From the NCBI RefSeq assembly GCF_001423185.1, contig NZ_LMOB01000001.1, forward strand, positions 1,719,889-1,783,888: 64,000 nt of DNA. The letters run 5' to 3'. The translations under genes and the position numbers were made by a program. The notes under the pieces are model-generated. The model was not told the DNA's origin. It did no database searches and saw nothing but the letters and a program-made list of their open reading frames with translations. Every line of letters begins with the position of its first letter. Position 1 is the stretch's first letter. Below, piece by piece: positions 1-64,000 of this stretch. This DNA comes from Plantibacter sp. Leaf314. GTDB lineage: Bacteria; Actinomycetota; Actinomycetes; Actinomycetales; Microbacteriaceae.

Positions 1-950
1 GCCGCGTCGGCGATCTTGTCGCGGTCGAGTGCCAGGGCGATGCCGCGGCGGACGTCGACGTTGTCGAACGGGGCGACGTCCATGTTGGGCACGAGCCCGA
101 TCACGCCTCCCGGCGGGAACCAGAACTTGTTGTGGTCGTTCGCCGCGCCCCAGGTGCCTTCGACGTTCGACAGGAACGAGTACGCCCAGTCGAAGCCCTT
201 GGTCACGATGTCGAGCTCGCCGGTGGCCGCGGGGATCACGAGGTGGTTGACCTCGATCTTGTCGGCCTGCCAGTACGTCTCGTTCTTGTCCATCGTGTAC
301 TGCTGCGAGGTGTAGTTGCCGAGGACGTACGGACCGGTACCGACCGGGTTCGGGTTCCGCCAGGTGTCGGGGCTCTTGACGTCCTTCCAGATGTGCTCGG
401 GGACGATGAGCGTCTGCGAGACGATGTCGGCCGCGGGGGCGTCGTCGTCGAGCAGGTGCATGATGACGTGCTGGCCCTTCACCTCGACCGTGTCGATGTG
501 CTGCCAGGCACCCTTCTGGTCGAGCGTCGGGTACTGCTTGATGAGGTCGAAGGTGAACTTGACGTCCTCAGGGGTGAAGTCCTCGCCGTCCGACCAGGTC
601 GCGCCCTCGCGGATCGTGTAGTCGATCGTGCGCGCATCGGGGAGGTCGACCTGCTCGGCGAGCCACGGCGTCTCCTTGCCGTCGAGCACGTTGATGATCA
701 CGAGGGGCTCGTAGATGTAGCTCGAGGCCGAGCGCTTGTTCACGAGGTAGGGGTTGAAGTTCCGCTCGAGCATCGGGGTGCCCTTGTCGGAGGCCAGCAG
801 CATCGTGTCGGCGGGGATCGAGGGATCCGGCTCACTCTTGATCTGGATGCTGCAGCCGGAGACGAGCAGGGCCGCCGCGGCGATCATCGCCGCCGCTCCG
901 AGTCGTCTGCGCCTGCGGACCTGGGTCCGCTCGTGCGTCGTGTGCGTCAT
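1..950 (-). CDS. ABC transporter substrate-binding lipoprotein, family 5 (partial)
   Basis: Extracellular solute-binding protein of the oligopeptide/nickel/sugar-oligomer type (SBP_bac_5). About 316 residues are visible; the C-terminus runs off the left edge. The N-terminus is a lipoprotein signal: an Arg-rich n-region, a hydrophobic stretch and a lipobox ending LLVSGC near residue 33. Family features follow: FNPYL near residue 65, a SDGEDFTPEDVKFTFD block near 122-137 and GPYVLGNYT. The permease and ATPase genes would lie to the left. A LacI-family repressor gene lies upstream on the same strand and a LacI-type palindrome sits 36 bp before the start, so the ligand is probably a carbohydrate; this is inference, since the family also carries peptides. 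Confidence 0.88.
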   Translation of the reverse strand, partial: MTHTTHERTQVRRRRRLGAAAMIAAAALLVSGCSIQIKSEPDPSIPADTMLLASDKGTPMLERNFNPYLVNKRSASSYIYEPLVIINVLDGKETPWLAEQVDLPDARTIDYTIREGATWSDGEDFTPEDVKFTFDLIKQYPTLDQKGAWQHIDTVEVKGQHVIMHLLDDDAPAADIVSQTLIVPEHIWKDVKSPDTWRNPNPVGTGPYVLGNYTSQQYTMDKNETYWQADKIEVNHLVIPAATGELDIVTKGFDWAYSFLSNVEGTWGAANDHNKFWFPPGGVIGLVPNMDVAPFDNVDVRRGIALALDRDKIADA

Positions 951-985
951 CGCCACCGTCCTTGCTGAAGTCTGTACCCGTTGAG

Positions 986-999
986 TGTAAGCGCATACA
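986..999. promoter_or_regulatory. LacI-family operator upstream of the binding-protein gene
   Basis: TGTAAGCGCATACA is a 14-bp palindrome with one mismatched pair and the central GC step that LacI-family proteins favour. It lies 36 bp upstream of the binding-protein start, where a bound repressor would block transcription. The adjacent LacI-type gene is the likely binder (inferred). Confidence 0.6.
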
Positions 1000-1033
1000 T
1001 TGCCCTGTGCAACCCGTGTCGGATTTCCCGTCT

Positions 1034-1121
1034 CGTTCGCAACTCAGGACCGCCCCGGCGCGGCGGCCGCGCGGCGCACGGACGCGGCGCGGCACGCCGA
1101 GAACGTCCTGAATTGCGAACG
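1034..1121. repeat. Long-loop inverted repeat
   Basis: Arms at 1034-1050 and 1105-1121 are complementary over 17 bp with one mismatch (left arm starts CGTTCGCAAC and ends CAGGAC). They enclose 54 bp of very GC-rich DNA. The element fills the space between the lacI-type gene and the binding-protein gene, both on the minus strand, so it could end lacI transcription. Its arm shares CTCAGGA with the element at 3277-3354. Confidence 0.6.
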
Positions 1122-1137
1122 CGAGCAGAGGCGATGG

Positions 1138-2247
1138 TCAGGACGTGACCGGCTCGGAGCTCTCCCGGAGGAGGACCTCGACCGGCAGGCGGACGGACAT
1201 CGCCGGGAGCTTCGGTTCGGCCAGCCGGCGGGTGAGCGCCTGCACCGAGACCCGGCCGAGGGTCTCCATCGGCTGGCGCACGGTCGTGAGCCGGGGGGTC
1301 GAGAGGCGGCCGGCGTCGATACCGTCGAAGCCGGTGACGATGAGCTCGTCCGGAACCCCCACCCCGGCAATCCGGGCGGCGTCGATGACACCGAGCGCCA
1401 TCTGGTCGTTGGCGCAGACCACGGCGCGCGGCAGCACGCCGCGACCGAACAGCTCCCGACCCACGCGGCGACCGCCCTCCCGCGTGAAGTCACCGCGCAG
1501 CGTCGGCGCGTCGGGGACGTCGAGCGACCGCTCGGTGAGGGCCGCCTGGAAGCCGCTCCACCGTTCCGCGTCGTCGGGCGAACCGAGGCTCCCCGACACG
1601 TACTCGAGCTCGCGGGCGCCCAGGTCGTCGATGAGGTGCGCCGTGAGGGTCCGCATGCCCTCGGTGTTGCTGACCGAGACGTGGTCGAGGTCGTCGCCGC
1701 GACGGGGTCCGGCCATGACCACGATCGGGACGTGACGCGACAGCCGCGCGAGTTCCTCCTCGCTCGCACTGCCGGCGAGGACCATCAGCCCGTCCACCCG
1801 GCCCGCCATGTCGCGCACGGTCTGCGTCGCCGTCGACCCACGGCCGACCCCGACGAGGAGCGCGAAGCCGCTCCGCCAGGACTCGAGCTCGCAGCCGCGA
1901 AGGACCTCGTCGAAGTACAGGTTGAGCGTCCTCGTGTCGGTCCGCTCGGGGATGTCGCGGACGACGCGGGCTCCCCCGGCGGCGGCCTCGTCACCCTCGA
2001 GCGCGATGTCGCCGAGATCGTCCATGGCGTCGAGCCCCTGGAAGAACAGGCCGATGACGCCCGTGCGCCGGGCCGCGAGTCCGCGGGCGGCACCGCTCGG
2101 GACGTATCCGAGCTCCGCGACCGAGGCCAGCACCTTGTCGCGAGTGGCCGGCTTCACGTCGTCCGGCCGGCCGAGTACCCGCGAGACGGTGGCGATGGAG
2201 ACGCCCGCGTGGTGCGCGACGTCGTAGACCGTCGGCGGTTTCGTCAT
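1138..2247 (-). CDS. LacI-family transcriptional repressor
   Basis: Sugar-responsive DNA-binding repressor, 369 aa. The N-terminal LacI helix-turn-helix is clear (TVYDVAHHAGVSIATVSRVL, residues 6-25), followed by the hinge and a periplasmic-binding-protein-like effector domain containing CANDQMALG and VTGFDGID. It is longer than the usual 330-345 aa: an acidic stretch around residues 75-105 (GLDAMDDLGDIALEGDEAA) looks like an insertion early in the effector domain. The start has a good AAGGAAGG ribosome site and a TATCAT -10 box at 2272-2277, so it is a leadered mRNA. Position directly upstream of the ABC binding protein suggests it controls that transporter. Confidence 0.92.
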   Translation of the reverse strand: MTKPPTVYDVAHHAGVSIATVSRVLGRPDDVKPATRDKVLASVAELGYVPSGAARGLAARRTGVIGLFFQGLDAMDDLGDIALEGDEAAAGGARVVRDIPERTDTRTLNLYFDEVLRGCELESWRSGFALLVGVGRGSTATQTVRDMAGRVDGLMVLAGSASEEELARLSRHVPIVVMAGPRRGDDLDHVSVSNTEGMRTLTAHLIDDLGARELEYVSGSLGSPDDAERWSGFQAALTERSLDVPDAPTLRGDFTREGGRRVGRELFGRGVLPRAVVCANDQMALGVIDAARIAGVGVPDELIVTGFDGIDAGRLSTPRLTTVRQPMETLGRVSVQALTRRLAEPKLPAMSVRLPVEVLLRESSEPVTS

Positions 2248-2465
2248 GGGAACGCCTTCCTTCGGGGACCAATGATACGCAGGGCATCACGGTCGTCCGG
2301 TCGGCGACGGCCGCGGGATGCCGTGCATGACCGGTCCGTCTTCCGTCACGGGACCCGGCACTTCGGACGGCTCGCGCCATCCGCGGAGCGCATCGAACCC
2401 GAACGTTCGCTGAATTCCCGACGCTTGTCGGGCAGCCGGTGGACGCGCGCTGCCAGACTGCGGAG

Positions 2466-3266
2466 ATGACCGATCTGCAGGCGAAAGCCACCCTCCTCAA
2501 CTCCCTCCACCAGCCGGGTACACCCCTCATCGTGACGAACGTGTGGGACGCCATCACCGCCAAGGTCGTCTCCGAGGCGCCCGGCGTGGTCGCCCTCGCC
2601 TCCGCGAGCCACTCCGTCTCGAACGTGCGCGGCCTCGAAGACGGCGGCGGACTCGACGTCGACGAGGCGATCGCCGCCGCGAAGATCATCGTGAGCGCCG
2701 TCGACCTGCCGGTGACGATCGACTTCGAGAAGGGCTACGCCGACGACGCCGCGGGTGTCCGCGAGAACGTCCGTCGCCTGATCGTCGAGGCCGGTGCCGT
2801 CGGCATCAACCTCGAGGACTCCGTCGGCGCGGCGAAGGCTCCGCAGTTCCCGATCGAGGAGGCCGCGGCCCGTGTCGCCGCCGCTCGTGCCGGAGCCGAG
2901 GACGCCGGTGTCCCGCTCGTCATCAACGCCCGCGTCGACACCCTCGCCGGCGACCCCGAGGCATGGGACGAGGCCGTCGCACGCGCCAACGCCTACCTCG
3001 AGGCGGGCGCCGACGTGATCTTCTTCCTCGGACTCGGCACGGAGGAGCTCGTCGCGAAGGCGATCGAGCAGGTCCACGGCCGCATCTCCGTCATCGGCTA
3101 CCCGGGCGCCGTGCCGCTCAAGCGCCTGGCGGAGCTCGGCGTCTCCCGCGTCAGCTTCGGACCCGGCACGCTCGGCCTGACGCTCGCCGCCCTGCAGCGC
3201 GCCGCGACCGGCCTCACCGAGCTCGGCGAGTACCCCGAGGACCTCGGCTTCTCCTTCGAGCTCTAG
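2466..3266 (+). CDS. Isocitrate lyase/PEP mutase superfamily protein
   Basis: A TIM-barrel enzyme of 266 aa, the usual size for the PEP phosphonomutase-like branch. Visible motifs are NVWDA near residue 22, DFEKGYADD (Mg-binding acidic cluster) and GINLEDSVG, where the conserved Glu/Asp sits. The KKCGH catalytic loop of true isocitrate lyases is absent, so it is not aceA; carboxyphosphonoenolpyruvate mutase-like or oxaloacetate hydrolase-like lyases are possible, and the substrate is unknown. An upstream GTG at 2439 is in frame, but ATG at 2466 gives the N-terminus typical of the family. Divergent from the LacI gene, convergent with the carotenoid operon. Confidence 0.85.
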   Translation: MTDLQAKATLLNSLHQPGTPLIVTNVWDAITAKVVSEAPGVVALASASHSVSNVRGLEDGGGLDVDEAIAAAKIIVSAVDLPVTIDFEKGYADDAAGVRENVRRLIVEAGAVGINLEDSVGAAKAPQFPIEEAAARVAAARAGAEDAGVPLVINARVDTLAGDPEAWDEAVARANAYLEAGADVIFFLGLGTEELVAKAIEQVHGRISVIGYPGAVPLKRLAELGVSRVSFGPGTLGLTLAALQRAATGLTELGEYPEDLGFSFEL

Positions 3267-3276
3267 CCTCGACCGA

Positions 3277-3354
3277 CGACCCTGTCTCAGGAGTTCCCGG
3301 GCGCGGCGCCGCATGACGCGGGCGGCGCGCCGACGGACTCCTGAGACAGGGTCG
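3277..3354. terminator. Long-loop inverted repeat between convergent genes
   Basis: Perfect 18-bp arms at 3277-3294 and 3337-3354 (CGACCCTGTCTCAGGAGT and its complement) enclose 42 bp of GC-rich, partly self-complementary DNA. It sits between the convergent ends of the PEP-mutase-like gene and the carotenoid operon, so a bidirectional terminator is the simplest role. The long loop is unusual for a plain terminator and matches the build of the element at 1034-1121. Confidence 0.65.
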
Positions 3355-3364
3355 CGGCGTTCGA

Positions 3365-4231
3365 TCAGGACGTCAGGAACCAGTACCAGATGATGAGCAT
3401 CGTGACGAGGAACCCCGTCAGGAAGTTCAGGCGGAGGAACCGCTTCCAGCCGGCGTTCGCGCCCTCGGCGTCCTCCTCGCGGAGGTTCCAGAACGGCAGC
3501 ACACTCGCGGCGTACGGCAGGGCGAGCAGGCCGGCCAACGGGATCGGCCACGGCGTCACGAGCATCAGCGCGCCACCGGCGAGGTAGGCGACGAAGGCGA
3601 ACCGCACCGTCGGGGCCGCTCCGATGACGGTCGCGATCGACCCGATGCCGCCCTCCCGGTCCGCGATGATGTCCTGCACCGCGCCGAAGGCATGGCTGGC
3701 GATGCCCCAGAGGAAGTAGCCGACGAGCAGGGCCCACAGTGCCGGAGTGAACACCGCGCCGGCCAGCACGAGCCCGTAGACCGCCGGACTCACGAAGTGC
3801 GTGCTCGAGGTGAGCGAGTCGAGGAACGGCCGTTCCTTGAACCGCAGTCCAGGCGCGCTGTAGGCGACGAGTGCGAAGACGCTGATCGCGAGCACGAGCC
3901 AGGACAGCGGCGACCCGACGACGACCAGGTAGACGAGGAACGGGACGTTCGTCGCGATCGCCGCGAAGATCGTCAGCCGGTGCATCCGCCGGTCGAGCAC
4001 CGCGCCCTCCACGCCGCCCTTGCGCGGGTTCCGGAGGTCGGACTCGTAGTCGAACACGTCGTTGATCCCGTACATGGCCAGGTTGTACGGGATGAGGAAG
4101 TAGAGCGTCCCGAGCCAGAAGGTCAGGTCGAGCTCGCGGGTGGTCAGCAGATAGGCCGCCGCGAACGGGTAGGCGGTGTTGATCCACGACAGCGGTCGTG
4201 AGGACAGCACGAGCTGGCCGAGTCGGTTCAT
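3365..4231 (-). CDS. crtEb: Lycopene elongase (UbiA-type prenyltransferase), C50 carotenoid
   Basis: Adds C5 prenyl units to both ends of lycopene, leading to the C50 skeleton (flavuxanthin-type). It is a membrane protein of the UbiA superfamily, 288 aa, with about seven to nine hydrophobic segments. The first Asp-rich motif is NDVFDYESD (residues 57-65) and the second DIIADREGG (187-195). The start overlaps the crtYf stop by 4 nt (ATGA). It is the last gene of the crtE-B-I-Ye-Yf-Eb operon, the order known from Corynebacterium and Microbacteriaceae. The operon ends at the inverted repeat just downstream. Confidence 0.93.
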   Translation of the reverse strand: MNRLGQLVLSSRPLSWINTAYPFAAAYLLTTRELDLTFWLGTLYFLIPYNLAMYGINDVFDYESDLRNPRKGGVEGAVLDRRMHRLTIFAAIATNVPFLVYLVVVGSPLSWLVLAISVFALVAYSAPGLRFKERPFLDSLTSSTHFVSPAVYGLVLAGAVFTPALWALLVGYFLWGIASHAFGAVQDIIADREGGIGSIATVIGAAPTVRFAFVAYLAGGALMLVTPWPIPLAGLLALPYAASVLPFWNLREEDAEGANAGWKRFLRLNFLTGFLVTMLIIWYWFLTS

Positions 4232-4608
4232 GCCGGGTCCTCCTGGGACGGGGATGGGGAGACGGGAGCCGGGGTGCGACGTTCGAGCAGCACCCAGAGC
4301 GAGGGCAGCAGGACGGCGGCGGCGATGGCGTAGGCGAAGTCCTCGAGCGGGGCGACCCCGATGAAGGCGCCGGAGATGAGCTCGGGGTCGTAGCCGACGA
4401 GCCCGATCCCGATCATGACGTTGTCGAACAGGGCGGTCATGAGGAGCAGCACGACGAGGACGGCGCCGACGCCGAGCAGCCAGGTGCCGGCCGTCGGGCC
4501 GCTCCCTGGCGCACCGCGGCGACGGCGGGCGTCGAGCCGCACGACGGCGAGGAGGGCGGCGACCGCCACGACGGCGAGGAACCACGCGTTGAGTCCGGCG
4601 TACGTCAT
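4228..4608 (-). CDS. crtYf: C50 carotenoid cyclase subunit CrtYf
   Basis: Small membrane subunit (126 aa) of the heterodimeric C50 carotenoid epsilon/gamma cyclase. About three transmembrane helices are visible, and the PLEDF motif (residues 87-91) is the lycopene-cyclase-domain signature. It acts with CrtYe on the elongated C50 precursor to form cyclic ends (decaprenoxanthin or sarcinaxanthin type; which one cannot be read from the sequence). A charged Arg/Gly/Pro linker near residues 25-40 separates the first two helices. It overlaps crtEb and crtYe by 4 nt at either end. Confidence 0.9.
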   Translation of the reverse strand: MTYAGLNAWFLAVVAVAALLAVVRLDARRRRGAPGSGPTAGTWLLGVGAVLVVLLLMTALFDNVMIGIGLVGYDPELISGAFIGVAPLEDFAYAIAAAVLLPSLWVLLERRTPAPVSPSPSQEDPA

Positions 4609-4958
4609 CGTCCGCTCACCCCGGTGGCGGCGTCCGTCCCTCTGGCCGTGCGCCCGGTCAGGTGCCGCGCCGCCCCGAAGAGGTTCATCGTCAGGTAGCA
4701 GAGGAGGGTCAGGAAGAAGACCTCCTCGATCGGCAGCTCCGGAGCGATCTGCAATCCGGTCATGAACGAGGTCTCGCCGCGGAAGAAGATCCCCAGGCCG
4801 ATGCCGAACAGGTCCCAGACGAGGAAGAACACGACGCCGACCGGCAGGATGACGGCGGCCCGCCGCCGGTCCGCCCAGAAGAACAGTCGGAACCGCCGGT
4901 CGAGCATGACCATCCCGGTGATCGAGACGAGGAGCGCGAGCAGGTACAGCAGACCCAT
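4605..4958 (-). CDS. crtYe: C50 carotenoid cyclase subunit CrtYe
   Basis: Partner subunit of the heterodimeric cyclase, 117 aa, with three hydrophobic helices and the PIEEVFF motif (residues 76-82), the family signature equivalent to PLEDF in CrtYf. The start codon at 4958 overlaps the crtI stop and is the first Met after it; the longer upstream reading is an out-of-frame overlap with crtI and is not used. The C-terminal tail (about 20 residues) is Thr/Gly/Arg-rich and probably cytoplasmic. Translation is likely coupled to crtI and crtYf. Confidence 0.9.
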   Translation of the reverse strand: MGLLYLLALLVSITGMVMLDRRFRLFFWADRRRAAVILPVGVVFFLVWDLFGIGLGIFFRGETSFMTGLQIAPELPIEEVFFLTLLCYLTMNLFGAARHLTGRTARGTDAATGVSGR

Positions 4959-6538
4959 CAGTCGGCGGCCACGGAACGTCTGCGCAACGGCACGGGCATC
5001 GGCCCGGTCGTGATGTCGCCGCGCATGCGCTTCACGACGAGCTCGGCGCTGATGAGGCACATGGGGAGCCCGATGCCGGGGATGGTGGAACCACCCGTGT
5101 AGTAGAGGCCGTCCACCTTCTTGCTCACGTTGCCGCTGCGGAACATGGCGCTCTGCGAGAGGATGTGCGCCGGCCCGAGGGAGGTGCCCTTCCACACGTT
5201 GAGGTCGTTCACGAAGTCGGCGGGACCGACGTCGCGGCGGACGACGATGCGGTCGGCGAGGTCGGGCACGCCGGCCCAGGCGGCGATCTGCGCGATGGCC
5301 GCGTCACCGATCTCCGTGACCCGGGCGTCACCGCCACCGCCGATGGTGGGGTCGGCCGGAATGGGCACGAGGATGAACAGGTTCTCGTGTCCCTCGGGGG
5401 CGACCCCGGCGTCGGTGGCGCTCGGGCGGCAGACGTAGAGCGATGCCGGGTCGGGCACGCTCGTCACCTCGCCGAAGATGCGGCCGAAGTTGTCGCGCCA
5501 GTCGGTGGTGAAGAACAGGCTGTGGTGCAGCAGTTCCGGCAGCTCACCGCGGACCCCGAGCATGACGAGCACGGCGCCGGGGCCGGCGGTGCGCTTCTCC
5601 CAGTACTCGGCGGGGTAGGTCTGCAGCTCACGCGGGAGGAGCGTCGTCTCGGTGTGGTGGAGGTCGGCGGCCGACACGACGTTGTCGGCGTGCAGGAGCT
5701 GACGGCGACCGTCGACGTCGAGGTAGTTGACCCCGGCGACACGCGAGCGACGACCGGCGGGCATCGTCGTGATGCCCGTGACCTCCGCGCCCGTGACGAT
5801 CTCCACGCCCTCGGCACGCGCCAGCTCGGCGATGGTGTCGATGATCCGGGAGAACCCGCCCTGCGGGTAGAGCACGCCGTCCTCGAGGTCGAGGTAGCTC
5901 ATCAGGTGGTACATGCTCGGCGCGTCGAACGGCGAGGACCCGAGGAAGACCGCCGGATACCCGAGGATTTGCTGCAGGCGGACGTCGGAGACGGTGCGGG
6001 CGGTGAGCGTGTCGAGGTCCTCGGTCAGGAGCTTCGCCAGCTTCGGCATGCGCGCGAGGACCTCGCGGCTCGCGAGCGTCCGGTACGACTCGAACGTCGT
6101 GTAGAGGAAGCTCCGGATCGCGATCTCGTACGTCTCCTTGGCGCTCCGGAGGTACTCGTCCATCTTCGCGCCGGCACCGGGCTCGACGGACTCGAACAGG
6201 GCCAGGTTGTCGGCGCGGTTCGCGGCGAGGTCGAGGTGGCCGTCGCGGCCTTCGGAGTAGACCCGGTAGGCCGGGTCGAGGCGGCCCAGGTCGAGCTGGT
6301 CCGCCGCCGAGGTGCCGAGGAGTCGGTAGAAGTGGTCGAAGACCTCAGGCATGAGGTACCAGCTCGGCCCCGTGTCGAAGGTGAACCCGTCCTGCTCCCA
6401 GGTGCCGGCCCGCCCGCCGAGCACGTCGCGGCGTTCGAGCAGGGTGACCTGCTGACCGTCGCGGGCGAGCAGGGCCGCGGTGGCGAGTCCGCTGATGCCG
6501 CCGCCGATGACGACGGTGCGGGTGGGGGAAGTGGTCAT
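4958..6538 (-). CDS. crtI: Phytoene desaturase
   Basis: FAD-dependent desaturase/isomerase that converts phytoene to lycopene, 526 aa, normal for bacterial CrtI. The N-terminal dinucleotide-binding fold begins TVVIGGGISGLATAALL (residues 8-24), continues with LLERRDVLGGRAGTWEQDGF, and the C-terminal FAD signature is GGSTIPGIGLPMCLISAE. The start ATG overlaps the crtB stop (4 nt), indicating translational coupling. An alternative Met further up lies inside crtB and is out of the operon logic. Confidence 0.95.
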   Translation of the reverse strand: MTTSPTRTVVIGGGISGLATAALLARDGQQVTLLERRDVLGGRAGTWEQDGFTFDTGPSWYLMPEVFDHFYRLLGTSAADQLDLGRLDPAYRVYSEGRDGHLDLAANRADNLALFESVEPGAGAKMDEYLRSAKETYEIAIRSFLYTTFESYRTLASREVLARMPKLAKLLTEDLDTLTARTVSDVRLQQILGYPAVFLGSSPFDAPSMYHLMSYLDLEDGVLYPQGGFSRIIDTIAELARAEGVEIVTGAEVTGITTMPAGRRSRVAGVNYLDVDGRRQLLHADNVVSAADLHHTETTLLPRELQTYPAEYWEKRTAGPGAVLVMLGVRGELPELLHHSLFFTTDWRDNFGRIFGEVTSVPDPASLYVCRPSATDAGVAPEGHENLFILVPIPADPTIGGGGDARVTEIGDAAIAQIAAWAGVPDLADRIVVRRDVGPADFVNDLNVWKGTSLGPAHILSQSAMFRSGNVSKKVDGLYYTGGSTIPGIGLPMCLISAELVVKRMRGDITTGPMPVPLRRRSVAAD

Positions 6539-7503
6539 GACAGGGAGCTCTCGTCGATCGTCGGTATTGAGGCGGTGGTGCCGGTGGAGGTGGGCGTCCG
6601 GCCGGCGAGTGCGCCGGCGGCGATCCGTAGCTTCACGGGGTCGGGGACGCGCACGCGGGTGCGGACGAGGTCCGAGGCGGGGGTGGTGCGGATCCGTCTC
6701 GCCAGTTCGGAGAACAGCTCCTGCGCGAGTGCGACGGCACGACGACTCGACTTCGGCAGCTGGGCGAGCACGGCGGCCGAGCGGTCGAGGTCGGCCTCGA
6801 TGTCGTCGAGCAGGCTGTGCTTCTGCGCCTCGGTGAGGTCGTCGACGGCGACACCCGGGAAGTAGCTGCGACCCAGTTCGTCGTGGTCGGCCGAGAGGTC
6901 TCGGAGGAAGTTGACCTTCTGGAACGCCGCACCGAGGCTCCTGGCTCCGACGACGAACGCGGCGCGCTGGGCGTCGTCGACGTCGTGGCCGCGCAGGAAG
7001 ATCCGCAGGCACATGAGGCCGACGACCTCGGCGGAGCCGTACACGTAGTCACGGAAGGTCTCGGGCGTGTGGACGGTGCGCGAGAGGTCCGCCCGCATGG
7101 ACGCGAAGAACGGCCGGGTGAGGTCGGTCTCGATGCCCGCCGACCGGGCGGTGATGGCGAAGGCGTGCACGACGAGGTTGCTGCTGTACCCCGTCTCGAC
7201 GGCGTCCTCGGTGTCGCGCTCGAGGGCGTCGAGCATGGCGAGGACCCGCTCGGGGTCGAGCCCGGCGGCCGCGGCGACCCCGTCGACGATCTCGTCGGCG
7301 ATCCGGACGAGCGCGTAGACGTTCTCCACGTCCTGCCGGATCTCGCCGCCGAGGAGCCTGGCCGCGAGCCCGAAGGAGGTGGAGTAGCGCCGGATCACGA
7401 TGCTGGCGGTCTCCTGCGCGACCCGGTCGTAGAGTCGTCGGGCGTCGCCGACGGCCGAGTCGTCGTCGTTCGGGTGCCCCGTCCCGTTGCCGCCCGCGGT
7501 CAT
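6535..7503 (-). CDS. crtB: Phytoene synthase
   Basis: Condenses two geranylgeranyl diphosphates to phytoene; squalene/phytoene synthase family, 322 aa. Substrate-Mg motifs are DEIVD (residues 70-74) and RDLSADHDELGR (201-212); YSTSF at 40-44 is the usual N-terminal motif. It overlaps crtE by 4 nt upstream and crtI by 4 nt downstream. The first 20 residues are Gly/Asp-rich and probably disordered. Confidence 0.95.
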   Translation of the reverse strand: MTAGGNGTGHPNDDDSAVGDARRLYDRVAQETASIVIRRYSTSFGLAARLLGGEIRQDVENVYALVRIADEIVDGVAAAAGLDPERVLAMLDALERDTEDAVETGYSSNLVVHAFAITARSAGIETDLTRPFFASMRADLSRTVHTPETFRDYVYGSAEVVGLMCLRIFLRGHDVDDAQRAAFVVGARSLGAAFQKVNFLRDLSADHDELGRSYFPGVAVDDLTEAQKHSLLDDIEADLDRSAAVLAQLPKSSRRAVALAQELFSELARRIRTTPASDLVRTRVRVPDPVKLRIAAGALAGRTPTSTGTTASIPTIDESSLS

Positions 7504-8573
7504 CGCGACCGCTCGAGCACCGTGGCCACGATGGGACGCAGTTCCTCGCGGAGCTGCTGTGGGATGCTCGGCGACGCCAGTTGCTCCCAGGCCCGATTGG
7601 CGTAGTCCCCCGCGAGCAGCGTCGCGTGCTGGCGCGCACCCGTGGAGGTGAGCACGTCGCGCAGCACGGCGGCACCGTCCTCGTCGAGGTCCGGGTCACC
7701 GAAGAGGTGCTCGACGGCGTGCCATTCGGGCTGCTCGGCGGCGAACGCCACCATGACCGTCAGCTTGCCCTCGCGGAGGTCGCCGATCGTGGTCTTGCCC
7801 GTGGTCTTCGCGTCGCCGAAGACCCCGAGGACGTCGTCGATGATCTGGTAGGCGATGCCGATCTGCTGCCCGAACGCGCCGAGGGCGTCGATCGTGGCCT
7901 CGGGCGCTCCGGCCAGGACCCCGCCGGACTGCAGCGGCGCCTCGAAGGAGTAGTACGCGGTCTTCAGGCGTTCCATGCGGATGATGTCGTCGACCGTCGG
8001 GACGACGCCGCCGACGGTGAAGTCGACGTCGGCGAGTTCACCGGCGGCCGACGCGGAGATGGCGTCGTCGAGGATCTCGCGGAGGCGGGTGCGGACCGAG
8101 TCGGCACTGCCGGCGCGGTCGATCAGGCGGTAGGACGCCGACAGGGCGAGGTCGCCGGCGATGACGGCGACGGACATGCCACGGTGCTCGGCGAGTGGCA
8201 GGGGGATGCCGGCGGTCTGCGCGATGTCCCGGTAGCTGCCGGAGACGTTGGGGCTGCCGCGCCGCACGAAGTCGCGGTCGATCACGTCGTCGTGCACGAT
8301 CAGCGCGGTGTGGAGGAGCTCGTAGGCAGCCGCGACGTGGGCTGCCGCGACGACGTCGTCTCCGCCGAGCGCCTCGTAGGCGGTCATGACCATACGGGGG
8401 CGGAAGCGCTTGCCGCCGGCCATGCTGCGTTCGATGGTCTCCCAGAGCCGCAGGTACCCGGCGCCGCCGAACGACACCGCCTGCGTCTTCGCCAGTTCGA
8501 GGAACCGCTCGAGGGCGTCCTCGACCTGGTGCTGTTGCCGGTAGGGCACGTCGACGACGTGGTGGGTCTCCAT
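7500..8573 (-). CDS. crtE: Geranylgeranyl diphosphate synthase (polyprenyl synthetase)
   Basis: First gene of the carotenoid operon, 357 aa. It builds C20 GGPP from DMAPP and IPP. The first Asp-rich motif is HDDVID (residues 94-99) and the second lies in YQIIDDVLGVFGD. GGKRFRPRM (53-61) is the IPP-binding basic motif. The ATG is preceded by TAGCCT (8580-8585) with exactly 6 nt between, so the operon mRNA is probably leaderless. The gene is divergent from idi, which supplies DMAPP; the two starts are 85 bp apart. Confidence 0.95.
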   Translation of the reverse strand: METHHVVDVPYRQQHQVEDALERFLELAKTQAVSFGGAGYLRLWETIERSMAGGKRFRPRMVMTAYEALGGDDVVAAAHVAAAYELLHTALIVHDDVIDRDFVRRGSPNVSGSYRDIAQTAGIPLPLAEHRGMSVAVIAGDLALSASYRLIDRAGSADSVRTRLREILDDAISASAAGELADVDFTVGGVVPTVDDIIRMERLKTAYYSFEAPLQSGGVLAGAPEATIDALGAFGQQIGIAYQIIDDVLGVFGDAKTTGKTTIGDLREGKLTVMVAFAAEQPEWHAVEHLFGDPDLDEDGAAVLRDVLTSTGARQHATLLAGDYANRAWEQLASPSIPQQLREELRPIVATVLERSR

Positions 8574-8579
8574 AGCACG

Positions 8580-8585
8580 AGGCTA
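8580..8585 (-). promoter_or_regulatory. -10 box of a leaderless carotenoid-operon promoter
   Basis: On the minus strand the sequence reads TAGCCT, six bases, then the crtE ATG. This spacing puts the transcription start at or next to the A of ATG. It is one of fourteen such arrangements in the window. Confidence 0.6.
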
Positions 8586-8616
8586 CTTCACCGAGCCTGG
8601 AGATTAGTACGCTAGC

Positions 8617-8657
8617 TGTCCATTCGCGTTCACCCCGATCGTCGGGGAGAATGGACA
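8617..8657 (+). promoter_or_regulatory. Nested hairpin covering the idi ribosome-binding site
   Basis: Outer arms TGTCCATTC (8617-8625) and GAATGGACA (8649-8657) pair perfectly; inside, CCCCGA/TCGGGG (8633-8647) pairs again. The GGGGAGA ribosome site at 8644-8650 lies in the paired right-hand side, directly before the idi ATG. A TACGCT -10 box at 8608-8613 would start the mRNA near 8620. It could be an RNA fold masking the ribosome site, or a DNA operator. Confidence 0.45.
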
Positions 8658-8658
8658 C

Positions 8659-9204
8659 ATGTCGGTACCCGAAGAACTCGTCGTCCTGCTCGCCGAGGAC
8701 GGCACCCGCATCGGCACCACGCCGAAGGCGACCGTCCACACGCAGGAGACGCCCCTCCACCTCGCCTTCTCCTGCCACGTCATCGGTCCCGACGGCCGCA
8801 TCCTCGTGACCCGCCGCGCCCTGTCGAAGCTCACCTGGCCGGGCGTCTGGACGAACTCGTTCTGCGGCCACCCGGGTCCCGAGGAGGACAGCGTCGACGC
8901 GGTCCTCCGCCGCGCGAGCGCCGAGCTGGGCCTGCCGATCTCGGCGCCGCACCTCGTGCTGCCCGACTTCCGGTACCGCGCCGTCGACGCCTCCGGCGTG
9001 GTCGAGTACGAGATCTGCCCGGTCTACGTCGCCTACACCGACGCTGTGCCCGAGCCGAACCCGGCAGAGGTCATGGAGTGGGCTTGGGCCGAGCCCGCAA
9101 CCCTCCTGGAGTCGGTCGAGCGCGCGCCCTTCGCGTTCAGCCCGTGGCTCACCCTGCAGTTGCCGCTCGTCGTCCCGCTCCTCGCGGAGACGCCCGCGCG
9201 CTGA
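8659..9204 (+). CDS. idi: Isopentenyl-diphosphate delta-isomerase, type 1
   Basis: Nudix-fold enzyme interconverting IPP and DMAPP, 181 aa, typical of the type 1 family. The catalytic Cys is in TNSFCGHP (C69), metal and catalytic Glu residues are in VEYEICPVY (E116, E118), and HLAFSCHV carries the metal-binding His. A GGGGAGA ribosome site precedes the ATG. It is divergent from the crt operon and supplies DMAPP for GGPP synthesis. There is no carotenoid regulator gene (CrtR) beside it, unlike in some corynebacteria. Confidence 0.95.
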   Translation: MSVPEELVVLLAEDGTRIGTTPKATVHTQETPLHLAFSCHVIGPDGRILVTRRALSKLTWPGVWTNSFCGHPGPEEDSVDAVLRRASAELGLPISAPHLVLPDFRYRAVDASGVVEYEICPVYVAYTDAVPEPNPAEVMEWAWAEPATLLESVERAPFAFSPWLTLQLPLVVPLLAETPAR

Positions 9205-9247
9205 GTCTGCTCGGTGCGGCGCCCGTCCGGATGCGTCGGCCTCGCCG

Positions 9248-9685
9248 TCACGCGCCGCGGAGCGCCTCGACGGCCGCGGCCAAGCGCTTGTCGCGCGTCG
9301 CGTCCGTCTTCGCGAGCGCGATCGGCTCGGCGAGCGCACGCTGCCGACTGAACGACAGCGCCCCGTAGGCGGCGAGCGCCTGCTCGTCACCCGCGAGCGC
9401 CTGTTCGAGTTCCGGCGGCAGGGGGAAGACCCGGGGAGCCGTGTCGACCTCGAGTTCCACCTCGACCTCGTCACCGCCGGCGACCCCGGCCGCAGCCCGG
9501 TTCGCGGCGCTGAGGGCGATGAGGAAGCGGCCACCCATCGGCGTGATCGTGCTGCGGTAGGTGGTCGCGCCGACGGTCACGACGACCGGGACGCGCTTGC
9601 CGGCGCCGAGCTCGTCGATGACGGCGTCGGGGACGAGGATGCCGGTGTTGTTGCCCTGCAGCTCGATGACGGTGCGGAATCTCAT
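9248..9685 (-). CDS. DUF1905 / YdeI-like protein
   Basis: A 145-aa cytoplasmic protein. Residues 1-80 match the DUF1905 beta-barrel (GNNTGILVPDAVIDELGAGKRVPV, then YRSTITPMGGRFLIALS), and the C-terminal half (PLPPELEQAL, FSRQRALAEPIA) resembles the bacteriocin-protection YdeI/OmpD-associated family. The biochemical role is unknown. Its start overlaps the stop of the DMT exporter gene by 4 nt, so the two are translated from one message. Confidence 0.8.
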   Translation of the reverse strand: MRFRTVIELQGNNTGILVPDAVIDELGAGKRVPVVVTVGATTYRSTITPMGGRFLIALSAANRAAAGVAGGDEVEVELEVDTAPRVFPLPPELEQALAGDEQALAAYGALSFSRQRALAEPIALAKTDATRDKRLAAAVEALRGA

Positions 9686-10605
9686 GCGCTCAGTATGGTC
9701 TTCGGCGCCCGTGCCGTGAAGACCAGGACGAGGGAGCCGGCGACGACCCCGATGCCGAGGAGCTGGCCGAGGCTCAAACCCTCACCGAGCACGGCGACCC
9801 CGAGGAGCACGGCGACGACCGGGCTCAGCAGCCCGAGGAACGAGACGGAACCGACCGGGAGGACGCCGATGCCCCGGAACCACAGGGCGTAGGCGAGCGC
9901 GGTGCCCACGACGGCGAGGTATGCGTAGCCGCCCACCGCGGCGGGACCGGGTGCGTCCGCGGGCAGCCCTTCGACGACGAGGAGGACCGGCACGAGGACG
10001 AGCCCGCCGGCGACGAGCTGCCACGCCGTGACCGCCAGGCCCGACACGGGGCTCGACGAACCCTGGTCGCGGCCACCGAGCCGCCGACCCGTCGACGGCC
10101 TGCCCCACCGCTTGCTCAGCACCGAGCCGAGGGACATGGACACCGCACCGGCGAGCGCGGCGACGACCCCGACCACGTCGAGACGTACGTCCGCCTGCAG
10201 CACGATGAGCGCGACGCCGCCGATCCCCGCGAGGCCGGCGAGGACGCGGCGGAGGGTCAACGCCTCCCCGACGAGCAGGCTGGCGAGGACGGCGACGAGG
10301 ACGGGACCGATCGCGCCCATGGTGGCCGCGACCCCGCCGGGCAGGCGGTAGGCGGCGAGGAAGAGGAAGGCGAAGAAGGCGCCGATGTTGAGGGTGCCGA
10401 GGACGAGGGACCGCCACCACCAGCCACCGACCGGCAGGGTGCGGGTGATCGCGAGCAGCAGCAGTCCGGCGGGCAACGCCCGGAGGACCGCGGCGAGCAG
10501 CGGCCGTCCGGGCGGGAGCAGTTCGCTCGTGACGAGGTAGGTGGTCCCCCAGCTGACGGGGGCGAGCGCGGTGATGGCGGCGACGCGGAGGTTTTTGCTT
10601 AGCAC
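9682..10605 (-). CDS. EamA-type drug/metabolite exporter (DMT superfamily)
   Basis: Inner-membrane exporter of 307 aa with ten hydrophobic helices in two EamA repeats (APVSWGTTYLVTSELLPPG in the first; GTALAYALWFRGI in the second). Start choice: GTG at 10605 is preceded by TATATT (minus strand, 612-617) and exactly 6 nt, a leaderless arrangement; a longer reading would run through the MarR operator and into the divergent gene. Divergent from the MarR gene, with a shared palindrome between them, so export is probably controlled by that MarR. Confidence 0.88.
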   Translation of the reverse strand: MLSKNLRVAAITALAPVSWGTTYLVTSELLPPGRPLLAAVLRALPAGLLLLAITRTLPVGGWWWRSLVLGTLNIGAFFAFLFLAAYRLPGGVAATMGAIGPVLVAVLASLLVGEALTLRRVLAGLAGIGGVALIVLQADVRLDVVGVVAALAGAVSMSLGSVLSKRWGRPSTGRRLGGRDQGSSSPVSGLAVTAWQLVAGGLVLVPVLLVVEGLPADAPGPAAVGGYAYLAVVGTALAYALWFRGIGVLPVGSVSFLGLLSPVVAVLLGVAVLGEGLSLGQLLGIGVVAGSLVLVFTARAPKTILSA

Positions 10606-10631
10606 TGAGCAAATATAGCTCAGCGCTAAGC
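10597..10631. promoter_or_regulatory. MarR operator between divergent leaderless promoters
   Basis: Arms 10597-10610 and 10618-10631 (GCTTAGCACTGAGC and GCTCAGCGCTAAGC) form a 14-bp inverted repeat with one mismatch around the AT core AAATATA. The core holds the exporter -10 box; the right arm abuts the marR -10 (TAGAGT, 10639-10644). One bound dimer pair could block both genes. Confidence 0.75.
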
Positions 10632-10650
10632 GAATCGCTAGAGTGGTCGC

Positions 10651-11130
10651 ATGAGCACGCGCGTCGACGACATCCTGAACCAGTGGCGAGCCGAGCGACC
10701 CGAGCTCGACGTCTCCCCCATGGCCGTGATCGGACGACTCTCCCGAGCCGCGACGACGGTGGACGCCCGCCTCGCGGCGACCTTCGCTGCACACGGCCTC
10801 GACAGCGCGTCGTTCGACGTCCTCGCGACCCTCCTCAGGGCCGGCGCCCCGCACGAGCTCCCCCCGAAGGACCTCACCCACTGGTCCATGGTGACGTCGA
10901 GCGCCATCGCCCAGCGCGTCAACAAGCTCGTCGACCGCGGCCTCGTGACCCGTCGACCGAGCGAACACGACGGGCGCGGGACGGTCGTCGCCCTCACGCC
11001 GGCGGGGAAGGACCTCGTCGAGGAGACCCTCCCGGACCACCTCGCCGCCGAAGAGCGGCTCCTGGCCGGCTTCTCCGCCACCGAGCGCGAACAGCTCGCG
11101 TCACTCCTCGAGCGCCTCGCGGGCGCCTGA
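10651..11130 (+). CDS. MarR-family transcriptional regulator
   Basis: Winged-helix regulator of 159 aa. The core fold is visible: FDVLATLLRAG, LTHWSMVTSSAIAQRVNKL (recognition helix region, about 75-93), and the wing PSEHDGRGTVVALTPAG. The ATG is 6 nt after TAGAGT, so the mRNA is likely leaderless. It probably represses itself and the divergent DMT exporter through the palindrome at 10597-10631; the inducer would be an exported compound (inference). Confidence 0.92.
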   Translation: MSTRVDDILNQWRAERPELDVSPMAVIGRLSRAATTVDARLAATFAAHGLDSASFDVLATLLRAGAPHELPPKDLTHWSMVTSSAIAQRVNKLVDRGLVTRRPSEHDGRGTVVALTPAGKDLVEETLPDHLAAEERLLAGFSATEREQLASLLERLAGA

Positions 11131-11150
11131 GCCCGCCGCAGACGAGACCC

Positions 11151-11678
11151 TCAGACGATGCGGCGCCCCTCGTTGTGCTCCTGCAGCCACCAGCTGGCAC
11201 CCTCGTCGTCGGACACCCAGCTCTCCCACGTGTAGGAGGACTCGGTGATCGCGCTGAAGTTCCACCGGATCAACTTGTCGTCGTTGCGGGTGCCGTCCTG
11301 TCGGATGCCGTCCGAGCGGTGCGGCGTCGCCACGAGCTGGCAGAACTCGCCGCGGCGCGGTTCGACGTAACTGACCCGCCACGCACCCATCAGCCGGTCG
11401 TAGACCCGCAGCGCGGTGCTCACCGTCTCCCAGCCCGACGGCTCGTCGTCGTTCACCACGAGTTGGACGTCCTGTACGGCGCGGCCCTCGAGGACGTACG
11501 ACACGATCCAGCGGAAGTCGGACTCCACCCACTCGCCGGTCTCGTCGTCCAGCCGCTTCGAGTGCACGTCCCAGGAGCCGACGAACTGCCCGAACCGCAC
11601 CATCCGGCGCGGGTAGAACGGCGTCGGCCCGTCTGCCGTGATCGCGCTGGCGAAGTCCGGACGCTCTGACGTGCTCAT
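11151..11678 (-). CDS. Hypothetical protein, DUF1579-like/lipocalin-type fold
   Basis: A 175-aa soluble protein with no signal peptide. The pattern GQFVGSWDVHSKRLDDETGEW followed by alternating hydrophobic strands, FRWIVSYVLEGRAVQDV and a C-terminal SSYTWESWVSDDEGASWWLQE, resembles small beta-barrel proteins that estimate ligand binding (DUF1579-type). No catalytic residues can be identified. A ribosome site (AAAGG) lies 8-9 nt upstream. The stop is 20 bp from the convergent marR stop. Confidence 0.7.
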   Translation of the reverse strand: MSTSERPDFASAITADGPTPFYPRRMVRFGQFVGSWDVHSKRLDDETGEWVESDFRWIVSYVLEGRAVQDVQLVVNDDEPSGWETVSTALRVYDRLMGAWRVSYVEPRRGEFCQLVATPHRSDGIRQDGTRNDDKLIRWNFSAITESSYTWESWVSDDEGASWWLQEHNEGRRIV

Positions 11679-11741
11679 GGCGGAGCCTTTCTACTGGTCC
11701 ACCAGCGGGCCCGCGGTCGGAACGCCCGCCTCAGACCTCCG

Positions 11742-12332
11742 TCAGCGCTGCGTCTCGCCGACGTCGGTCCGGTGGAAGTTCTGGAAGGAACGGGAGGCGG
11801 TGGGTCCACGCTGTCCCTGATACCTGGAACTGTACTCGCTCGACCCGTAGGGGCGCTCGGCCGGCGAGGTCAGCCGGAAGAAGCACATCTGGCCGATCTT
11901 CATGCCCGGCCACAGCTTGATCGGCAGGGTCGCGACGTTGCTGAGCTCGAGCGTGACGTGCCCCGTGAACCCGGGGTCGATGAAGCCGGCGGTCGAGTGC
12001 GTCAGCAAGCCGAGGCGGCCGAGGGAGCTCTTCCCCTCCAGCCGCGCGGCGACGTCGTCCGGGAGGGACACGCGCTCGTAGGTGGAACCGAGGACGAACT
12101 CGCCGGGGTGCAGGATGAACGGCTCGTTCGGCAGGGTCTCGATGAGCCGGGTGAGTTCCGGCTGGTCTTCGGCGGGATCGATGAACGGGTACTTGTGGTT
12201 GTCGAAGAGCCGGAAGAAGCGATCGAGCCGCACGTCGATCGACGAGGGCTGGATCATCTCCGGCGAGTACGGGTCGAGCGCGATGCGGGAGGCGTCGAGT
12301 TCGGCTTTGATGTCACGGTCCGAGAGCAGCAC
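11742..12332 (-). CDS. dcd: dCTP deaminase (possibly bifunctional deaminase/dUTPase)
   Basis: Converts dCTP to dUTP (and in actinobacteria often on to dUMP), feeding dTMP synthesis; 196 aa trimeric enzyme. [12 protein letters not shown] (N-terminal), [23 protein letters not shown] (nucleotide site with the catalytic Glu/Arg/Ser region) and [12 protein letters not shown] are family signatures. Start: GTG at 12332 gives the usual [10 protein letters not shown]-terminus and is preceded by TACACT and exactly 6 nt, so it is leaderless; the longer reading upstream is rejected. It is divergent from the amidotransferase gene. Confidence 0.95.
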
Positions 12333-12467
12333 GCTGTCAGTGTATCGGCCGGGAGCGCGGCGCCGAGGGCGGGTGCGCTCGTGCTGATTCGCTACGATGC
12401 TCGCACGGCGACGACTCCCCCGACCGGGCGGCGAGCAGTCGGCGCCGCAGCGACCCGGAGGCCTCTC

Positions 12468-13217
12468 ATGACCAGACCGCACGTCCTGATCCTGCAACAC
12501 GTCGCCTGGGAGCAGCCCGCCGTGCTCGGTGAGGTGCTCACGGCGTCCGGCATCGACTGGACGCTCGACACCGTCGTCTCGCGTCGCGAACTCCCGCCGG
12601 AGCGCGAGATCACCGGCTTCGACGGCCTCGTCCTCCTCGGCGGTCCGATGGGGGCGCTCGACGTGGAGGAGCACCCGGGCCTCGGCCTCGAGGCACAGCT
12701 CGTCCGCGACGCTGCGGTGCTCGGCATCCCGGTGTTCGGCATCTGCCTCGGGCATCAGCTCATCGCGACGGCCCTCGGGGCGACGCTCCACAGCGCGTCC
12801 GCGCACGAGGTGGGGGTCGGCGACGTCGAGCTGCTCGTGGACGGCGAACTCGGGATGCGCGGCGAACAGGTCCCCGTGCTGCACTGGCACGGCGACGTCG
12901 TCGAGGCACCGCACGGGGCCACCGTGTTGGCATCCTCGCCCTCGACGCCGAATCAGGCGTTCCGGATCGACGACCGGGTGTTCGCGACCCAGTTCCACCT
13001 CGAGGTGGACCCCGCGACACTCGACCACTGGCTCGAGGAGCCCGCGATGCTCCGTGACCTGCCGTTCGTGACGGGCACCGCCGCCGAGGCCGCCGATCGG
13101 TTGCGGGCGGACCTCGCCGCCATCGCGGAGCCCATGCGAGCGGCCGGCGAGCGACTGTTCGGCGCCTTCGCGGACGCGGTGCTGCGCCGGACGAGCGTCG
13201 ATCCGTCACTGCGCTGA
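12468..13217 (+). CDS. Class I glutamine amidotransferase (GMP synthase-like)
   Basis: Single-domain glutaminase-type protein of 249 aa. LLGGPMGA near residue 60, the nucleophile Cys in [11 protein letters not shown] near 92, and the catalytic His in TQFHLEVDP near 178-186 form the triad region. There is no synthetase domain, so it hydrolyses gamma-glutamyl substrates or serves an unidentified partner; the same family includes gamma-glutamyl-polyamine hydrolases. A CGGAGG ribosome site precedes ATG, and TACGAT near 12393 may be its -10, giving a leader of about 65 nt. It ends at a strong hairpin. Confidence 0.85.
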
Positions 13218-13255
13218 CGACGGGGGCACGGGCCCGAGCTCCGGCCCGGACACAG

Positions 13256-13291
13256 CGAAGCGGCCGGAACCCTGAGGTTCCGACCGCTTCG
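13256..13291. terminator. Bidirectional hairpin terminator
   Basis: Sixteen-bp arms (13256-13271 and 13276-13291, one mismatch) around a CTGA loop; the arm begins CGAAGCGGCCGGAACC. It lies between the amidotransferase stop and the convergent small membrane protein stop. Confidence 0.85.
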
Positions 13292-13308
13292 TGAAGCTCG
13301 AGTTCGAG

Positions 13309-13473
13309 CTAGAGGGCCTTGCGACCCGTGATCGTCCTGATCAAGAACGCGATGATCGCGATCGCGAGCAGCACGAGGCCGACCCACAGCAGGAAGTTGA
13401 GGGACTGGACGAACCCACCGGTGATGGCGAGAACGATGGCAACGACGATGACGATGATGAGCAGGATGTTCAT
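13309..13473 (-). CDS. Small membrane protein
   Basis: A 54-aa protein that is almost all membrane: two hydrophobic helices (residues 2-20 and 27-46) and a basic tail RTITGRKAL. ATG at 13473 is chosen because AAAGGAG lies 8 nt before it; a longer upstream reading (to 13542) has no such site. Such proteins are common near actinobacterial stress genes; the function is unknown. It is divergent from nothing close and ends at the hairpin 13256-13291. Confidence 0.75.
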   Translation of the reverse strand: MNILLIIVIVVAIVLAITGGFVQSLNFLLWVGLVLLAIAIIAFLIRTITGRKAL

Positions 13474-13626
13474 GGTGAAGCTCCTTTCGCAGAACTGTGA
13501 CCACCGTATTGGGGTGCGGTCATTCCGTCCTGGGGTTGACATCGTCCGCGGCCGTTCCGATACGCGCGCGGAGCGCCCCCGCGTTGCACACCGTGCGGGG
13601 GTCGGGCGACGACGCCTCTTCGGCGG

Positions 13627-13803
13627 TTACAGGAGGCCCGGCTGGTCCGCCGGGTCGCCGTCGCCGGGCTCGGGACGCGGGTCGTCGTCCGTCGGCGCCG
13701 CCATCGGGTCGTCGCTCTCGGGGGCGTTGTCGGGCAGCGCTCGGGAGATGGCCTCCTGGGCGTCGCCGATCGCGTCGTCGATCTCGTCTCGTGGGTCACT
13801 CAT
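13627..13803 (-). CDS. Small acidic hypothetical protein
   Basis: A 58-aa very acidic protein: MSDPRDEIDDAIGDAQEAI, then a Pro/Asp-rich low-complexity tail. No structured domain except a possible helix at residues 5-20. AAAGGA lies 7 nt before ATG, and coding is supported by that site. Its composition resembles the 42-aa protein at 60032-60160; function unknown. Confidence 0.6.
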   Translation of the reverse strand: MSDPRDEIDDAIGDAQEAISRALPDNAPESDDPMAAPTDDDPRPEPGDGDPADQPGLL

Positions 13804-13883
13804 GCTGATTCCTTTCGTCGTGTGGAGACCGTAACGCGCAGCACGCGCTCGTGACAGCCCCTGGCGGGACCACCCGGATCGGC

Positions 13884-15416
13884 CTACGCGGTCGGTGATC
13901 CCGTCGGAGCTGTGACCGCGAGCCGTCTGGCCTCGGCGATCACCCGGGCGCTCGCGAACGGCTCCGTCGCCGGCGCGCCCGCGGCGTCGAACACCTCGAT
14001 GTCCGACGCCGACCGCCCGGCGGGTGCCCAACCCGGCGAACCGCCGCGGACGAAGGCGACGGCGGCGCCGTGGAGGCGGTCCGCCAACTCCTGCGGTGCG
14101 GCGGGACCGGCGACCCGCGTGACGTCCGGGTCGTCGAGGAGGTCGAAGAAGAAGGGGACGTCGAGACAGTGCTCGGCGATGCCGCTGACCGCCGACGGCC
14201 ACACGAAGTCGGAGACCCAGGTCTCGGCGTCACCGCGCGCCGCCGCCCAACGGATGATGCGCTCACGGAACATGACGTCGCTGATGAAGCGGCCGGCGAC
14301 GAGGCTCGTGGGCTCGCCGACCTGCGTCGCGACGTATGCGTCGGCGAGCGCCTCGGGAGCCCCCATGAGGTGCACGGCACGGGCCGGCGGTACGGCGTCG
14401 AAGGCGTCCGGCCGCCCGGTGAAGAAGCCGGCGAACTCCTCACGGGTCGCGCTGACGAGCAGGGGTTTGTCGGCCCCGCGTCCTGCGGCCAGGCCGGCGT
14501 CGACCGTGTCCACGAGGAGTTCGCCGTCGACCACCGGTCCGAGGCCCAGGCGGCCGTCCATGGTCGTCATCCCGCGGAGGATCGACTCCGCGTCGCGAGG
14601 CCCGCCGGCGGTCGCCTCGAACCCCTGCGCCTCGATGAGGGCGGTCTCCGGCACGCTCGCGAAGCCGGCGGCCGTCGGCGCGACCCCGAGGTGGGCGGCG
14701 AGACGCTCGGTCAGCGAGCGGGCCTGCTCAAGCGGCACGTCTCCGGGGACGCCGGACAGCGAGATCGCCCGGTGGAACAGGTGCTGGGCGGCAGGTGTGG
14801 CGAGCAGGGTCATCACCGAGCCACCGCCGGCGGACTGGCCGGCGATCGTCACGCGTCGCGGATCGCCGCCGAAGGCCTGGATGTTGTCACGGACCCATTC
14901 GAGGGCGAGGATCCAGTCGAGGACCCCGCGGTTCGCCGGGGCGTCGGGCAGCCAGCCGAAGCCGTCGAACCCGAGTCGGTACGAGATCGACACGGTGACG
15001 ACGCCGTCGCGGTTGAACGAGCGGCCGTCGTACCAGGGACTGGCGGGCGAACCCGCGATGAAACCGCCGCCGTGGATCCAGACGAGGACCGGGAGTCCGG
15101 TGCCGTCCGATGCGGGCGAGGGGTCCGGGGTGAAGACGTCGACGTTGAGGGTCGACTCGCCGGGGATGGACGGCTCGGGGATCGTCGTGATCTCGGCCAT
15201 GGCCTTCCGCTGCGGCGTCGCGCCGTGCGTGGTGGCGTCGCGCACGCCCTCCCATGGGCCGGTCGGCTCCGGCGCCTGGAAGCGGCGGGCGCCGAACGGG
15301 GGTTCGGCGAACGGGATGCCGAGGAAGGCGGACGAGCCGTCTGGCCGACGAATGCCGCGGACGGCACCGGCGAGCGTGTGGACGACGGGGTACGTCGAGC
15401 TGGTGTCGGGCGTCAT
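13884..15416 (-). CDS. Carboxylesterase family B (type-B esterase)
   Basis: Serine esterase of the alpha/beta-hydrolase type-B family, 510 aa from ATG 15416. The oxyanion-hole motif HGGGF (in VLVWIHGGGFIAGSP), the nucleophile elbow GQSAGGGSV and the early signature FLGIPFAEPP are present. The catalytic acid and His lie in the C-terminal half and are less certain by eye. ATG 15416 is preferred over an in-frame Met 30 nt upstream because GGAGG sits 8 nt before it. Likely substrates are small esters; no operon partner. Confidence 0.88.
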   Translation of the reverse strand: MTPDTSSTYPVVHTLAGAVRGIRRPDGSSAFLGIPFAEPPFGARRFQAPEPTGPWEGVRDATTHGATPQRKAMAEITTIPEPSIPGESTLNVDVFTPDPSPASDGTGLPVLVWIHGGGFIAGSPASPWYDGRSFNRDGVVTVSISYRLGFDGFGWLPDAPANRGVLDWILALEWVRDNIQAFGGDPRRVTIAGQSAGGGSVMTLLATPAAQHLFHRAISLSGVPGDVPLEQARSLTERLAAHLGVAPTAAGFASVPETALIEAQGFEATAGGPRDAESILRGMTTMDGRLGLGPVVDGELLVDTVDAGLAAGRGADKPLLVSATREEFAGFFTGRPDAFDAVPPARAVHLMGAPEALADAYVATQVGEPTSLVAGRFISDVMFRERIIRWAAARGDAETWVSDFVWPSAVSGIAEHCLDVPFFFDLLDDPDVTRVAGPAAPQELADRLHGAAVAFVRGGSPGWAPAGRSASDIEVFDAAGAPATEPFASARVIAEARRLAVTAPTGSPTA

Positions 15417-15543
15417 CGGCAGATCCTCCGGGTGCTCGTCCGGCACGATATGCGACGAACGTCGGGCGGTGATCTGCTCAGTATGCCGCTCCGGACCCGA
15501 ATCCCGTCCAACGCCCGGGGTTCACCCAGCCACCTGTCGGGGA

Positions 15544-15654
15544 GGCCAGCGCGGTGCTGCCGCGCGAGCGCGCCCCACACACGTGAGCGCGGGTCTCTGG
15601 AGACCCGCGCTCACGTCCGATGCACCGCGCTCGGCTCAGCGCACCGCGCTGGCC
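15544..15654. terminator. Two-level nested palindrome, terminator of the RuMP genes
   Basis: Inner hairpin: perfect 16-bp arms 15581-15596 and 15601-15616 around a 4-nt loop. Outer arms 15544-15557 and 15641-15654 (GGCCAGCGCGGTGC and complement) pair perfectly over 14 bp around it. Placed just beyond the hexulose-phosphate synthase stop and upstream of the esterase gene. Confidence 0.75.
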
Positions 15655-15683
15655 GAACCCGAGGGGTGCGGGGTGGGGAGGGG

Positions 15684-16310
15684 TTACGCGACGATCGCTG
15701 CGCGGAGCTCGGCGGCGGAAGCAGCCGGGTCGTCGGCCGAGTAGATGGCTCCACCGGCGACGGCGACCTGCGCGCCGGCCTGCTGGACCGAGGCGATCGT
15801 CGAGGCGTTGACGCCACCGGCGACCGAGAACGGCACGGCAGCGGCCTCACCGTCGGAGAGGAGCGTCTGGAAGGTGAAGCCCTCCTCCGCCTGCTCGTCG
15901 AGCCCGGCGTGCATCTCGACGAAGGCGGCACCGAGGGCGGTGACCTCCTTCGCTCGCGTGACCTTGTCGGCGACACCGATGAGGTCGACGACGACGGACT
16001 TGCCGTGCGCCTTCGCGGCCTTCACCGCGCCGACGATGGTGCTGTCGCCGGCGGTGCCGAGCACCGTGACGATGTCCGCACCGGCCGAGAACGCGATGTC
16101 GGCTTCGAGCTCGCCGGCGTCCATGGTCTTGAGGTCGGCGAAGACGATCTTGTCGGGGTGGGCGTCCTTGATCGCGGTGACGGCGCGGAGACCCTCGGCC
16201 TTGATCAGCGGGGTGCCGAGCTCGAGGATGTCGACGTAGGGCGCGACCTTCCCGGCGAGTTCGAGGGCTGCCTCGGTGGTGAGGACGTCCATGGCTACCT
16301 GGAGCTTCAT
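15684..16310 (-). CDS. hxlA: 3-hexulose-6-phosphate synthase
   Basis: Condenses formaldehyde with ribulose 5-phosphate (RuMP pathway), 208 aa, orotidine-decarboxylase-like barrel. MKLQVAMDVLTTEAAL, ILELGTPLIKAEGL, and the catalytic motif FADLKTMDAGELEAD are characteristic; AGGVNASTI is the phosphate loop. The related UlaD decarboxylase is the alternative, but the immediately upstream SIS-domain isomerase makes the RuMP assignment much more likely. The gene lies 72 bp downstream of hxlB on the same strand and ends in a strong hairpin. Confidence 0.88.
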   Translation of the reverse strand: MKLQVAMDVLTTEAALELAGKVAPYVDILELGTPLIKAEGLRAVTAIKDAHPDKIVFADLKTMDAGELEADIAFSAGADIVTVLGTAGDSTIVGAVKAAKAHGKSVVVDLIGVADKVTRAKEVTALGAAFVEMHAGLDEQAEEGFTFQTLLSDGEAAAVPFSVAGGVNASTIASVQQAGAQVAVAGGAIYSADDPAASAAELRAAIVA

Positions 16311-16381
16311 GTGGTGCTGCTTTCTGTCGTGAGGGGAGACGACCGACGTCCGTCGGTCGCGTGGGGAGTGGATGGGGCGGA

Positions 16382-17002
16382 CTATTCGAGGTTCGCGTGG
16401 CGCGGCCACAGCTCTTCCGCGCTGACCCCGGCGGACTGCCAGAGCGCGTGGAAGATCGCGTCGCCGAGGAGCATGACCGACTGCTCGAAGAGCCCGCCGG
16501 AGTACTGCACCGACCGCGTGCCGCCGTGGTCGGTCTTCTGGGCGGCGGGTACGACGACGACCACGGAGGCGAGCTCGGCCAGTTCGGAGTCGGCGTCGGT
16601 CGTGATGGCGATGACGCCGGCACCGACGGACGCCGCCGTCGAGGCAGCCCGGACGATGCCCGTCGTCGTGCCCGAGCCGCTGGCGACGAGCAGGACGTCG
16701 CCCGCGGCGATCGCCGGCGTCGTGGTCTCGCCGACGACGTGGACCGTGCGTCCGAGGTGCATGAGCCGCATGGCGGTCATCCGCAGCGCCAGGCCGGAAC
16801 GACCGGCACCGAGGACGAAGATCCGTTCGGCATCCTGGAGTCGCGTGAGGGTCTCGGCGAACGGCGCCGTATCGGCGGAGAGCAGCGTCGTGACGGTGCG
16901 GTGCAGTTCCGTGTCGATGGCGGCGAGCGCACCCTGCACGGTCGTCGGCGGACGCTGCGGGTCGGTTCCGGGCTGGTGATCGGGGGGCGTCGTACTCGGC
17001 AT
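16382..17002 (-). CDS. hxlB: 6-phospho-3-hexuloisomerase
   Basis: SIS-domain isomerase (206 aa) converting hexulose 6-phosphate to fructose 6-phosphate. The SIS core is FVLGAGRSGLALRMTAMRL and VLLVASGSGTTTGIV, followed by VFVVPA-type strands and a C-terminal FEQSVMLLGDAIFHAL. The first 20 residues are Pro/Thr-rich. ATG 17002 is used; an in-frame GTG 33 nt upstream is possible. With hxlA it forms a formaldehyde detoxification or assimilation unit. It is divergent from the HATPase-LuxR regulator gene across 101 bp carrying CTACCC-type repeats. Confidence 0.88.
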   Translation of the reverse strand: MPSTTPPDHQPGTDPQRPPTTVQGALAAIDTELHRTVTTLLSADTAPFAETLTRLQDAERIFVLGAGRSGLALRMTAMRLMHLGRTVHVVGETTTPAIAAGDVLLVASGSGTTTGIVRAASTAASVGAGVIAITTDADSELAELASVVVVVPAAQKTDHGGTRSVQYSGGLFEQSVMLLGDAIFHALWQSAGVSAEELWPRHANLE

Positions 17003-17020
17003 CCATTCATCCTGTCGTCG

Positions 17021-17076
17021 AACGGGTAGGTACACCGCTGGTCAGGCGGACGGTTTTCCCTACCCGAACGGGTGGG
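17021..17076. promoter_or_regulatory. Repeated CTACCCG/CGGGTAG boxes between hxlB and the regulator
   Basis: CCTACCCGAACGGGTGGG (17059-17076) contains the palindrome ACCCGAACGGGT; AACGGGTAGG (17021-17030) is a further half, in the opposite sense. They lie between the two divergent starts, and the regulator's own -10 (TAGGGT, 17092-17097) is adjacent. Likely operator of the HATPase-LuxR protein (inferred). Confidence 0.5.
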
Positions 17077-17103
17077 TCGGACGGGCTGGGGTAGGGTTCG
17101 ACG

Positions 17104-18384
17104 ATGGACGGACACCAAGACACCTACTCGATCGAACTGCTGCAGGGGATGGCCGTCGTCGCGTCCAGCTCGCTGCTCCGCATCGCCGGCGCCTTCCGGG
17201 CGGTCCTCGAACCCGTCGTCCAGCACTCAGCCCTCGTCATCTTCACCGAGGACTGCACCGGGCGTCCGCGCAAGAAAGCGGGCGATCCGTCGATCGTCGA
17301 GGGCGTCACCATCGCCGAGCTGGACGCCGTCCGGCAGCGCACGCCGCGTCGGCGGGACGCTTCAGCGCACGCGGCGCCCACCGACCGCCCGACGACCGCC
17401 GTCATCGCCGGAGCGGAACGGCCCATCGCTGCCTGGCTGGCCGACACCGGGGCGCTCCTCGTCCTGACCGACCCCCGAGGACCGATCGACGACGCCCTCA
17501 TCGGCGCGCTCTGGGAGATCGTCGCGGCCGAGATTCGACAGCAGGTCACCACCGCGGCTCCCGACTACCTCCGCGACTCGCGAGCCGCATCGAGCGAGCG
17601 GGCGGATGCGATCGCCGAGCTGACCGACGCCCACGCGACGACCCTCGAGTCGATCCTCGCCGTCACCCGCTCGCGGCAGACCACGGCGGAGGACGCCCGC
17701 CGGGCGGTCACGGAGATCGCTTCGGCGGCCATGGTCCAGCTCCGCGCCGTCTCCGACCGCGACCGCCAGCTCGCCTCGGAGCCCGTCGCGCAGGCGTTCG
17801 CGCGCCTGAAGGACGACCTCCGTCCGCTCGCCCGCTTCGGCGGCCCGGAGGTGCAGTTCATCGAGCCACCCGTCGACGGCCGGGCGCTCCCGGGCGAGGT
17901 CGCGCACGCCGGACGGGCCATCGTCCGCGGGACGGTACTGGCGCTCGTGGAGCAGTCGACCGTCGGACGGGTGCGGGTGCAGTGGGACTGCGACGGCAGC
18001 AACCTCCTCATCGGCATCCGCGACGACGGCCCGGGCGAGCTGACGATCGACACTCCGAGCGTGCAGCAGCTCGGTGCGCGCGTCACGGCGTTGCGTGGCG
18101 ATCTGCAGGTGCAGGCGACGCCCGGCTGGGGATCCGAACTGCACGTGTCACTCCCGCTCGACCCACCTCCCACCGCGCAGAGCCGTTCCGGTGCGGCGGC
18201 GGCGCTGACGGAACGCGAGTGGAGTGTGGCCGAGCTGGCCGCCGGCGGCGCACGGAACCGTGCGATCGCCGAAGCCCTCACCATCAGCGAGAACACGGTG
18301 AAGTTCCACGTCGCCAACGTGCTGCGGAAGCTCGGTGTCGCGAGTCGCGTCGAGTTGGCCGCCGCTCTGTCCTCCGGCCGCTGA
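17104..18384 (+). CDS. HATPase-LuxR fusion regulator
   Basis: A 426-aa protein combining a GAF-like N-terminal region, a histidine-kinase-type ATPase domain and a LuxR helix-turn-helix. Residues about 150-230 resemble a kinase dimerisation helix but lack a clear phospho-acceptor His; the ATPase domain (about 265-345) shows RDDGPG and TPGWGSELHVSLPL; the C-terminal HTH is LTEREWSVAELAAGG...ISENTVKFHVANVLRKLGV. No receiver domain. TAGGGT lies exactly 6 nt before ATG, a leaderless start. It is divergent from hxlB and so probably controls the RuMP pair, sensing through the N-terminal or ATP-binding region. Confidence 0.8.
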   Translation: MDGHQDTYSIELLQGMAVVASSSLLRIAGAFRAVLEPVVQHSALVIFTEDCTGRPRKKAGDPSIVEGVTIAELDAVRQRTPRRRDASAHAAPTDRPTTAVIAGAERPIAAWLADTGALLVLTDPRGPIDDALIGALWEIVAAEIRQQVTTAAPDYLRDSRAASSERADAIAELTDAHATTLESILAVTRSRQTTAEDARRAVTEIASAAMVQLRAVSDRDRQLASEPVAQAFARLKDDLRPLARFGGPEVQFIEPPVDGRALPGEVAHAGRAIVRGTVLALVEQSTVGRVRVQWDCDGSNLLIGIRDDGPGELTIDTPSVQQLGARVTALRGDLQVQATPGWGSELHVSLPLDPPPTAQSRSGAAAALTEREWSVAELAAGGARNRAIAEALTISENTVKFHVANVLRKLGVASRVELAAALSSGR

Positions 18385-18423
18385 CCGACCGCCGGATCGC
18401 CACCGCTCAGCGGCACAGCGCGG

Positions 18424-19017
18424 TCAGTCGAGCGCGAGCACCCGGCCGGTTCCGACGCCCTCGACGGCCTTGACGAAGGCGAGGCCGACCACGTCGGAGG
18501 TGACCGGGAGGAAGCCGGGGAAGGTGTCGTGGTACCCGGGGGCGTCGGCGAGGACCGTCGGGCTGACGGCGTTGATCCGGATGCCGCGAGGCAGTTCGAC
18601 GGCGGCACCGATCACGAACGACTCGAGCGCGCCGTTGGCCATCGACGCGGCGGCACCGCTCGCGATCGCCTCGCGGGCGAGGATGCCCGTGGTGAGGGTG
18701 AACGAGCCGCCGTCCCGGACGAACGGGGTCCCGATCCGCACGACGTCGAGCTGGCTCAACACCTTGCCGAGGAACGCGGCACGGTAGTCGTCGCGGGTGA
18801 GGGCGTCGAGCGGCTTGAACGGCACGGACCCGACGGCGACGATCACGGCGTCGACATCACCGACCTCCGCGAACAGCGCCTCGATCGAGGCCTCGTCCGT
18901 CGTGTCCACCGCTGGTGACGTGGACCGCGACACCGCGATCACCTCGTGCCGGTCTCCCAGCGCGGCCTCCGCCGCTCGTCCGATGTGTCCACTCGCGCCG
19001 ATCAACAGGATTCTCAT
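18424..19017 (-). CDS. SDR-family short-chain dehydrogenase
   Basis: Rossmann-fold protein of 197 aa. The nucleotide-binding motif is ILLIGASGHIG (residues 3-13), DVDAVIVAVG marks the fourth strand and RINAVSPTVL the later loop. The usual Tyr-x3-Lys is not visible: in its place is SGAAASMANGALESF, as in a known small SDR subfamily. Substrate unknown. A TAGCGT box lies 7 nt before ATG, suggesting a leaderless start. It converges on the HATPase-LuxR gene. Confidence 0.85.
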   Translation of the reverse strand: MRILLIGASGHIGRAAEAALGDRHEVIAVSRSTSPAVDTTDEASIEALFAEVGDVDAVIVAVGSVPFKPLDALTRDDYRAAFLGKVLSQLDVVRIGTPFVRDGGSFTLTTGILAREAIASGAAASMANGALESFVIGAAVELPRGIRINAVSPTVLADAPGYHDTFPGFLPVTSDVVGLAFVKAVEGVGTGRVLALD

Positions 19018-19055
19018 GCGGGCGACGCTAGCACCGTGCTCGGACAGCGGGCCCG

Positions 19056-19679
19056 TCAGTGGGCGTCGTCCATCCCGGTGGTGTGGACGGCGTAGCCGTC
19101 GCAGCCTCCCAGCCGCCAGTCGTAGGGCTGGTCATCGGGGTTCGTGCCCCAGAGCGCGAGCCGCGCGGCCTCGTCCTGGTCGGACAGGATCATCCCGCTC
19201 GTCGGGTCGGCCAGCTTGGAGCGATCGTTCGTCCACGCATACCAGAACCCCTGATCAGCCATGCACCTCGCCGTGATCTGCCGCTGCTTCTCCCAGATCC
19301 CGGTGCTCGGCTCACCCCGGTCGTCGGTCGGCGGGATCACGACGTCGGCCGGGTCGGTGGTGGCGTCGAACCACCCCTCGGGGGTCTTCGAGTAGTCGAC
19401 GCGGGCCGCAGGCGACACCGGTGCGCCGGGATCCCGCGAAGGGTCGGCGGGGACCACGGGCTCGACGGGCGGGAGCTCGTCGATCGACGCCGCCGCCTCG
19501 GCCACCGCCTCCATCGACCGTGCGTCGTCGGCCGCCGCTCGGGCGTTGGTGACACCGACGAACACCCCTCCGGCCACGACCGCGAGCACGCCGCTCATCG
19601 CGATGCCGAGTCCGATCCGGCGACGGATCGCTCCGGCCTGCTTTGGAGTGGTCGACTCCTCGATCCCGTCCTGCGTCAT
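19056..19679 (-). CDS. Membrane-anchored hypothetical protein (third gene of PadR operon)
   Basis: A 207-aa protein with a short cytoplasmic N-terminus, one transmembrane helix (about residues 21-46, IGLGIAMSGVLAVVAGGVFVG) and an extracytoplasmic domain. The C-terminal part has two Cys (ITARCMADQGF and LGGCDGYAV) that could form a disulfide. No family is recognised. The start overlaps the preceding gene by 4 nt, so it is the last gene of a padR-membrane protein-anchored protein operon. Confidence 0.7.
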   Translation of the reverse strand: MTQDGIEESTTPKQAGAIRRRIGLGIAMSGVLAVVAGGVFVGVTNARAAADDARSMEAVAEAAASIDELPPVEPVVPADPSRDPGAPVSPAARVDYSKTPEGWFDATTDPADVVIPPTDDRGEPSTGIWEKQRQITARCMADQGFWYAWTNDRSKLADPTSGMILSDQDEAARLALWGTNPDDQPYDWRLGGCDGYAVHTTGMDDAH

Positions 19680-20443
19680 GCCGACGCCCCCTGCATCCGT
19701 CCGGACCCGTCGGCGTCCCGCCCGACCACCCGTCGGCCGCCCGGCCACCACCACACGGCGGCACCGATGAAGCCGAGCGCTGCACCGACGCCGATGGACA
19801 GACTCAGCACCCACCAGGGTTCGAGGCCACCACCGTGGGAACTCAGCCGGGAGATCAGGAGGACACCTGTCGCGCTGACGCGGTACAGGATGTCGCCGGC
19901 GAGCAGGCCGACGAGCGCGGCGGCCGGGGCCAGCACGGCCGATCCGAGCCATCGCGACCGCTGACGCAACGCGAGCAGGAGCCCGACCACGGCCAGCAGT
20001 GCGGCGAGCGCCACGCCGACCGCTCCGATCGGCGCTTCGACGACGTCCCCGATCCAGAGCGCGCGGACCACGCGGACGAGGAGGAAGACCGCGGCTGCGG
20101 CGACCATGACGCCGCCGGTCAGGACGAGGGCGGTGAGGACGTTCCCGGTGCGCCTCGTGCCGAGCGACACCGGGTCGAGGCCGCGGCCGGCACGCAATTG
20201 TCCGGAGCGCCAGGACAGGTCGTGCGGGATGCCGCGGACGGCGCGCAGCAGGATGTCGCGGCGCAGTCGCGTCGGTGGGATCCCCTCCGCATCGGCCCAG
20301 ACCGCGTGCTCGTGCAGGTCGGAGGCGATCTCGTCCCGACGCTCGCCGGCCACCTCGGGCACGAGGTCGCGGGTGTACCAACCGCACCAGCCGAGCACCC
20401 GCCGCGAGGCCGTGCGGTACTGGGGTGTCCGGAGGGCGCTCAC
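19676..20443 (-). CDS. Integral membrane protein of a PadR operon
   Basis: A 255-aa membrane protein. The cytoplasmic N-terminal third (YTRDLVPEVAGERRDEIASDLHEH) resembles the permease-prefix/HAAS-type signalling domain that accompanies PadR regulators, followed by five or six transmembrane helices from about residue 95. In such pairs the membrane protein is thought to signal envelope state. It overlaps padR by 4 nt and the next gene by 4 nt. Confidence 0.75.
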   Translation of the reverse strand: MSALRTPQYRTASRRVLGWCGWYTRDLVPEVAGERRDEIASDLHEHAVWADAEGIPPTRLRRDILLRAVRGIPHDLSWRSGQLRAGRGLDPVSLGTRRTGNVLTALVLTGGVMVAAAAVFLLVRVVRALWIGDVVEAPIGAVGVALAALLAVVGLLLALRQRSRWLGSAVLAPAAALVGLLAGDILYRVSATGVLLISRLSSHGGGLEPWWVLSLSIGVGAALGFIGAAVWWWPGGRRVVGRDADGSGRMQGASA

Positions 20444-20823
20444 GCGATGACCCCCGGCGTCTGCGACCAGGCGGCGCCGGCCGGGCGTGCGGTGGCCGCC
20501 GCCTCGCTCGCGAGCCGGGCGTGCTCCCGGTCGCGGGCGGTCGCGCCTTCGCCGGTGACCTTGTAGAGCCGGCGCCGTGGTCGCCCTTCCCCCTCGGCGA
20601 CCGCAGGGTCCTCCCAGCTCGCCTCGATGAGGCCGGCTTCGGTCATGCGGGACAGCGCTTTGTACAGCGTGCCGTGGGCGGTGAGGCCGCCATCGCCACC
20701 CGCGGCGAGCTGCTTGGCGAGCGCGAACCCGTAGAAGCTGCCGTCCGCGGACTGCAGCACCGTGCCGACGTCGAGGATGTCGAGCTCGAGCGGGAAGAGC
20801 GTGCCGGGTCGTCTGCGTGCCAT
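20440..20823 (-). CDS. PadR-family transcriptional regulator
   Basis: Winged-helix protein, 127 aa. FYGFALAKQLAAGGDGG, then LTAHGTLYKALSRMTEAGLIEA (recognition helix and next helix) and the wing RPRRRLYKVTGEG are PadR hallmarks; the C-terminal helix is short. TAGAGT lies exactly 6 nt before ATG, and GGAAGATAGGTTCC (836-849), a partial palindrome, lies just upstream in the promoter, so autoregulation is likely. First gene of a three-gene operon. Confidence 0.9.
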   Translation of the reverse strand: MARRRPGTLFPLELDILDVGTVLQSADGSFYGFALAKQLAAGGDGGLTAHGTLYKALSRMTEAGLIEASWEDPAVAEGEGRPRRRLYKVTGEGATARDREHARLASEAAATARPAGAAWSQTPGVIA

Positions 20824-20891
20824 GCGATCACTCTAGGAAGATAGGTTCCCAATCGCAAGCGGAGAGCCGCCGGAGCGACACCGATCCTCCG

Positions 20892-21503
20892 TCACCTGCC
20901 GTCGCGGAGGTCCGACGGCGGCTCGTCGCCGAGCACGATGTCGTCGAAGCGTGCCGTGCACGGCGGGCCGACCGGCGCCTGCGACAGAAAGCCCACCTGG
21001 ACCGGCGCGTCGGTGTGGAGTCGGAACAGTCGGACGAAGTCCCAGAGCACCCCGTCGGTCGAGCTGTGGAACGCCCACGCCTCGCCCAGCCGGCTGACGC
21101 GCATCCACACCGCGTCGTCGTCGACGGGCGTCGAGTTCACGTCGTCCGACCAGGTGTTGGTCACGACGCTGACCACCATCGCCTGCCCCTGCGGCGACTG
21201 CTCGAAGCAGAGTTTCGCCCAGTGGTCGCCGTCCACCCAGAGTGCGATGGCCCCGGCGTCGAAGGTGCTGCGCTCGCTCACGACGGCGATGCGGGCCGAC
21301 AGGGTGAACCGCTCGGGCGCTGCGAATGCGAGCGCCGTCGCCCCGAGCTCCTGCGGGCCGCCGCGGGAGCTGTTGCTCCAGTCCACCTGCGCGGCGGAAG
21401 TCATCGTCAGTGCCCCGGCGTCGGCGTCGTAGTCGGCGTGGCCGGTGGTCGAGGTCCAGGTGAGGTCGGGAAGCCCGGCGATGCGGGTCACGTCGGTGTG
21501 CAT
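20892..21503 (-). CDS. DUF1349 concanavalin-like protein
   Basis: A 203-aa soluble protein matching the DUF1349 family of jelly-roll folds: LTWTSTTGHADYDADAG, RGGPQELGATALAF, DAGAIALWVDGDHWAKLCFEQ and FVRLFRLHTDAPVQVGFLSQAP are in the expected order. These proteins are thought to bind or act on carbohydrates, but no function is established. The TAGGGT box is exactly 6 nt before ATG, giving a leaderless start. Confidence 0.85.
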   Translation of the reverse strand: MHTDVTRIAGLPDLTWTSTTGHADYDADAGALTMTSAAQVDWSNSSRGGPQELGATALAFAAPERFTLSARIAVVSERSTFDAGAIALWVDGDHWAKLCFEQSPQGQAMVVSVVTNTWSDDVNSTPVDDDAVWMRVSRLGEAWAFHSSTDGVLWDFVRLFRLHTDAPVQVGFLSQAPVGPPCTARFDDIVLGDEPPSDLRDGR

Positions 21504-21526
21504 GCTGCGACCCTATCGGTGAGGGG

Positions 21527-22186
21527 TCAGGACGCGCCGGTGACGTCGACGACCCGTTCGTCGCCCACTGTGACCGCGAGCGAGCCGTTGGAGGCCGACG
21601 CGATGTCCGCCTCGAGCCGCGCGAGATTGGCCGGCGGCACCCACAGTTCCAACTCGGCCCGAGCCGCGTACCGCGTCTCACCGAGCGTCGCGCCGTTGCC
21701 CTGGGCCCAGTCCCGGAGCAGGTGGTCGTAGCGACCGGCGTCGGCGTGGGGCACGACGAGGGTCGCCTGGGTGAGGGTCTCTCGGCGCACGATCGTCGCG
21801 AGGTCGAGCGTCTCGGATGCCGCTGAGGAGTAGGCGCGCACGAGGCCGCCGGCACCGAGCTTGACGCCCCCGAAGTACCTCGTGACGACCACGACGACGT
21901 CGGTCAGCTCGCGTCGGCGCAGGACCTCGAGGATGGGCATGCCGGCGGTACCGGACGGTTCGCCGTCGTCGGAGGACCTCGCCTGGTCACCGAGCAGCCC
22001 GGTGACCATCGCGACGCAGTGGTGCCGGGCATCCCAGGCATGCTTCTTCACGCGGGCGATGACCTGCTCGGCGTCGTCCGGGGAGGAGACCCGGTGCGCG
22101 AGCCCGATGAACCGCGACTTCTTGATGACGAGCTCATGCTCGACCGGCGCCGCGATCGTCGACGGGTACTGCCGCACGGTGGTCAT
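21527..22186 (-). CDS. YigZ/IMPACT-family protein
   Basis: A 219-aa protein of the conserved YigZ/IMPACT family. The N-terminal domain carries KKSRFIGLAHRV, DDGEPSGTAGMPIL (the family signature, about 76-89) and TRYFGGVKLGAGGLVRAYS (about 102-120); the C-terminal 65 residues are the ferredoxin-like DUF1949 domain. The cellular role is uncertain, though ribosome or translation-stress links are known for the eukaryotic homologue. TACGCT lies 7 nt before ATG. Confidence 0.93.
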   Translation of the reverse strand: MTTVRQYPSTIAAPVEHELVIKKSRFIGLAHRVSSPDDAEQVIARVKKHAWDARHHCVAMVTGLLGDQARSSDDGEPSGTAGMPILEVLRRRELTDVVVVVTRYFGGVKLGAGGLVRAYSSAASETLDLATIVRRETLTQATLVVPHADAGRYDHLLRDWAQGNGATLGETRYAARAELELWVPPANLARLEADIASASNGSLAVTVGDERVVDVTGAS

Positions 22187-22216
22187 CGTGTCGAGCGTAC
22201 CGAGCGCGGCACGTCG

Positions 22217-23080
22217 CTACGGCCGGAGCACGTCGTCGACGGGTCGGGCCTGCACGTGTCCTCGGACGAAGACGAGCCCGACGACGGCCACGAGCATGAT
22301 GACGAGGTTGGCGGGGCCGGCGATCGTCAGGAAGACGTCCTGCCCGGCCGCCGCTCCCGCGTGGTCGATGCCGCCGGTGGAGAGGAAGAGGGTCGGGTCG
22401 AAGAGGGCGTGGAGCAGCATCGGCCAGACGAGGTTGCCGGTCGCGCGGAGCGTCAGGTACATGCAGACACCGAACCCGAAGGTGTAGACGACGGTGACGA
22501 GCACGGTGGTGACCGGTTGGCCGGACAGCAGGTTGGCGGAGTGGAGCAGCGCGAACACCAGTGAGGAGATCACCATCACGATCCACTCGGAGCTTCCGGC
22601 GTCGCGGAGCATCTTCACGACGATGCCGCGGGTGAGGAGTTCCTCGGCGAACCCGATGAAGATCCCGGAGAACATCGCGACCGCGACCACGGAGCCCTGG
22701 TAGCTGCCGTAGTCGATGCCGAGGAGTCGCAGGACGATGGCGGCGAGGATCAGGGCGGGCGCGACCCACATCCACCAGCGACCGCGGATCGGCTGCCGAG
22801 CGAACAGCTCACGGAACCAACCGACGGAGAGGACGAAGGCTGTGAGCAGGAGCGACCCGACGATGAGCGGCAGCATGAGTCCGAAGAACACGCTCTGCGG
22901 TGTCGCGAAGAGGTCCGCCTCGATCTGGTCGCCGAACACCAGCTCGATGAGCCGACCCGCCCCGAGGTAGAGCGCCAGGTAGACGACGGCCAGCACGAAC
23001 GAGCGCCAGATGCCACCCTTCGCCCAGAAGTCGTGCCATCCCCGTGTCGTCAGTGTCCGCTGACCTCGCCGATCGCCCAC
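22217..23080 (-). CDS. CPBP-family intramembrane metalloprotease
   Basis: Membrane protein of 287 aa with seven to eight helices and the CPBP (Abi/CAAX protease) motifs: EELLTRG (Glu-Glu-x3-Arg), FALLHSANL (second motif) and LLHALFD (third). This family cleaves prenylated or other membrane peptides and in bacteria often serves bacteriocin self-immunity or processing of peptides. No peptide gene is visible next to it. Start ATG 23080 is the first Met of the open frame; the N-terminus is hydrophilic. Confidence 0.85.
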   Translation of the reverse strand: MGDRRGQRTLTTRGWHDFWAKGGIWRSFVLAVVYLALYLGAGRLIELVFGDQIEADLFATPQSVFFGLMLPLIVGSLLLTAFVLSVGWFRELFARQPIRGRWWMWVAPALILAAIVLRLLGIDYGSYQGSVVAVAMFSGIFIGFAEELLTRGIVVKMLRDAGSSEWIVMVISSLVFALLHSANLLSGQPVTTVLVTVVYTFGFGVCMYLTLRATGNLVWPMLLHALFDPTLFLSTGGIDHAGAAAGQDVFLTIAGPANLVIMLVAVVGLVFVRGHVQARPVDDVLRP

Positions 23081-23204
23081 TCGTCCGCCCTCCCGCCACG
23101 TCGGTACGCCTCACGCACCTGCTCGAACCGTACTGGAGCGCGGCGCTCGGCGCACGGCGCGCCGCCGATCAGGGGCTTGCACCGCCCATGGGAGCCGCGT
23201 AACC

Positions 23205-23222
23205 TACAACCAAATGGTTGTA
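23205..23222. promoter_or_regulatory. Palindromic operator across the ArsR start codon
   Basis: TACAACCAAATGGTTGTA is a perfect 18-bp palindrome (8-2-8). The arsR-type ATG is at 23214, inside it, and TAACCT at 23200-23205 is a candidate -10. A bound ArsR dimer would cover the transcription start and initiation codon, so self-repression is the likely role. Confidence 0.75.
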
Positions 23223-23594
23223 CAAACTGACGCAGGACCGGAGCTGTCCGCCGACGAGGTGGACCGCCTCTTCCACGCGCTCGCCGACGCGACCCGACGG
23301 GACATCCTCACGAGGGTGCTCGCCAGGGAGCAGTCGGTGACGGCGCTCGCCGAGCAGTACGAGATGTCGTTCGCCGCTGTCCAGAAGCACGTCGCCGTCC
23401 TCGAACGGGCTGCACTCGTGATGAAGGAACGACGCGGCCGGCAGCAGATCGTGCACGGCGACGTCACGACCGTGCAGCGATCCGCCCGCCTCCTGGACGC
23501 CTACGCGGACGTCTGGAACCAACGGGCGCTGCGCATCGGAGCGATCCTCGCCGAGGACGGACCGGAGCGCGGCGACACACTCAACACCCCCTGA
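23214..23594 (+). CDS. ArsR-family transcriptional regulator
   Basis: Winged-helix regulator of 126 aa: LFHALADATRRDILTRVL, SVTALAEQYEMSFAAVQKHVAVLERAALV (recognition helix) and the wing RRGRQQIVHGD. There is no Cys pair, so it is not a classical metal sensor; it belongs to the subfamily paired with AHSA1/SRPBCC proteins. The perfect palindrome over its start codon points to autorepression. The SRPBCC gene begins 27 nt downstream in the same direction. Confidence 0.93.
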   Translation: MVVQTDAGPELSADEVDRLFHALADATRRDILTRVLAREQSVTALAEQYEMSFAAVQKHVAVLERAALVMKERRGRQQIVHGDVTTVQRSARLLDAYADVWNQRALRIGAILAEDGPERGDTLNTP

Positions 23595-23621
23595 CACACC
23601 GACCGGAAGCAGGACTGGACC

Positions 23622-24107
23622 ATGAGTACGCTCACCGCCGAGAAGGACCTCGACCAGCTCACCTTGACCTTCGTCGCCGAGTTCGACGCACCGCCGACGC
23701 GTGTCTGGGAGATCTGGGAGGACCCGCGTCAGCTGGAGCGCTGGTGGGGACCGCCGACCTGGCCGGCCACGTTCACGCAGCACGCCCTGACCCCGGGGTC
23801 CGAGTCCGTGTATTTCATGACCGGGCCGGACGGCGAGCGCGCGCACGGCTGGTGGGAGATCACCGCGGTCCGGGCGCCCGAATCCCTGAGCTACGAGGAC
23901 GGGTTCGCGGACGAACACGGCGCACGCCAGGAGGGGATGGGCGTCGTGCACGCCACCGTCACGCTCGAGGCCCTCGGGACCGGCACGCGCATGACCATCG
24001 AGAACCGCTTCGACAGCCTCGAACAGCTCGAGCAGCTGCTGGCGATGGGCATGGAGGAGGGCATGGGACAGGCGATGGGCCAGATCGACGCCCTCCTCGC
24101 GGCGTAG
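23622..24107 (+). CDS. SRPBCC/AHSA1-domain protein
   Basis: A 161-aa helix-grip fold protein. EFDAPPTRVWEIWEDPRQLERWWGPP is the canonical N-terminus; TPGGSESVYFM-like and HGWWEITAVRAPESLSYEDGFAD follow, and the long C-terminal helix QLEQLLAMGMEEGMGQAM closes a hydrophobic pocket. Family members bind lipids or act as Hsp90-activator-like chaperones; the ligand is unknown. It is co-transcribed with the ArsR regulator, whose activity its ligand may report. Ends in a hairpin at 24141-24172. Confidence 0.9.
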   Translation: MSTLTAEKDLDQLTLTFVAEFDAPPTRVWEIWEDPRQLERWWGPPTWPATFTQHALTPGSESVYFMTGPDGERAHGWWEITAVRAPESLSYEDGFADEHGARQEGMGVVHATVTLEALGTGTRMTIENRFDSLEQLEQLLAMGMEEGMGQAMGQIDALLAA

Positions 24108-24133
24108 ACCGCCGGACGACGAACCCGCTGGCT

Positions 24134-24179
24134 ACGCACCGCCCGCCGCCCCCGGTCACGGGGACGGCGGGCGATGCGG
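24134..24179. terminator. Terminator hairpin, left copy flanking the AbiE module
   Basis: The core GCCCGCCGCCCCC pairs with GGGGACGGCGGGC (24141-24172, one mismatch). The whole 46-bp element matches 25693-25737 with about four differences (including one gap). It follows the SRPBCC gene. Confidence 0.8.
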
Positions 24180-24258
24180 TCGGTTCAACTCGGGGCGCGG
24201 CCGGTGGCGTACGCGCGAGCAGCCATACGCTCGATGAACGGATCGGGACGGGTCACTG

Positions 24259-25101
24259 TCAGATTGCAGCCTCAGCCGTCGCCGCGTCGATTCGGCGAAT
24301 GAAGTCGTTCGCCCACACTGCGGCAGCCTCGGCATCCGGCAGGACCTCGACCCCGTCTGCAGCCGTTTCGTACAACGTGTCCCAGTCGGCGTTCACGACG
24401 ACGAGAGGCGGCCATTCGTGCCCGCCGCGGTAGGCGAACAGTCGCGTGCACGTCTCGCGCACCAGTTCCAAGTCGAGGTCTTCCTCGCGATCGAGGAGCT
24501 GCAAGTCGATGAGGTCGTGTGCGCGCTGGCTGTCGACCCCGGTCGCTGCGTGGAGCTTCTGCGCGATCTGATGGTCGCTGCGCATCACGTGGACCGGCTC
24601 CGGGCGGGGAAGTCCGACCGCTTCGAACAGGTCCGCGAGGTCATCCGAGAGCACGATCTCGGGCTCGTCGGCGTCGCCGATCTCGTTGTGACCGAGCTCG
24701 AACGTGACGGTGCACCACGGCCTGCCCCGATAGTCGAGTTTCACGTCGAACGGCTGCATGACGTATGTCGCCGGAACCCCGGCCGGTTTCGGTGGCGTGC
24801 GCTCGATGAGTCGCCCGGTGAATCCCGCCCACCCGTTGCGCAACCGTTCCTCGAACTCGCTGACGAACTCCGCCAGGGTGCCCGATCGCGCAGCATCGAG
24901 ATCCCTCGTGAATCGGGTGGCCCGACCGTATCGGAGCGCCATCGCGCTCCCACCCTTGATGGCCCCGGCTGGAAGCATCTGACCGACCACGACGAGTGCC
25001 ATCGCAACGGTACGCCTGTTCACCAGCCCGTCGTCGCCTTCGAGGTTCGCGACCCGCTGACGGAGTGAACGGAGGCTCGGCGGGACACTGTCGTACGTCA
25101 T
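24259..25101 (-). CDS. abiEii: AbiEii-type nucleotidyltransferase toxin
   Basis: Toxin of a type IV toxin-antitoxin/phage-abortive-infection pair, 280 aa. The nucleotidyltransferase motif is visible: KGGSAMALRY (residues 49-58) and RFTRDLD (63-69), with the Gly-Ser and Asp-x-Asp needed for catalysis. The later QIAQKLHAATG helix with its conserved Lys is typical of AbiEii. Such toxins modify tRNA or other acceptors with nucleotides when phage infection upsets the balance with AbiEi. It overlaps the antitoxin gene by 4 nt. The base composition is less GC-rich than the surroundings. Confidence 0.9.
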   Translation of the reverse strand: MTYDSVPPSLRSLRQRVANLEGDDGLVNRRTVAMALVVVGQMLPAGAIKGGSAMALRYGRATRFTRDLDAARSGTLAEFVSEFEERLRNGWAGFTGRLIERTPPKPAGVPATYVMQPFDVKLDYRGRPWCTVTFELGHNEIGDADEPEIVLSDDLADLFEAVGLPRPEPVHVMRSDHQIAQKLHAATGVDSQRAHDLIDLQLLDREEDLDLELVRETCTRLFAYRGGHEWPPLVVVNADWDTLYETAADGVEVLPDAEAAAVWANDFIRRIDAATAEAAI

Positions 25102-25637
25102 ACGTCCAGCGCCGTTCGCACGCGCGCGAGCTCCGCGGTCGTCAGGTAGCCCTCCGCACGCGCTTGGTCGGCGGCTTCACGGAGCCGACCAGTCTGGACA
25201 CGCCCCCGGCATTCGAGGAGCGCATCCACGACGGGCTGCGCCGCGATGCCCTCGTACATCGTCGGCCTCGCATCCGCAGGAGCCCGGGTGATGGCGATTC
25301 GATCGGGTACCGTACGCCGAGTACGCCGAGGAGTTGCGACGGAGATGGTCTTCGGGTTCACATCCGCGAGGCCGAGGAGCGCAAGAACCGTCTCCCCGCG
25401 CAGGAACGCACCCTCTCCTGCGCGCAGCGTCGCCTCCGCGTATTCGTCCAGCGGGGTGTGCGGGATGGTCTCGTCGCGGTACAACCCGTACGCGATGTGC
25501 GCGAACCTGTTGCGTGTAGCGAGCTTCACCAACTCGACCTTCGGGACACCGGCGTCCTCCGCATCACGGGTGGTCACATACCCGTAATTGTCGGCTGCGA
25601 TCTCATGCACGACATCTCGATAGGTTCCCTGCGACAT
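25098..25637 (-). CDS. abiEi: AbiEi-type antitoxin
   Basis: Antitoxin and repressor of the AbiE pair, 179 aa. The N-terminal winged helix (YGYVTTRDAEDAGVPKVELVKLATRN) is the DNA-binding AbiEi_4-type domain; the rest (YGLYRDETIPHTPLDEYAEA, FLRGETVLALLGL) is the conserved antitoxin domain. TATAGT is exactly 6 nt before ATG, so a leaderless start. The inverted repeat TATAC...GTATA (646-663) overlaps this promoter and is a plausible AbiEi operator. First gene of a two-gene operon with the toxin. Confidence 0.9.
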   Translation of the reverse strand: MSQGTYRDVVHEIAADNYGYVTTRDAEDAGVPKVELVKLATRNRFAHIAYGLYRDETIPHTPLDEYAEATLRAGEGAFLRGETVLALLGLADVNPKTISVATPRRTRRTVPDRIAITRAPADARPTMYEGIAAQPVVDALLECRGRVQTGRLREAADQARAEGYLTTAELARVRTALDV

Positions 25638-25643
25638 GTCAAA

Positions 25644-25664
25644 ACTATACCATTATCAGTATAC
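25644..25664 (-). promoter_or_regulatory. AbiE promoter with an inverted repeat
   Basis: Here the otherwise GC-rich DNA turns AT-rich. TATAGT (minus strand, 644-649) sits 6 nt before the abiEi ATG, and TATAC (646-650) with GTATA (659-663) makes an inverted repeat around the -10 region. A negative autoregulatory site, as known for other AbiEi proteins, is likely. Confidence 0.6.
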
Positions 25665-25692
25665 TTTTGCCGCGCTGCACTGGACATCGTCG

Positions 25693-25737
25693 ACGCACCG
25701 CCCACCGCCCCCGATCACGGGACGGCGGGCGGTGCGG
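25693..25737. terminator. Terminator hairpin, right copy flanking the AbiE module
   Basis: The element GCACCGCCCACCGCCCCC...GGCGGGCGGTGC forms a hairpin directly after the FBP-domain gene stop and is nearly identical to the copy at 24134-24179. The two copies bracket the AbiE genes. Confidence 0.8.
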
Positions 25738-25742
25738 CCTGC

Positions 25743-26237
25743 TCAGCCGACGCCGTTGAGCACGGACGAGGTGAACGCGACCGCCCGCTGCTGCAGGGTC
25801 GCGATCCGCTCCTGTCGGGCGGCCTCGGCGTCGAATCCGACGTAGGCGAGCGGCGGCAGCTTGCGCACGTTGGCCGAGCACTGGAACTCGGCGCACACGA
25901 GCGTGCCGACCGTGTCACCGTTCTTCCCGGCCTGGCCGGCACGCTTCGCGCTGTAGAAGACGACGTCGTTGCTGAGGGTCACGTCCTGGCACCAGGCGCA
26001 CTGCGGCCGGGTCCGTGGCATGGCGTCAGCCTGCCGGAGGAGGACGCCGACGGGTGCTCCGTCGACGATCGTCACGACATACGCGCGCCGCGGCAGCTTC
26101 TTGTCGCGCCACCCGAGGAAGTCACGGACCTCGAAGTCGATGGTCTCGAGCTCGGCGGGCAGTGACACGTCACTCACCTCCTTGCGTGAGGCGTTGACGA
26201 AGGAGGTTCTGATCTGGGAGTCGTTCAGGGGGATCAT
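25743..26237 (-). CDS. FBP-domain protein (EF-G-binding-type treble clef zinc finger)
   Basis: A 164-aa protein similar to the FBP_C domain of FusB/FusC-like elongation-factor-G-binding proteins. The zinc ligands are in CAWCQD (about residues 81-86) and LVCAEFQCSANV; the N-terminus QIRTSFVNASRKEV is the family start. Such proteins rescue stalled EF-G, notably after fusidic acid, but actinobacterial homologues are untested. An in-frame extension to 26459 has Pro/Arg-rich composition and is not used. Terminates at the right-hand hairpin copy. Confidence 0.82.
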   Translation of the reverse strand: MIPLNDSQIRTSFVNASRKEVSDVSLPAELETIDFEVRDFLGWRDKKLPRRAYVVTIVDGAPVGVLLRQADAMPRTRPQCAWCQDVTLSNDVVFYSAKRAGQAGKNGDTVGTLVCAEFQCSANVRKLPPLAYVGFDAEAARQERIATLQQRAVAFTSSVLNGVG

Positions 26238-26564
26238 GTGGTTCACCGGTTTCGGCTGGGCCGTCGGAGCGACGGCGGAGAGACCCTCCGGGCGCCTGGG
26301 CGCCGCAGCGGGCATGTCGGGTGCGCGACCCCGTCGGCGGCTCGGATGAGCGCGCTGGACGGGGCCGACGTCCTCACCGCGTGGGTGAGGTGATCGACCG
26401 GATGGACCGTGCTCTCGGGCCGGCGTTGGGGACGCCGACGACCTCCAGACGCCCGACACGGGGCGGAGCGATGATCAGGGACACACACGCACTGTATCAA
26501 GCGACGGCGCGCCTGCTCCCCGTCGTTCCCGTCCTCGACGCTCAGCGCGCGGCAGGATGGACGC
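26238..26564. other. Divergent intergenic region without a gene
   Basis: 327 bp between the FBP-domain gene and the PLP-enzyme gene, which point away from each other. It has one small hairpin (CCTCACC at 26372-26378 with GGTGAGG at 26384-26390) and an AT-richer stretch near 26490. I see no gene with a supported start, no long palindrome and no RNA gene. Confidence 0.6.
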
Positions 26565-27773
26565 ATGACCCTCGACGTCGCACGACTCCGGACCGCGTTC
26601 CCCTCACTCGCCTCGGGCATCGCCCACTTCGACGGCCCGGGCGGCACGCAGACTCCGCTCGCGGTGGGGCAGGCGATCCTCGACACGCTCACCGGCCCGC
26701 TCTCGAACCGCGGGACGTCGGTCGCCTCGGAGCGCCGCTCCGACGACGCGGTCACCGCCTTCCGAGCCGCCTGCGCCGACCTCCTCGCCGCTGACCCGCG
26801 CGGGATCGTCTTCGGACGCAGCGCGACCCAGCTCACCTACGACTTCGCGAAGCACCTGTCCCGCGACTGGTCGGCGGGTGACGAGGTCGTGGTGTCCCGC
26901 CTCGACCACGACGCGAACGTCCGGCCCTGGATCCAGGCCGCGGAACGCGCTGGGGCGACCGTGCGGTGGATCGAGCTCGACGCCGCGACGGGCGAGCTCG
27001 ACCTCGATTCGCTCGACGCGGCCCTCAGCGAGCGCACCCGCCTCGTCGCCGTGACGGCCGCGTCGAACCTCATCGGCACGATCCCGCCCGTGCGCACCAT
27101 CGCCGACCGGGCGCACGCGGCAGGCGCGCTCGTCTGGGTGGACGGTGTCCACTACACGGCGCACCACGTCGTCGACGTCGAGGCACTCGCCGCCGACTTC
27201 TTCGTCTGCTCGCCGTACAAGTTCTTCGGCCCGCACTGCGGCGTCCTGGCCGCATCGCCGACGCTCCTCGAGTCGATCCACCCCGACAAGCTGCAGCCGT
27301 CGACGAACGTGGTGCCGGAGCGCTTCGAGTTCGGCACCCTGCCCTACGAGCTCCTTGCGGGCGTGACCGCGGCCATCGGGGTGCTCGCCACGATCGACCC
27401 CGGTGCCGCCGAGAACCGACGCGACCGCCTGGTCGCCTCCGCCGCGTCCGTCCACGAGCGTGAGCTCGCGCTGCGCACCCGCATCGAGGAGGAACTCGGC
27501 GCCCTCGCCCCCGACGTCGAGCTGCACTCCAGGGCCGCGGAGCGCACGGCGACCCTCTTCATGACCTTCCCGGGTCGACGTTCGGCGGACGCCTCGGCCT
27601 TCCTCGCGGCCCGCGACGTGCTCGCACCGTCGGGCTCGTTCTATGCGGTCGAACCCTTCGCGGCGCTCGGCCTCGACGACGTCGGCGGCCTGCGCGTCGG
27701 CGTCGCCCCGTACACCTCGGACGAGGACGTCGACCGTCTGCTGGACGGCGTCAGGGCGTTCCTCGCGAGCTGA
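26565..27773 (+). CDS. Cysteine desulfurase-like aminotransferase class V
   Basis: PLP-dependent enzyme of 402 aa, fold type I. Motifs: FDGPGGTQTPLAV (N-terminal), the PLP-Asp/His in WVDGVHYTAHH, the Lys in VCSPYKFFGPH that forms the Schiff base, and ELLAGVTAAIGVL. It belongs to the subgroup annotated as 'cysteine desulfurase-like' whose members lack the active-site Cys loop of NifS/IscS, so sulfur mobilisation is unproven. A monocistronic unit; the ribosome site is weak. Confidence 0.87.
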   Translation: MTLDVARLRTAFPSLASGIAHFDGPGGTQTPLAVGQAILDTLTGPLSNRGTSVASERRSDDAVTAFRAACADLLAADPRGIVFGRSATQLTYDFAKHLSRDWSAGDEVVVSRLDHDANVRPWIQAAERAGATVRWIELDAATGELDLDSLDAALSERTRLVAVTAASNLIGTIPPVRTIADRAHAAGALVWVDGVHYTAHHVVDVEALAADFFVCSPYKFFGPHCGVLAASPTLLESIHPDKLQPSTNVVPERFEFGTLPYELLAGVTAAIGVLATIDPGAAENRRDRLVASAASVHERELALRTRIEEELGALAPDVELHSRAAERTATLFMTFPGRRSADASAFLAARDVLAPSGSFYAVEPFAALGLDDVGGLRVGVAPYTSDEDVDRLLDGVRAFLAS

Positions 27774-27784
27774 CCCGTCGCGGG

Positions 27785-28063
27785 TCACGAACGCTTGGTG
27801 GTCTCCCGTCGCAGCACGACGAACCCGGCGACCATGACGACCGCCCCGAGGACGAGGGTGATGATCCGGAAGAACCCGAAGTCGTTGACGCCGAAGATGG
27901 GCGGTCCGGCGAAGAGGAACGTGGCGCCGACGAAGTACCAGACGGCGGTGGAGCTCCCGCTGGACGACGTGGGCTGCGAGGACGCGGGCTCCGACGACGC
28001 GGGGCCGGCCACCGGCACCTCGCCTCGTTCCGATCCCGGTTCGGGCTGGGTCGATCCGGTCAT
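27785..28063 (-). CDS. Small two-helix membrane protein
   Basis: A 92-aa protein: a Ser/Pro/Glu-rich, probably disordered N-terminal 45 residues, then two hydrophobic helices (STAVWYFVGATFLFAGPP and FFRIITLVLGAVVMVAGFVVL) and a basic end. ATG 28063 is preceded by GGAGCG. No family recognised. It converges on the PLP-enzyme gene with an 11-bp gap and lies downstream of the MarR gene on the same strand. Confidence 0.7.
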   Translation of the reverse strand: MTGSTQPEPGSERGEVPVAGPASSEPASSQPTSSSGSSTAVWYFVGATFLFAGPPIFGVNDFGFFRIITLVLGAVVMVAGFVVLRRETTKRS

Positions 28064-28160
28064 GGTTCGCTCCGATCCGCCACGCTGTCGGTGGTGCACG
28101 TGGCATCCGTCGACACGCTACGCCGAGCCGCGCCGAGCGGAATCCCCCACGCGACGGAGA

Positions 28161-28643
28161 TCAGGCCTCGCTGGCGAACATCCGCCCGTCGGGGTCGAGT
28201 CGCGTCAGGAGGGCCGCGGAGATCGCGCCGAGCTGCTCGACCTGCTCGGCGCTGAGCGCATCGAGCACCAGTGAGCGGACGTTGCCGACGTGCCCGGGCG
28301 CTGCCTGGACGACCTTGTCCCATCCGGCGTCGGTGAGCGTCACGTTCGTCGCGCGCCGGTCCTCCAGCACCGGTGAGCGTGCGATGAAGCCCTCCCCCTC
28401 GAGGCGGGTCAGCACCCGCGAGAGACGAGGGAGCGTCGCGTTCGTCCGCGCGGCCAGCGCCGAGGTGCGGAGCGTGCGCTCGGGGGCCTCGGACAACATC
28501 GCGAGGGTGAAGTAGTCGAAGTGGGTGAGGTGTTCGTCCCGCGTCAGCTGCAGATCGAGGGCAGCGGGGAGGAGCTCGAGGACGGCCGCGAACCGCACCC
28601 AGTCCCGCTGCTCCGCGTCGCTCAGCCAGCGGGTGTCCGTCAT
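28161..28643 (-). CDS. MarR-family transcriptional regulator
   Basis: A 160-aa winged-helix regulator: HFDYFTLAMLSEAPE, then RTSALAARTNATLPRLSRVLTRLEGEGFI (recognition helix within) and the wing LEDRRATNVTLTDAG. TACGCT is exactly 6 nt before ATG, so the message is likely leaderless. It is divergent from the beta-propeller protein gene 85 bp away, which it may regulate; the ligand is unknown. Confidence 0.92.
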   Translation of the reverse strand: MTDTRWLSDAEQRDWVRFAAVLELLPAALDLQLTRDEHLTHFDYFTLAMLSEAPERTLRTSALAARTNATLPRLSRVLTRLEGEGFIARSPVLEDRRATNVTLTDAGWDKVVQAAPGHVGNVRSLVLDALSAEQVEQLGAISAALLTRLDPDGRMFASEA

Positions 28644-28727
28644 GGTCCCAGCGTAATGCTTGCCGCTACAACGAAGACCCCGCGATCGGGCCGTGCGGGC
28701 GCCGCCCCGGAGGAGGACGATGGACCC

Positions 28728-29612
28728 ATGACCTTCCGCGCCCTCGCCCCCGGCCAGCGTTCCCGAATCCTCCTCGGCGGCCCCTCCGATGCGGAGCCGG
28801 AGGTCCTGTTCGAGACGGACGAGCTCCTCATCGAGGCGCCGAACTGGTCCCTCGACGGGAGCACGCTGGTCCTCAACGGCAACGGCCGGCTGTGGTCGCT
28901 GAGCGTGGAGGACCCCGGTGCGGGCCTGACCCGGATCGAGTTCGCGGGCCTGCCGGAGCTCAACAACGACCACGTGCTCGACCCCGACGGCGAGCACATC
29001 CTCCTCTCCGCGATGGACGGGCACATCTACCGCGGGGCCCTCTCCGGCGGCTCCGTCACGAAGCTCACCGCCGACGACGGCCGCTGGCACTTCCTGCACG
29101 GCGTCTCGCCCGACGGCGAGCGCATCGCCTACGTGGAACTCGAGGGCTTCGAGCACCCCGGCCGGCTCGCGGTCGCCCCAGCGGTCGAGGGTGGCGGCCC
29201 GGTCACGGTCCTCGACACCGGCGACGGGCACCTCGACGGTCCGGAGTGGTCGCCCGACGGCCGATGGCTGGTCTGCAACACCGAGCACTTCGGCATCGAG
29301 CCCGGTCACGCGCAGCTCGCCCGCATCCCCGACGGCGGGGGCACCCTCGAACACCTCGTGGCGAGCGACACCGTCGACTGGTTCCCGCATCTCTCCCCCG
29401 ACGCCCGCCTCGCCGCGTACATCGCGTTCCCCGCCGGGACGATCGGGCACCCGGCCGACCTCGACGTCGAGGTCCGCCTCGTCTCGACCGACGACTGGGC
29501 GACCCCGCTCCGCCGGTACCCGGTGTTCGGCGGCCAGGGCACGATCAACGTGAACAGCTGGGCCCCGGACAGCACCCGCTTCGCGTTCGTCGCCTACCCG
29601 ATCGCGCCCTGA
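28728..29612 (+). CDS. PD40-repeat beta-propeller protein (TolB-like)
   Basis: A 294-aa protein of six or so blades carrying PD40 repeats: PNWSLDGSTLVLNGNGRLW, HGVSPDGERIAYVE, PEWSPDGRWLVCNTE, PHLSPDARLAAYI. No signal peptide, so cytoplasmic. Relatives are often annotated as biopolymer-transporter TolB-like but have no Tol system in actinobacteria; a sensor, lactonase or scaffold role is possible. GGAGGAGG lies 11 nt before ATG 28728, which is preferred to an ATG 8 nt upstream that sits too close to the site. Confidence 0.8.
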   Translation: MTFRALAPGQRSRILLGGPSDAEPEVLFETDELLIEAPNWSLDGSTLVLNGNGRLWSLSVEDPGAGLTRIEFAGLPELNNDHVLDPDGEHILLSAMDGHIYRGALSGGSVTKLTADDGRWHFLHGVSPDGERIAYVELEGFEHPGRLAVAPAVEGGGPVTVLDTGDGHLDGPEWSPDGRWLVCNTEHFGIEPGHAQLARIPDGGGTLEHLVASDTVDWFPHLSPDARLAAYIAFPAGTIGHPADLDVEVRLVSTDDWATPLRRYPVFGGQGTINVNSWAPDSTRFAFVAYPIAP

Positions 29613-29638
29613 CCGTCGCCACTGGGTACTGTCGAGAG

Positions 29639-30337
29639 GTGACCGATGCCAGAAGCGCCCACTCGCAGACGCTCTCGCGCGGCATCCGCATCCTCGAGGT
29701 CCTCGCCGACGCCCGGGCACCACTGACGATCGACGAGCTGAGCACGGCGCTCGGCCTCCACCGCAGCGTCACCTACCGGCTGCTGCGCACCCTGGAGGAC
29801 CATCGGCTCGTCGTTCGCGACGCCGCCGGTCGGATCGCCCTCGGCTCCCGATTGGCCGCCCTCGCCGCCGGCGTCTCCCACGACCTGCAGGCAGCCGCCC
29901 TCCCGGAGCTGACGGCCGTCGCCAACGAACTCGGCATGACCTGCTTCCTCGCGGTGCTCGACGGCGACGAGATCGTCACGCTCGTCAGCGTCGAACCTCG
30001 CCACGCGATGGGGTCGATCGCGCAGCGGCCGGGAACCCGACACCCGATCGGTGTGGGTGCGCCGGGCAAGGCGATCGCCTCCCGGCTACCGCTCGCACAG
30101 TGGCCCGACACCCTCGACGACGCACATCGCGCCGAGCTGTCCGCGGTCGGCGAGCAGGGCTGGGCGTCGAGCCACGACGAGGTCATCACGGGCCTCCGTG
30201 CCGTCGCCGTCCCGCTCGCCGTGCACGGGTCGCCGGCCGCGGCCCTCGCCGTCGTCTACGTCGCGAGCAGCCGCCCCGAAACCGAGATCGCGGCCCGCCT
30301 CATCGAGGGGGCCGCGACCATCGCATCGTCGGTCTGA
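29639..30337 (+). CDS. IclR-family transcriptional regulator
   Basis: A 232-aa regulator: the helix-turn-helix is LTIDELSTALGLHRSVTYRLLRTL (about 28-51), and the effector domain shows HPIGVGAPGKAIAS, near the C-terminus GLRAVAVPLAVHG and ALAVVYVASS. The GTG start at 29639 is preceded by TACTGT and exactly 6 nt, so it is leaderless. IclR proteins regulate aromatic catabolic pathways; the adjacent 3,4-dihydroxyphenylacetate-type genes (convergent transporter) make that the probable target. Confidence 0.9.
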   Translation: MTDARSAHSQTLSRGIRILEVLADARAPLTIDELSTALGLHRSVTYRLLRTLEDHRLVVRDAAGRIALGSRLAALAAGVSHDLQAAALPELTAVANELGMTCFLAVLDGDEIVTLVSVEPRHAMGSIAQRPGTRHPIGVGAPGKAIASRLPLAQWPDTLDDAHRAELSAVGEQGWASSHDEVITGLRAVAVPLAVHGSPAAALAVVYVASSRPETEIAARLIEGAATIASSV

Positions 30338-30343
30338 GCCCGG

Positions 30344-31717
30344 CTACATCCGCGTGCCGTACACCTGGCCGCGACCCTGCTGCTCCTCGGCCTCGCCACC
30401 GAGCGAGATCCCGGTGCGGTCGCGGAGGAGCAGCGTCGCCGCGAACGCGATGACGATCATGCCCGCGATGTAGAACGCGACGCTCGTCGCCGAGCCGGTG
30501 AGCTGCACGAGCCAGGTCGCGATCGTGGGCGCGAACGCACCGCCGAGGATCGCACCGATCGCGTAGGTGACCGAGACGCCGGTGTACCGGATGGACGCCG
30601 GGAACAGTTCGGCGAAGTACGCCGCCTGGGGCCCGTAGGTGAAGCCGTTGCCGATCGTGAACAGCGCCAGCCCGAGGAACAGGAGGACCGGGTTGCCCGT
30701 GTTCACGAGGGGGAAGAGCACGAACACGGTGGCGAGGAACGCGACCCAGCCGATGATGTACGTGTTGCGTCGCCCGATGCGGTCCGACAACGAGCCGGCG
30801 AACCAGGTGACGATCAGCCAGACCACGGCCGAGCCGGTGACCGCGAGGAGGACCGGTGTGCGTTCCATCCCGACGAGGCCGCCGTCGGCGAGGGGCGTGG
30901 TCGCGTAGTTCTGGATGTACCCGCCGGTGGTCATGTACCCGGCGGCGTTGTTGCCCGCGAAGGTGAGGGCGGCGAGCAGGACGAGCAGCCAGTGGTGCCG
31001 GAACAGCTCGACGATGGGGACGCGGCGACGCTCCTTGTTCCGCGCGAGGGCGACGAAGACGGGGCTCTCGTCGACCTTGCGGCGCACGACGTAGCCGACG
31101 ATGATCAGCACGAAGCTCAGCAGGAACGGGACCCGCCAGCCCCACTCGAGGAACGCGGCTCCGGGCGAGATCACGCCGGTCATGAGCGCGAGCATGCCGG
31201 AGGCGAGCAGCAGCCCGATGGGGACGCCGATCTGCGGGAACGCGCCGAACCGCCCGCGTCGGCCGGTCGGCGCGTGTTCGACGGCCATGAGGACCGCTCC
31301 GCCCCACTCGCCACCGGTGGACAGCCCCTGCAGGATGCGGAGGAAGACGAGCAGAGCCGGCGCGAGGATGCCGATCTGGTCGTAGGTGGGCAGCAGACCG
31401 ATCAGGGTCGTCGCCGCGCCCATGAGGAAGAGCGTGATGACGAGCATGCGCTTGCGCCCGATGCGGTCACCGAAGTGGCCGGCGACGAACGCCCCGAGCG
31501 GACGGAACAGGAAGCTGACCCCGACGGTCGCGAACGACAGCAGGAGCGCCGCCTGCGGACCGGCCGGTTGGAAGAAGAGCTGCGAGAAGACGAGTCCGGC
31601 AGCACTCGCGTAGAGGAAGAAGTCGTACCACTCGACCGTGGTGCCGATGACGGTGGCGAACGCCACCCGGCGGAGTTCCGCGGGCGTCGTCGCCCGCGCC
31701 AGAGATGCGGTTGTCAT
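30344..31717 (-). CDS. MFS transporter, metabolite:H+ symporter (MHS) type
   Basis: A 457-aa proton symporter with twelve helices and MHS signatures: GTTVEWYDFFLYASAAGLVF, HFGDRIGRKRMLV (the DRxGRR/K loop), LRILQGLSTGGEWGGA and GSLSDRIGRRNTY in the second half. Relatives carry alpha-ketoglutarate, shikimate, proline-betaine or aromatic acids. Divergent from the hpa catabolic genes, so it probably brings in 4-hydroxyphenylacetate, homoprotocatechuate or a related acid (inference). Promoter TACGAT lies inside the GntR-like site at 31777-31788. Ribosome site AAAGGGG. Confidence 0.9.
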   Translation of the reverse strand: MTTASLARATTPAELRRVAFATVIGTTVEWYDFFLYASAAGLVFSQLFFQPAGPQAALLLSFATVGVSFLFRPLGAFVAGHFGDRIGRKRMLVITLFLMGAATTLIGLLPTYDQIGILAPALLVFLRILQGLSTGGEWGGAVLMAVEHAPTGRRGRFGAFPQIGVPIGLLLASGMLALMTGVISPGAAFLEWGWRVPFLLSFVLIIVGYVVRRKVDESPVFVALARNKERRRVPIVELFRHHWLLVLLAALTFAGNNAAGYMTTGGYIQNYATTPLADGGLVGMERTPVLLAVTGSAVVWLIVTWFAGSLSDRIGRRNTYIIGWVAFLATVFVLFPLVNTGNPVLLFLGLALFTIGNGFTYGPQAAYFAELFPASIRYTGVSVTYAIGAILGGAFAPTIATWLVQLTGSATSVAFYIAGMIVIAFAATLLLRDRTGISLGGEAEEQQGRGQVYGTRM

Positions 31718-31776
31718 TGTCTCGAGACCCCTTTGTCCGTCGCGACCCACCGTTGGGCCGCCAGAATGTACACCAC

Positions 31777-31788
31777 ATCGTATACAAT
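31777..31788. promoter_or_regulatory. GntR-like operator over divergent hpa promoters
   Basis: ATCGTATACAAT is a near-palindrome around GTATAC. On the plus strand it contains TACAAT and on the minus strand TACGAT, good -10 boxes for the hydratase operon and the transporter respectively. It matches the site at 33474 in 10 of 12 bases. The GntR/FCD regulator encoded inside the cluster is the likely binder. Confidence 0.6.
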
Positions 31789-31873
31789 CGTGAGGAACGC
31801 GCAAGAGGCAGTCGATGACGACGCACCGTATCGTGATCGCAGACCGCAGTCGACGCAGATGAGGACGGGACCG

Positions 31874-32656
31874 ATGCAGGATCACGAACGCCGGGCGATC
31901 GCCGCCGAACTGGCCACCGCCCACGACGAGCGGAGCATCATCCCGCTCCTCACCGCTCGCCATCCCGACATGGGCATCGAGGACTCCTACGCCGTGCAGG
32001 CGCTCTGGGCCGAGAGCCGGATCGCCGCCGGACACCACGTCGTCGGCCACAAGATCGGCCTCACCTCCAAGGCGATGCAGCAGGCCACCGGCATCACCGA
32101 ACCCGACTACGGCGTGATCTTCGACGACCAGGTGTTCGACTCCGGCGCCACGCTCGACTTCGACGCGTACTCCAACGTGCGGGTGGAGGTCGAGCTCGCC
32201 TTCGTCCTCGGCCGACCGCTCCAGGGCCCCGGCTGCTCCATCTTCGAGGTGCTCGACGCGACCGACTACATCGTGCCGGCGCTCGAAGTCCTCAACTCCC
32301 ACATCGAGCTGGAGGGCCGCACGATCGTCGACACGATCGCCGACAACGCAGCGCTCGGGGCGATGGTGCTCGGGGGAAATCCCGTCCGCCCGGACGCGGT
32401 CGACCCCCGCTGGGTGTCGGCGCTCCTCTACCGCAACCAGACGATCGAGGAATCCGGTGTCGCCGGGGCGGTCCTCGGCCACCCGGCCCTCGGCGTCTCC
32501 TGGCTGGCGGGCAAGCTCGCCCAGCACGGCGGCAGCCTCGCCGCCGGGGAGATCGTCCTCGCCGGGTCCTTCACGAGACCGATGTGGGTCGAGCGCGGCG
32601 ACACCGTGCACGCCGAGTACCAGGGACTGGGAGCCGTCACATGCCGATTCGAATGA
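31874..32656 (+). CDS. hpaH: 2-oxo-hept-4-ene-1,7-dioate hydratase
   Basis: Fumarylacetoacetate-hydrolase-fold hydratase of 260 aa, adding water to 2-oxohept-4-enedioate in the homoprotocatechuate meta-cleavage pathway. GHKIGLTSKAMQQATGI, EPDYGVIFDDQVF, RVEVELAFVLG (metal Glu pair) and IVPALEVLNSHI match HpaH/MhpD. ATG 31874 has GAGGAC 7 nt upstream, as in the FAH-RraA gene; a Met 15 nt upstream is less likely. It is the first gene of a short operon with hpaI. Confidence 0.93.
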   Translation: MQDHERRAIAAELATAHDERSIIPLLTARHPDMGIEDSYAVQALWAESRIAAGHHVVGHKIGLTSKAMQQATGITEPDYGVIFDDQVFDSGATLDFDAYSNVRVEVELAFVLGRPLQGPGCSIFEVLDATDYIVPALEVLNSHIELEGRTIVDTIADNAALGAMVLGGNPVRPDAVDPRWVSALLYRNQTIEESGVAGAVLGHPALGVSWLAGKLAQHGGSLAAGEIVLAGSFTRPMWVERGDTVHAEYQGLGAVTCRFE

Positions 32657-33453
32657 CCCTGCCGCCGACCTTCGGCGAGCGCCTGCGAACCACCGACCGC
32701 CCACTGGTGGGCATGTGGGTGGTGTCGGGGAGTCCGGTCGCCGCGGAGATCGCGGCGGGCAGCGGCCTCGACCTGCTCCTCATCGACGGCGAGCACTCCG
32801 CGAACACGCTCGAGAGCATCCAGCTGCAGCTGCAGCTCGTCGCGGCGTTCCCGGTGTGCCCGCTCGTGCGGGTGCCGTTTGGCGATCCCGTCGTGATCAA
32901 GCAGGTCCTCGACCTCGGAGCCCAGAACCTCATCGTGCCCATGGTCGAGTCCGCCGCTCAGGCCACCGAGCTCGTCCGGGCCGTGCGCTACCCACCGCAG
33001 GGCGTCCGCGGGGTCGGTAGCGCCTTGGCCCGATCGTCCCGCTGGAACCGGGTGGACGACTATCTGTCACTGGCGAACGGATCCGTGTCGCTGACGGTGC
33101 AGATCGAGTCGGCGTCCGCGGTGGAGCACGCCGCCGAGATCCTCGCGGTGGACGGTGTGGACGCGGTGTTCGTGGGGCCGGCCGACCTCTCGGCCTCCAT
33201 GGGCCTCCTCGGCCAGCAGGGGCATCCGACGGTGATCGCGGCGGTCGAGCGCGTCCTCGACGCCGCTGCCGCCGCCGGGAAGCCAGCCGGCGTGAACGCC
33301 TTCGATCCCGCCGTGGCGGAGCACTACCTCGACCACGGCGCGTCGTTCGTCCTCGTCGGGGCCGACGTCTCACTGCTCGCGCGAGCCTCGGAGGGCTTGG
33401 CCGAGCGGTTCATCGACGGCCGTCGTGCCGCCCCGCGTGGCGACGGCTACTGA
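32641..33453 (+). CDS. hpaI: 4-hydroxy-2-oxo-heptane-1,7-dioate aldolase
   Basis: Class II metal-dependent aldolase of 270 aa that splits 4-hydroxy-2-oxoheptanedioate to pyruvate and succinic semialdehyde, the last step of the lower pathway. LLIDGEHSANT (active site), PLVRVPFGDP (catalytic Arg), QIESASAVEHA (metal Glu) and FVGPADLSASMG (metal Asp) are all present. ATG 32641 has GGGAG 7 nt before it; a second ATG at 32653 overlaps the hpaH stop as ATGA and is an alternative. Confidence 0.93.
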   Translation: MPIRMTLPPTFGERLRTTDRPLVGMWVVSGSPVAAEIAAGSGLDLLLIDGEHSANTLESIQLQLQLVAAFPVCPLVRVPFGDPVVIKQVLDLGAQNLIVPMVESAAQATELVRAVRYPPQGVRGVGSALARSSRWNRVDDYLSLANGSVSLTVQIESASAVEHAAEILAVDGVDAVFVGPADLSASMGLLGQQGHPTVIAAVERVLDAAAAAGKPAGVNAFDPAVAEHYLDHGASFVLVGADVSLLARASEGLAERFIDGRRAAPRGDGY

Positions 33454-33473
33454 CCCTTTCCGAATCCATCGGG

Positions 33474-33498
33474 ATCGTATATGATTCCATATACCAAA
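33474..33498. promoter_or_regulatory. GntR-like operator over the FAH-RraA promoter
   Basis: ATCGTATATGAT (33474-33485) resembles the site at 31777-31788; with the following bases it forms the perfect inverted repeat GTATATG-ATTC-CATATAC. TATGAT (33480-33485) is an excellent -10 box inside it. This gives the FAH-RraA, GntR, HpaE and HpaD genes a promoter of their own under the same control. Confidence 0.65.
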
Positions 33499-33511
33499 CT
33501 GAGGACGGACG

Positions 33512-35050
33512 ATGACGAACCACGATGACGACAGCGACCTCCGGGCCGCCGCGGGCGGCAAGATCATCGCCGTACACCTCAACTACCCCTCGCGTGCCGC
33601 ACAACGTGGACGCACCCCCGAGCACCCCTCGTACTTCCTCAAGCCCTGGTCCTCCGTCGCCCGCAGTGGCGACACCATCGAGCGGCCGGCCGGCGCGGAA
33701 CTGCTCGCCTTCGAGGGTGAGATCGCGATCATCATCGGCACCGCGGCCCGACGCGTCACGGTCGAGGACGCCTGGCAGCACGTGTCCGGCGTGACGGCCG
33801 CGAACGACTTCGGCCTCTACGACCTGCGCACGGCCGACAAGGGCTCGAACCTCCGATCCAAGGGTGGCGACGGCTACACGCCCCTCGGCCCGACCGTCAT
33901 CCCCGCCGACCGCATCGACCCCGCTGGCCTCCGCGTCCGCACCTGGGTCGACGGCGAGCTCGTCCAGGAGGACACGAGCGACACCCTCCTCTTCCCCTTC
34001 GCCCAGCTCATCGCCGACCTCTCGCAGCTGACGACGCTCGAGCCCGGCGACGTGATCCTCACGGGCACGCCGGCCGGTTCCTCCGTCGTCGTCCCGGGCG
34101 ACGTCGTCGAGGTCGAGGTCGACGCCCCCACCGCCTCCGGCACCCCGTCGAGCGGCCGACTCGTGACCACCGTCGTCGACGGCACCGTGCCCTTCGGCGA
34201 CGTCGGCTCGAAGCCCGCCGTCGACGACCGGCAACGCGTCGAGGCCTGGGGCGATGCCGAGCTGGCCGGCGTGCCCTACGACAAGCTCAGGGTCCAGAAC
34301 GCGCTCGGGGACCAGGGAACGCTCACAGACCATGGGGCCACCTCCCGGGTGGTCGAACCGCTCGATCCCGCGGTCGCCGAGCATCTCGCGGCGGTCTCGA
34401 CCGCGACGCTCAGCGCCAAGCTCCGAGCACGGGGCTACACCGAGGTGTTCGTGGAGGGCGTGCACGCCTCGCGTCCCGGGACGCGCATGGTCGGCGTCGC
34501 CCGCACCCTCCGCTTCGTCGCCCACCGGCCCGACCTCTTCGCCGAACGCGGCAACGGCTTCAACGCGCAGAAGCGCCTCTTCGACACGGTCGAGTCGGGC
34601 GAGGTCATCGTCATCGAGGCGCGCGGCGAGCGCGGCACCGGCACCGTCGGCGACGTCCTCGCCCTGCGTGCCCAGCAGCGCGGTGCGGCCGGAGTGGTCA
34701 CCGACGGCGGGATCCGCGACGCCGAACAGGTGGCCGGCTTCGCGCTCCCGACCTTCTCGCAGGGACCGCATCCCTCCGTCCTCGGGCGCCGGCATGTGCC
34801 GTGGGAGATCGACGTCGCCGTCACCTGCGGCGGCGCGACCGTCCTGCCCGGCGACGTGATCGTCGGCGACGGCGACGGGGTCATCGCGATCCCCCGCGCG
34901 CTCGTCGCCGAGGTCGCCGCCGAGGCCGTGACGCAGGAGGCCGAGGACGCCTGGATCGCCCAGCAGGTGCTCCAGGGTGCCGCGGTCGACGGCCTGTTCC
35001 CGCTGAACGCCGAGTGGCGGGCACGATACGAGAGCGAGCAGGGCCGATGA
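33512..35050 (+). CDS. Fusion of fumarylacetoacetate hydrolase-family and RraA-type aldolase/decarboxylase domains
   Basis: A 512-aa two-domain protein. The N-terminal domain (about 15-245) is an FAH-family isomerase/decarboxylase/hydrolase: FEGEIAIIIG (metal residues E68, E70), TAANDFGLYDLR (D99), TLEPGDVILTGTPAGS. The C-terminal domain (about 275-500) is RraA-like: GTVGDVLALRAQQRGAAGVV, TDGGIRDAEQ (Mg-pyruvate residues) and GDGDGVIAIP, so the aldolase/decarboxylase residues are kept. In this pathway HpaG is normally a double FAH protein that decarboxylates and isomerises; this fusion may replace it. It overlaps the GntR gene by 4 nt. Confidence 0.85.
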   Translation: MTNHDDDSDLRAAAGGKIIAVHLNYPSRAAQRGRTPEHPSYFLKPWSSVARSGDTIERPAGAELLAFEGEIAIIIGTAARRVTVEDAWQHVSGVTAANDFGLYDLRTADKGSNLRSKGGDGYTPLGPTVIPADRIDPAGLRVRTWVDGELVQEDTSDTLLFPFAQLIADLSQLTTLEPGDVILTGTPAGSSVVVPGDVVEVEVDAPTASGTPSSGRLVTTVVDGTVPFGDVGSKPAVDDRQRVEAWGDAELAGVPYDKLRVQNALGDQGTLTDHGATSRVVEPLDPAVAEHLAAVSTATLSAKLRARGYTEVFVEGVHASRPGTRMVGVARTLRFVAHRPDLFAERGNGFNAQKRLFDTVESGEVIVIEARGERGTGTVGDVLALRAQQRGAAGVVTDGGIRDAEQVAGFALPTFSQGPHPSVLGRRHVPWEIDVAVTCGGATVLPGDVIVGDGDGVIAIPRALVAEVAAEAVTQEAEDAWIAQQVLQGAAVDGLFPLNAEWRARYESEQGR

Positions 35051-35766
35051 CCGCCGAGCGACCCACCCTGAGCAAGTCCGAGCGGGCCTACCGCTTCATC
35101 CGCGAGGGCATCGACGAGGGTCGCTTCGTCCCCGGGTACCGCCTGGTGCTCGGGCAGATCGCCGGCGAGCTCGACATCAGCGTCGTCCCCGTGCGCGAGG
35201 CGATCCGCCGGCTCGAGGCGGAGGGGCTCGTCACCTTCGAACGGAACGTCGGCGCGCAGGTCGCGCTGCTGCAGGAGACCGAGTACCTCTTCACCATGCA
35301 GACACTCGCGCTCGTCGAGGGCGCAGCGACGTCGATGAGCGCCGCGTACCTCACCGAGGACCACCTCGCTCGCGCCCACGAGATCAACGAGCGGATGCGC
35401 CGCACCCTCGACGACTTCGACCCGCACGCGTTCACGGCACTCAACCTCGAGTTCCACGCGGTCCTCTTCGAGGAGTGCCCGAACCCGCACGTGCTCGACC
35501 TCGTGCACCGCGGCTGGCGACGTCTCAACGCGCTCCGCGATTCGACGTTCAGCTTCGTGCCCGGCCGCGCGCGGGAGTCCGTCGCCGAACACGACGGCAT
35601 CCTCGAGCTCATCGCCGCGGGAGCACAACCGCTCGAGATCGAGATCGCCGCACGCGACCACCGCACGGCGACCCTCGACGCGATGCTGGCCTACCAGGCC
35701 GACCACAAGCCGCCGAGCGCGGCTCCGTTGTCGTCATCCACCACCCACCGGAGGAACCACTCATGA
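35047..35766 (+). CDS. GntR-family (FCD) transcriptional regulator
   Basis: A 239-aa regulator: GntR helix-turn-helix (LVLGQIAGELDISVVPVREAIRRLEAEGLV, about 33-62) and an all-helical FCD effector domain with ALVEGAATSMSAAYL, FTALNLEFHAVLFEECPN and a metal-binding-type His in AEHDGILELIAAG. The C-terminal tail is Ser/Thr/His-rich. It is located inside the hpa operon, overlapping both neighbours by 4 nt, and probably binds the two similar sites at 31777 and 33474, with a pathway acid as effector. Confidence 0.92.
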   Translation: MTAERPTLSKSERAYRFIREGIDEGRFVPGYRLVLGQIAGELDISVVPVREAIRRLEAEGLVTFERNVGAQVALLQETEYLFTMQTLALVEGAATSMSAAYLTEDHLARAHEINERMRRTLDDFDPHAFTALNLEFHAVLFEECPNPHVLDLVHRGWRRLNALRDSTFSFVPGRARESVAEHDGILELIAAGAQPLEIEIAARDHRTATLDAMLAYQADHKPPSAAPLSSSTTHRRNHS

Positions 35767-37277
35767 CCCAGCACGTTCCGGCAGCGCTGCCCGACCGTAT
35801 CCGGCACTTCATCGACGGCGAGTTCGTCGACTCGGTCGACGGCGACACCTTCGACGTCCTCGACCCGGTGTCGAACGAGACCTACGTCCAGGCCGCCGCG
35901 GGGAAGCAGGCCGACATCGACCTCGCCGTCGCCGCCGCCAAGCGCGCCTTCGACGAGGGGCCGTGGCCGAAGCTCCTCCCCCGCGAGCGCAGCCGGATCC
36001 TGCATCGGGTCGCCGACGCCGTCGAAGCCCAGGACGCACGTCTCGCAGAACTCGAGAGCTTCGACACCGGCCTGCCGATCACCCAGGCGCTCGGCCAGGC
36101 GAAGCGGGCCGCCGAGAACTTCCGGTTCTTCGCGGACCTGATCGTCGCGCAGCACGACGACACCTACAAGGTGCCCGGTCGCCAAGTGAACTACGTGAAC
36201 CGCAAGCCGATCGGCGTCGCCGGGCTCATCACCCCGTGGAACACGCCGTTCATGCTCGAGAGCTGGAAGCTCGCCCCCGCGCTCGCGACGGGCAACACGG
36301 TCGTGCTGAAGCCCGCCGAGTTCACCCCGCTGTCGGCGAGCCTCTGGGCGGACATCTTCCGCGGTGCAGGGGTGCCGGACGGCGTGTTCAACCTCGTGAA
36401 CGGCCTCGGCGAGGACGCCGGCGACGCGCTCGTGAAGCACCCGGACGTGCCGCTCATCTCCTTCACGGGCGAGAGCAGTACCGGTCAGCTCATCTTCGCG
36501 AACGCCGCGCCCTTCCTGAAGGGGCTGTCGATGGAGCTCGGCGGCAAGTCGCCGGCGGTCGTGTTCGCCGACGCCGACCTCGACGACGCGATCGACGCGA
36601 CCGTGTTCGGCGTCTTCTCCCTGAACGGCGAGCGCTGCACCGCGGGAAGCCGCATCCTCGTGGAGCGCAGCGTGTACGACGACTTCGTCGAGCGCTACGC
36701 GGAGCGGGCCCGCAACATCGTCGTCGGTCACCCGAACGACCCGGCCACCGAGGTCGGTGCCCTGGTGCACCCGGAGCACTACGAGAAGGTCATGGGCTAC
36801 GTCGAGATCGGCAAGGGCGAGGCCCGCCTCGTCGCCGGTGGCGGGCGGCCGGAGGGCTTCCCGACCGGCAACTACGTAGCACCGACCGTGTTCGCCGACG
36901 TCGCCCCCACCGCTCGGATCTTCCAGGAGGAGATCTTCGGTCCGGTCGTCGCGATCACCCCGTTCGACTCCGACGAGGAGGCGCTCGCGCTCGCGAACGA
37001 CACGAAGTACGGCTTGGCCGCCTACATCTGGACGAACGACCTCAAGCGCGCACATACCTTCTCGCAGAACGTGCAGGCCGGGATGGTGTGGCTGAACTCG
37101 AACAACGTCCGCGACCTCCGGACCCCGTTCGGCGGCGTGAAGGCGTCGGGGCTGGGTCACGAGGGCGGCTACCGCTCCATCGACTTCTACACCGACCAGC
37201 AGGCTGTCCACATCACGCTCAACCAGGCGCACTCCCCGCGCTTCGGCACGGGCGGGCCGCTGCAGCCCGCCCACTGA
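35763..37277 (+). CDS. hpaE: 5-carboxymethyl-2-hydroxymuconate semialdehyde dehydrogenase
   Basis: NAD-dependent aldehyde dehydrogenase of 504 aa that oxidises the ring-cleavage semialdehyde. Catalytic residues: Cys 292 in NGERCTAGS, Glu 258 in MELGGKS, Asn 160 in TPWNTPF, Lys 183 in VLKPAEF. Overall similarity to HpaE/betaine aldehyde dehydrogenases; the neighbours decide the assignment. GGAGGA lies before ATG, which overlaps the GntR stop as ATGA. Confidence 0.9.
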   Translation: MTQHVPAALPDRIRHFIDGEFVDSVDGDTFDVLDPVSNETYVQAAAGKQADIDLAVAAAKRAFDEGPWPKLLPRERSRILHRVADAVEAQDARLAELESFDTGLPITQALGQAKRAAENFRFFADLIVAQHDDTYKVPGRQVNYVNRKPIGVAGLITPWNTPFMLESWKLAPALATGNTVVLKPAEFTPLSASLWADIFRGAGVPDGVFNLVNGLGEDAGDALVKHPDVPLISFTGESSTGQLIFANAAPFLKGLSMELGGKSPAVVFADADLDDAIDATVFGVFSLNGERCTAGSRILVERSVYDDFVERYAERARNIVVGHPNDPATEVGALVHPEHYEKVMGYVEIGKGEARLVAGGGRPEGFPTGNYVAPTVFADVAPTARIFQEEIFGPVVAITPFDSDEEALALANDTKYGLAAYIWTNDLKRAHTFSQNVQAGMVWLNSNNVRDLRTPFGGVKASGLGHEGGYRSIDFYTDQQAVHITLNQAHSPRFGTGGPLQPAH

Positions 37278-37329
37278 CGCGCGACCCGCGACACCCCTCT
37301 CCCATCAGACATCACGCAAGGACGCATTC

Positions 37330-38469
37330 ATGTCGAACCCCATCACCCCTGCCGGCCCCGAGCCCGTCGTGACCGACACCGACCCGATCCCCACGCCCGG
37401 GAACCGGATCCCGACGCCCACCGCCACGCCGCCGGACATCCTGCGGTGCGCGTACATGGAGATCGTGGTGACGGACCTCGCGGCGAGCCGGAAGTTCTAC
37501 GTCGAGGTCCTCGACCTCGTGGTGACGGAGGAGGACGAGCACACGGTCTACCTGCGGAGCTTCGAGGAGTTCATCCACCACAACCTCGTGCTGCGGCAGG
37601 GGCCGGTGGCGGCCGTCGCGGCGTTCAGCTACCGGGTGCGGAGCCCTGAGGACCTCGATCGCGCGGTCGCGTTCTACACGGAGCTCGGCTGCCGGGTGGA
37701 GCGTCGTCCGGAGGGGTATGTGAAGGGCATCGGCGACTCGGTGCGGGTCGAGGATCCGCTCGGGTTCCCCATCGAGTTCTTCTACGACGTCGAGCACGTC
37801 GAGCGGCTGGCATGGCGGTACGACCTGTACACGCCGGGTGCGCTCGTGCGGCTCGACCACTTCAACCAGGTGACACCGGACGTGCCGCGCGCGGTCGCCC
37901 ACATGGAGGACCTCGGGTTCCGGGTGACGGAGGACATCCAGGACGAGGCCGGCACCACGTATGCGGCGTGGATGCGGCGGAAGCCGACTGTGCACGACAC
38001 GGCGATGACGGGTGGCGACGGTCCGCGCATGCACCACGTGGCCTTCGCGACGCATGAGAAGCACAACATCATCGCGATCTGCGACAAGCTCGGTGCGCTG
38101 CGGATGTCGGACGTCATCGAGCGCGGGCCGGGCCGACACGGGGTGTCGAACGCGTTCTACCTGTACATCCGCGACCCCGACGGCCACCGCATCGAGATCT
38201 ACACGCAGGACTACTACACGGGCGACCCGGACAACCCGGTGGTCACGTGGGACGTGCACGACAACCAGCGGCGTGACTGGTGGGGCAACGCCGTCGTGCC
38301 GAGCTGGTACACGGACGCCTCGCTCGTGCTCGACCTCGACGGTGAGCCGAAGCCGGTCCTCTCCCGCACCGACGACTCCGAGCTCGAGGTCACGATCGGT
38401 GCCGACGGCTTCTCGTACACACGGAAGGGCGACGAGGCGCAGGGCTTCAAGCTCGGCGACACGCTCTAG
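37330..38469 (+). CDS. hpaD: 3,4-dihydroxyphenylacetate (homoprotocatechuate) 2,3-dioxygenase
   Basis: Extradiol ring-cleavage dioxygenase of the vicinal-oxygen-chelate (type I) family, 379 aa. Metal ligands read as His 177 (VRLDHFNQ), His 236 (RMHHVAF) and Glu 289 (GHRIEIYT); the spacings 59 and 53 are the same as in the Brevibacterium fuscum enzyme (155, 214, 267). The first 35 residues are Pro/Thr-rich. Fe(II) or Mn(II) is the usual metal. Last gene of the cluster; AAGGA precedes ATG, and a double hairpin follows the stop. Confidence 0.92.
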   Translation: MSNPITPAGPEPVVTDTDPIPTPGNRIPTPTATPPDILRCAYMEIVVTDLAASRKFYVEVLDLVVTEEDEHTVYLRSFEEFIHHNLVLRQGPVAAVAAFSYRVRSPEDLDRAVAFYTELGCRVERRPEGYVKGIGDSVRVEDPLGFPIEFFYDVEHVERLAWRYDLYTPGALVRLDHFNQVTPDVPRAVAHMEDLGFRVTEDIQDEAGTTYAAWMRRKPTVHDTAMTGGDGPRMHHVAFATHEKHNIIAICDKLGALRMSDVIERGPGRHGVSNAFYLYIRDPDGHRIEIYTQDYYTGDPDNPVVTWDVHDNQRRDWWGNAVVPSWYTDASLVLDLDGEPKPVLSRTDDSELEVTIGADGFSYTRKGDEAQGFKLGDTL

Positions 38470-38476
38470 GGCGCGT

Positions 38477-38534
38477 TTCGTTCGCCCATCTTTGGGCGAA
38501 CGAACGCCGCTTCGCCCAAAGATGGGCGAATGAA
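38477..38534. repeat. Double-hairpin palindromic element (BIME-like)
   Basis: Arms 38477-38500 and 38511-38534 are complementary over 24 bp with one mismatch, with a 10-nt spacer. Each arm is itself a hairpin: TTCGCCCA-TCTT-TGGGCGAA on the left, TTCGCCCA-AAGA-TGGGCGAA on the right. It lies just after hpaD and before the acetyltransferase promoter and can serve as its terminator. Confidence 0.75.
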
Positions 38535-38563
38535 CGGGGACTTCGCCTCCCTATGCTGGCCTG

Positions 38564-39166
38564 ATGACGAACCCGGTCGCCTTGGAGAGTTTCTCCGGAT
38601 CCGCACCCGATGCCGTGTGGGACGACGTCACCGCGCTGTTCGTGGAGGCGTTCACCGCCGAGCCCTACCTGGAGGACGCACTCGACCTCGGGACCATCCG
38701 GCAGTGGGGTCCCGAGCACCTCGGGCACCGGGGTGGGCGGCTCCTCACCGCATCCACCGATGGTCGCCTCGTGGGCTTCGCGCTCGCACACGGGCTCGAC
38801 GCTGACTCGGCCTGGCTCGGCATCCTCGCCCAGCTCGCCGAGGGAAGCGATGCGGCGAGCGCAGCGCTCGCCCGGCCTGACGACGCGGTCGTCGTCCACG
38901 AGCTCGCGGTCACGGCGTCCGAACGCGGACGCGGCATCGGGCGGCAGTGCCTCGCCGCACTGCTGCAGGATCGCACGGAAGCGCAGACGTTCATCGGTGT
39001 CTACGAGCGCGCGACCGCGGTCGCCGCGATGTATCGCCACTGGGGACTGGATGAGATCGGTCGGGTACCGATGCCCGGTGATGCGATCGCACTCCGGGTC
39101 CTCACCGCGCCCACCGCCGAGCTGGCGGCTCGGCTCAGCGTCCCGGACCCGGAGGTGGGCGGATGA
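38564..39166 (+). CDS. GNAT-family acetyltransferase
   Basis: A 200-aa acetyl-CoA-dependent N-acyltransferase. VVVHELAVTASERGRGIGRQCLAALLQ contains the acetyl-CoA-binding R-G-x-G-I-G loop (about 108-124 onward), and IGVYERATAVAAMYRHWGLDEIGR is the last beta-strand/helix region. The acceptor is unknown. TATGCT is exactly 6 nt before ATG (38564), so leaderless; it is independent of the hpa operon behind the double hairpin. It overlaps the next gene by 4 nt. Confidence 0.88.
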   Translation: MTNPVALESFSGSAPDAVWDDVTALFVEAFTAEPYLEDALDLGTIRQWGPEHLGHRGGRLLTASTDGRLVGFALAHGLDADSAWLGILAQLAEGSDAASAALARPDDAVVVHELAVTASERGRGIGRQCLAALLQDRTEAQTFIGVYERATAVAAMYRHWGLDEIGRVPMPGDAIALRVLTAPTAELAARLSVPDPEVGG

Positions 39167-39759
39167 CCCGGCGCACCGTCTGGCTCACCCGCTGGGAGTG
39201 GGGCTGCTGTGGTGGGCCGCTGGAACCCGGTCAACGAGTGACCCTCTCGGTCTGGCCCGTGGACGACGGGCAGCGGAGCTGGCTGACCGAAGCGGTCGGA
39301 GCGGATCTCACGGCACGGATCGACGGCGTCGAGATGCATCACGAGGAGGACCCCGCCCCGGAGCGGCTCACGGGCACTCTGGCGCGGCTGTCGACGGTGT
39401 CGATGCCCTCGCGTCTCGTCCACAGCGAACGCCCTCCGCTGCCACTCGGAGCCCTGCCTGCGGCGAGACGCCTCATCGGGCCTCCGGGCAGCGGCGTGTA
39501 CATCGGCGTCCCGCACTCCCCGTTCGTGACGCACCACGAAAGCGTGCCAGGGCCGCCCGTCGTACAGGAGACGCCGCGGATCCCACCCCGGCGCGAAACC
39601 GGAGACGCCGACGCCCGGTCGGCAGCACGAGCAGCGGAACAGGCGGCCGCGGAGGCGGAAGCCGAAGCGCATGCAGCGCGCGGGACCGTCCCACCACCGG
39701 GCGAGGTCGAGCCCCGGCTGGTCGGCTACCTCGTCGAGCTCAACGTCGACGGAGCCTGA
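39163..39759 (+). CDS. Hypothetical protein (DUF6578-like)
   Basis: A 198-aa protein beginning MTRRTVWLTRWEWGCCGGPLEPGQRV, which recalls an actinobacterial family of unknown function (short conserved CC motif after a Trp-rich start). A beta-rich first half is followed by an Ala/Glu-rich helix (SAARAAEQAAAEAEAEAHAA, about 154-173). The C-terminal end PRLVGYLVELNVDG is probably a strand. It is coupled to the acetyltransferase by a 4-nt overlap. Confidence 0.65.
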   Translation: MTRRTVWLTRWEWGCCGGPLEPGQRVTLSVWPVDDGQRSWLTEAVGADLTARIDGVEMHHEEDPAPERLTGTLARLSTVSMPSRLVHSERPPLPLGALPAARRLIGPPGSGVYIGVPHSPFVTHHESVPGPPVVQETPRIPPRRETGDADARSAARAAEQAAAEAEAEAHAARGTVPPPGEVEPRLVGYLVELNVDGA

Positions 39760-39803
39760 CGCTGACGCGAACCTGACGCGTTCGCCAACCTGGCCCGCGC
39801 GGT

Positions 39804-40382
39804 TCAGCCCGCGAGCCCGAGGCTCCGCAGCGTCGCGTCGATCAGGCGCTCGGCCCGCGCCGGCGTCATCCGGTCGGACTGCTCAGCGGCACGCGCCACC
39901 GCGATGCCGTCGAGGACGGCCAGAAGGAGTGCCGCGTCGTCGGCCGTGAAGGCCGCATCGGGGAGGGCCTCGACGAGCAGGCGCAGCAGGACCGCTTCGG
40001 TGCGCGCCCAGTCCTCGGCGTGGATCGCCCGGATGTCGGCGTTCGTGCTGGCCCGCGCCGCGAACGAGACCCACACGATCCCGTCGGTGAGGTCCGCGCC
40101 CTCGATGCAGGCGATCTCGCGACAGAACACCCGGAGCCGCTCCTCGCCCGAGGTGAGGGCCTCGAGACGCTCGGCGACCCGGGCTCGGAACCGCTCGTTC
40201 ACCTCGGTCATCGCCGCGACGAGCAGGCGGTCCTTCGTCGCGAAGTGATGCTGGACGGCGCCGACGGAGACGCCCGCCTCGCCCGCGACGGTGCGGATCG
40301 TCAGCGCGTCGGCACCCTGCGTCGCCATGATCCTGAGCAGGGCGTCGACGATCCGCACCCGGCTGCCGTTCTCGTCCGCCAT
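39804..40382 (-). CDS. TetR-family transcriptional regulator
   Basis: A 192-aa regulator: RIVDALLRIMATQGADALTIRTVAGEAGVSVGAVQHHFATKDRLLVAAM is the TetR DNA-binding domain (about 9-57), followed by a helical ligand domain. GGAGG lies close before ATG. It is divergent from the DUF418 gene; the perfect 16-bp palindrome at 40433-40448 just inside that gene is its probable operator and also lies in the -35 area of its own promoter. Confidence 0.92.
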   Translation of the reverse strand: MADENGSRVRIVDALLRIMATQGADALTIRTVAGEAGVSVGAVQHHFATKDRLLVAAMTEVNERFRARVAERLEALTSGEERLRVFCREIACIEGADLTDGIVWVSFAARASTNADIRAIHAEDWARTEAVLLRLLVEALPDAAFTADDAALLLAVLDGIAVARAAEQSDRMTPARAERLIDATLRSLGLAG

Positions 40383-40427
40383 CGCCTCCGCTTTCACCTC
40401 GCCCTCTCGACAGGGTACGGTCTTCCC

Positions 40428-41624
40428 ATGACCAATACGAGCGTATTGCCCACGGCCGTGCGGCCGTCCCCGCGGATCGCCGCCCTCGACGTCGTCCGCG
40501 GACTCGCGATCCTCGGCACGCTCGGCACGAACATCTGGGTCTTCTCGCACCCCTGGGGGCTACTCGGCATGCTCGCCGCCCCGGTCACACCGGAGACCGG
40601 CCCCGCTGCCGGGGTGACCCAGCTCGCATTGATGGCGCTCACCCAGGGCAAGTTCCTCGCCCTGCTGACCCTCATGTTCGGCGTCGGCCTCGTCATCCAG
40701 CACGACGCCGCCCGACGCCGCGCACGCCCTTGGCCCGGCCGTTACCTCTGGCGTGCCACCCTGCTGCTCATCGACGGCGCGGTGAACTACGTCCTCATCG
40801 CGGAGTTCGACGTCCTCATGGGCTACGCGATCACCGGCGCGATCGTCGCCTGGCTCCTGCTCACGAGACCGAGGACGCAGCGGGTGATGATCGTCGTCTT
40901 CGGCGCGCTGCACGTCCTCCTCATCACCGCGATCGTCGCGTTCGTCGCCACGACACCGTCGGCGTCAGGCGACCTCGAACTCCCGGCCGGGCCGAGCCCG
41001 TACGCCACCGACTCCTTCCTCGGACTGGCGGCCTTCCGCCTCGACAACCTCGCGGTGTTCCGGGCGGAACCGGTCCTCATCGGGTTCCTCACCCTGGCCA
41101 TGTTCCTCGCCGGCGCGCACCTCTTCCGCGCCGGCGTCTTCGGTGAGACCAGCGGTCCGCTCCGACGCCGACTCATGATCATCGGCGCCTGCGCCCTGCC
41201 GGTCGACCTCGTGCTCGGCATCGCCGGAGGCACCGCGGGGCTCCTCGCCGAGCGCTATCTGGCCGCACCACTCGTCGCCCTCGGTGTCCTCGGGGCGACC
41301 GTCGAGCTGTGTCTCCGCTTCGGCACGGACGGATGGGCCGCGCGACGCCTCCGGGAACTGGGCAAGGTCGCGCTGAGCGCCTATCTGCTGCAGAACCTCC
41401 TCGGTGGTGCGATCTTCTATGGCTGGGGCTTCGGCCTCGCCGAGCTCACGGCCGAATGGCGCGTCCCGGTCACGGTCGTCGCCTTCGTCGTGGTCGCCGC
41501 CCTCGTGACCGGCTTCGCCCATCTCTGGCTCCGTCGCTTCACCCTCGGCCCCGTCGAGTGGCTCTGGAAGCGCGGTGCAGAGCTCGGAACGCAGCGCTCC
41601 GAGGACCGACCCTCGCTACGGTGA
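40428..41624 (+). CDS. DUF418 membrane protein
   Basis: A 398-aa protein of the DUF418 family with about nine transmembrane helices. IAALDVVRGLAILGTLGTNIWVF is the usual first helix; the C-terminal DUF418 domain has LGKVALSAYLLQNLLGGAIFYGWGFGL. It is often next to TetR genes and may export or sense a compound; the function is unknown. TACGGT is exactly 6 nt before ATG, so leaderless. Codons 2-7 form the palindrome CAATACG-AG-CGTATTG. Confidence 0.9.
   Translation: MTNTSVLPTAVRPSPRIAALDVVRGLAILGTLGTNIWVFSHPWGLLGMLAAPVTPETGPAAGVTQLALMALTQGKFLALLTLMFGVGLVIQHDAARRRARPWPGRYLWRATLLLIDGAVNYVLIAEFDVLMGYAITGAIVAWLLLTRPRTQRVMIVVFGALHVLLITAIVAFVATTPSASGDLELPAGPSPYATDSFLGLAAFRLDNLAVFRAEPVLIGFLTLAMFLAGAHLFRAGVFGETSGPLRRRLMIIGACALPVDLVLGIAGGTAGLLAERYLAAPLVALGVLGATVELCLRFGTDGWAARRLRELGKVALSAYLLQNLLGGAIFYGWGFGLAELTAEWRVPVTVVAFVVVAALVTGFAHLWLRRFTLGPVEWLWKRGAELGTQRSEDRPSLR
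40433..40448. promoter_or_regulatory. TetR operator inside the start of the DUF418 coding region
   Basis: CAATACGAGCGTATTG is a perfect 7-2-7 palindrome beginning 5 bp after the ATG adenine. It is downstream of the leaderless transcription start of the DUF418 gene and upstream of the divergent tetR promoter, so it can act as a roadblock on one and cover the -35 area of the other. Confidence 0.75.
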
Positions 41625-41628
41625 GACC

Positions 41629-43026
41629 ATGACCACCGTGCACCTGACCGGCCAGTTGATCTGCGCGACACCGACCGAGGCGGCGACCGTCGAAGCGCAT
41701 CTCGCGCAGCACCTCACGCTCACGCGCGCCGAACCGGGGTGTGTGTCGTTCGAGGTCACCCGGTCGGACGACCCGCTCGTCTGGGACGTCGCCGAGTTCT
41801 TCGACGGCGACGAGGCGTTCGAAGCCCACCAGGCCCGCGTCGCGTCGAGCGAGTGGGGCCGCGCGACCGCCGGCATCGAGCGCCGCTACCAGGTGACGCG
41901 GTCGCCAGCCGGCCAGACCGTCATGGACGTCGACGCCGACGAGCTCGCCGACCTCCGCCGTCGACTCCACGACACCCGCTGGCCCGAACGGTGGCCGACG
42001 GACGGTTGGGAGGCCGGCACCGACCAGGACGAGCTGCGACGGCTCGTCACCTACTGGGCGGACGGCTTCGACTGGACAGCGCAGCAGTCGGCGATCAACG
42101 CCCTGCCGTGGCACCGGGCCGAGATCGACGGTGCGGACATCGGCTACCTCCGATTCGACGCCGAGACTCCGGGTGGGATCCCCATCGTCCTCACGAACGG
42201 GTGGCCGAGCACCGCCCTCGAACTCGTCGAACTCGCCAGGCGCCTCGCGACGCCATCCCGCTTCGGCGGCGACCCGGCGAGCGCCGTCACCGTCATCGTG
42301 CCCGCGCTGCCCGGGCTGCCGTTCTCGCCGCAGCGGCCGACCTTCGGCCAGCAGACCCACGAGCTGTGGCACACCCTGATGCACGATCACCTCGGGTTCA
42401 GCCGGTACGCCGCGCATGGCGGTGACCTCGGTGCGGGGATCACCTCGCGCCTCGGGCAGGCGCACCCCGAGGCGGTCGCGGGTATCCATCTCCTCGCGGT
42501 CGCTGCGCCACGTGACGTCGACGCCGAGACGCTCACCGCGGAGGAGCGGGCGCATGTCACCCGGGTGGAGGTCTGGGACGCCGAGGAGGGTGCGTACGAG
42601 CATCAGCACCACACGCGTCCACTCACGCTCGCTCCCGCACTGTCCGACTCCCCCGTCGGCCTGCTCTCCTGGATCCTCGAGAAGCACCGGGCCTGGAGCG
42701 ACTGTGACGGTGACGTCTCCACGCGGTTCAGCGACGACTACCTCGCGACGCTCGCCTCCGTCTACTGGTTCACGAACGCGATCGGCACCTCGCTCCGCCC
42801 GTACTACGAGTCCGCGACCGGGATCACGACGCGCGTCGACCGGGTGGGCGTGCCGACGGCGGTCGCGCTCTTCCCGCACGATCTGGCGAGCCCGCCGCGC
42901 AGCTGGGCCGAGCGGAGCTACGACGTGCGCCGGTACACGGTCATGCTCCGCGGCGGCCACTTCGCGCCCCACGAAGAGCCCGAGCTCCTCGCGGACGACA
43001 TCCGGGCATTCCTGGCGGCGCTGTAG
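41629..43026 (+). CDS. ABM-domain / epoxide hydrolase fusion
   Basis: A 465-aa protein with two parts. Residues about 1-90 form an antibiotic-biosynthesis-monooxygenase-type ferredoxin fold (LTGQLICATPTEAATVEAHL and CVSFEVTRSDDPLVWDVAEFFDG). Residues about 105-465 are an EHN-type epoxide hydrolase: RWPERWPTDGWEAGTD, the lid region, the nucleophile Asp in YAAHGGDLGAGITS, and the catalytic His in LRGGHFAPHEEPELLADDIR. TACGGT is exactly 6 nt before ATG. The fusion suggests one enzyme acts on the other's product (monooxygenase then epoxide opening), inferred. Confidence 0.8.
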   Translation: MTTVHLTGQLICATPTEAATVEAHLAQHLTLTRAEPGCVSFEVTRSDDPLVWDVAEFFDGDEAFEAHQARVASSEWGRATAGIERRYQVTRSPAGQTVMDVDADELADLRRRLHDTRWPERWPTDGWEAGTDQDELRRLVTYWADGFDWTAQQSAINALPWHRAEIDGADIGYLRFDAETPGGIPIVLTNGWPSTALELVELARRLATPSRFGGDPASAVTVIVPALPGLPFSPQRPTFGQQTHELWHTLMHDHLGFSRYAAHGGDLGAGITSRLGQAHPEAVAGIHLLAVAAPRDVDAETLTAEERAHVTRVEVWDAEEGAYEHQHHTRPLTLAPALSDSPVGLLSWILEKHRAWSDCDGDVSTRFSDDYLATLASVYWFTNAIGTSLRPYYESATGITTRVDRVGVPTAVALFPHDLASPPRSWAERSYDVRRYTVMLRGGHFAPHEEPELLADDIRAFLAAL

Positions 43027-43152
43027 CGGACACACGCGCGACCAGCGCTGTCACCGGTAGGCTGCCCCGATCACCGGCCTCATGGAGCGGTCCTCGCTAG
43101 ACGCGCCTGAACCGGGCCGGAGCACCCCGATCCGTCACACCGCGGAGGCCGC

Positions 43153-44136
43153 TCAGTCGTGGTCGATGGAGGAGACCGCGTCGGCCACCTGGGACTTGCC
43201 TTCGGCGACGCGGTCGTCGTCGTCCGTGACGATGCCGATGGTCTCCACGATCCGCCCCTGCACGGCCTCGAGGACCGCCTTCGGCTGCGGCGCCTCGGGC
43301 TCCCGGTCGTCACTCCGCTCCTCGTCCTCCGGGTAGACCTGGAGCCGGTCGTCGTCGCCGTCCGCCACCGTGCGTCGGGCGTGGTCGACGCAGAGTTTGG
43401 CGACCTCCTCGGCGTGCGCGTACATGACGGAGTGCGCCGCGCCCGGGATCTCCCAGAGCCGCGAGGAGGGGAGCAGCTCGCCGACCCGCTCCACCCATTC
43501 GCGTGGAGCGACCGCGTCGTACTCGCCGCGGATCACGAGGGTGTGCGCCTCGACCTTCGGCAGCGCCTCCTCGATGGGATAGCTGAGCATCTCCGGGAGG
43601 ACCCGCGAGAACCACTTGAACCCGCAGAAGACGTAGGCGCTGATGGCGAGCACCTTGACGGTGAGCGGCTCGTGCCAACTCGACTGCAGGAAGCGCACCG
43701 CCTGGGTGAGCACGCGACGCTGACCGGGCACGACCACCGGACCGATGAGGATGAGCGTCGACAACTCGGGACGACGCGAGACGAGGTCGCTGACCACCTG
43801 GCTGCCCATCGAGTGACCGACGATGATCGGGTCCTTCAGGTCGAGCTCGTCGATGACCCGGCCGACGAGGTCGGCGTACTCGCGGATCGTGAGCGTCGAC
43901 GTCGGGTGCGGGACGCCGCCGAACCCGGGCAGGTCGAGGGCGTGCACGGGGCCGAACTCGTTGAGGTGCGGAGCGAGCCGCTCGAAGTAGGTCGAGGAGA
44001 CGCCGATACCGGGGATGAGGATGAAGGAGCGGTCGCCGCTGGAGCCCACGGAGTTGACGCGGACGTAGACGTCGCCGTCGTACACGCGATCGACCCGCAC
44101 ACTCCGCTTGCGACGCTTGCGCTCGATCCTCGACAT
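43153..44136 (-). CDS. Alpha/beta hydrolase with a C-terminal CsbD-like tail
   Basis: A 327-aa protein. Residues about 25-265 are an alpha/beta hydrolase: LIPGIGVSSTYF, nucleophile elbow IVGHSMGSQVV, the acid in RGEYDAVAP and the His in IPGAAHSVMYAHA. After an acidic linker (DDDRLQVYPEDEERSDDREPE) the last 40 residues, VQGRIVETIGIVTDDDDRVAEGKSQ, match the CsbD stress-protein motif. The N-terminus is strongly basic (RKRRKRSVRVDRV), possibly for binding nucleic acid or membrane. TACGCT is exactly 6 nt before ATG. Confidence 0.82.
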   Translation of the reverse strand: MSRIERKRRKRSVRVDRVYDGDVYVRVNSVGSSGDRSFILIPGIGVSSTYFERLAPHLNEFGPVHALDLPGFGGVPHPTSTLTIREYADLVGRVIDELDLKDPIIVGHSMGSQVVSDLVSRRPELSTLILIGPVVVPGQRRVLTQAVRFLQSSWHEPLTVKVLAISAYVFCGFKWFSRVLPEMLSYPIEEALPKVEAHTLVIRGEYDAVAPREWVERVGELLPSSRLWEIPGAAHSVMYAHAEEVAKLCVDHARRTVADGDDDRLQVYPEDEERSDDREPEAPQPKAVLEAVQGRIVETIGIVTDDDDRVAEGKSQVADAVSSIDHD

Positions 44137-44263
44137 GCCCCAAGCGTACAAGTGGCGGGCACCCGGATGACGAGAGCTGTCAACCGTGCGGGATCCGGCC
44201 AGGCGGGCGCGAAGATGGAGAGACCGGAGCGGCCATCCCTCGCTCCTCGAGAGGTGCACCATC

Positions 44264-45493
44264 ATGACCGTCCCCCGCGTCCTCATCTCCGGAGCCAGCA
44301 TCGCCGGCCCCTCCCTCGCCTTCTGGCTGAACCGCTACGGCTGGCACACCACCGTCGTCGAGCGGGCTCCGGCCTTCCGCGACGGCGGCCAGAACATCGA
44401 CGTGCGCGGGGCGGCCCGCGAGGTCCTGCGACGTGCCGGCCTCGAGGACGCCGCGAAGGAGGCGACGACCGGCGAACGCGGCACCCGGTTCGTGGGCGAC
44501 GCCGGCGAGACGATCGCCGAGTTCCCGGTGTCCGAGTCCTCGGAGACCGACGGCGCGACCGCCGAGGTCGAGATCCTCCGCGGCGACCTGGCGCGCATCT
44601 TCGTCGACGCGACCGAGGGCGCGACCACCTACCGGTACGGAGACCACATCACCGGGCTCGACGACGACGGCGAGCGCGTGCGCGTGTCGTTCGCGCACGG
44701 TGACGACGAGGAGTTCGACCTCGTCGTCGCGGCGGACGGCATCCGCTCCTCGACCCGCGAGCTGGCGTTCCCGGGCGAAGCGGTCATCAGGTCCCTGGGG
44801 CTCGAGATGACGTACCTCACCATCCCCCGCGACGCCGCGGACGTCCCCTGGTGGCAGTGGTACTCGGGGGTCGGCGGCCGCAGTGTCACCCTGCGGCCGG
44901 ACCGCCACGGCACCACCCGGGCCGTCCTCACGGAGGTCACGTCCGACCGCGGCGACGGCGTCGTACCGGCACGCCGCGACCTCGAGGCGCAGCGACGGCA
45001 CCTGCGGAACCGGTTCGCCGGGCTCCCGTGGCAGGCGAACCGGGTCCTCGACGCCCTGGACCACGCCGACGACGTTTATTACGAGTCCATCGGCCAGGTC
45101 CGGACGCCGCGCTGGGCGTCCGGCCGGGTCGCGCTGCTCGGTGACGCCGCCTGGTGCGCGTCACCGGTGAGCGGCATGGGGACGAGCCTGTCGATCGTGG
45201 GCGCCTACGTCCTCGCGGGCGAGCTGGCCGCGCACGTGCACCACCGGGACGCGTTCCGCGGGTACGAGCGGATCATGCGCCCGTACGTCGAGCAGGCGCA
45301 GACACTCCCCCCGGGCACGCCGCAGCTCGCCAACCCGACCTCAAAGGCCGGTGTCGCCGCCTTCCGCACGGCACTGCGGGTGGCCGGGTCGAAACCGGCG
45401 AAGTTCGTCGGCGCACAGCTCTTCTCGCCGCCGGCCGACACGATCGACCTGCCGGAGTACGAGCACCTCGAACCCCTCCGGGACCGCGCGTGA
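44264..45493 (+). CDS. FAD-dependent aromatic-type monooxygenase
   Basis: A 409-aa class A flavoprotein monooxygenase. VLISGASIAGPSLAFWLNRYGW (FAD Rossmann, residues 6-27), DLVVAADGIRSSTR (the DG motif) and VALLGDAAWCASPVSGMGTS (the GD motif) are present in order. Such enzymes hydroxylate phenolic compounds, including antibiotics such as tetracycline. Coupled by a 4-nt overlap to the DUF2071 gene. The ribosome site (AGAGG) is rather far from ATG. Confidence 0.9.
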   Translation: MTVPRVLISGASIAGPSLAFWLNRYGWHTTVVERAPAFRDGGQNIDVRGAAREVLRRAGLEDAAKEATTGERGTRFVGDAGETIAEFPVSESSETDGATAEVEILRGDLARIFVDATEGATTYRYGDHITGLDDDGERVRVSFAHGDDEEFDLVVAADGIRSSTRELAFPGEAVIRSLGLEMTYLTIPRDAADVPWWQWYSGVGGRSVTLRPDRHGTTRAVLTEVTSDRGDGVVPARRDLEAQRRHLRNRFAGLPWQANRVLDALDHADDVYYESIGQVRTPRWASGRVALLGDAAWCASPVSGMGTSLSIVGAYVLAGELAAHVHHRDAFRGYERIMRPYVEQAQTLPPGTPQLANPTSKAGVAAFRTALRVAGSKPAKFVGAQLFSPPADTIDLPEYEHLEPLRDRA

Positions 45494-46254
45494 CCGACGT
45501 ACCGGAAACCCGTCTCGCCGCCATCTCCCCCACGGCGACGGCGCTCGCAGGTCCCGTCGTGGCTGCCCAGGAGTGGCGACACCTCGCCTTCGTGCACTGG
45601 CGGGTCCCGGCGAGCGCCGTCGCGCCGCTCCTGCCGCCGGGCGTCGTCCCCGACGTCTTCGACGGCTCCACCTGGGTCGGGCTGATCGCGTTCGAACTGG
45701 GTGACGCCCGCATCGGACCCCTGCCGCCGTCGCCGATCGGCGGGTCGTTCACCGAGGTGAACGTGCGGCTCTACGGGGTCGACGCCGAGGGGCGCCGCGG
45801 CGTCGTGTTCCGTTCGCTCGAGGCGTCGAGCCTGCCCGCGGTCCTCGCGGCCCGGGCGATGTTCGGCCTGCCCTACGAGTGGGCGCGGACCGCGCAGCGC
45901 CCGACGACGGACGGCTGGGAGTACGCGTCCCGCCGGATCACCGCGTCACCGACGAAGCGCGGTCCCGGGTTCCGGCTCGGCGTCGACGTGGACGGCACCA
46001 CGACCGTCGACGACGAGCTGTCGCGGTTCCTCACGGCGCGCTGGGGTCTGTTCCAGAGCCGCTTCGGGCGGACGCAGTGGTTGCCGAACGAGCACGAGCC
46101 GTGGGTGCTCCACCCGGCGCGGGTGACCACGCTGCGCGACGAGCTGACGGCGGCGGCGGGTCTCCCCGGCGTCGTAGAGCGGGAGCCCGACTCCGTCCTG
46201 TTCAGTCCGGGCGTGAACGCCCGCTTCGGGATCGGGTCGTTCCTGCGCCCCTGA
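45490..46254 (+). CDS. DUF2071 (YqjF-like) protein
   Basis: A 254-aa protein of the acetoacetate-decarboxylase-like DUF2071 family: QEWRHLAFVHWRVPASAVAPLLPPG, TWVGLIAFELGDARIG, SFTEVNVRLYGVDAEGRRGVVFRSLEASSLPAVLAAR and LTARWGLFQSRFGRTQWLPNEHEPW. Function uncharacterised. The GTG start overlaps the previous stop as GTGA and is coupled to the flavoprotein. No other start gives the family N-terminus. Confidence 0.88.
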   Translation: MTDVPETRLAAISPTATALAGPVVAAQEWRHLAFVHWRVPASAVAPLLPPGVVPDVFDGSTWVGLIAFELGDARIGPLPPSPIGGSFTEVNVRLYGVDAEGRRGVVFRSLEASSLPAVLAARAMFGLPYEWARTAQRPTTDGWEYASRRITASPTKRGPGFRLGVDVDGTTTVDDELSRFLTARWGLFQSRFGRTQWLPNEHEPWVLHPARVTTLRDELTAAAGLPGVVEREPDSVLFSPGVNARFGIGSFLRP

Positions 46255-46260
46255 GCCCGG

Positions 46261-46746
46261 TCAGTCGGTGGCGGTGACCGCGGCGACGACCACCGGGTCC
46301 TCGCACCCGCGCGCGAACCCGCGGATCCGGCGGTCGATGTCGCGTTGGAGGACGAACGCGCCGATGCGTTCAGCGATGGGTGCCAACCACCGCGGCTGGC
46401 AGGTGAAGTTGTACCGCCACACGGCGAGCGTGCTCCCCTCATCGCCCTCGACCGCGCTGAAGCGCCACCCGCCGGCGAGCCGCTCGAAGAACCACGAGCC
46501 CTTCGTCATCTTCATGCCGACGTTGGTGGGCGGGTGGTAGGACACGTATTCACTGACCATGCGGAACCCGAAGCGCTGCACGGTGAAGGTGCGCACACCC
46601 TTCGCCGCGGCCGTCGCGCCGTCGAGGAAGTGCTGGCGCCGGATGAACGGGTCCCAGCGCATCCGGATCGCGCCGGTGGTCTGGGAGATCGCGAAGGCGA
46701 CGTCGGGGGTGACGGGCACGGTGCAGCGGGATTCGACGACGGGCAT
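46261..46746 (-). CDS. SRPBCC-type protein
   Basis: A 161-aa helix-grip fold protein (polyketide-cyclase/dehydrase type): PVVESRCTVPVTPDVAFAISQTTGAIRMRWDPFIRR at the N-terminus, GSWFFERLAGGWRFSAVEGDEGSTLAVWRYNF in the middle and a C-terminal helix. The ligand is unknown. ATG 46746 is preceded by an AGGA-type site; it is divergent from the TetR gene 46804 and converges on the DUF2071 gene with a 6-bp gap. Confidence 0.83.
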   Translation of the reverse strand: MPVVESRCTVPVTPDVAFAISQTTGAIRMRWDPFIRRQHFLDGATAAAKGVRTFTVQRFGFRMVSEYVSYHPPTNVGMKMTKGSWFFERLAGGWRFSAVEGDEGSTLAVWRYNFTCQPRWLAPIAERIGAFVLQRDIDRRIRGFARGCEDPVVVAAVTATD

Positions 46747-46767
46747 GCCCCATCCTGACACGGGTGC

Positions 46768-46803
46768 TTGACATCCATCGCTTGTTTGTGTTCAATCAGT
46801 CAC
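46768..46803 (+). promoter_or_regulatory. Promoter of tetR with a half operator
   Basis: TTGACA (768-773), 17 bp, TTCAAT (791-796), then 7 bp and the TetR ATG at 46804: a good sigma-70 promoter giving a near-leaderless message. CAGTCAC at 46797-46803 is one exact half of the palindrome at 47392, so the TetR protein probably represses itself here. Confidence 0.65.
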
Positions 46804-47349
46804 ATGAGCCGATCGACCGCAGAGGACCAGCGCGTGCGCACCATCGCGAGCGCCGTCGAGGTCTTCGCGATCGCCGGCTACCGGGCCACCCCCGTCACGG
46901 ACGTGGCCAAGGCCGCCAAGATCTCGCCCGCCTACGTCTTCCGCCTCTTCGACGGCAAGCTCGGACTCTTCGTGGCCGCCGTGGAGCACTGCTACGAGCA
47001 GGTGGCGGCCGCCATGTCCGGCGCCGTCGCCGAGCACCCCGAGTGGAGTCCGGCGGACAAGCTCGACGCGATGACCCAGGCCTACATCGAACTCATCCGC
47101 GACCGCAGCCTCATCGCCCTTCAGGTGCACGCCCAGAGCGCGTGCGACGTCCCGGAGATCCAGGAGGCCGTCCGCGCCGGCCTCGCACTCGTCGTCCGCG
47201 TGATGTCCCGCGACTCGGGGGCGGACGCGGTCTCCGTGCAGCGCAGCCTCGCCTACGGCCAGCTCTGTCACCTCGTGGTCCAGGCGGGGCTCGGCGACGT
47301 CGACGCCGACTGGGCGCGCGTCGTGGACCACGGCATCCGACACGACTGA
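46804..47349 (+). CDS. TetR-family transcriptional regulator
   Basis: A 181-aa regulator: RVRTIASAVEVFAIAGYRATPVTDVAKAAKISPAYVFRLFDGKLGLFVAAV is the TetR DNA-binding domain (about 9-59). The C-terminal part has a Cys in AVEHCYEQ and is helical. It lies upstream of the MDR oxidoreductase in the same direction, with a perfect palindromic operator between them. Start 46804 is chosen from the promoter spacing; a Met 36 nt upstream is inside the -35/-10 region. Confidence 0.92.
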   Translation: MSRSTAEDQRVRTIASAVEVFAIAGYRATPVTDVAKAAKISPAYVFRLFDGKLGLFVAAVEHCYEQVAAAMSGAVAEHPEWSPADKLDAMTQAYIELIRDRSLIALQVHAQSACDVPEIQEAVRAGLALVVRVMSRDSGADAVSVQRSLAYGQLCHLVVQAGLGDVDADWARVVDHGIRHD

Positions 47350-47391
47350 CCCGTGACGACCGCCGGTCGTCATCGTTCCGCACCCATCGAA

Positions 47392-47407
47392 GTGACTGTC
47401 CAGTCAC
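47392..47407. promoter_or_regulatory. TetR operator upstream of the MDR oxidoreductase
   Basis: GTGACTGTCCAGTCAC is a perfect 7-2-7 palindrome 24 bp before the oxidoreductase start. One half, CAGTCAC, recurs at the tetR start (46797-46803). Confidence 0.75.
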
Positions 47408-47430
47408 ACACAACAGGAAAGCAGCCCATC

Positions 47431-48483
47431 ATGAACACGACACCGACCCCCGCCGCCGAGCTCGTCACCACCCAGGTCGTCCTCCCCGGCCTCGTCGAAC
47501 CGTCCGGACTCGTCGTCACGACGGGCACCGTCCCGTCGCCCGGCCCCGGACAGCTCCTCGTCGAGATGGAGGCGACCGGCATCTCCTTCGCCGAACAGTC
47601 CATGCGGAAGGGCCGCTACCTCGGCCAGCCCGCCTTCCCCTTCGTCCCCGGATACGACCTCGTGGGACGTGTGCTGGCCGTCGGCGACGATGGCGACCGG
47701 AGCCTGCTCGGCAAGCGCGTCGCCACCCTGACGAAGACGGGCGCCTGGGCGAGCCACTCGCTCGTCGCCGCCCGCGACAGCATCCTCGTCCCCGAGGGCG
47801 TCAGCTCGGAGGACGCCGAGACCGTCGTCGTGAACGGTGTCACCGCCTGGCAGATGCTGCACCGCACGGCGCGGGTGCAGCCGGGCCAGACGATCCTCCT
47901 CTTCGGCGCGAACGGCGGTGTCGGCGGCATCCTCATCCAACTGGCGCGACTGCACGGCGTCCGGGTCATCGGCGCCGCCTCACCACGACACCATGAGGCC
48001 CTGCGTGCTGCGGGGGTCATCCCCGTCGACTACGCGGATCCGGCACTCGCCGAGCGCGTGCGCGAGCTGGCTCCCGACGGGGTCGACGCGGTGTTCGACA
48101 ACGTCGGCGGGAAGACCACCCGCACGGCGTTCAGGCTCCTCGCGCGGGGCGGCTCGCTCGTGACCTACTCGATCATCTCGGTGGTGGGCGGTTCCGGCGC
48201 CCTCATGACCCCGTTCCTCAAGGCCATCGGGCAGGCCGTGCTGTGGTCCGCCCTCCCGAACGGACGCAGTGCGACGTTCTACGACCTGTGGGCGGGCCAC
48301 CGGCTCCGTCCGGCCCGCTTCCGCCGCCACCTCGAGGCGGACCTCGGCGAGGTCTTCCGACTCCTCGAGCACGGCGAGCTCACGGCCAACATCGCAGCCC
48401 GGTTCCCGCTCGCCGACATCGTCCCCGCGATGGAACTCGCCGAGTCCCGGACGCTCAACGGGAAGGTCGTGCTGCACCCCTGA
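47431..48483 (+). CDS. MDR-family NAD(P)H-dependent oxidoreductase
   Basis: A 350-aa medium-chain dehydrogenase/reductase of the quinone-oxidoreductase class without the Zn ligands: GYDLVGRVLAVGDDG, VVNGVTAWQMLHRTARVQPGQTILLFGANGGVGGILIQLARLHG (nucleotide-binding, AxxGGVG) and DAVFDNVGG. Substrates in this class are quinones or enones. Its expression is likely induced by an electrophile through the TetR palindrome just upstream. Its 3' end overlaps the convergent Pr6Pr gene by 29 bp. Confidence 0.9.
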   Translation: MNTTPTPAAELVTTQVVLPGLVEPSGLVVTTGTVPSPGPGQLLVEMEATGISFAEQSMRKGRYLGQPAFPFVPGYDLVGRVLAVGDDGDRSLLGKRVATLTKTGAWASHSLVAARDSILVPEGVSSEDAETVVVNGVTAWQMLHRTARVQPGQTILLFGANGGVGGILIQLARLHGVRVIGAASPRHHEALRAAGVIPVDYADPALAERVRELAPDGVDAVFDNVGGKTTRTAFRLLARGGSLVTYSIISVVGGSGALMTPFLKAIGQAVLWSALPNGRSATFYDLWAGHRLRPARFRRHLEADLGEVFRLLEHGELTANIAARFPLADIVPAMELAESRTLNGKVVLHP

Positions 48484-49171
48484 GCGTCGCCGGCAGCACG
48501 CGGTCGACGAGCTTGAGGAGCACGGCGAACACGATCGCGACGACGAGCACCAGCAGGGCGTTCCGCACGGCCCCCGGCAGACCGAGCTGGGTCACGTCGA
48601 GGAAGGGGTACGGGTACCACCCGGTGATCCCACCGCGGACGAAGGTGAACACCACCCAGGTGAGCGGCCAGATGAACGCCCAGGCGACCGTGCCCCAGGT
48701 GAACCGCGGGCGTGGGCCGAACACGAGCCACGCACCGAGCGTCAGCCACGGCGAGAGGTAGTGGAATCCGATCGTGATGACGAGCGCCCACCCGGTGAGG
48801 TTCACCTGCGGCGCGAGCACCACGGCGTAGACGATGCCGGTGATGACGATGCTGAGCAGGGCGTCGAGTCGCGCGACCCGCCAGAGCCGTCCGTCGCGGA
48901 GCGGATCGATGGCGAGGAGGACGGAGACCGTGAGCACGATGAGGTTGCTGAGGATCGTGAAGGCGCTGAAGATCCTGGCGAAGCGGGTCGCCAAGCCGAC
49001 GGACATGTCCACCCCGCCCGAGCGGGCGTCGGCTCCGCCGGTGATGACGAGGACGATCTGGATGACGAGCGAGATCGCGATGATGACGGCGATCAGCAGG
49101 TACACCACACGACTCGTGGCGAGGGCCGCGGCGGACGGCGCGCGCTCGGCGGGCTGGACAGGGGAACGCAC
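48455..49171 (-). CDS. Pr6Pr-family membrane protein
   Basis: A 238-aa membrane protein with six transmembrane helices, matching the actinobacterial Pr6Pr (FAR-17a/AIG1-like) family: RIFSAFTILSNLIVLTVSVLLAI, VITIGFHYLSPWLTLGAWLVFGPR and FTFVRGGITGWYPYPFLDV are the conserved stretches with the expected His and Tyr. Family members are thought to act on lipids or fatty acyl hydroxy esters; function untested in bacteria. Confidence 0.85.
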   Translation of the reverse strand: MRSPVQPAERAPSAAALATSRVVYLLIAVIIAISLVIQIVLVITGGADARSGGVDMSVGLATRFARIFSAFTILSNLIVLTVSVLLAIDPLRDGRLWRVARLDALLSIVITGIVYAVVLAPQVNLTGWALVITIGFHYLSPWLTLGAWLVFGPRPRFTWGTVAWAFIWPLTWVVFTFVRGGITGWYPYPFLDVTQLGLPGAVRNALLVLVVAIVFAVLLKLVDRVLPATLRGAARPSR

Positions 49172-49227
49172 CCGACAACCCTAACCAGCGCCTGGCACCC
49201 GTTCCTCCGTAGCGACCGGGCTTGCGC

Positions 49228-49701
49228 TCAGGCGAGCAACGGCAGCCTGCCGACGATGCGGTCCACCCGGTTGCGGGGGCCGACGAGTGCGACCGCCAGC
49301 GGGGCGAGGGCCGCGGACGGCGTCTCGGCGACCGTCTCCCGGTACTCGTCGTACACCCGCGTGAGCTGTGCGGCCTCCGGTATGTCGACGACGAGCACCC
49401 CCTCAGAGCCCGCCGCCTTGCTCCGGATCGCCGTCAGCTGCTCGACCGCCGCGGCGAGCACACTGCATCCCGCCCAGGGCAGGCCGACATGGGTCGAGCC
49501 GTCGGCGTCCACGGCGTCGGGACCGAGCAGGCCACTCACCCCGGCACCGACGGCTGCGGCGACGCAGGCGACGGCGTTCACGGCACGGCCCGCGGGAACG
49601 CCCTCCCGGACGACGACGACCCATTTCAGGCGCGCGGACCGCGTGGGTGCGGCCGTGTCGATCTCCTCCGGCGTGAAGCCGACGCGTTGCTCTTCCGTCA
49701 T
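49228..49701 (-). CDS. DUF2000 family protein
   Basis: A 157-aa protein with the DUF2000 (peptidyl-tRNA-hydrolase II-like) pattern: KWVVVVREGVPAGRAVNAVACVAAAVGAG, HVGLPWAGCSVLAAAV and an EYRETVAETPSAALAPLAVAL tail. GGGAGAG precedes ATG. It is divergent from an Lrp gene with a 15-bp palindrome between them; the pair is common in actinobacteria, but the role is unknown. An in-frame longer reading upstream runs into the Lrp gene and is not used. Confidence 0.8.
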   Translation of the reverse strand: MTEEQRVGFTPEEIDTAAPTRSARLKWVVVVREGVPAGRAVNAVACVAAAVGAGVSGLLGPDAVDADGSTHVGLPWAGCSVLAAAVEQLTAIRSKAAGSEGVLVVDIPEAAQLTRVYDEYRETVAETPSAALAPLAVALVGPRNRVDRIVGRLPLLA

Positions 49702-49770
49702 GTCTCTCCCTGATGTCGTGCGTGGAACGGGCAACAGGCTATGACGATCGACGCAGGCCTGGGTTCCAGG

Positions 49771-49785
49771 CCGTACGTCGTACGG
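49771..49785. promoter_or_regulatory. Lrp operator
   Basis: CCGTACGTCGTACGG is a perfect 15-bp palindrome (7-1-7) between the divergent DUF2000 and Lrp genes, 23 bp before the Lrp start. Lrp-type regulators bind such sites as dimers of dimers. Confidence 0.7.
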
Positions 49786-49807
49786 TGATGCTGCGAGAAT
49801 CGACCAC

Positions 49808-50272
49808 ATGGACGAACTTGATACGGCGATCCTGCGCGAACTGCAACGCGATGCACGACGCACCAACCGCGACATCGCGGCGGCGGTCGGCGTCTCCCCC
49901 ACCACGGCACTGGACCGGACGCGCGGGCTCTTCCGCCGAGGCGTCATCCGCGGTGCGCGATTGGACGTCGATCTGCCGTCCATCGGTCGCTCGGTCCAAG
50001 CGCTCATCGCGATCCGCATCCGACCGCCGTCGCGGGTCAACATCGACGCGTTCCGCAGCTGGGCGATCACCCTGCCGGAGACCATCGCCGTCTTCGTCGT
50101 GTCCGGCAACGAGGACTTCCTGCTCCAGGTCGCCGTGGCCGACAACGACGCACTCTACGCGTTCGTGATCGACAAGCTCACAGAGCGTGAGGAGGTGGCC
50201 GACGTCCGCACGAGCGTCGTGTACGAACACGTCCGGCCCCAGGTGGTGTCGCCGGCCCAGCCGTCCGACTGA
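49808..50272 (+). CDS. Lrp/AsnC-family transcriptional regulator
   Basis: A 154-aa regulator: MDELDTAILRELQRDARRTNRDIAAAVGVSPTTALDRTRGLFRRGVI is the Lrp helix-turn-helix (about 1-47) and VQALIAIRIRPPS...FVVSGNEDFLLQVAVADNDALYAFV the RAM domain (about 64-150). The effector is probably an amino acid. GAGAAT lies 7 nt before ATG. Divergent from the DUF2000 gene. Confidence 0.92.
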   Translation: MDELDTAILRELQRDARRTNRDIAAAVGVSPTTALDRTRGLFRRGVIRGARLDVDLPSIGRSVQALIAIRIRPPSRVNIDAFRSWAITLPETIAVFVVSGNEDFLLQVAVADNDALYAFVIDKLTEREEVADVRTSVVYEHVRPQVVSPAQPSD

Positions 50273-50291
50273 GGAAGCGCTCCGCGGAACG

Positions 50292-50924
50292 CTAGCGCGC
50301 GTGCTCCTCGATGAAGGCCCGCACGTCGGTGATCTCGGCCTGGTCGATACCGTGCGCGAGACCGGGATAGGTCCGTTCGGTGAGCGTGGTGTGCAGCGGC
50401 AGCCAGGCCGCGGCGCGCGCGACGGCCGGCTCGGCGATGACCCGGTCCTCGAGACCACGTCCCCAGAACACCGCGGGCTTCGTGGCGGCGAGCACCTCGT
50501 CGCCTGGCTGCGGGGCGCTCAGCACGAACCCGGCGAGGATCACCGGAGCCACGACCCGCTCAGGCCGCGTGCGGAGCAGCTGCGAGGCCATGAAGCCGCC
50601 CTGCGAGAAGCCGATCGGCACGACGCGCGCCTCGGCCGGCACGTGCTCGTCGATCCAGCCCCAGACCTCGTCCGTCGCGCGGGCGATCGGCTCCGGGTCC
50701 GGGTTGCCGGGCGTCGTGATCTCGAACCACGCGGCACCGCCGTGGCCCATGTCGAGCGGCGCGCGCAGCGACGCCCACGGCATCCCGAGCGCGAGCGGCT
50801 CGACGAGCCCCGTCAGATCGTGTTCATGGGAGCCGTAGCCGTGGAGGAGCACGGCGACGGTCGGCGCGGATGCGGCGGTGCCCACCCAATCGGCGGATCG
50901 GACGTCGCGCAGGGTGGTGGTCAT
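50292..50924 (-). CDS. Phospholipase/carboxylesterase (MhqD-like)
   Basis: A 210-aa alpha/beta hydrolase of the small carboxylesterase family: VLLHGYGSHEHDL, nucleophile in PIGFSQGGFMASQLL, acid in GLEDRVI and His in PGLAHGIDQAEI. The pairing with a VOC ring-cleaving dioxygenase, with a 4-nt overlap, is the mhqO-mhqD arrangement known for hydroquinone resistance in Firmicutes. Substrate unknown. Confidence 0.88.
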   Translation of the reverse strand: MTTTLRDVRSADWVGTAASAPTVAVLLHGYGSHEHDLTGLVEPLALGMPWASLRAPLDMGHGGAAWFEITTPGNPDPEPIARATDEVWGWIDEHVPAEARVVPIGFSQGGFMASQLLRTRPERVVAPVILAGFVLSAPQPGDEVLAATKPAVFWGRGLEDRVIAEPAVARAAAWLPLHTTLTERTYPGLAHGIDQAEITDVRAFIEEHAR

Positions 50925-51835
50925 CGGGACAGCAGCTCCTCGGTCGAGAGGTCGGGCAGGGCGACGGTGACGCGCGTGCCCCACGGGTCGGACACGCTCA
51001 CGGACCGGCCGTCCGCGTCGAACGGGATGGCGTGCGAACGCAGTCGTGCGGTCAGCGTATCGAGGTTCGCGAGGTCGGGGACGGTGATGGCGACATCCCC
51101 GAGGCCGAGCGCGGCCGCCCGCGGACCGGCACCCTGGCTGTTCCACACGTTCATCGCGATGTGGTGGTGGTATCCGCCGGCGGAGGCGAAGACCGCACCG
51201 GGGTACTCCGTCTGCGTCGTCTCGAAGCCGAGGGCGTCGACGTAGAACGCCCGGGCCGTCGCGAGGTCGCCGACCTGCAGGTGCACGTGGCCGACGGCGC
51301 CGGCGCGGGAGGGGCCGGCATCGAGGGCGTCCTCGGTGAGGTGCCGCTGCAGGTAGGCGTTGGGATCGAGGTACGTCGTGGTCATGGCGATCTGGTCACC
51401 GGACCGCACCCAGGTGCTGCGCGGGCGGTCCGTGTACAGCTCGACGCCGTTACCCTCGGGGTCGGTGAAGTAGAACGCCTCGCTCACGAAGTGGTCGCTG
51501 GATCCGACGAACTGGCCACGAGGGTCCTGCGCGGCGCGGTACACCGTCGCCGAGAGGCTCGCCTCGTCCTCGAAGAGGAACGCGGTGTGGAAGAGACCGG
51601 CCTGACGGCGGTCCACGGCAGGGAGGTCCGGTGTGTGCACGAGACGCACGAGCGGGGTGTCGCCGCGCCCGAGGGCCCGGTGCACCTCACGAGCCCGACT
51701 CCGCTCCTCCAGCGGCTCCATCGCGAACGCGTTGGCGTAGTACCCGGACATGAGGTCCAGATCACCGACGCGCAGCGTGACCGCACCCATCGTCGTCTCC
51801 GGGGCGAGCAGTCGCTCGTCGAGCACAGTGGACAT
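50921..51835 (-). CDS. VOC ring-cleaving dioxygenase (MhqO-like)
   Basis: A 304-aa protein with two tandem VOC (glyoxalase-fold) domains: TMGAVTLRVGDLDLMSGYYANAF and, in the second, VGHVHLQVGDLATARAFYVDALGFETTQ. Metal ligands are probably His in QAGLFHTAFL and VGHVHLQV with Glu in GNGVELYTD. Probably cleaves or modifies quinones or hydroquinones. ATG 51835 follows GGAGA; a Met 33 nt upstream is less likely. Its upstream DNA holds an AT-rich stretch (51874-51900) with TATA-like boxes. Confidence 0.87.
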   Translation of the reverse strand: MSTVLDERLLAPETTMGAVTLRVGDLDLMSGYYANAFAMEPLEERSRAREVHRALGRGDTPLVRLVHTPDLPAVDRRQAGLFHTAFLFEDEASLSATVYRAAQDPRGQFVGSSDHFVSEAFYFTDPEGNGVELYTDRPRSTWVRSGDQIAMTTTYLDPNAYLQRHLTEDALDAGPSRAGAVGHVHLQVGDLATARAFYVDALGFETTQTEYPGAVFASAGGYHHHIAMNVWNSQGAGPRAAALGLGDVAITVPDLANLDTLTARLRSHAIPFDADGRSVSVSDPWGTRVTVALPDLSTEELLSR

Positions 51836-51873
51836 GCGATCTCCGTTCGGTGGTGCGGCGATGCGCACGGGTC

Positions 51874-51900
51874 GATATTACTTGTAGGTATAACCATTTG
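51874..51900. promoter_or_regulatory. AT-rich promoter/operator region before the quinone-stress pair
   Basis: In otherwise GC-rich DNA, GTCGATATTACTTGTAGGTATAACCATTTG is AT-rich and contains TATACC and TAATAT on the minus strand (candidate -10 boxes for the VOC gene). The TTAC...GTATAA pattern is an imperfect repeat that could bind a redox or MarR/HxlR-type regulator; no regulator gene is beside it. Confidence 0.4.
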
Positions 51901-52000
51901 GAGGCGGCGATATTCCGAATCGCCGGACACGCCTGTCAAGCCCTTGCCTCGCGCGCGCGAGGGGTGTGGGCTGGAGGACCACAACGAGAAGAGTGCTGAC

Positions 52001-52456
52001 ATGACCGATGCCAGAAGCGCGGCGGACCGCAGACGGAGTCGCCGCGGACTTCCCCCGATGAAGACCCTCCTCACCGATCTCCGCGAGGACGTCGTCCGCC
52101 TCGTCACCGGCGAGATCGCCCTCTTCAAGGCCGAGATGACGAAGAAGGCGAAGGACCTCGGGATCGGGGCCGGCCTGCTCGTCGCAGCACTCGTGCTCGT
52201 CCTCTTCGGATTCGGGACCCTGATCGCTGCGGCCGTCCTCGGCCTCGCGACCGTCCTCCCGGCGTGGTTGGCCGCGCTGATCGTCGGCGTCGTCCTGATC
52301 CTCGTCGCCGTCATCCTCGCCCTCGTGGGCGTCAAGAAGCTCAAGGCCGGCGCCAAGCCCGTCCCGGAGCGCAGCGTCGAAGCCCTCACCGGCGACCACG
52401 TCGCCGACCAGCCGCACCACGACTCGAAGCACGACCGCAAGGAGGCCGCAGCATGA
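52001..52456 (+). CDS. Phage holin-3_6 family (Actinobacteria envelope protein)
   Basis: A 151-aa protein with a basic N-terminus, an amphipathic helix (REDVVRLVTGEIALFKAEMTKKAKDLG) and two transmembrane helices (LLVAALVLVLFGFGTLIAAAVLGL and LAALIVGVVLILVAVILALVG). It belongs to the Phage_holin_3_6 family, which in actinobacteria is chromosomal and not a phage lysis protein. It overlaps the DUF3618 gene by 4 nt; the trio with YihY is a common envelope/stress set. Confidence 0.85.
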   Translation: MTDARSAADRRRSRRGLPPMKTLLTDLREDVVRLVTGEIALFKAEMTKKAKDLGIGAGLLVAALVLVLFGFGTLIAAAVLGLATVLPAWLAALIVGVVLILVAVILALVGVKKLKAGAKPVPERSVEALTGDHVADQPHHDSKHDRKEAAA

Positions 52457-52695
52457 GCGACCAGGACCTCACCCGCCCCACCCCGCCCGAGGGCGCCGGC
52501 CTGAACAGCCTCCAGCTCGAGGTCGAGGAGACGCGGGAGCACCTCGCGCAGACGCTCGACCTCCTGTTCCGCAAGTTCGACGTCCGGACCGCGGTCGCCT
52601 ACCACCTCCGGACCACGGCGATCGTCGTCGCCTCGGTGGCCGTCGTCGGCGCCGGTGTGCTGCTGTGGCGCGCGAACCGGGGGCACCGTGTCTGA
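52453..52695 (+). CDS. DUF3618 family protein
   Basis: An 80-aa protein: an N-terminal hydrophilic region, LEVEETREHLAQTLDLLFRKFDVRTAV (typical DUF3618 helix), and one C-terminal transmembrane helix (TTAIVVASVAVVGAGVLLW). Anchored in the inner membrane. It overlaps the holin-family gene by 4 nt and the YihY gene by 8 nt. Confidence 0.85.
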   Translation: MSDQDLTRPTPPEGAGLNSLQLEVEETREHLAQTLDLLFRKFDVRTAVAYHLRTTAIVVASVAVVGAGVLLWRANRGHRV

Positions 52696-53767
52696 GAGCA
52701 CCAAGCAGGGCCGTGAGCGCAGCGACGCGAGCCAGCCGGACGACCCGGAGAACCGGAACGCGGACGACGGCGAGGAGACGATGCTGCCGCAGCGCGTCCC
52801 GGTCCCGAAGGGCTACGTGCTGAAGCGCACGCTGCACTCCTTCCTCTCCAACCAGTGCACCGACCTGGCCGCAGGACTCACCTACTTCGCGATCCTGTCG
52901 CTCTTCCCGGCGGTCCTCGCGCTCGTCTCGATCCTCGGCTTGTTCGGGCAGAGCCGCAGCGGCACCGACGCCCTCCTCGAGATCGTCGGCAACCTCGCGC
53001 CGGGCGACAGCCTCGGCTTCCTCACGGACGCGGTGAACCAGTTCGTCGAGTCGCCCGCCATCGGCTTCGCCCTGATCGCCGGTATCGCCGGTGCCATCTG
53101 GTCGGCCTCCGGCTACGTCGGCGGGTTCGGGCGCGCGCTCAACCGCATGTACGGCGTGGAGGAGGGCCGCACCATCTGGACCCTGCGGCCCACGCAGCTC
53201 ATCGTGACCCTCGTGGTCCTGCTCGTCGTCTCGGTGATCGCGATCGCGCTCATCGTCTCCGGCCCGGTCGCCCAGGCCATCGGGCAGGCGGTCGGCCTCG
53301 GCGAGACGGGCCTCACCGTCTGGTCGATCGCGAAGTGGCCCGTCATGGCCGCGGCGCTCGTCTTCGTCCTCGCGGTGCTGTACTCGGCCACGCCGAACGT
53401 GAAGCCGGCCAAGTTCCGCTGGATCAGCATCGGGGCGCTCGTCGCCCTCCTGATCCTGCTCGTCGCCTCGCTCGGCTTCGGGTTCTACATCGCGAACTTC
53501 AGCAACTACGACGCCACCTACGGTTCGCTCGCCGGCATCGTGATCTTCCTGTTGTGGATCTGGATCGCGAACCTGGCGCTGCTGTTCGGCGCCCAGCTGG
53601 ACATCGAGATCCAGCGCGGCCGTCAGCTCGCGGCGGGGGTCGCGGCGGAGACCGAGCTGCAGCTCCCCCTGCGGTCGGACGCCGCCATCAAGGCCGTGGC
53701 CGAGCGTGACGCCAAGGACGTCCTCGAGGGCCGCCGGGTCCGCCGAGCGGCAGACCGCGCGGACTGA
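52688..53767 (+). CDS. YihY/virulence-factor-BrkB family membrane protein
   Basis: A 359-aa protein with six transmembrane helices: FLSNQCTDLAAGLTYFAILSLFPAVLALVSILGLF, SASGYVGGFGRALNRMYGVEEGR, and YGSLAGIVIFLLWIWIANLALLFGAQLDIEIQRGR (the family C-terminal signature). The acidic N-terminus (about 45 residues) and the tail RRVRRAADRAD are cytoplasmic. GTG 52688 overlaps the preceding gene; ATG at 52781 would give a shorter N-terminus. Ends in an 18-bp perfect terminator hairpin. Confidence 0.9.
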   Translation: MSESTKQGRERSDASQPDDPENRNADDGEETMLPQRVPVPKGYVLKRTLHSFLSNQCTDLAAGLTYFAILSLFPAVLALVSILGLFGQSRSGTDALLEIVGNLAPGDSLGFLTDAVNQFVESPAIGFALIAGIAGAIWSASGYVGGFGRALNRMYGVEEGRTIWTLRPTQLIVTLVVLLVVSVIAIALIVSGPVAQAIGQAVGLGETGLTVWSIAKWPVMAAALVFVLAVLYSATPNVKPAKFRWISIGALVALLILLVASLGFGFYIANFSNYDATYGSLAGIVIFLLWIWIANLALLFGAQLDIEIQRGRQLAAGVAAETELQLPLRSDAAIKAVAERDAKDVLEGRRVRRAADRAD

Positions 53768-53794
53768 GCAGGACCTCCACGAGCAGCGCGCCCC

Positions 53795-53840
53795 ACACGA
53801 CGAAGCGCACGGCCCCGAGGGACCGTGCGCTTCGTCGTGT
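53795..53840. terminator. Bidirectional terminator hairpin
   Basis: Perfect 18-bp arms (53795-53812, ACACGACGAAGCGCACGG, and 53823-53840) around a 10-nt loop, between the convergent YihY and SDR genes. Confidence 0.9.
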
Positions 53841-53849
53841 CGCCGACGC

Positions 53850-54746
53850 TTACGGCGTGGGCATGCCGCCGTTGACGTTGAGCGTCTCACCGAGCACGTA
53901 GCTCGACTCCGCCGACGCCAGGAACACGTACGCGGGGGCGAGCTCGGCCGGCTGGCCCATGCGGCCGAGCGGGGTGTCCTCGCCGAACTCGGCGATCTTG
54001 TCCTGCGGCTGACCGTCGGACACCTGGAGCGGCGTCCAGATCGGCCCCGGTGCGACCGCGTTGACGCGGATGCCCTTCGGCGCGAGCTGCTGGGCGAGCG
54101 CCTTCGTGAAGGCGTTGATGGTCGCCTTCGTCGACGCGTAGTCCACGAGGATGTCCGACGGCGAGTACGCCTGGATCGACGTGGTGTTGATGATCGACGA
54201 ACCGGCCGGCAGGTGCGGCAGGGCGGCCTTCGTGATCCAGAACATCGCGTAGACGTTGGTCTTGAAGGTGTCGTCGAACTGCTCGTCCGTGAGGGTGGTG
54301 AGGTCCTCGTTGAACTTCTGCTTGCCGCCGTTGTTCACGACGATGTCGAGGCCGCCGAGGCCTTCGACGGTCTTGGCGACGAGGTCGCGGCAGTAGGCGG
54401 GGTCGCGCAGGTCGCCCGGGAGGGTGAGCACGGTGGCGCCGGCCTCGCGGACGATGCCCGCGATGCGCTGCGCGTCCTCCTCCTCCTCGGGGAGGTAGGA
54501 GAGCGCCACGGAGGCGCCCTCGCGGGCGTAGGCGATCGCGGTGGCGGCACCGATGCCGGAGTCGCCGCCGGTGATGAGCGCCTTGCGGCCGGTGAGCCGC
54601 CCGGTGCCCCGGTAGCTCTCCTCGCCGAGGTCGGCCTTGGGGTCGAGCTCCGCGTCGAGCCCCGGCTCGGGCTGGTGCTGCTTCTCGGCGGAGATGTGGG
54701 CGTAGAGCTTCGCCGGGTCGGTGAAGGTGTACTGGTCGTCGGCCAT
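53850..54746 (-). CDS. SDR oxidoreductase, general-stress type (YdaD-like)
   Basis: A 298-aa short-chain dehydrogenase. The N-terminal tail (ADDQYTFTDPAKLYAHIS, about 40 residues) is typical of the stress-induced subgroup; then GRKALITGGDSGIGAATAIAYAREGA (NAD binding), VVNNGGKQKF (the NxxG-type), the catalytic Tyr/Lys in DYASTKATINAFTKAL, and GPIWTPLQVSDGQ. Paralogue of the SDR at 57835; both appear in the same stress block. Reaction unknown, probably NAD(P)H-dependent. Confidence 0.92.
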   Translation of the reverse strand: MADDQYTFTDPAKLYAHISAEKQHQPEPGLDAELDPKADLGEESYRGTGRLTGRKALITGGDSGIGAATAIAYAREGASVALSYLPEEEEDAQRIAGIVREAGATVLTLPGDLRDPAYCRDLVAKTVEGLGGLDIVVNNGGKQKFNEDLTTLTDEQFDDTFKTNVYAMFWITKAALPHLPAGSSIINTTSIQAYSPSDILVDYASTKATINAFTKALAQQLAPKGIRVNAVAPGPIWTPLQVSDGQPQDKIAEFGEDTPLGRMGQPAELAPAYVFLASAESSYVLGETLNVNGGMPTP

Positions 54747-54795
54747 GGTGATGGTCCTCTCGTTCAGTGTTCGGTCGGTGGGTGGTCTAGGTGGG

Positions 54796-55704
54796 TCAGG
54801 TCGGTGTGCCGGCGGGGGCGGCTGCCGAGCTTGATCGACGTCCGTAGGTGTTGACGGGTCGGCCGGTCGCCAGACCGTCGAACCGGAAGATGGCGCCGCT
54901 CAGCGGGGCGCGCTCGAGCTCGTCCTCGGAGAGGCCGTCGCGCGACGTGCCGACGAAGAGCGTCGAGAGCTCCGGCCCGCCGAAGGCGACGGAGGTGACG
55001 CCGGGCACCGGGACCGTGAGGCGGTCCTCGACGGCGCCGTCCGGTCCCCATCGGAGGACGGTTCCGGCTCCGGAGACGCCGTTCCAGAAGCGGCCCTCGG
55101 TGTCCAGGGCGAGCCCGTCGGAGTCGTAGTCGACGAGGAAGGCTTCGAGCGGTCCGAGACGTCCGTCCTCGCCGTAGGCGGCGCGGTAGACCGTCTTGAC
55201 GGCGGTGTCGGTGAGGTAGAAGGTCCGCCCGTCGTCGGACCATTCGAAGCCGTTGGCGACCCCGAAACCGCCGAGGAGCGTGCGGAGCCCGGTGTCGTCG
55301 AGGAGGTACAGCGCCGCGTCAGGATCGCCGGTGGTGGTGTTCATCGATCCGACCAGGAAGCGTCCGAACGGGTCGACCTTCGCCTCGTTGCTCCGCATGC
55401 CGGCGTGCGCGTGGTCGATCCGTGCGACGGTCTCGGCGATGAGCCCGTCCTCGTCGAGGGTGACGATGCGATCACCGAGTGCGGCGATGTACCCGCTGCC
55501 GACGCGCGGCTGCACCGCGCTGAGGGGCGGAGGCAGCTCGGTGACGCGGTCGTCACTGCCGTCGACGGCTCCGTCGAGCGGGCCACGGTGGAGTGTTCCG
55601 GCAGCGATGTCGACCCACACGAGTTCGTCCGTGCGGGCGTCCCACCAGATGCTCTCGACGAGGATGGCGGGGGTGCCTCGGAAGACCTGCGGTTGAACAT
55701 CCAT
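54796..55704 (-). CDS. SMP-30/gluconolactonase family protein
   Basis: A 302-aa six-bladed propeller protein of the SMP-30/gluconolactonase/LRE family. AILVESIWWDARTDELVWVDI is the N-terminal blade with the metal Glu, MRSNEAKVDPFGRFLVGSMNT holds a metal Asn/Asp, GVANGFEWSDDGRTFYLTDTAVKTVYRA another, and YDSDGLALDTEGRFWNGVSGAG is the last signature. Hydrolyses sugar lactones in related proteins. Upstream TACCGT lies 7 nt before ATG. Confidence 0.9.
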   Translation of the reverse strand: MDVQPQVFRGTPAILVESIWWDARTDELVWVDIAAGTLHRGPLDGAVDGSDDRVTELPPPLSAVQPRVGSGYIAALGDRIVTLDEDGLIAETVARIDHAHAGMRSNEAKVDPFGRFLVGSMNTTTGDPDAALYLLDDTGLRTLLGGFGVANGFEWSDDGRTFYLTDTAVKTVYRAAYGEDGRLGPLEAFLVDYDSDGLALDTEGRFWNGVSGAGTVLRWGPDGAVEDRLTVPVPGVTSVAFGGPELSTLFVGTSRDGLSEDELERAPLSGAIFRFDGLATGRPVNTYGRRSSSAAAPAGTPT

Positions 55705-55764
55705 CGCTGCAACGGTACGGATTCCGCGGGCTCCGACCCCGGGGCTTGCAATCCTGGAGCCGAG

Positions 55765-55852
55765 GGGTTACTCCCGTGCGCGACCGCGCGGGGCGAGGCT
55801 GATCGATGACCTCGCCGACCGTCAGCAGGGTTACTCCCGTGCGCGACCGCGC
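55765..55852. repeat. 25-bp direct repeat upstream of SMP-30
   Basis: GGGTTACTCCCGTGCGCGACCGCGC occurs at 55765-55789 and again at 55828-55852, 63 bp apart. Both copies lie between the GH15 stop and the SMP-30 start. Confidence 0.7.
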
Positions 55853-55862
55853 CCGACGCTAC

Positions 55863-57647
55863 TCAGTCCTCGGCGGTGAGCTCCTTGATCGTCAGGGCCG
55901 TGTTGATGAGCGCGAGGTGGCTGAGCGCCTGCGGCAGGTTGCCCCAGTGCGCGCCGTCGGCCGGGTCGATCATCTCGGCGAGGATGCCCACGTCGTTCGT
56001 CATGCCGACGAGTTCGTCCATGGCGGCGATCGCTTCGTCGTGGCGGCCGACACAGGCGAGGGCGGACGCCCGCCAGAACGCGCACGCGACGAAGGTGAAC
56101 TCCTCCTGCTGCACGCCCGAGTAGCGGTACAGCAGCGCGCCGTCCCCCAGCTCGGCCGTGATGGCGTCGATCGTCGAGGACATGCGCTCGCCCTGGTCGA
56201 AACCGCTCATCGCGTGGAGGAGCACCGAGGCGTCGAGGTCGTCGCTGCCCGGGTGCATGACGTAGGCCCCGCGCTCCTCCGACCAGCCGTGCTCGTCGAT
56301 CCACTCGCGGATCCTCGTCTGCTCGGCCCGCCAACGATCGGCACTGCCCGCGACCTGACCGAGCTCCGCCAGGTGCACGGCGTCGCCGAGCGCCTGCCAG
56401 CAGCCCATCTTGGACGAGACGTAGTGCTCCTCGTCGGGCAGTTCCCACATGCCGGCGTCGCGGTTGCGCCACAGGTCGCAGGTGCGGTCGGCGACCTCGG
56501 CGAGCAGTCGTCCGGTCTCGACGTCGAGCACGTTGCCGGCGTCGACGTAGGTGCGGCAGATCGCGATGAGGTCCCCGTAGACGCCGAGTTGCAACTGCCC
56601 CTGGGCCGGGTTGCCGCTGACCACCGGGCCGATGCCGCGCCAGCCGGGGACGTCGTGCTCGACCACGCCGTCGGGCACCCCGCCCTCGAGGCCGTAGAAG
56701 ATGTGGAGCTCCGGTCCGTTCTCACGGATGGTCCTGAGCAGCCACGAGACTGCGGCGTGGGTCTCCTCGCGGAGGCCGAAGCGGACGAGCGCGTGCGCGG
56801 TGTACGCGAGGTCGCGCACCCAGGCGAACCGGTAGTCCCAGTTCTTCGCCCCGCGGGGGTTCTCCGGCAGGGACGTCGTCGCCGCGGCGGCGATCGCGCC
56901 CGTCGGGCTGAAGATCAGCAGCTTGAGGGCGAGCGCGCTGCGCTGCACCTGTTCGGCCCACGGACCCTCGTAGGAGAACGCCCGCGACCACGCACGCCAG
57001 TTCTCGATCGTCCGGTCGATGCCGGCGTCGACGTTGGCCGGCACCGGGAGGTGGATGGGCTCACCGTGGGTGGCGACGACGATCAACAGGTGGCGGGAGT
57101 CCTCGCTCGTCGTGAACCCTCCGTCGAGTTCCGTGGCGCCGGATCCGGCCCCGTCGACCGGTGCTGCACCGTGCTCGTCCCCGACGACCGCGATCGTGGT
57201 GGCGCCGGAGCGGATGATCGGACCGCGGGTGCTGTCCTCGATCCACGGGGAGGCCGTGCCGAGTGCGGTCCCCGGTCGCACCCGCCACCGGAACTCGACA
57301 CTGCCGGAGATCCCGTCGATACGACGCGCGAGCTCGGCCCACGGGAGGCGCCCCGCGATGCCGGTGACGAGGGCGTCGGTGATGGACGCCCGGCCGTGCT
57401 CGGTGGTGAAGGTCGTCCGCAGCACGTTGGTGTTGGCGACGTAGCGCCGCTTCACGGTGTATTCGCCGACGGGCTCGAGTTCGATGCACCCACCGGTGTC
57501 GTCGTCCACGAGCCTCGCGAACACGGGCATCGAACTGAGGTCGGGGATGGGCAACCAGTCGACCTGGCCTCGCATCCCGATGAGGGCGACGGTACGGCCG
57601 TCTCCGATCGGTGCGTACGAACGGAGGTCCTCGCCAGCTGCGGTCAT
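55863..57647 (-). CDS. GH15 family glucoamylase/trehalase-like hydrolase
   Basis: A 594-aa protein of glycoside hydrolase family 15: PIGDGRTVALIGMRGQVDWLPIPDLSS (N-terminal beta-sandwich), GAKNWDYRFAWVRDLAYTAHALVRF and EGGVPDGVVEHDVPGWRGIGPVVSGNPAQ in the (alpha/alpha)6 barrel, with EERGAYVMHPG near the end. The actinobacterial members include trehalases, so alpha-1,1-glucose may be the substrate. ATG 57647 is used because TAGGGT lies 7 nt upstream; a GTG 9 nt further is possible. Confidence 0.9.
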   Translation of the reverse strand: MTAAGEDLRSYAPIGDGRTVALIGMRGQVDWLPIPDLSSMPVFARLVDDDTGGCIELEPVGEYTVKRRYVANTNVLRTTFTTEHGRASITDALVTGIAGRLPWAELARRIDGISGSVEFRWRVRPGTALGTASPWIEDSTRGPIIRSGATTIAVVGDEHGAAPVDGAGSGATELDGGFTTSEDSRHLLIVVATHGEPIHLPVPANVDAGIDRTIENWRAWSRAFSYEGPWAEQVQRSALALKLLIFSPTGAIAAAATTSLPENPRGAKNWDYRFAWVRDLAYTAHALVRFGLREETHAAVSWLLRTIRENGPELHIFYGLEGGVPDGVVEHDVPGWRGIGPVVSGNPAQGQLQLGVYGDLIAICRTYVDAGNVLDVETGRLLAEVADRTCDLWRNRDAGMWELPDEEHYVSSKMGCWQALGDAVHLAELGQVAGSADRWRAEQTRIREWIDEHGWSEERGAYVMHPGSDDLDASVLLHAMSGFDQGERMSSTIDAITAELGDGALLYRYSGVQQEEFTFVACAFWRASALACVGRHDEAIAAMDELVGMTNDVGILAEMIDPADGAHWGNLPQALSHLALINTALTIKELTAED

Positions 57648-57834
57648 GCACTTCACCCTACGAGCCGCGTCCCGGAATCGTCGGGGCTGGCGGGGCCCCC
57701 ACGCGACTGCTAGCGCCGTCCGCCTCGCCCAGGTCGGGCGTCAACCCCTGGAGGCGGATCTCCCGGATCGGCTTGGGTGGAAAGACCGCACACCGCAGCA
57801 TGCCGACATCCACAGCAGCACAGGGAGGAACACC

Positions 57835-58674
57835 ATGAATCAGCCCGCTCAGCAGCAGCAGCCACCCGGAACCGAGGGAGCGCTCACGCCGCAGGCCGAC
57901 CACGGCGAGACCAGCTATCAGGGCTCCGGCAAGCTCGAGGGCAAGGTCGCCATCATCACCGGCGGCGACAGCGGCATCGGCAAGGCCGTCGCCATCGCCT
58001 ACGCGCGGGAGGGCGCCGACGTCGTCGTCAGCTACCTCGACGAGGACGAGGATGCGGCCGACACGGTCCGCTGGGTCGAGGAGGCCGGCCGGACCGCACT
58101 CAGCATCGGTGGCGACCTGACGAGCCCCGAGCACTGCCGTGAGATCGTCCGCGCGACGGTCGAGCGCTTCGGCAAGGTCGACATCCTCGTGAGCAACGCC
58201 GCGTACCAGATGACCCGCGAGAGCCTCGCCGAGATCCCGGACGAGGAGTGGGACCACACGCTCGCCACGAACCTGAGCGCGTTCTTCCACCTGAGCAAGG
58301 CCGCCGTCCCTCACATGGCACCCGGCTCCGCGATCATCGCGTCCAGCTCCGTGCAGGCCGACTCGCCGTCGCCACAGCTCATGCCCTACGCCATGACGAA
58401 GGCGGGCCTCGCGAGCATGACCGCGTCGCTCGCGCAGATGCTCGGTGGGGACGGGATCCGGGTGAACGCCGTCGCCCCCGGCCCCATCTGGACGCCGCTC
58501 ATCCCGTCCACGATGCCGCCGGAGACGGTCGAGTCGTTCGGGACGGACACACCCCTCGGGCGTCCTGGACAGCCCGCCGAGGTCGCGCCGCCGTACGTGC
58601 TGCTCGCGTCGGACGAGGGCAGCTACATCTCGGGTGCCGTGGTCGCGGTCACGGGCGGCAAGCCGATCCTCTGA
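57835..58674 (+). CDS. SDR oxidoreductase, general-stress type
   Basis: A 279-aa short-chain dehydrogenase, close relative of the gene at 53850. It has a Gln-rich N-terminus (NQPAQQQQPPGTEGAL), GKVAIITGGDSGIGKAVAIAYAREGA, LVSNAAYQ, the active Tyr in QLMPYAMTKAGLASM and the C-terminal PGPIWTPLIPSTMPP. GGGAGGAA precedes ATG 57835. Divergent from the GH15 gene. Substrate unknown; the SDR pair may be general stress proteins. Confidence 0.92.
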   Translation: MNQPAQQQQPPGTEGALTPQADHGETSYQGSGKLEGKVAIITGGDSGIGKAVAIAYAREGADVVVSYLDEDEDAADTVRWVEEAGRTALSIGGDLTSPEHCREIVRATVERFGKVDILVSNAAYQMTRESLAEIPDEEWDHTLATNLSAFFHLSKAAVPHMAPGSAIIASSSVQADSPSPQLMPYAMTKAGLASMTASLAQMLGGDGIRVNAVAPGPIWTPLIPSTMPPETVESFGTDTPLGRPGQPAEVAPPYVLLASDEGSYISGAVVAVTGGKPIL

Positions 58675-58684
58675 CCGGTCCCGG

Positions 58685-58720
58685 GCCGACGGGACGCCTC
58701 ATGCACGGCGTTCCGTCGGC
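58685..58720. terminator. Terminator hairpin between SDR and FUSC-type genes
   Basis: Arms 58685-58698 (GCCGACGGGACGCC) and 58707-58720 pair with one mismatch around an 8-nt loop, between convergent gene ends. Confidence 0.75.
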
Positions 58721-58729
58721 TCCGGCCCG

Positions 58730-59926
58730 TCACTCCGCCTGGTCGGTCCGCTTCGAGCTCTCGACCTCGGCGTGGATGCGTCGGAGTGCGAAGAGCAGGT
58801 TCTCCCCGCCCGGGTCGTCGGCCGGGTCATCTGCCGATCCGGCGTCGGAGCCGGCCTGGTTCACCGCGTCGACGTGCGCCGACCTGACCGCCCGCCGCAG
58901 GGCGACGAGCGCCTGATCCGAGGTCTCGAGGGCCTCCGGCAGCCGTTCGTCGTCGATCGCGGCGTCGACGAGGTCGGCGGCTGCGTCCAAGGCGTCGGCG
59001 AGCGTCGCACGCACCTCGGTGCCGAGCCGCACGGGCACGGGGATCCCCCACAGGGCGGCGCGGAGCGCGTCGCCGAGCTCCACCACGGCGGGGGCGATCC
59101 GCTCGAGCGCCTCCAGTGCACCCTGGTCGCCGCGGAAGTCGTGCTTGTTCCACCTGGTCCTCGGGTTGGCGCGACGACTCTCCGCCGCGTCGCGCACGAG
59201 TCCCCTGGCAGCGTCGGTGTCGTGCCGCAGCGACGTCACGGACCGCTCCCACGGCGGTGGGTCGTCGGCCGCCGGCTCCGTCTCGGACGACAGGGTCGTC
59301 GACATGGTCCGGAGCGCGTCGACCATGCGGCCGCGCGCCGCGGCGATGCCCGCGGCCGACTCCCGGACGAACAGCGGCGGCATGATGAGCAGGTTCACGA
59401 GCAACCCGACGAGCACGCCGAGCGCCATCTGCACGAGGTAGCCGAGCGAGAAGTCGTTCGCGTTGGCGCCGCCAATGATGATGACGAAGAGGGCGGCGAT
59501 GGGCACGTAGTCGCGTCCCTGACCGAGGCCGGGCAGACCGGCGAGGATCGTCCCGAGCCCGACGGAGAGGGCGACGGACACCCAGCCCGGCGCCGGTGAG
59601 ACGATGAGCGCCCAGGCGAGGCCGATGCCGAGTCCCAGCCCGATGAGGGTCTGGAGGCTCGACCGGACGGAGTCCATGAGCGTCGGCGTGAGGCTCACGA
59701 GCGCGCCGAGCGGCGCGTAGTAGGAGAAGTCGCCGAGCTCGCCGGGGATGAATCCGCCGAGGAACCAGGCGGCCGTCGCGGCGATGGCGGTCTTCAGCGC
59801 GAGCATCAGCCGCCAGGGGCGGAGTGCGGGCGTGATCCAGGCACCGAGCCGCTGCCGGGGTGTGCGGATGCTCCCCGTGCTCGTCTCGCGGGCCATCACC
59901 GGTTCATCGCTCATCACAGCCGCCAT
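58730..59926 (-). CDS. FUSC/aromatic-acid exporter family membrane protein
   Basis: A 398-aa protein of the FUSC/ArAE type with six helices in the N-terminal half (KTAIAATAAWFLGGFIPGELGDFSYYAPLGALVSLTPTL, IGLGLGIGLAWALIVSP) and a long soluble C-terminal region with coiled-coil character rich in Ala/Asp. Such proteins export aromatic acids, polyamines or antiseptics. Its position in the stress block fits an efflux role. First ATG at 59926, an alternative is 12 nt later. Confidence 0.85.
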   Translation of the reverse strand: MAAVMSDEPVMARETSTGSIRTPRQRLGAWITPALRPWRLMLALKTAIAATAAWFLGGFIPGELGDFSYYAPLGALVSLTPTLMDSVRSSLQTLIGLGLGIGLAWALIVSPAPGWVSVALSVGLGTILAGLPGLGQGRDYVPIAALFVIIIGGANANDFSLGYLVQMALGVLVGLLVNLLIMPPLFVRESAAGIAAARGRMVDALRTMSTTLSSETEPAADDPPPWERSVTSLRHDTDAARGLVRDAAESRRANPRTRWNKHDFRGDQGALEALERIAPAVVELGDALRAALWGIPVPVRLGTEVRATLADALDAAADLVDAAIDDERLPEALETSDQALVALRRAVRSAHVDAVNQAGSDAGSADDPADDPGGENLLFALRRIHAEVESSKRTDQAE

Positions 59927-60031
59927 GCTGGTCTCGCCCCGTCAGGGCGTCAACCCCCACCCGTCGATCAGCTCCGCGGCCTAGCGTTGGTGTCGTCATC
60001 TCCGATGGCGACAACCAGGAAGGAAGCGAAC

Positions 60032-60160
60032 ATGACGAACGCATCTGCATCATCCTCACGTCCCGACGCGGAGGAGATCCCCGACGGCTCGAGCTCCGAC
60101 GGCTCCGAGTCCACCGATGGTGAGGACACGGCCTCGGGCGGCGGCGCCGAAGACGAGTAG
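60032..60160 (+). CDS. Small acidic Ser/Asp/Glu-rich protein
   Basis: A 42-aa low-complexity protein, MTNASASSSRPDAEEIPDG then Ser/Gly/Asp/Glu repeats, no fold expected. AAGGAAG lies 7 nt before ATG. Composition like the 58-aa protein at 13627. Its last 29 bp (60132-60160) recur as an imperfect copy just after the stop (60182-60211). Small acidic proteins in such blocks may be stress-linked; function unknown. Confidence 0.5.
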   Translation: MTNASASSSRPDAEEIPDGSSSDGSESTDGEDTASGGGAEDE

Positions 60161-60211
60161 TCGCTGAACCTGGCCGCACGACCTCGGGTGGCGGCGTCCG
60201 AAGACGAGTGA
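60132..60211 (+). repeat. Duplicated 3' end of the small acidic gene
   Basis: CCTCGGGCGGCGGCGCCGAAGACGAGTAG (60132-60160) is repeated, with a few changes, as 60182-60211 beyond the stop, 50 bp apart. The second copy forms the left side of a terminator stem. Confidence 0.7.
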
Positions 60212-60229
60212 TCGTCTCCGGACGCCGCC
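60190..60229. terminator. Terminator hairpin between small acidic gene and dps
   Basis: Arms 60190-60207 and 60212-60229 are complementary over 18 bp with one mismatch, loop GTGA. Between convergent genes. Confidence 0.8.
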
Positions 60230-60234
60230 CGTGG

Positions 60235-60786
60235 TCATCGACTCCGGGTCACCGTGCGGTTCTCCGCGCTGATCATCCACGCGAACTGTTCCAGCTGCTG
60301 GATGATCGCGTGCAGGATGTCCGCGCTGGTCGGGTCCTCCTCGTCGACGTCGTCGTGGACACGACGCATCGTGCCGACGGTCGCCTCCAGGCGGACGGTG
60401 ATCAGGTCGATCGTCTCGGCCGTGTCGATCTCACCCTGCGGGTACTCGGGCAGCGTGGTCGTCTCGGCGACGATGTCGCTCCGGCCGTCCGGCACGGCGT
60501 GCAGGGCGCGCATGCGCTCGGCGACGGTGTCGCTGAACTCGCGGGCCGCGTCGATGATCTCATCGAGCTGCAGGTGGGTGTCGCGGAAGTTGCGTCCGAC
60601 GACGTTCCAGTGGGCCTGCTTGCCCTGGATCGACAACTCGATCAGGTCGACGAGGACCGCCTGCATGTTCTCGTCGAGGGCCTTCGACGCGACGAACCCC
60701 TTCTCCGCGTTCTGACGGCGGGTGGGCTTCGCGCCGGTTCCTCCGGGAGCCGATCGGGTCGTGCTGGTCTTCTCTGCTGTTGCCAT
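60235..60786 (-). CDS. dps: Dps-family ferritin-like DNA-protection protein
   Basis: Twelve-subunit ferritin-like protein, 183 aa, that stores iron and protects DNA under oxidative and starvation stress. The ferroxidase-site residues are in LSIQGKQAHWNVVGRNFRDTHLQLDEIIDAAREFSDTVAERM (His, Asp, Glu at the subunit interface, about 62-105). The N-terminal 35 residues are basic and Ser/Thr/Pro-rich, for DNA binding. GGAGGAGGTG precedes ATG 60786; a longer in-frame reading is not used. Confidence 0.94.
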   Translation of the reverse strand: MATAEKTSTTRSAPGGTGAKPTRRQNAEKGFVASKALDENMQAVLVDLIELSIQGKQAHWNVVGRNFRDTHLQLDEIIDAAREFSDTVAERMRALHAVPDGRSDIVAETTTLPEYPQGEIDTAETIDLITVRLEATVGTMRRVHDDVDEEDPTSADILHAIIQQLEQFAWMISAENRTVTRSR

Positions 60787-61001
60787 GGTTTGGCACCTCC
60801 TCCAGGGGAGGGTACGCACCTCGGCTGAGGATGTCGGGCCCCTTGACACGACCTCCCGATCGTTCCAGTCTCACCCGTACGTGGGCATCGCGCGGGAACC
60901 CGATGGGCACTGGCTGGGAATTCACGGCCTGGAGTCTTATGGTGAAGCATCACATCGCGCGGGACTCCGCGCGACGCACGATGAGGAGAGCACGACCCGC
61001 C

Positions 61002-61322
61002 ATGGGAAAACTGATCTACGGTTCCGAGGTCTCGATCACGTTCGAGGATCGGCTGCTGGCGCACCTGCAGTTCGTCATCGGAGGCAAGCTCCGGCGGAAC
61101 GAGGCGTTCTACTTCGGGTGGAAGGACGACCCGCGGGCCGGCGACGGACGCAGTGTGATCTGGATCCACCCCTCGGTGCCGTTGCGCTTCAAGTACTCGG
61201 GCAGCGTGCCGATCGACCTCAACCGCGCGTGGATCGACGCGTTGAACGTCACGGCGAACTCGGCGCACGGCCTGTCGGTCATCGCCGAGCCCGCTCCGAA
61301 CCGGACAGGACAAAACGCATGA
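61002..61322 (+). CDS. Small Microbacteriaceae protein, paralogue 1 (often misnamed DNA ligase)
   Basis: A 106-aa protein: MGKLIYGSEVSITFEDRLLAHLQ, KLRRNEAFYFGWKDDP, SVIWIHPSVPLRFKYSG. It matches a small family common in Microbacteriaceae that is often labelled ATP-dependent DNA ligase although far too short. The gene at 61766 is a clear paralogue. No ligase motif (KxDG) is present. The ribosome site GGAG is rather far (about 14 nt). Function unknown. Confidence 0.7.
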   Translation: MGKLIYGSEVSITFEDRLLAHLQFVIGGKLRRNEAFYFGWKDDPRAGDGRSVIWIHPSVPLRFKYSGSVPIDLNRAWIDALNVTANSAHGLSVIAEPAPNRTGQNA

Positions 61323-61585
61323 GCCGTATGGAGATCGTCTACCAGGGACTCCCGTATTCCATCGCCGTCGAAGACCCGGACGCGTTCCGCGCCGAGGTCC
61401 TCGAGAGCATCGCCTCCGGAACGTTCCGCTGGCTGCAGGTCGATCGCGGTGAGGGGCAGCTCGAGCCCATCAATCTGCTCGTCGGCCCCGGCATCGGCAT
61501 CGCCATGGGCACGCCCGACGGTGAGTCCCAGGACACACCGTCCTCGGCGCTCTCCGAGGGACAGGATTCCGACCCGCTGTCCTGA
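61319..61585 (+). CDS. Small hypothetical protein
   Basis: An 88-aa protein MSRMEIVYQGLPYSIAVED..., ending in a Ser/Asp-rich tail. Its ATG overlaps the preceding stop (ATGA), so it is translated with paralogue 1. Pattern of strands and helix suggests a small alpha/beta fold. No family recognised. Confidence 0.65.
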   Translation: MSRMEIVYQGLPYSIAVEDPDAFRAEVLESIASGTFRWLQVDRGEGQLEPINLLVGPGIGIAMGTPDGESQDTPSSALSEGQDSDPLS

Positions 61586-61765
61586 CCGCATCGCGGAGCA
61601 GACACGCATAGCGCAGCCGGCCCCCGGAAATCAACAGTTCAGGGCGACGATTTCAAGCTTCCTAGACTTGTCCGGCGGACATTGAAGTGGGTCTCCAGGC
61701 TGGCCGCTCGACACCGACGCATCTCGTCGTGTCGACCGTCGGAGGTCCGGAGAAGGGCAGACACC

Positions 61766-62068
61766 ATGGGCGCGATCGTGTACGGAACGGGCGAGAACCG
61801 TTTCCACCTCGAAGACCGGATGCTGGCTCATGTGAAGACCATCACCCTCATGAAGTTGCGCCGGAACGAGTCGTTCTCGGTGACGTTGCGCGACACCTCG
61901 ACGGAGCGCGGCCGGGTCACGCTCTGGCTGCACCCGTCGATCCCGCTGCAGTTCAGCTTCGAGTCGGATGAGACGTTCGAGATGGACCGCCCGCTGTTGG
62001 AGGACCTCATGCACGGCGCCAACGGCGGCGAGGTCACGGTCCGCGCGGACGTCGAAGAGCTGGCCTGA
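61766..62068 (+). CDS. Small Microbacteriaceae protein, paralogue 2
   Basis: A 100-aa relative of the protein at 61002: shared pattern EDRMLAHVKTITLMKLRRNESF, then VTLWLHPSIPLQFSFES. About half of the first 75 residues align by eye. AAGGG lies upstream; TAGACT (61663-61668) is a possible -10, giving its own promoter. Function unknown. Confidence 0.75.
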   Translation: MGAIVYGTGENRFHLEDRMLAHVKTITLMKLRRNESFSVTLRDTSTERGRVTLWLHPSIPLQFSFESDETFEMDRPLLEDLMHGANGGEVTVRADVEELA

Positions 62069-62083
62069 CCGACCGCGCAAGCG

Positions 62084-62154
62084 GCACGAAGCCGCCCCGA
62101 CGGGACGCACGAAACAGGAGGGACTTCGTGCGGACCGGCGGGGCGGCTTCGTGC
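62084..62154. terminator. Nested palindrome between convergent genes
   Basis: Outer arms 62084-62099 and 62139-62154 (GCACGAAGCCGCCCCG and complement) pair perfectly over 16 bp; inner CGCACGAA (62106-62113) and TTCGTGCG (62125-62132) pair again. Lies between paralogue 2 and the GH3 gene. Confidence 0.75.
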
Positions 62155-62179
62155 TGTCCGAGCGAGTGGCCGCAGCGCC

Positions 62180-64000
62180 TCAGTCCTCGACGGTGAAGCG
62201 GACCGACCGCAGCGCTTCGGCCCGTGACGAGCCACCGACGCGCAGTTCGAACTCACCGGCCTCGACCACGCGGCGACCGCGGGCGTCGACGATCGTGCAC
62301 TCGGCGACCGGCAGCTCGATCGTGATCACCGCGGTCTCCCCCGGCTCGACGGAGACCTGACGGAACGTCTTCAGTTCCTGGTCCGCCCAGCTGACCGAGG
62401 TGACGAGGTCGCTGACGTACACCTGGACCGTCTCGAGCACGGGACGGGTCCCGGTGTTCCGCACCTCGATCTCCGCGCGCACGGTGTCCGTGCGGGTGTG
62501 GACGATCCGGTCGAGGCGCGGCTCCCCGTACTCGACGGTCGAGTACGACAGGCCGTCGCCGAACGCGAACGCCGGGTCCTGGGTGAGGTCGGCGTATCGG
62601 TCGCCGTGCTGGCCGCGGATCTGGTTGTAGTACGTCGGCTGCTGGCCGGCATGCCGGGCGAACGAGATCGGGAGGCGTCCGGTCGGCTCGATCAGGCCGA
62701 GCAGGAGTTCGGCGATCGCTCGACCACCCTGCATGCCGGGGCTCGCGGCCCACACGATCGCGTCCGCCGCGAGCGCTGACGGCGGCAGGACGAGCGGCTT
62801 GGAGGCGAGCAGCACCACCACGAGCGGCTTCCCGGTGGCGGCCAGGGCGTCGAGGAGGGCGATCTGGCCGCCGACGAGTTCCAGGGTCGCGGTGGAGCGG
62901 CCTTCGCCCACGAGTTCGATCCGGTCGCCGACCACGGCGACCACCACGTCGGCCTGCTCGGCCTGGGCGACGGCTTCCGCGATGAGTGCCGCGTCCGGTT
63001 CGGCCGGGGTGACGAGCGGTGGACGGGGTTGTCCGTCGGGGAAGGTCGCTCCGGTCGGATCCGGTGAGAGCGTGAGGATGTCGGCCCCGAACGCGGTCGT
63101 GACCGTGCTGCCGGCCGGGGTCGCCGCACGCAGGCCGTCCAGCACGGTCGTGATCAGCTCCCGCGGCTGGCCGTCGGGCAGCCACCCCGCCTGACCGGAG
63201 TTCCCGGCCCAGTCACCCAGCTGCATCTGCGCGTCGTCCGCGAGTGGGCCGACGACGGCGATGCGGACGGGTCCGGCCTCGGTCTCGGCGTCGGCGATCG
63301 CCCGTCCGGCCTCGTCGGCACGGTATCCGCCGTTGATCGGCAGGACGCCCTCGTTGCGGAGCAGGACGAGCGAGCGACGGGCGGTCTCGAGGTTGAGCTC
63401 GGTGTGTGCCGGCGAACCGATCACCGCGAGTTGCTCGGCCGGGTCCGGGTGCCGTGGGTGTTCGAAGAGCCCGAGGGCGAACTTCAGCGTGAGGATGCGA
63501 CGGACGGCGCGGTCGAGGTCGGACTCCTCGAGCATGCCGCGGTCGAGTGCTTCGAGGGCGCCGTCGAAGAAGCCCGGCGTGTTCATCACCATGTCGTTGC
63601 CGGCGCGGACGGCCGCGGCGGAGGCGTGGACGTGGTCGGGGCTCACGTGCTGCTCCCACACCATGCGTCCGACGTTGTCCCAGTCGGTGATGAGCGTCCC
63701 CTCGTAGCCCCACTCGTCGCGGAGGACGTCGTTCAGCAACCATTCGTTGACCGTGATCGGGACGCCGTCGATCGACTGGTAGCCGAGCATGAAGCTGGCG
63801 CACCCCTCGCGGGCGACACGCTCGAAGGGTGGCAGGAACCAGGACCGCAGCTTGCGCGGCGAGATGTCGGCCTCGCTCGCGTCCCGGCCGCCCTGCGTCT
63901 CGGAGTACCCGGCGAAGTGCTTCGCGGTGGCGAGGATGGCGGTCGGGTCCGTGAGCCCGTCGCCCTGGTAGCCGCGGACCATCGCCGAGGCGAGCTCGCC
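62180..64000 (-). CDS. GH3 beta-glucosidase (partial)
   Basis: Exo-acting beta-glycosidase, about 606 residues visible; the N-terminus runs off the right edge. The conserved KHFAGY motif, the nucleophile Asp in GTLITDWDNVG, then an (alpha/beta)6 sandwich domain (GRSTATLELVGGQIALLDALAATG, VWAASPGMQGGRAIAELLLG) and a C-terminal fibronectin-III-like domain (RTDTVRAEIEVRNTG...VEAGEFELRVGG). Beta-glucoside or xyloside is the probable substrate. No signal can be seen in the visible part. Confidence 0.93.
   Translation of the reverse strand, partial: GELASAMVRGYQGDGLTDPTAILATAKHFAGYSETQGGRDASEADISPRKLRSWFLPPFERVAREGCASFMLGYQSIDGVPITVNEWLLNDVLRDEWGYEGTLITDWDNVGRMVWEQHVSPDHVHASAAAVRAGNDMVMNTPGFFDGALEALDRGMLEESDLDRAVRRILTLKFALGLFEHPRHPDPAEQLAVIGSPAHTELNLETARRSLVLLRNEGVLPINGGYRADEAGRAIADAETEAGPVRIAVVGPLADDAQMQLGDWAGNSGQAGWLPDGQPRELITTVLDGLRAATPAGSTVTTAFGADILTLSPDPTGATFPDGQPRPPLVTPAEPDAALIAEAVAQAEQADVVVAVVGDRIELVGEGRSTATLELVGGQIALLDALAATGKPLVVVLLASKPLVLPPSALAADAIVWAASPGMQGGRAIAELLLGLIEPTGRLPISFARHAGQQPTYYNQIRGQHGDRYADLTQDPAFAFGDGLSYSTVEYGEPRLDRIVHTRTDTVRAEIEVRNTGTRPVLETVQVYVSDLVTSVSWADQELKTFRQVSVEPGETAVITIELPVAECTIVDARGRRVVEAGEFELRVGGSSRAEALRSVRFTVED

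Follow-up and report, generated by a model that had tools for sequence, protein, structure and literature searches.

Terminator-like hairpins as apparent sites of gain and loss of small gene units in Plantibacter: an AbiE operon, its hairpin frame and its empty site

How does a two-gene toxin–antitoxin operon come to lie between two near-copies of the same hairpin? The question is raised by a locus of Plantibacter sp. Leaf314 (G000), found within a 64,000-nucleotide stretch of its 3.96-Mb genome (G000:C1:1719889-1783888; ‘the window’). Reading across the locus from left to right, we see SRPBCC(+), hpL, AbiEii(-), AbiEi(-), hpR and FBP(-), such that the SRPBCC and FBP genes converge upon the hairpin-framed operon. 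Its features are as follows:

23214-23594, ArsR-like gene beside SRPBCC, with which it forms the ArsR-SRPBCC pair at the FBP slot
23622..24107, + strand, SRPBCC (AHSA1) gene, the left neighbour; profile match
24134..24179, no strand assigned, hpL, the left hairpin copy, between the convergent SRPBCC(+) and AbiEii(-) genes
24259..25101, - strand, AbiEii, nucleotidyltransferase toxin homologue of 280 aa; Pfam PF08843 at 5.2e-19, PADLOC AbiEii at 1.9e-114
25098..25637, - strand, AbiEi, antitoxin/repressor homologue of 179 aa; PADLOC AbiEi at 2.7e-55, Pfam AbiEi_4 (PF13338)
25638..25671, no strand assigned, AT-rich inverted repeat at the AbiEi promoter; putative autoregulatory operator
25693..25737, no strand assigned, hpR, the right hairpin copy, between the 3' end of FBP(-) and the AbiEi promoter
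25743..26237, - strand, FBP_C treble-clef zinc-finger gene, the right neighbour; profile match

An earlier, sequence-only reading of this DNA had put the difference between the hairpins at 24134-24179 and 25693-25737 at about four positions; both sets of coordinates are exact, and aligned over 46 columns the copies show 4 substitutions and one 1-bp indel. Compared with dinucleotide shuffles, hpL folds with z-scores of -5.1/-5.7 (+/- strand) and hpR with -2.9/-5.0; three of 200 shuffles fold as well as hpR on the plus strand, and none of 200 for the remaining three folds. On the minus strand the stems of hpL and hpR are both uninterrupted, the plus-strand mismatches becoming G-U pairs—a pattern that fits selection on minus-strand RNA (the strand of AbiE and FBP), and with it the use of the hairpins as terminators for these genes. 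That they are terminators had been proposed from the outset, and the strong folds and their position agree with this; saying this, there is no T-run 3' of either hairpin and a terminator scan returned 0 hits, and it is because a T-tract is lacking that we infer terminator function from position and fold.

The identification of the intervening genes as an AbiE module is borne out by Pfam and PADLOC matches for both AbiEi and AbiEii. The AbiEi_4 match (1.5e-5, 25.5 bits) stands barely above its cut-off of 25. The end of AbiEi and the start of AbiEii overlap by 4 bp, as for a single operon; an AbiEi gene adjacent to AbiEii within one operon is the arrangement by which AbiE type IV systems are recognised, the winged-helix profile being just over cut-off. 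The AbiEii/DUF1814 motif is given as hG[G/S]x15DhD, together with a motif III lysine (KLxA..) and a motif IV of the form +DxxD (PMC3985639, PMC7319586). The AbiEii of the window carries KGG(x15)DLD at residues 49-69, in which the first position is K, not hydrophobic, and the x15 spacing is as for AbiEii; KLHA follows at 182 (motif III) and HDLID at 195 (motif IV), with H where K/R is described. In keeping with described AbiE type IV toxin–antitoxin systems (PMC3985639, PMC7319586), the locus is bicistronic, encodes nucleotidyltransferase motifs and has an inverted repeat at its promoter. By analogy with what PMC7319586 describes, the repeat at 25638-25671 is a possible AbiEi autoregulatory operator; a related inverted repeat also precedes the AbiEi gene of Herbiconiux. 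The hairpin frame is not part of AbiE. As to base composition, the module had been called less GC-rich with an AT-rich promoter: the promoter stretch (25638-25692) is indeed 45.5% GC, but the two AbiE genes, at 66.1%, are only slightly below their surroundings (window, 70.5%; SRPBCC, 69.5%; FBP, 67.9%).

AbiEii is present in one of the seven Plantibacter genomes; across a family-wide set of 398 genomes it is matched, at E up to 0.001, in 24, G000 included. The closest copy belongs to Herbiconiux sp. GW715_bin.41, with AbiEii 82% and AbiEi 88% identical, whilst the FBP of G017, from the same genus group (g12) as that copy, is only 61% identical; DNA similarity with Herbiconiux spans 24281-25678, i.e. 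it lies within the hairpins. Since AbiE is far closer to Herbiconiux than FBP is to its g12 counterpart, and the DNA likeness is held inside the hairpins, horizontal acquisition of AbiE is likely from these comparisons. No like hairpin pair flanks AbiE in Herbiconiux, and a frame of like hairpins was found at 0/6 related AbiE loci in other genera, leading us to reject it as a general property of AbiE. Our search for AbiEii on phages gave zero matches and that on plasmids 4 records, each of <60% identity; the core of the window's hairpin had 0 matches in viral contigs. As a separate observation, AbiE in Herbiconiux sp. GW715_bin.41 (L178:5565-8058, L097) lies directly upstream of homologues of ArsR-SRPBCC (53% and 59%), so that, compared with the window, the order of the four genes is a circular permutation; this may be due to chance.

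What would the site look like without its operon? Among named relatives the nearest is Plantibacter sp. VKM Ac-2880, whose SRPBCC is 98% identical. In the sister genome (L061/G004) SRPBCC faces FBP with a single like hairpin between them and no AbiE: the empty site foreseen by the sequence-only reading, which had also named an AbiE-free relative with both hairpins as the outcome that would count against it. The blastn blocks of the two genomes meet inside the hairpin. The alleles differ in length by 1558 bp, against a spacing between hpL and hpR of 1559, so that the longer one has the operon plus one hairpin in addition. It is this unit that distinguishes G000 from its sister at the locus, and the same structure recurs with three other modules and an unrelated hairpin (below). 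The proposal of an inserted phage-defence island with duplication of its landing site is thus supported in part, by the one-hairpin empty site; the hairpins enclose a module of two genes rather than an island. Across 169 kb aligned between G000 and G004 (the window plus 6/20 sampled stretches, one of these about half aligned) there are six indels of at least 500 bp, one of which—AbiE—is framed by like hairpins; two of the other five have some hairpin at one edge. A 1.96-kb stretch of the sister (G004:C1, about 788868-790830) is missing from the window, its edges without hairpins.

A covariance model built from three copies (two from G000, one from G004) and run on seven Plantibacter genomes scores the window copies at 73.6 and 72.5 bits and the single G004 copy at 65.7; every other place reaches at most 34 bits, opposite-strand readings of the three sites apart. 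With strong scores at the two G000 copies and the one in G004 only, we reject the wide repeat family that the sequence-only reading had named as the second outcome counting against it. BLAST with hpL and its flanks returns hpR at 63.5 bits; next come hpR read on the opposite strand (40.1) and a single further site (39.2). The half-site behaves differently: allowing up to 3 mismatches there are 7 matches in the window vs 8.4 expected, and allowing up to 2 there are 84+71 in the genome vs 51+68 for the reversed pattern, a mild excess; exact matches in the genome number 3, all at the AbiE locus. Rarity thus attaches to the complete hairpin and not to the bare half-site.

The FBP gene is found in all seven Plantibacter genomes searched, and the stretch downstream of it varies. 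The ArsR-like and SRPBCC genes occupy this FBP slot in G000 and G004 only, and are absent there from the other five genomes, which carry a different, unrelated palindrome of about 59 bp. In these we see FBP-hairpin-CPBP (G005); FBP-hairpin-DUF559-hairpin-CPBP (G002); FBP-hairpin-DUF559-hairpin-LacI/DeoR type (G006); and FBP-hairpin-TetR/SDR-hairpin-DUF559-hairpin-LacI/DeoR type (G001 and G003), the last being runs of gene-hairpin-gene-hairpin with three hairpins in 2.6 kb. Overall, the seven genomes display six different contents at the slot, one of them empty, G001 and G003 being the same. A second slot, between SDR-like and GH2-like genes, holds a hydrolase + PucR-like module between two hairpins in G001 and G003, and one hairpin without this module in G005, G006 and G002 (the names CPBP, SufS-like, GH2-like and second-slot SDR are given from the look of the sequences). 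The other hairpin-framed islands that the sequence-only reading suggested looking for are thus present: three modules in sister species, framed by copies of an unrelated hairpin.

For each, allele size follows hairpin spacing: 985 vs 985 for the DUF559-like module (G002 vs G005), 1557-1558 vs 1555-1556 for TetR/SDR (G001/G003 vs G002 and G006), and 2200 vs 2199-2200 for hydrolase + PucR-like (G001/G003 vs G005, G006 and G002), so that in all four units, AbiE included, the difference lies within 0-2 bp of the spacing. An edge test places both ends at hairpins in three of these units; TetR/SDR passes at one edge only, because blastn ran about 59 bp beyond the hairpin. The same comparisons contain other indels of at least 500 bp, about eight distinct ones when grouped by eye; seven have hairpin-free edges, and the remaining one is ArsR-SRPBCC. 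At the FBP slot a hairpin marks a single edge both of ArsR-SRPBCC and of a G003 stretch of about 10 kb that includes a LacI/DeoR-type gene. As these loci were picked for having hairpins, their recurrence is no measure of rate. The idea that the TetR/SDR and DUF559 modules move elsewhere in the genus was set aside, no close second copy appearing at E up to 1e-20 and one 67% partial match, in G006, being found.

A model of the 59-bp palindrome gives at least 33-47 matches per genome in these five (both strands, E up to 1), and at least 7 and at least 2 in G000 and G004, with best E among those listed of 5.5e-7 and 0.19, all these counts being lower bounds with 150 candidates scored per genome. 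Among the matches listed, 6/13 gaps in G003 are at most 5 kb vs 0.20 expected, and sites are clustered in six of the seven genome/contig sets tested, the exception being G002 contig 12 (for which a length of 210,000 was used, the actual contig being 240,786); the test took listed sites of at least 40 bits and left out G001 contig 1, G002 contigs 6 and 9, and G006 contigs 8, 9 and 10. A viral link of this second family was rejected, its 2 exact half-site matches in viral contigs bearing no hairpin. In G003 the listed sites of the CTGAGTCGCCC palindrome lie within about 0.33-1.50 Mb of the 4.08-Mb chromosome (G003:C1:331334-1504207), as if the family, among the matches listed, were confined to part of it. 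The window itself has a palindrome at 38478-38536 that belongs to a dispersed Plantibacter hairpin family of TTCGCCCATCTTTGGGCGAA type, whose half-site has 11 to 41 matches per genome (up to 2 mismatches) in the seven Plantibacter genomes.

The reading we lean towards is that a horizontally acquired AbiE was exchanged, as a unit of genes plus one hairpin, by recombination between hairpins in a turnover slot downstream of FBP. The stretch downstream of FBP would act in Plantibacter as a slot for gene turnover, with terminator-like hairpins as its joints. A hairpin on incoming DNA would recombine with the resident hairpin, leaving one on each side of AbiE—for example through a circular or looped molecule that carries the operon and one hairpin, and a single crossover—and the reverse crossover would delete the unit. 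The likely agent would be the general recombination machinery, favoured because there is no recombinase among the identified genes of the units, because allele sizes match hairpin spacing, because one hairpin pair shows homogenisation and because no Y1 transposase was found in the seven genomes. The homogenised pair, on contig 2, consists of palindromes that are nearly the same in sequence and lie about 1.1 kb from each other (L291:6092 and 7218 in G000; L292:6154 and 7294 in G004), in which a loop base is common to both copies within G000 and within G004 and differs between the genomes, a hint, from one base, of concerted evolution or gene conversion between hairpins; the pair is present in both genomes, so that what it displays is homogenisation, with no gain or loss. 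Mobilisation of the REP/RAYT or IS200/IS605 kind is rejected, the Y1 (HUH) transposase PF01797 being found in 0/7 Plantibacter genomes (positive in 5/14 of a control set). Counting against the favoured mechanism, hairpins of 45-60 bp offer little length for homologous recombination.

The joint could be the same and the direction reversed: the common ancestor already had hairpin-AbiE-hairpin and the G004 lineage deleted the operon by recombination between hairpins, for which the same geometry is expected. We consulted an unrooted tree of three genes from this one locus, FBP and a SufS-like gene among them (2787 columns), which groups G000+G004 (1.0), G001+G003 (0.975) and G002+G005 (0.857). With the TetR/SDR and hydrolase modules at these slots confined to G001+G003, a single gain there is the simplest account of both. 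DUF559 is present in G001, G002, G003 and G006 and missing from G005, so that loss in G005 is plausible; here the tree favours the deletion route. For AbiE, the two genomes with the ArsR-SRPBCC context cannot separate gain from loss, and AbiE may have arrived before the split of G000 and G004. Against loss, AbiEii occurs in one of seven Plantibacter genomes and is close to the Herbiconiux copy, and so looks a late arrival in the genus; we consider loss in the sister rather unlikely. The hairpin arms themselves give a mixed picture: in 10 comparisons the 5' arm of the short allele is nearer the left copy in 9 (1 tie), whilst its 3' arm is nearer the right copy in 4, the left in 4 and tied in 2, such that both expectations for a chimera hold in 3/10, all at the second slot; AbiE is not among these, the sister arm there being about 2 bases out of register in the comparison.

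Alternatively, hairpins and operon came together independently: insertions are safe in the gap between convergent genes, AbiE has a terminator of its own, whether brought along or evolved in place, and later gene conversion or shared composition made the two hairpins alike. G000 itself provides a case of the kind. Its second slot (G000:C1:2032697-2033436, L316) holds, between the convergent SDR-like and GH2-like genes, a VapBC-like toxin–antitoxin pair that is absent in G004 (VapB, 9.6e-8; PIN domain, 0.0018 and under Pfam's cut-off), around which no hairpin copies were seen by eye; hairpins are therefore not the only route. In addition, GC-rich half-sites of the hpL/hpR kind are common, and the contig 2 pair is an instance of homogenisation elsewhere. 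Against this stand the agreement of size and spacing within 0-2 bp in four cases and the fact that hpL and hpR are each other's sole strong matches in the genome. A census of 464 kb of G000 (the window plus 20 sampled 20-kb stretches) also speaks against it: 59 long hairpins form 27 pairs within 5 kb, 24/27 of which are below 75% alike, and hpL/hpR are the most alike (0.91) of the three pairs that reach at least 75%, the other two being 58 and 157 bp apart. We regard independent placement as distinctly unlikely.

Very improbable, finally, is dedicated site-specific or folded-hairpin recombination in which the hairpins serve as cassette sites for a trans-acting recombinase, as with integron cassettes or dif modules: the joints do fall at hairpins, the identified module genes include no recombinase and G001 and G003 have cassette-like runs, but no recombinase is linked to the hairpin sites, module orientation is mixed, the two loci searched in Rfam gave no match, the two exact half-site matches in viral contigs lack such a hairpin, and loops differ among the three hairpin copies in G003, where most site-specific recombinases need identical crossover regions. 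A bolder extension of the exchange that we favour—an integrase-free Plantibacter cassette system, in which terminator-like palindromes would serve as in-register joints that insert, delete and re-terminate genes-plus-one-hairpin units (toxin–antitoxin pairs among them) in one step, possibly via a trans-acting, so far unrecognised hairpin-directed recombination activity—we also think unlikely.

Parallels exist in better-known systems. Integron cassette arrays place a folded hairpin site after every gene unit, a likeness to the Plantibacter units, although the uniform orientation of integron cassettes is not seen in the Plantibacter modules. Toxin–antitoxin pairs are among the contents of Acinetobacter dif modules. 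These modules (PMC13141974, PMC12907356) are likewise small and bounded by short sites of recombination, with the difference that they use XerCD whereas in Plantibacter the frame is a palindrome of 45-60 bp, in two versions unrelated in sequence. The minimal mobile elements of Neisseria, as set out in PMC3898611, are regions between conserved genes with different whole-gene cassettes across genomes, and the FBP slot likewise holds different whole-gene cassettes beside a conserved gene; the same paper proposes dRS3 palindromic repeats flanking a gene as a possible site of integration or deletion. Neisseria repeats are, however, numerous there—about 700 dRS3 and nearly 2000 uptake sequences per genome, dRS3 being the target of a phage integrase (PMC3898611)—whilst the hairpin of the window has two strong copies only and no known enzyme. 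Compared with the Neisseria elements, Plantibacter presents just one duplicated hairpin around the unit in the window, employs two unrelated hairpin sequences in the same role in sister lineages, and follows a size rule of unit plus one hairpin. Among the papers listed in a literature search, none describes hairpin-joint gene turnover in Plantibacter; the print record may contain one.

How small operons enter chromosomes without a transposase or integrase is a question that the four long/short allele pairs make testable. In Plantibacter, terminator-like hairpins appear to be the sites at which small gene units lacking their own recombinase come and go. In the mechanism that we favour, hpL would end the transcripts of AbiE and SRPBCC, and hpR those of FBP ahead of the AbiEi promoter, so that the operon would arrive insulated; if hairpins are joints, a module would have a terminator on either side, and so be insulated, from the moment it is gained. 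Such insulation, if true, would favour toxin–antitoxin operons and similar units that are intolerant of read-through.
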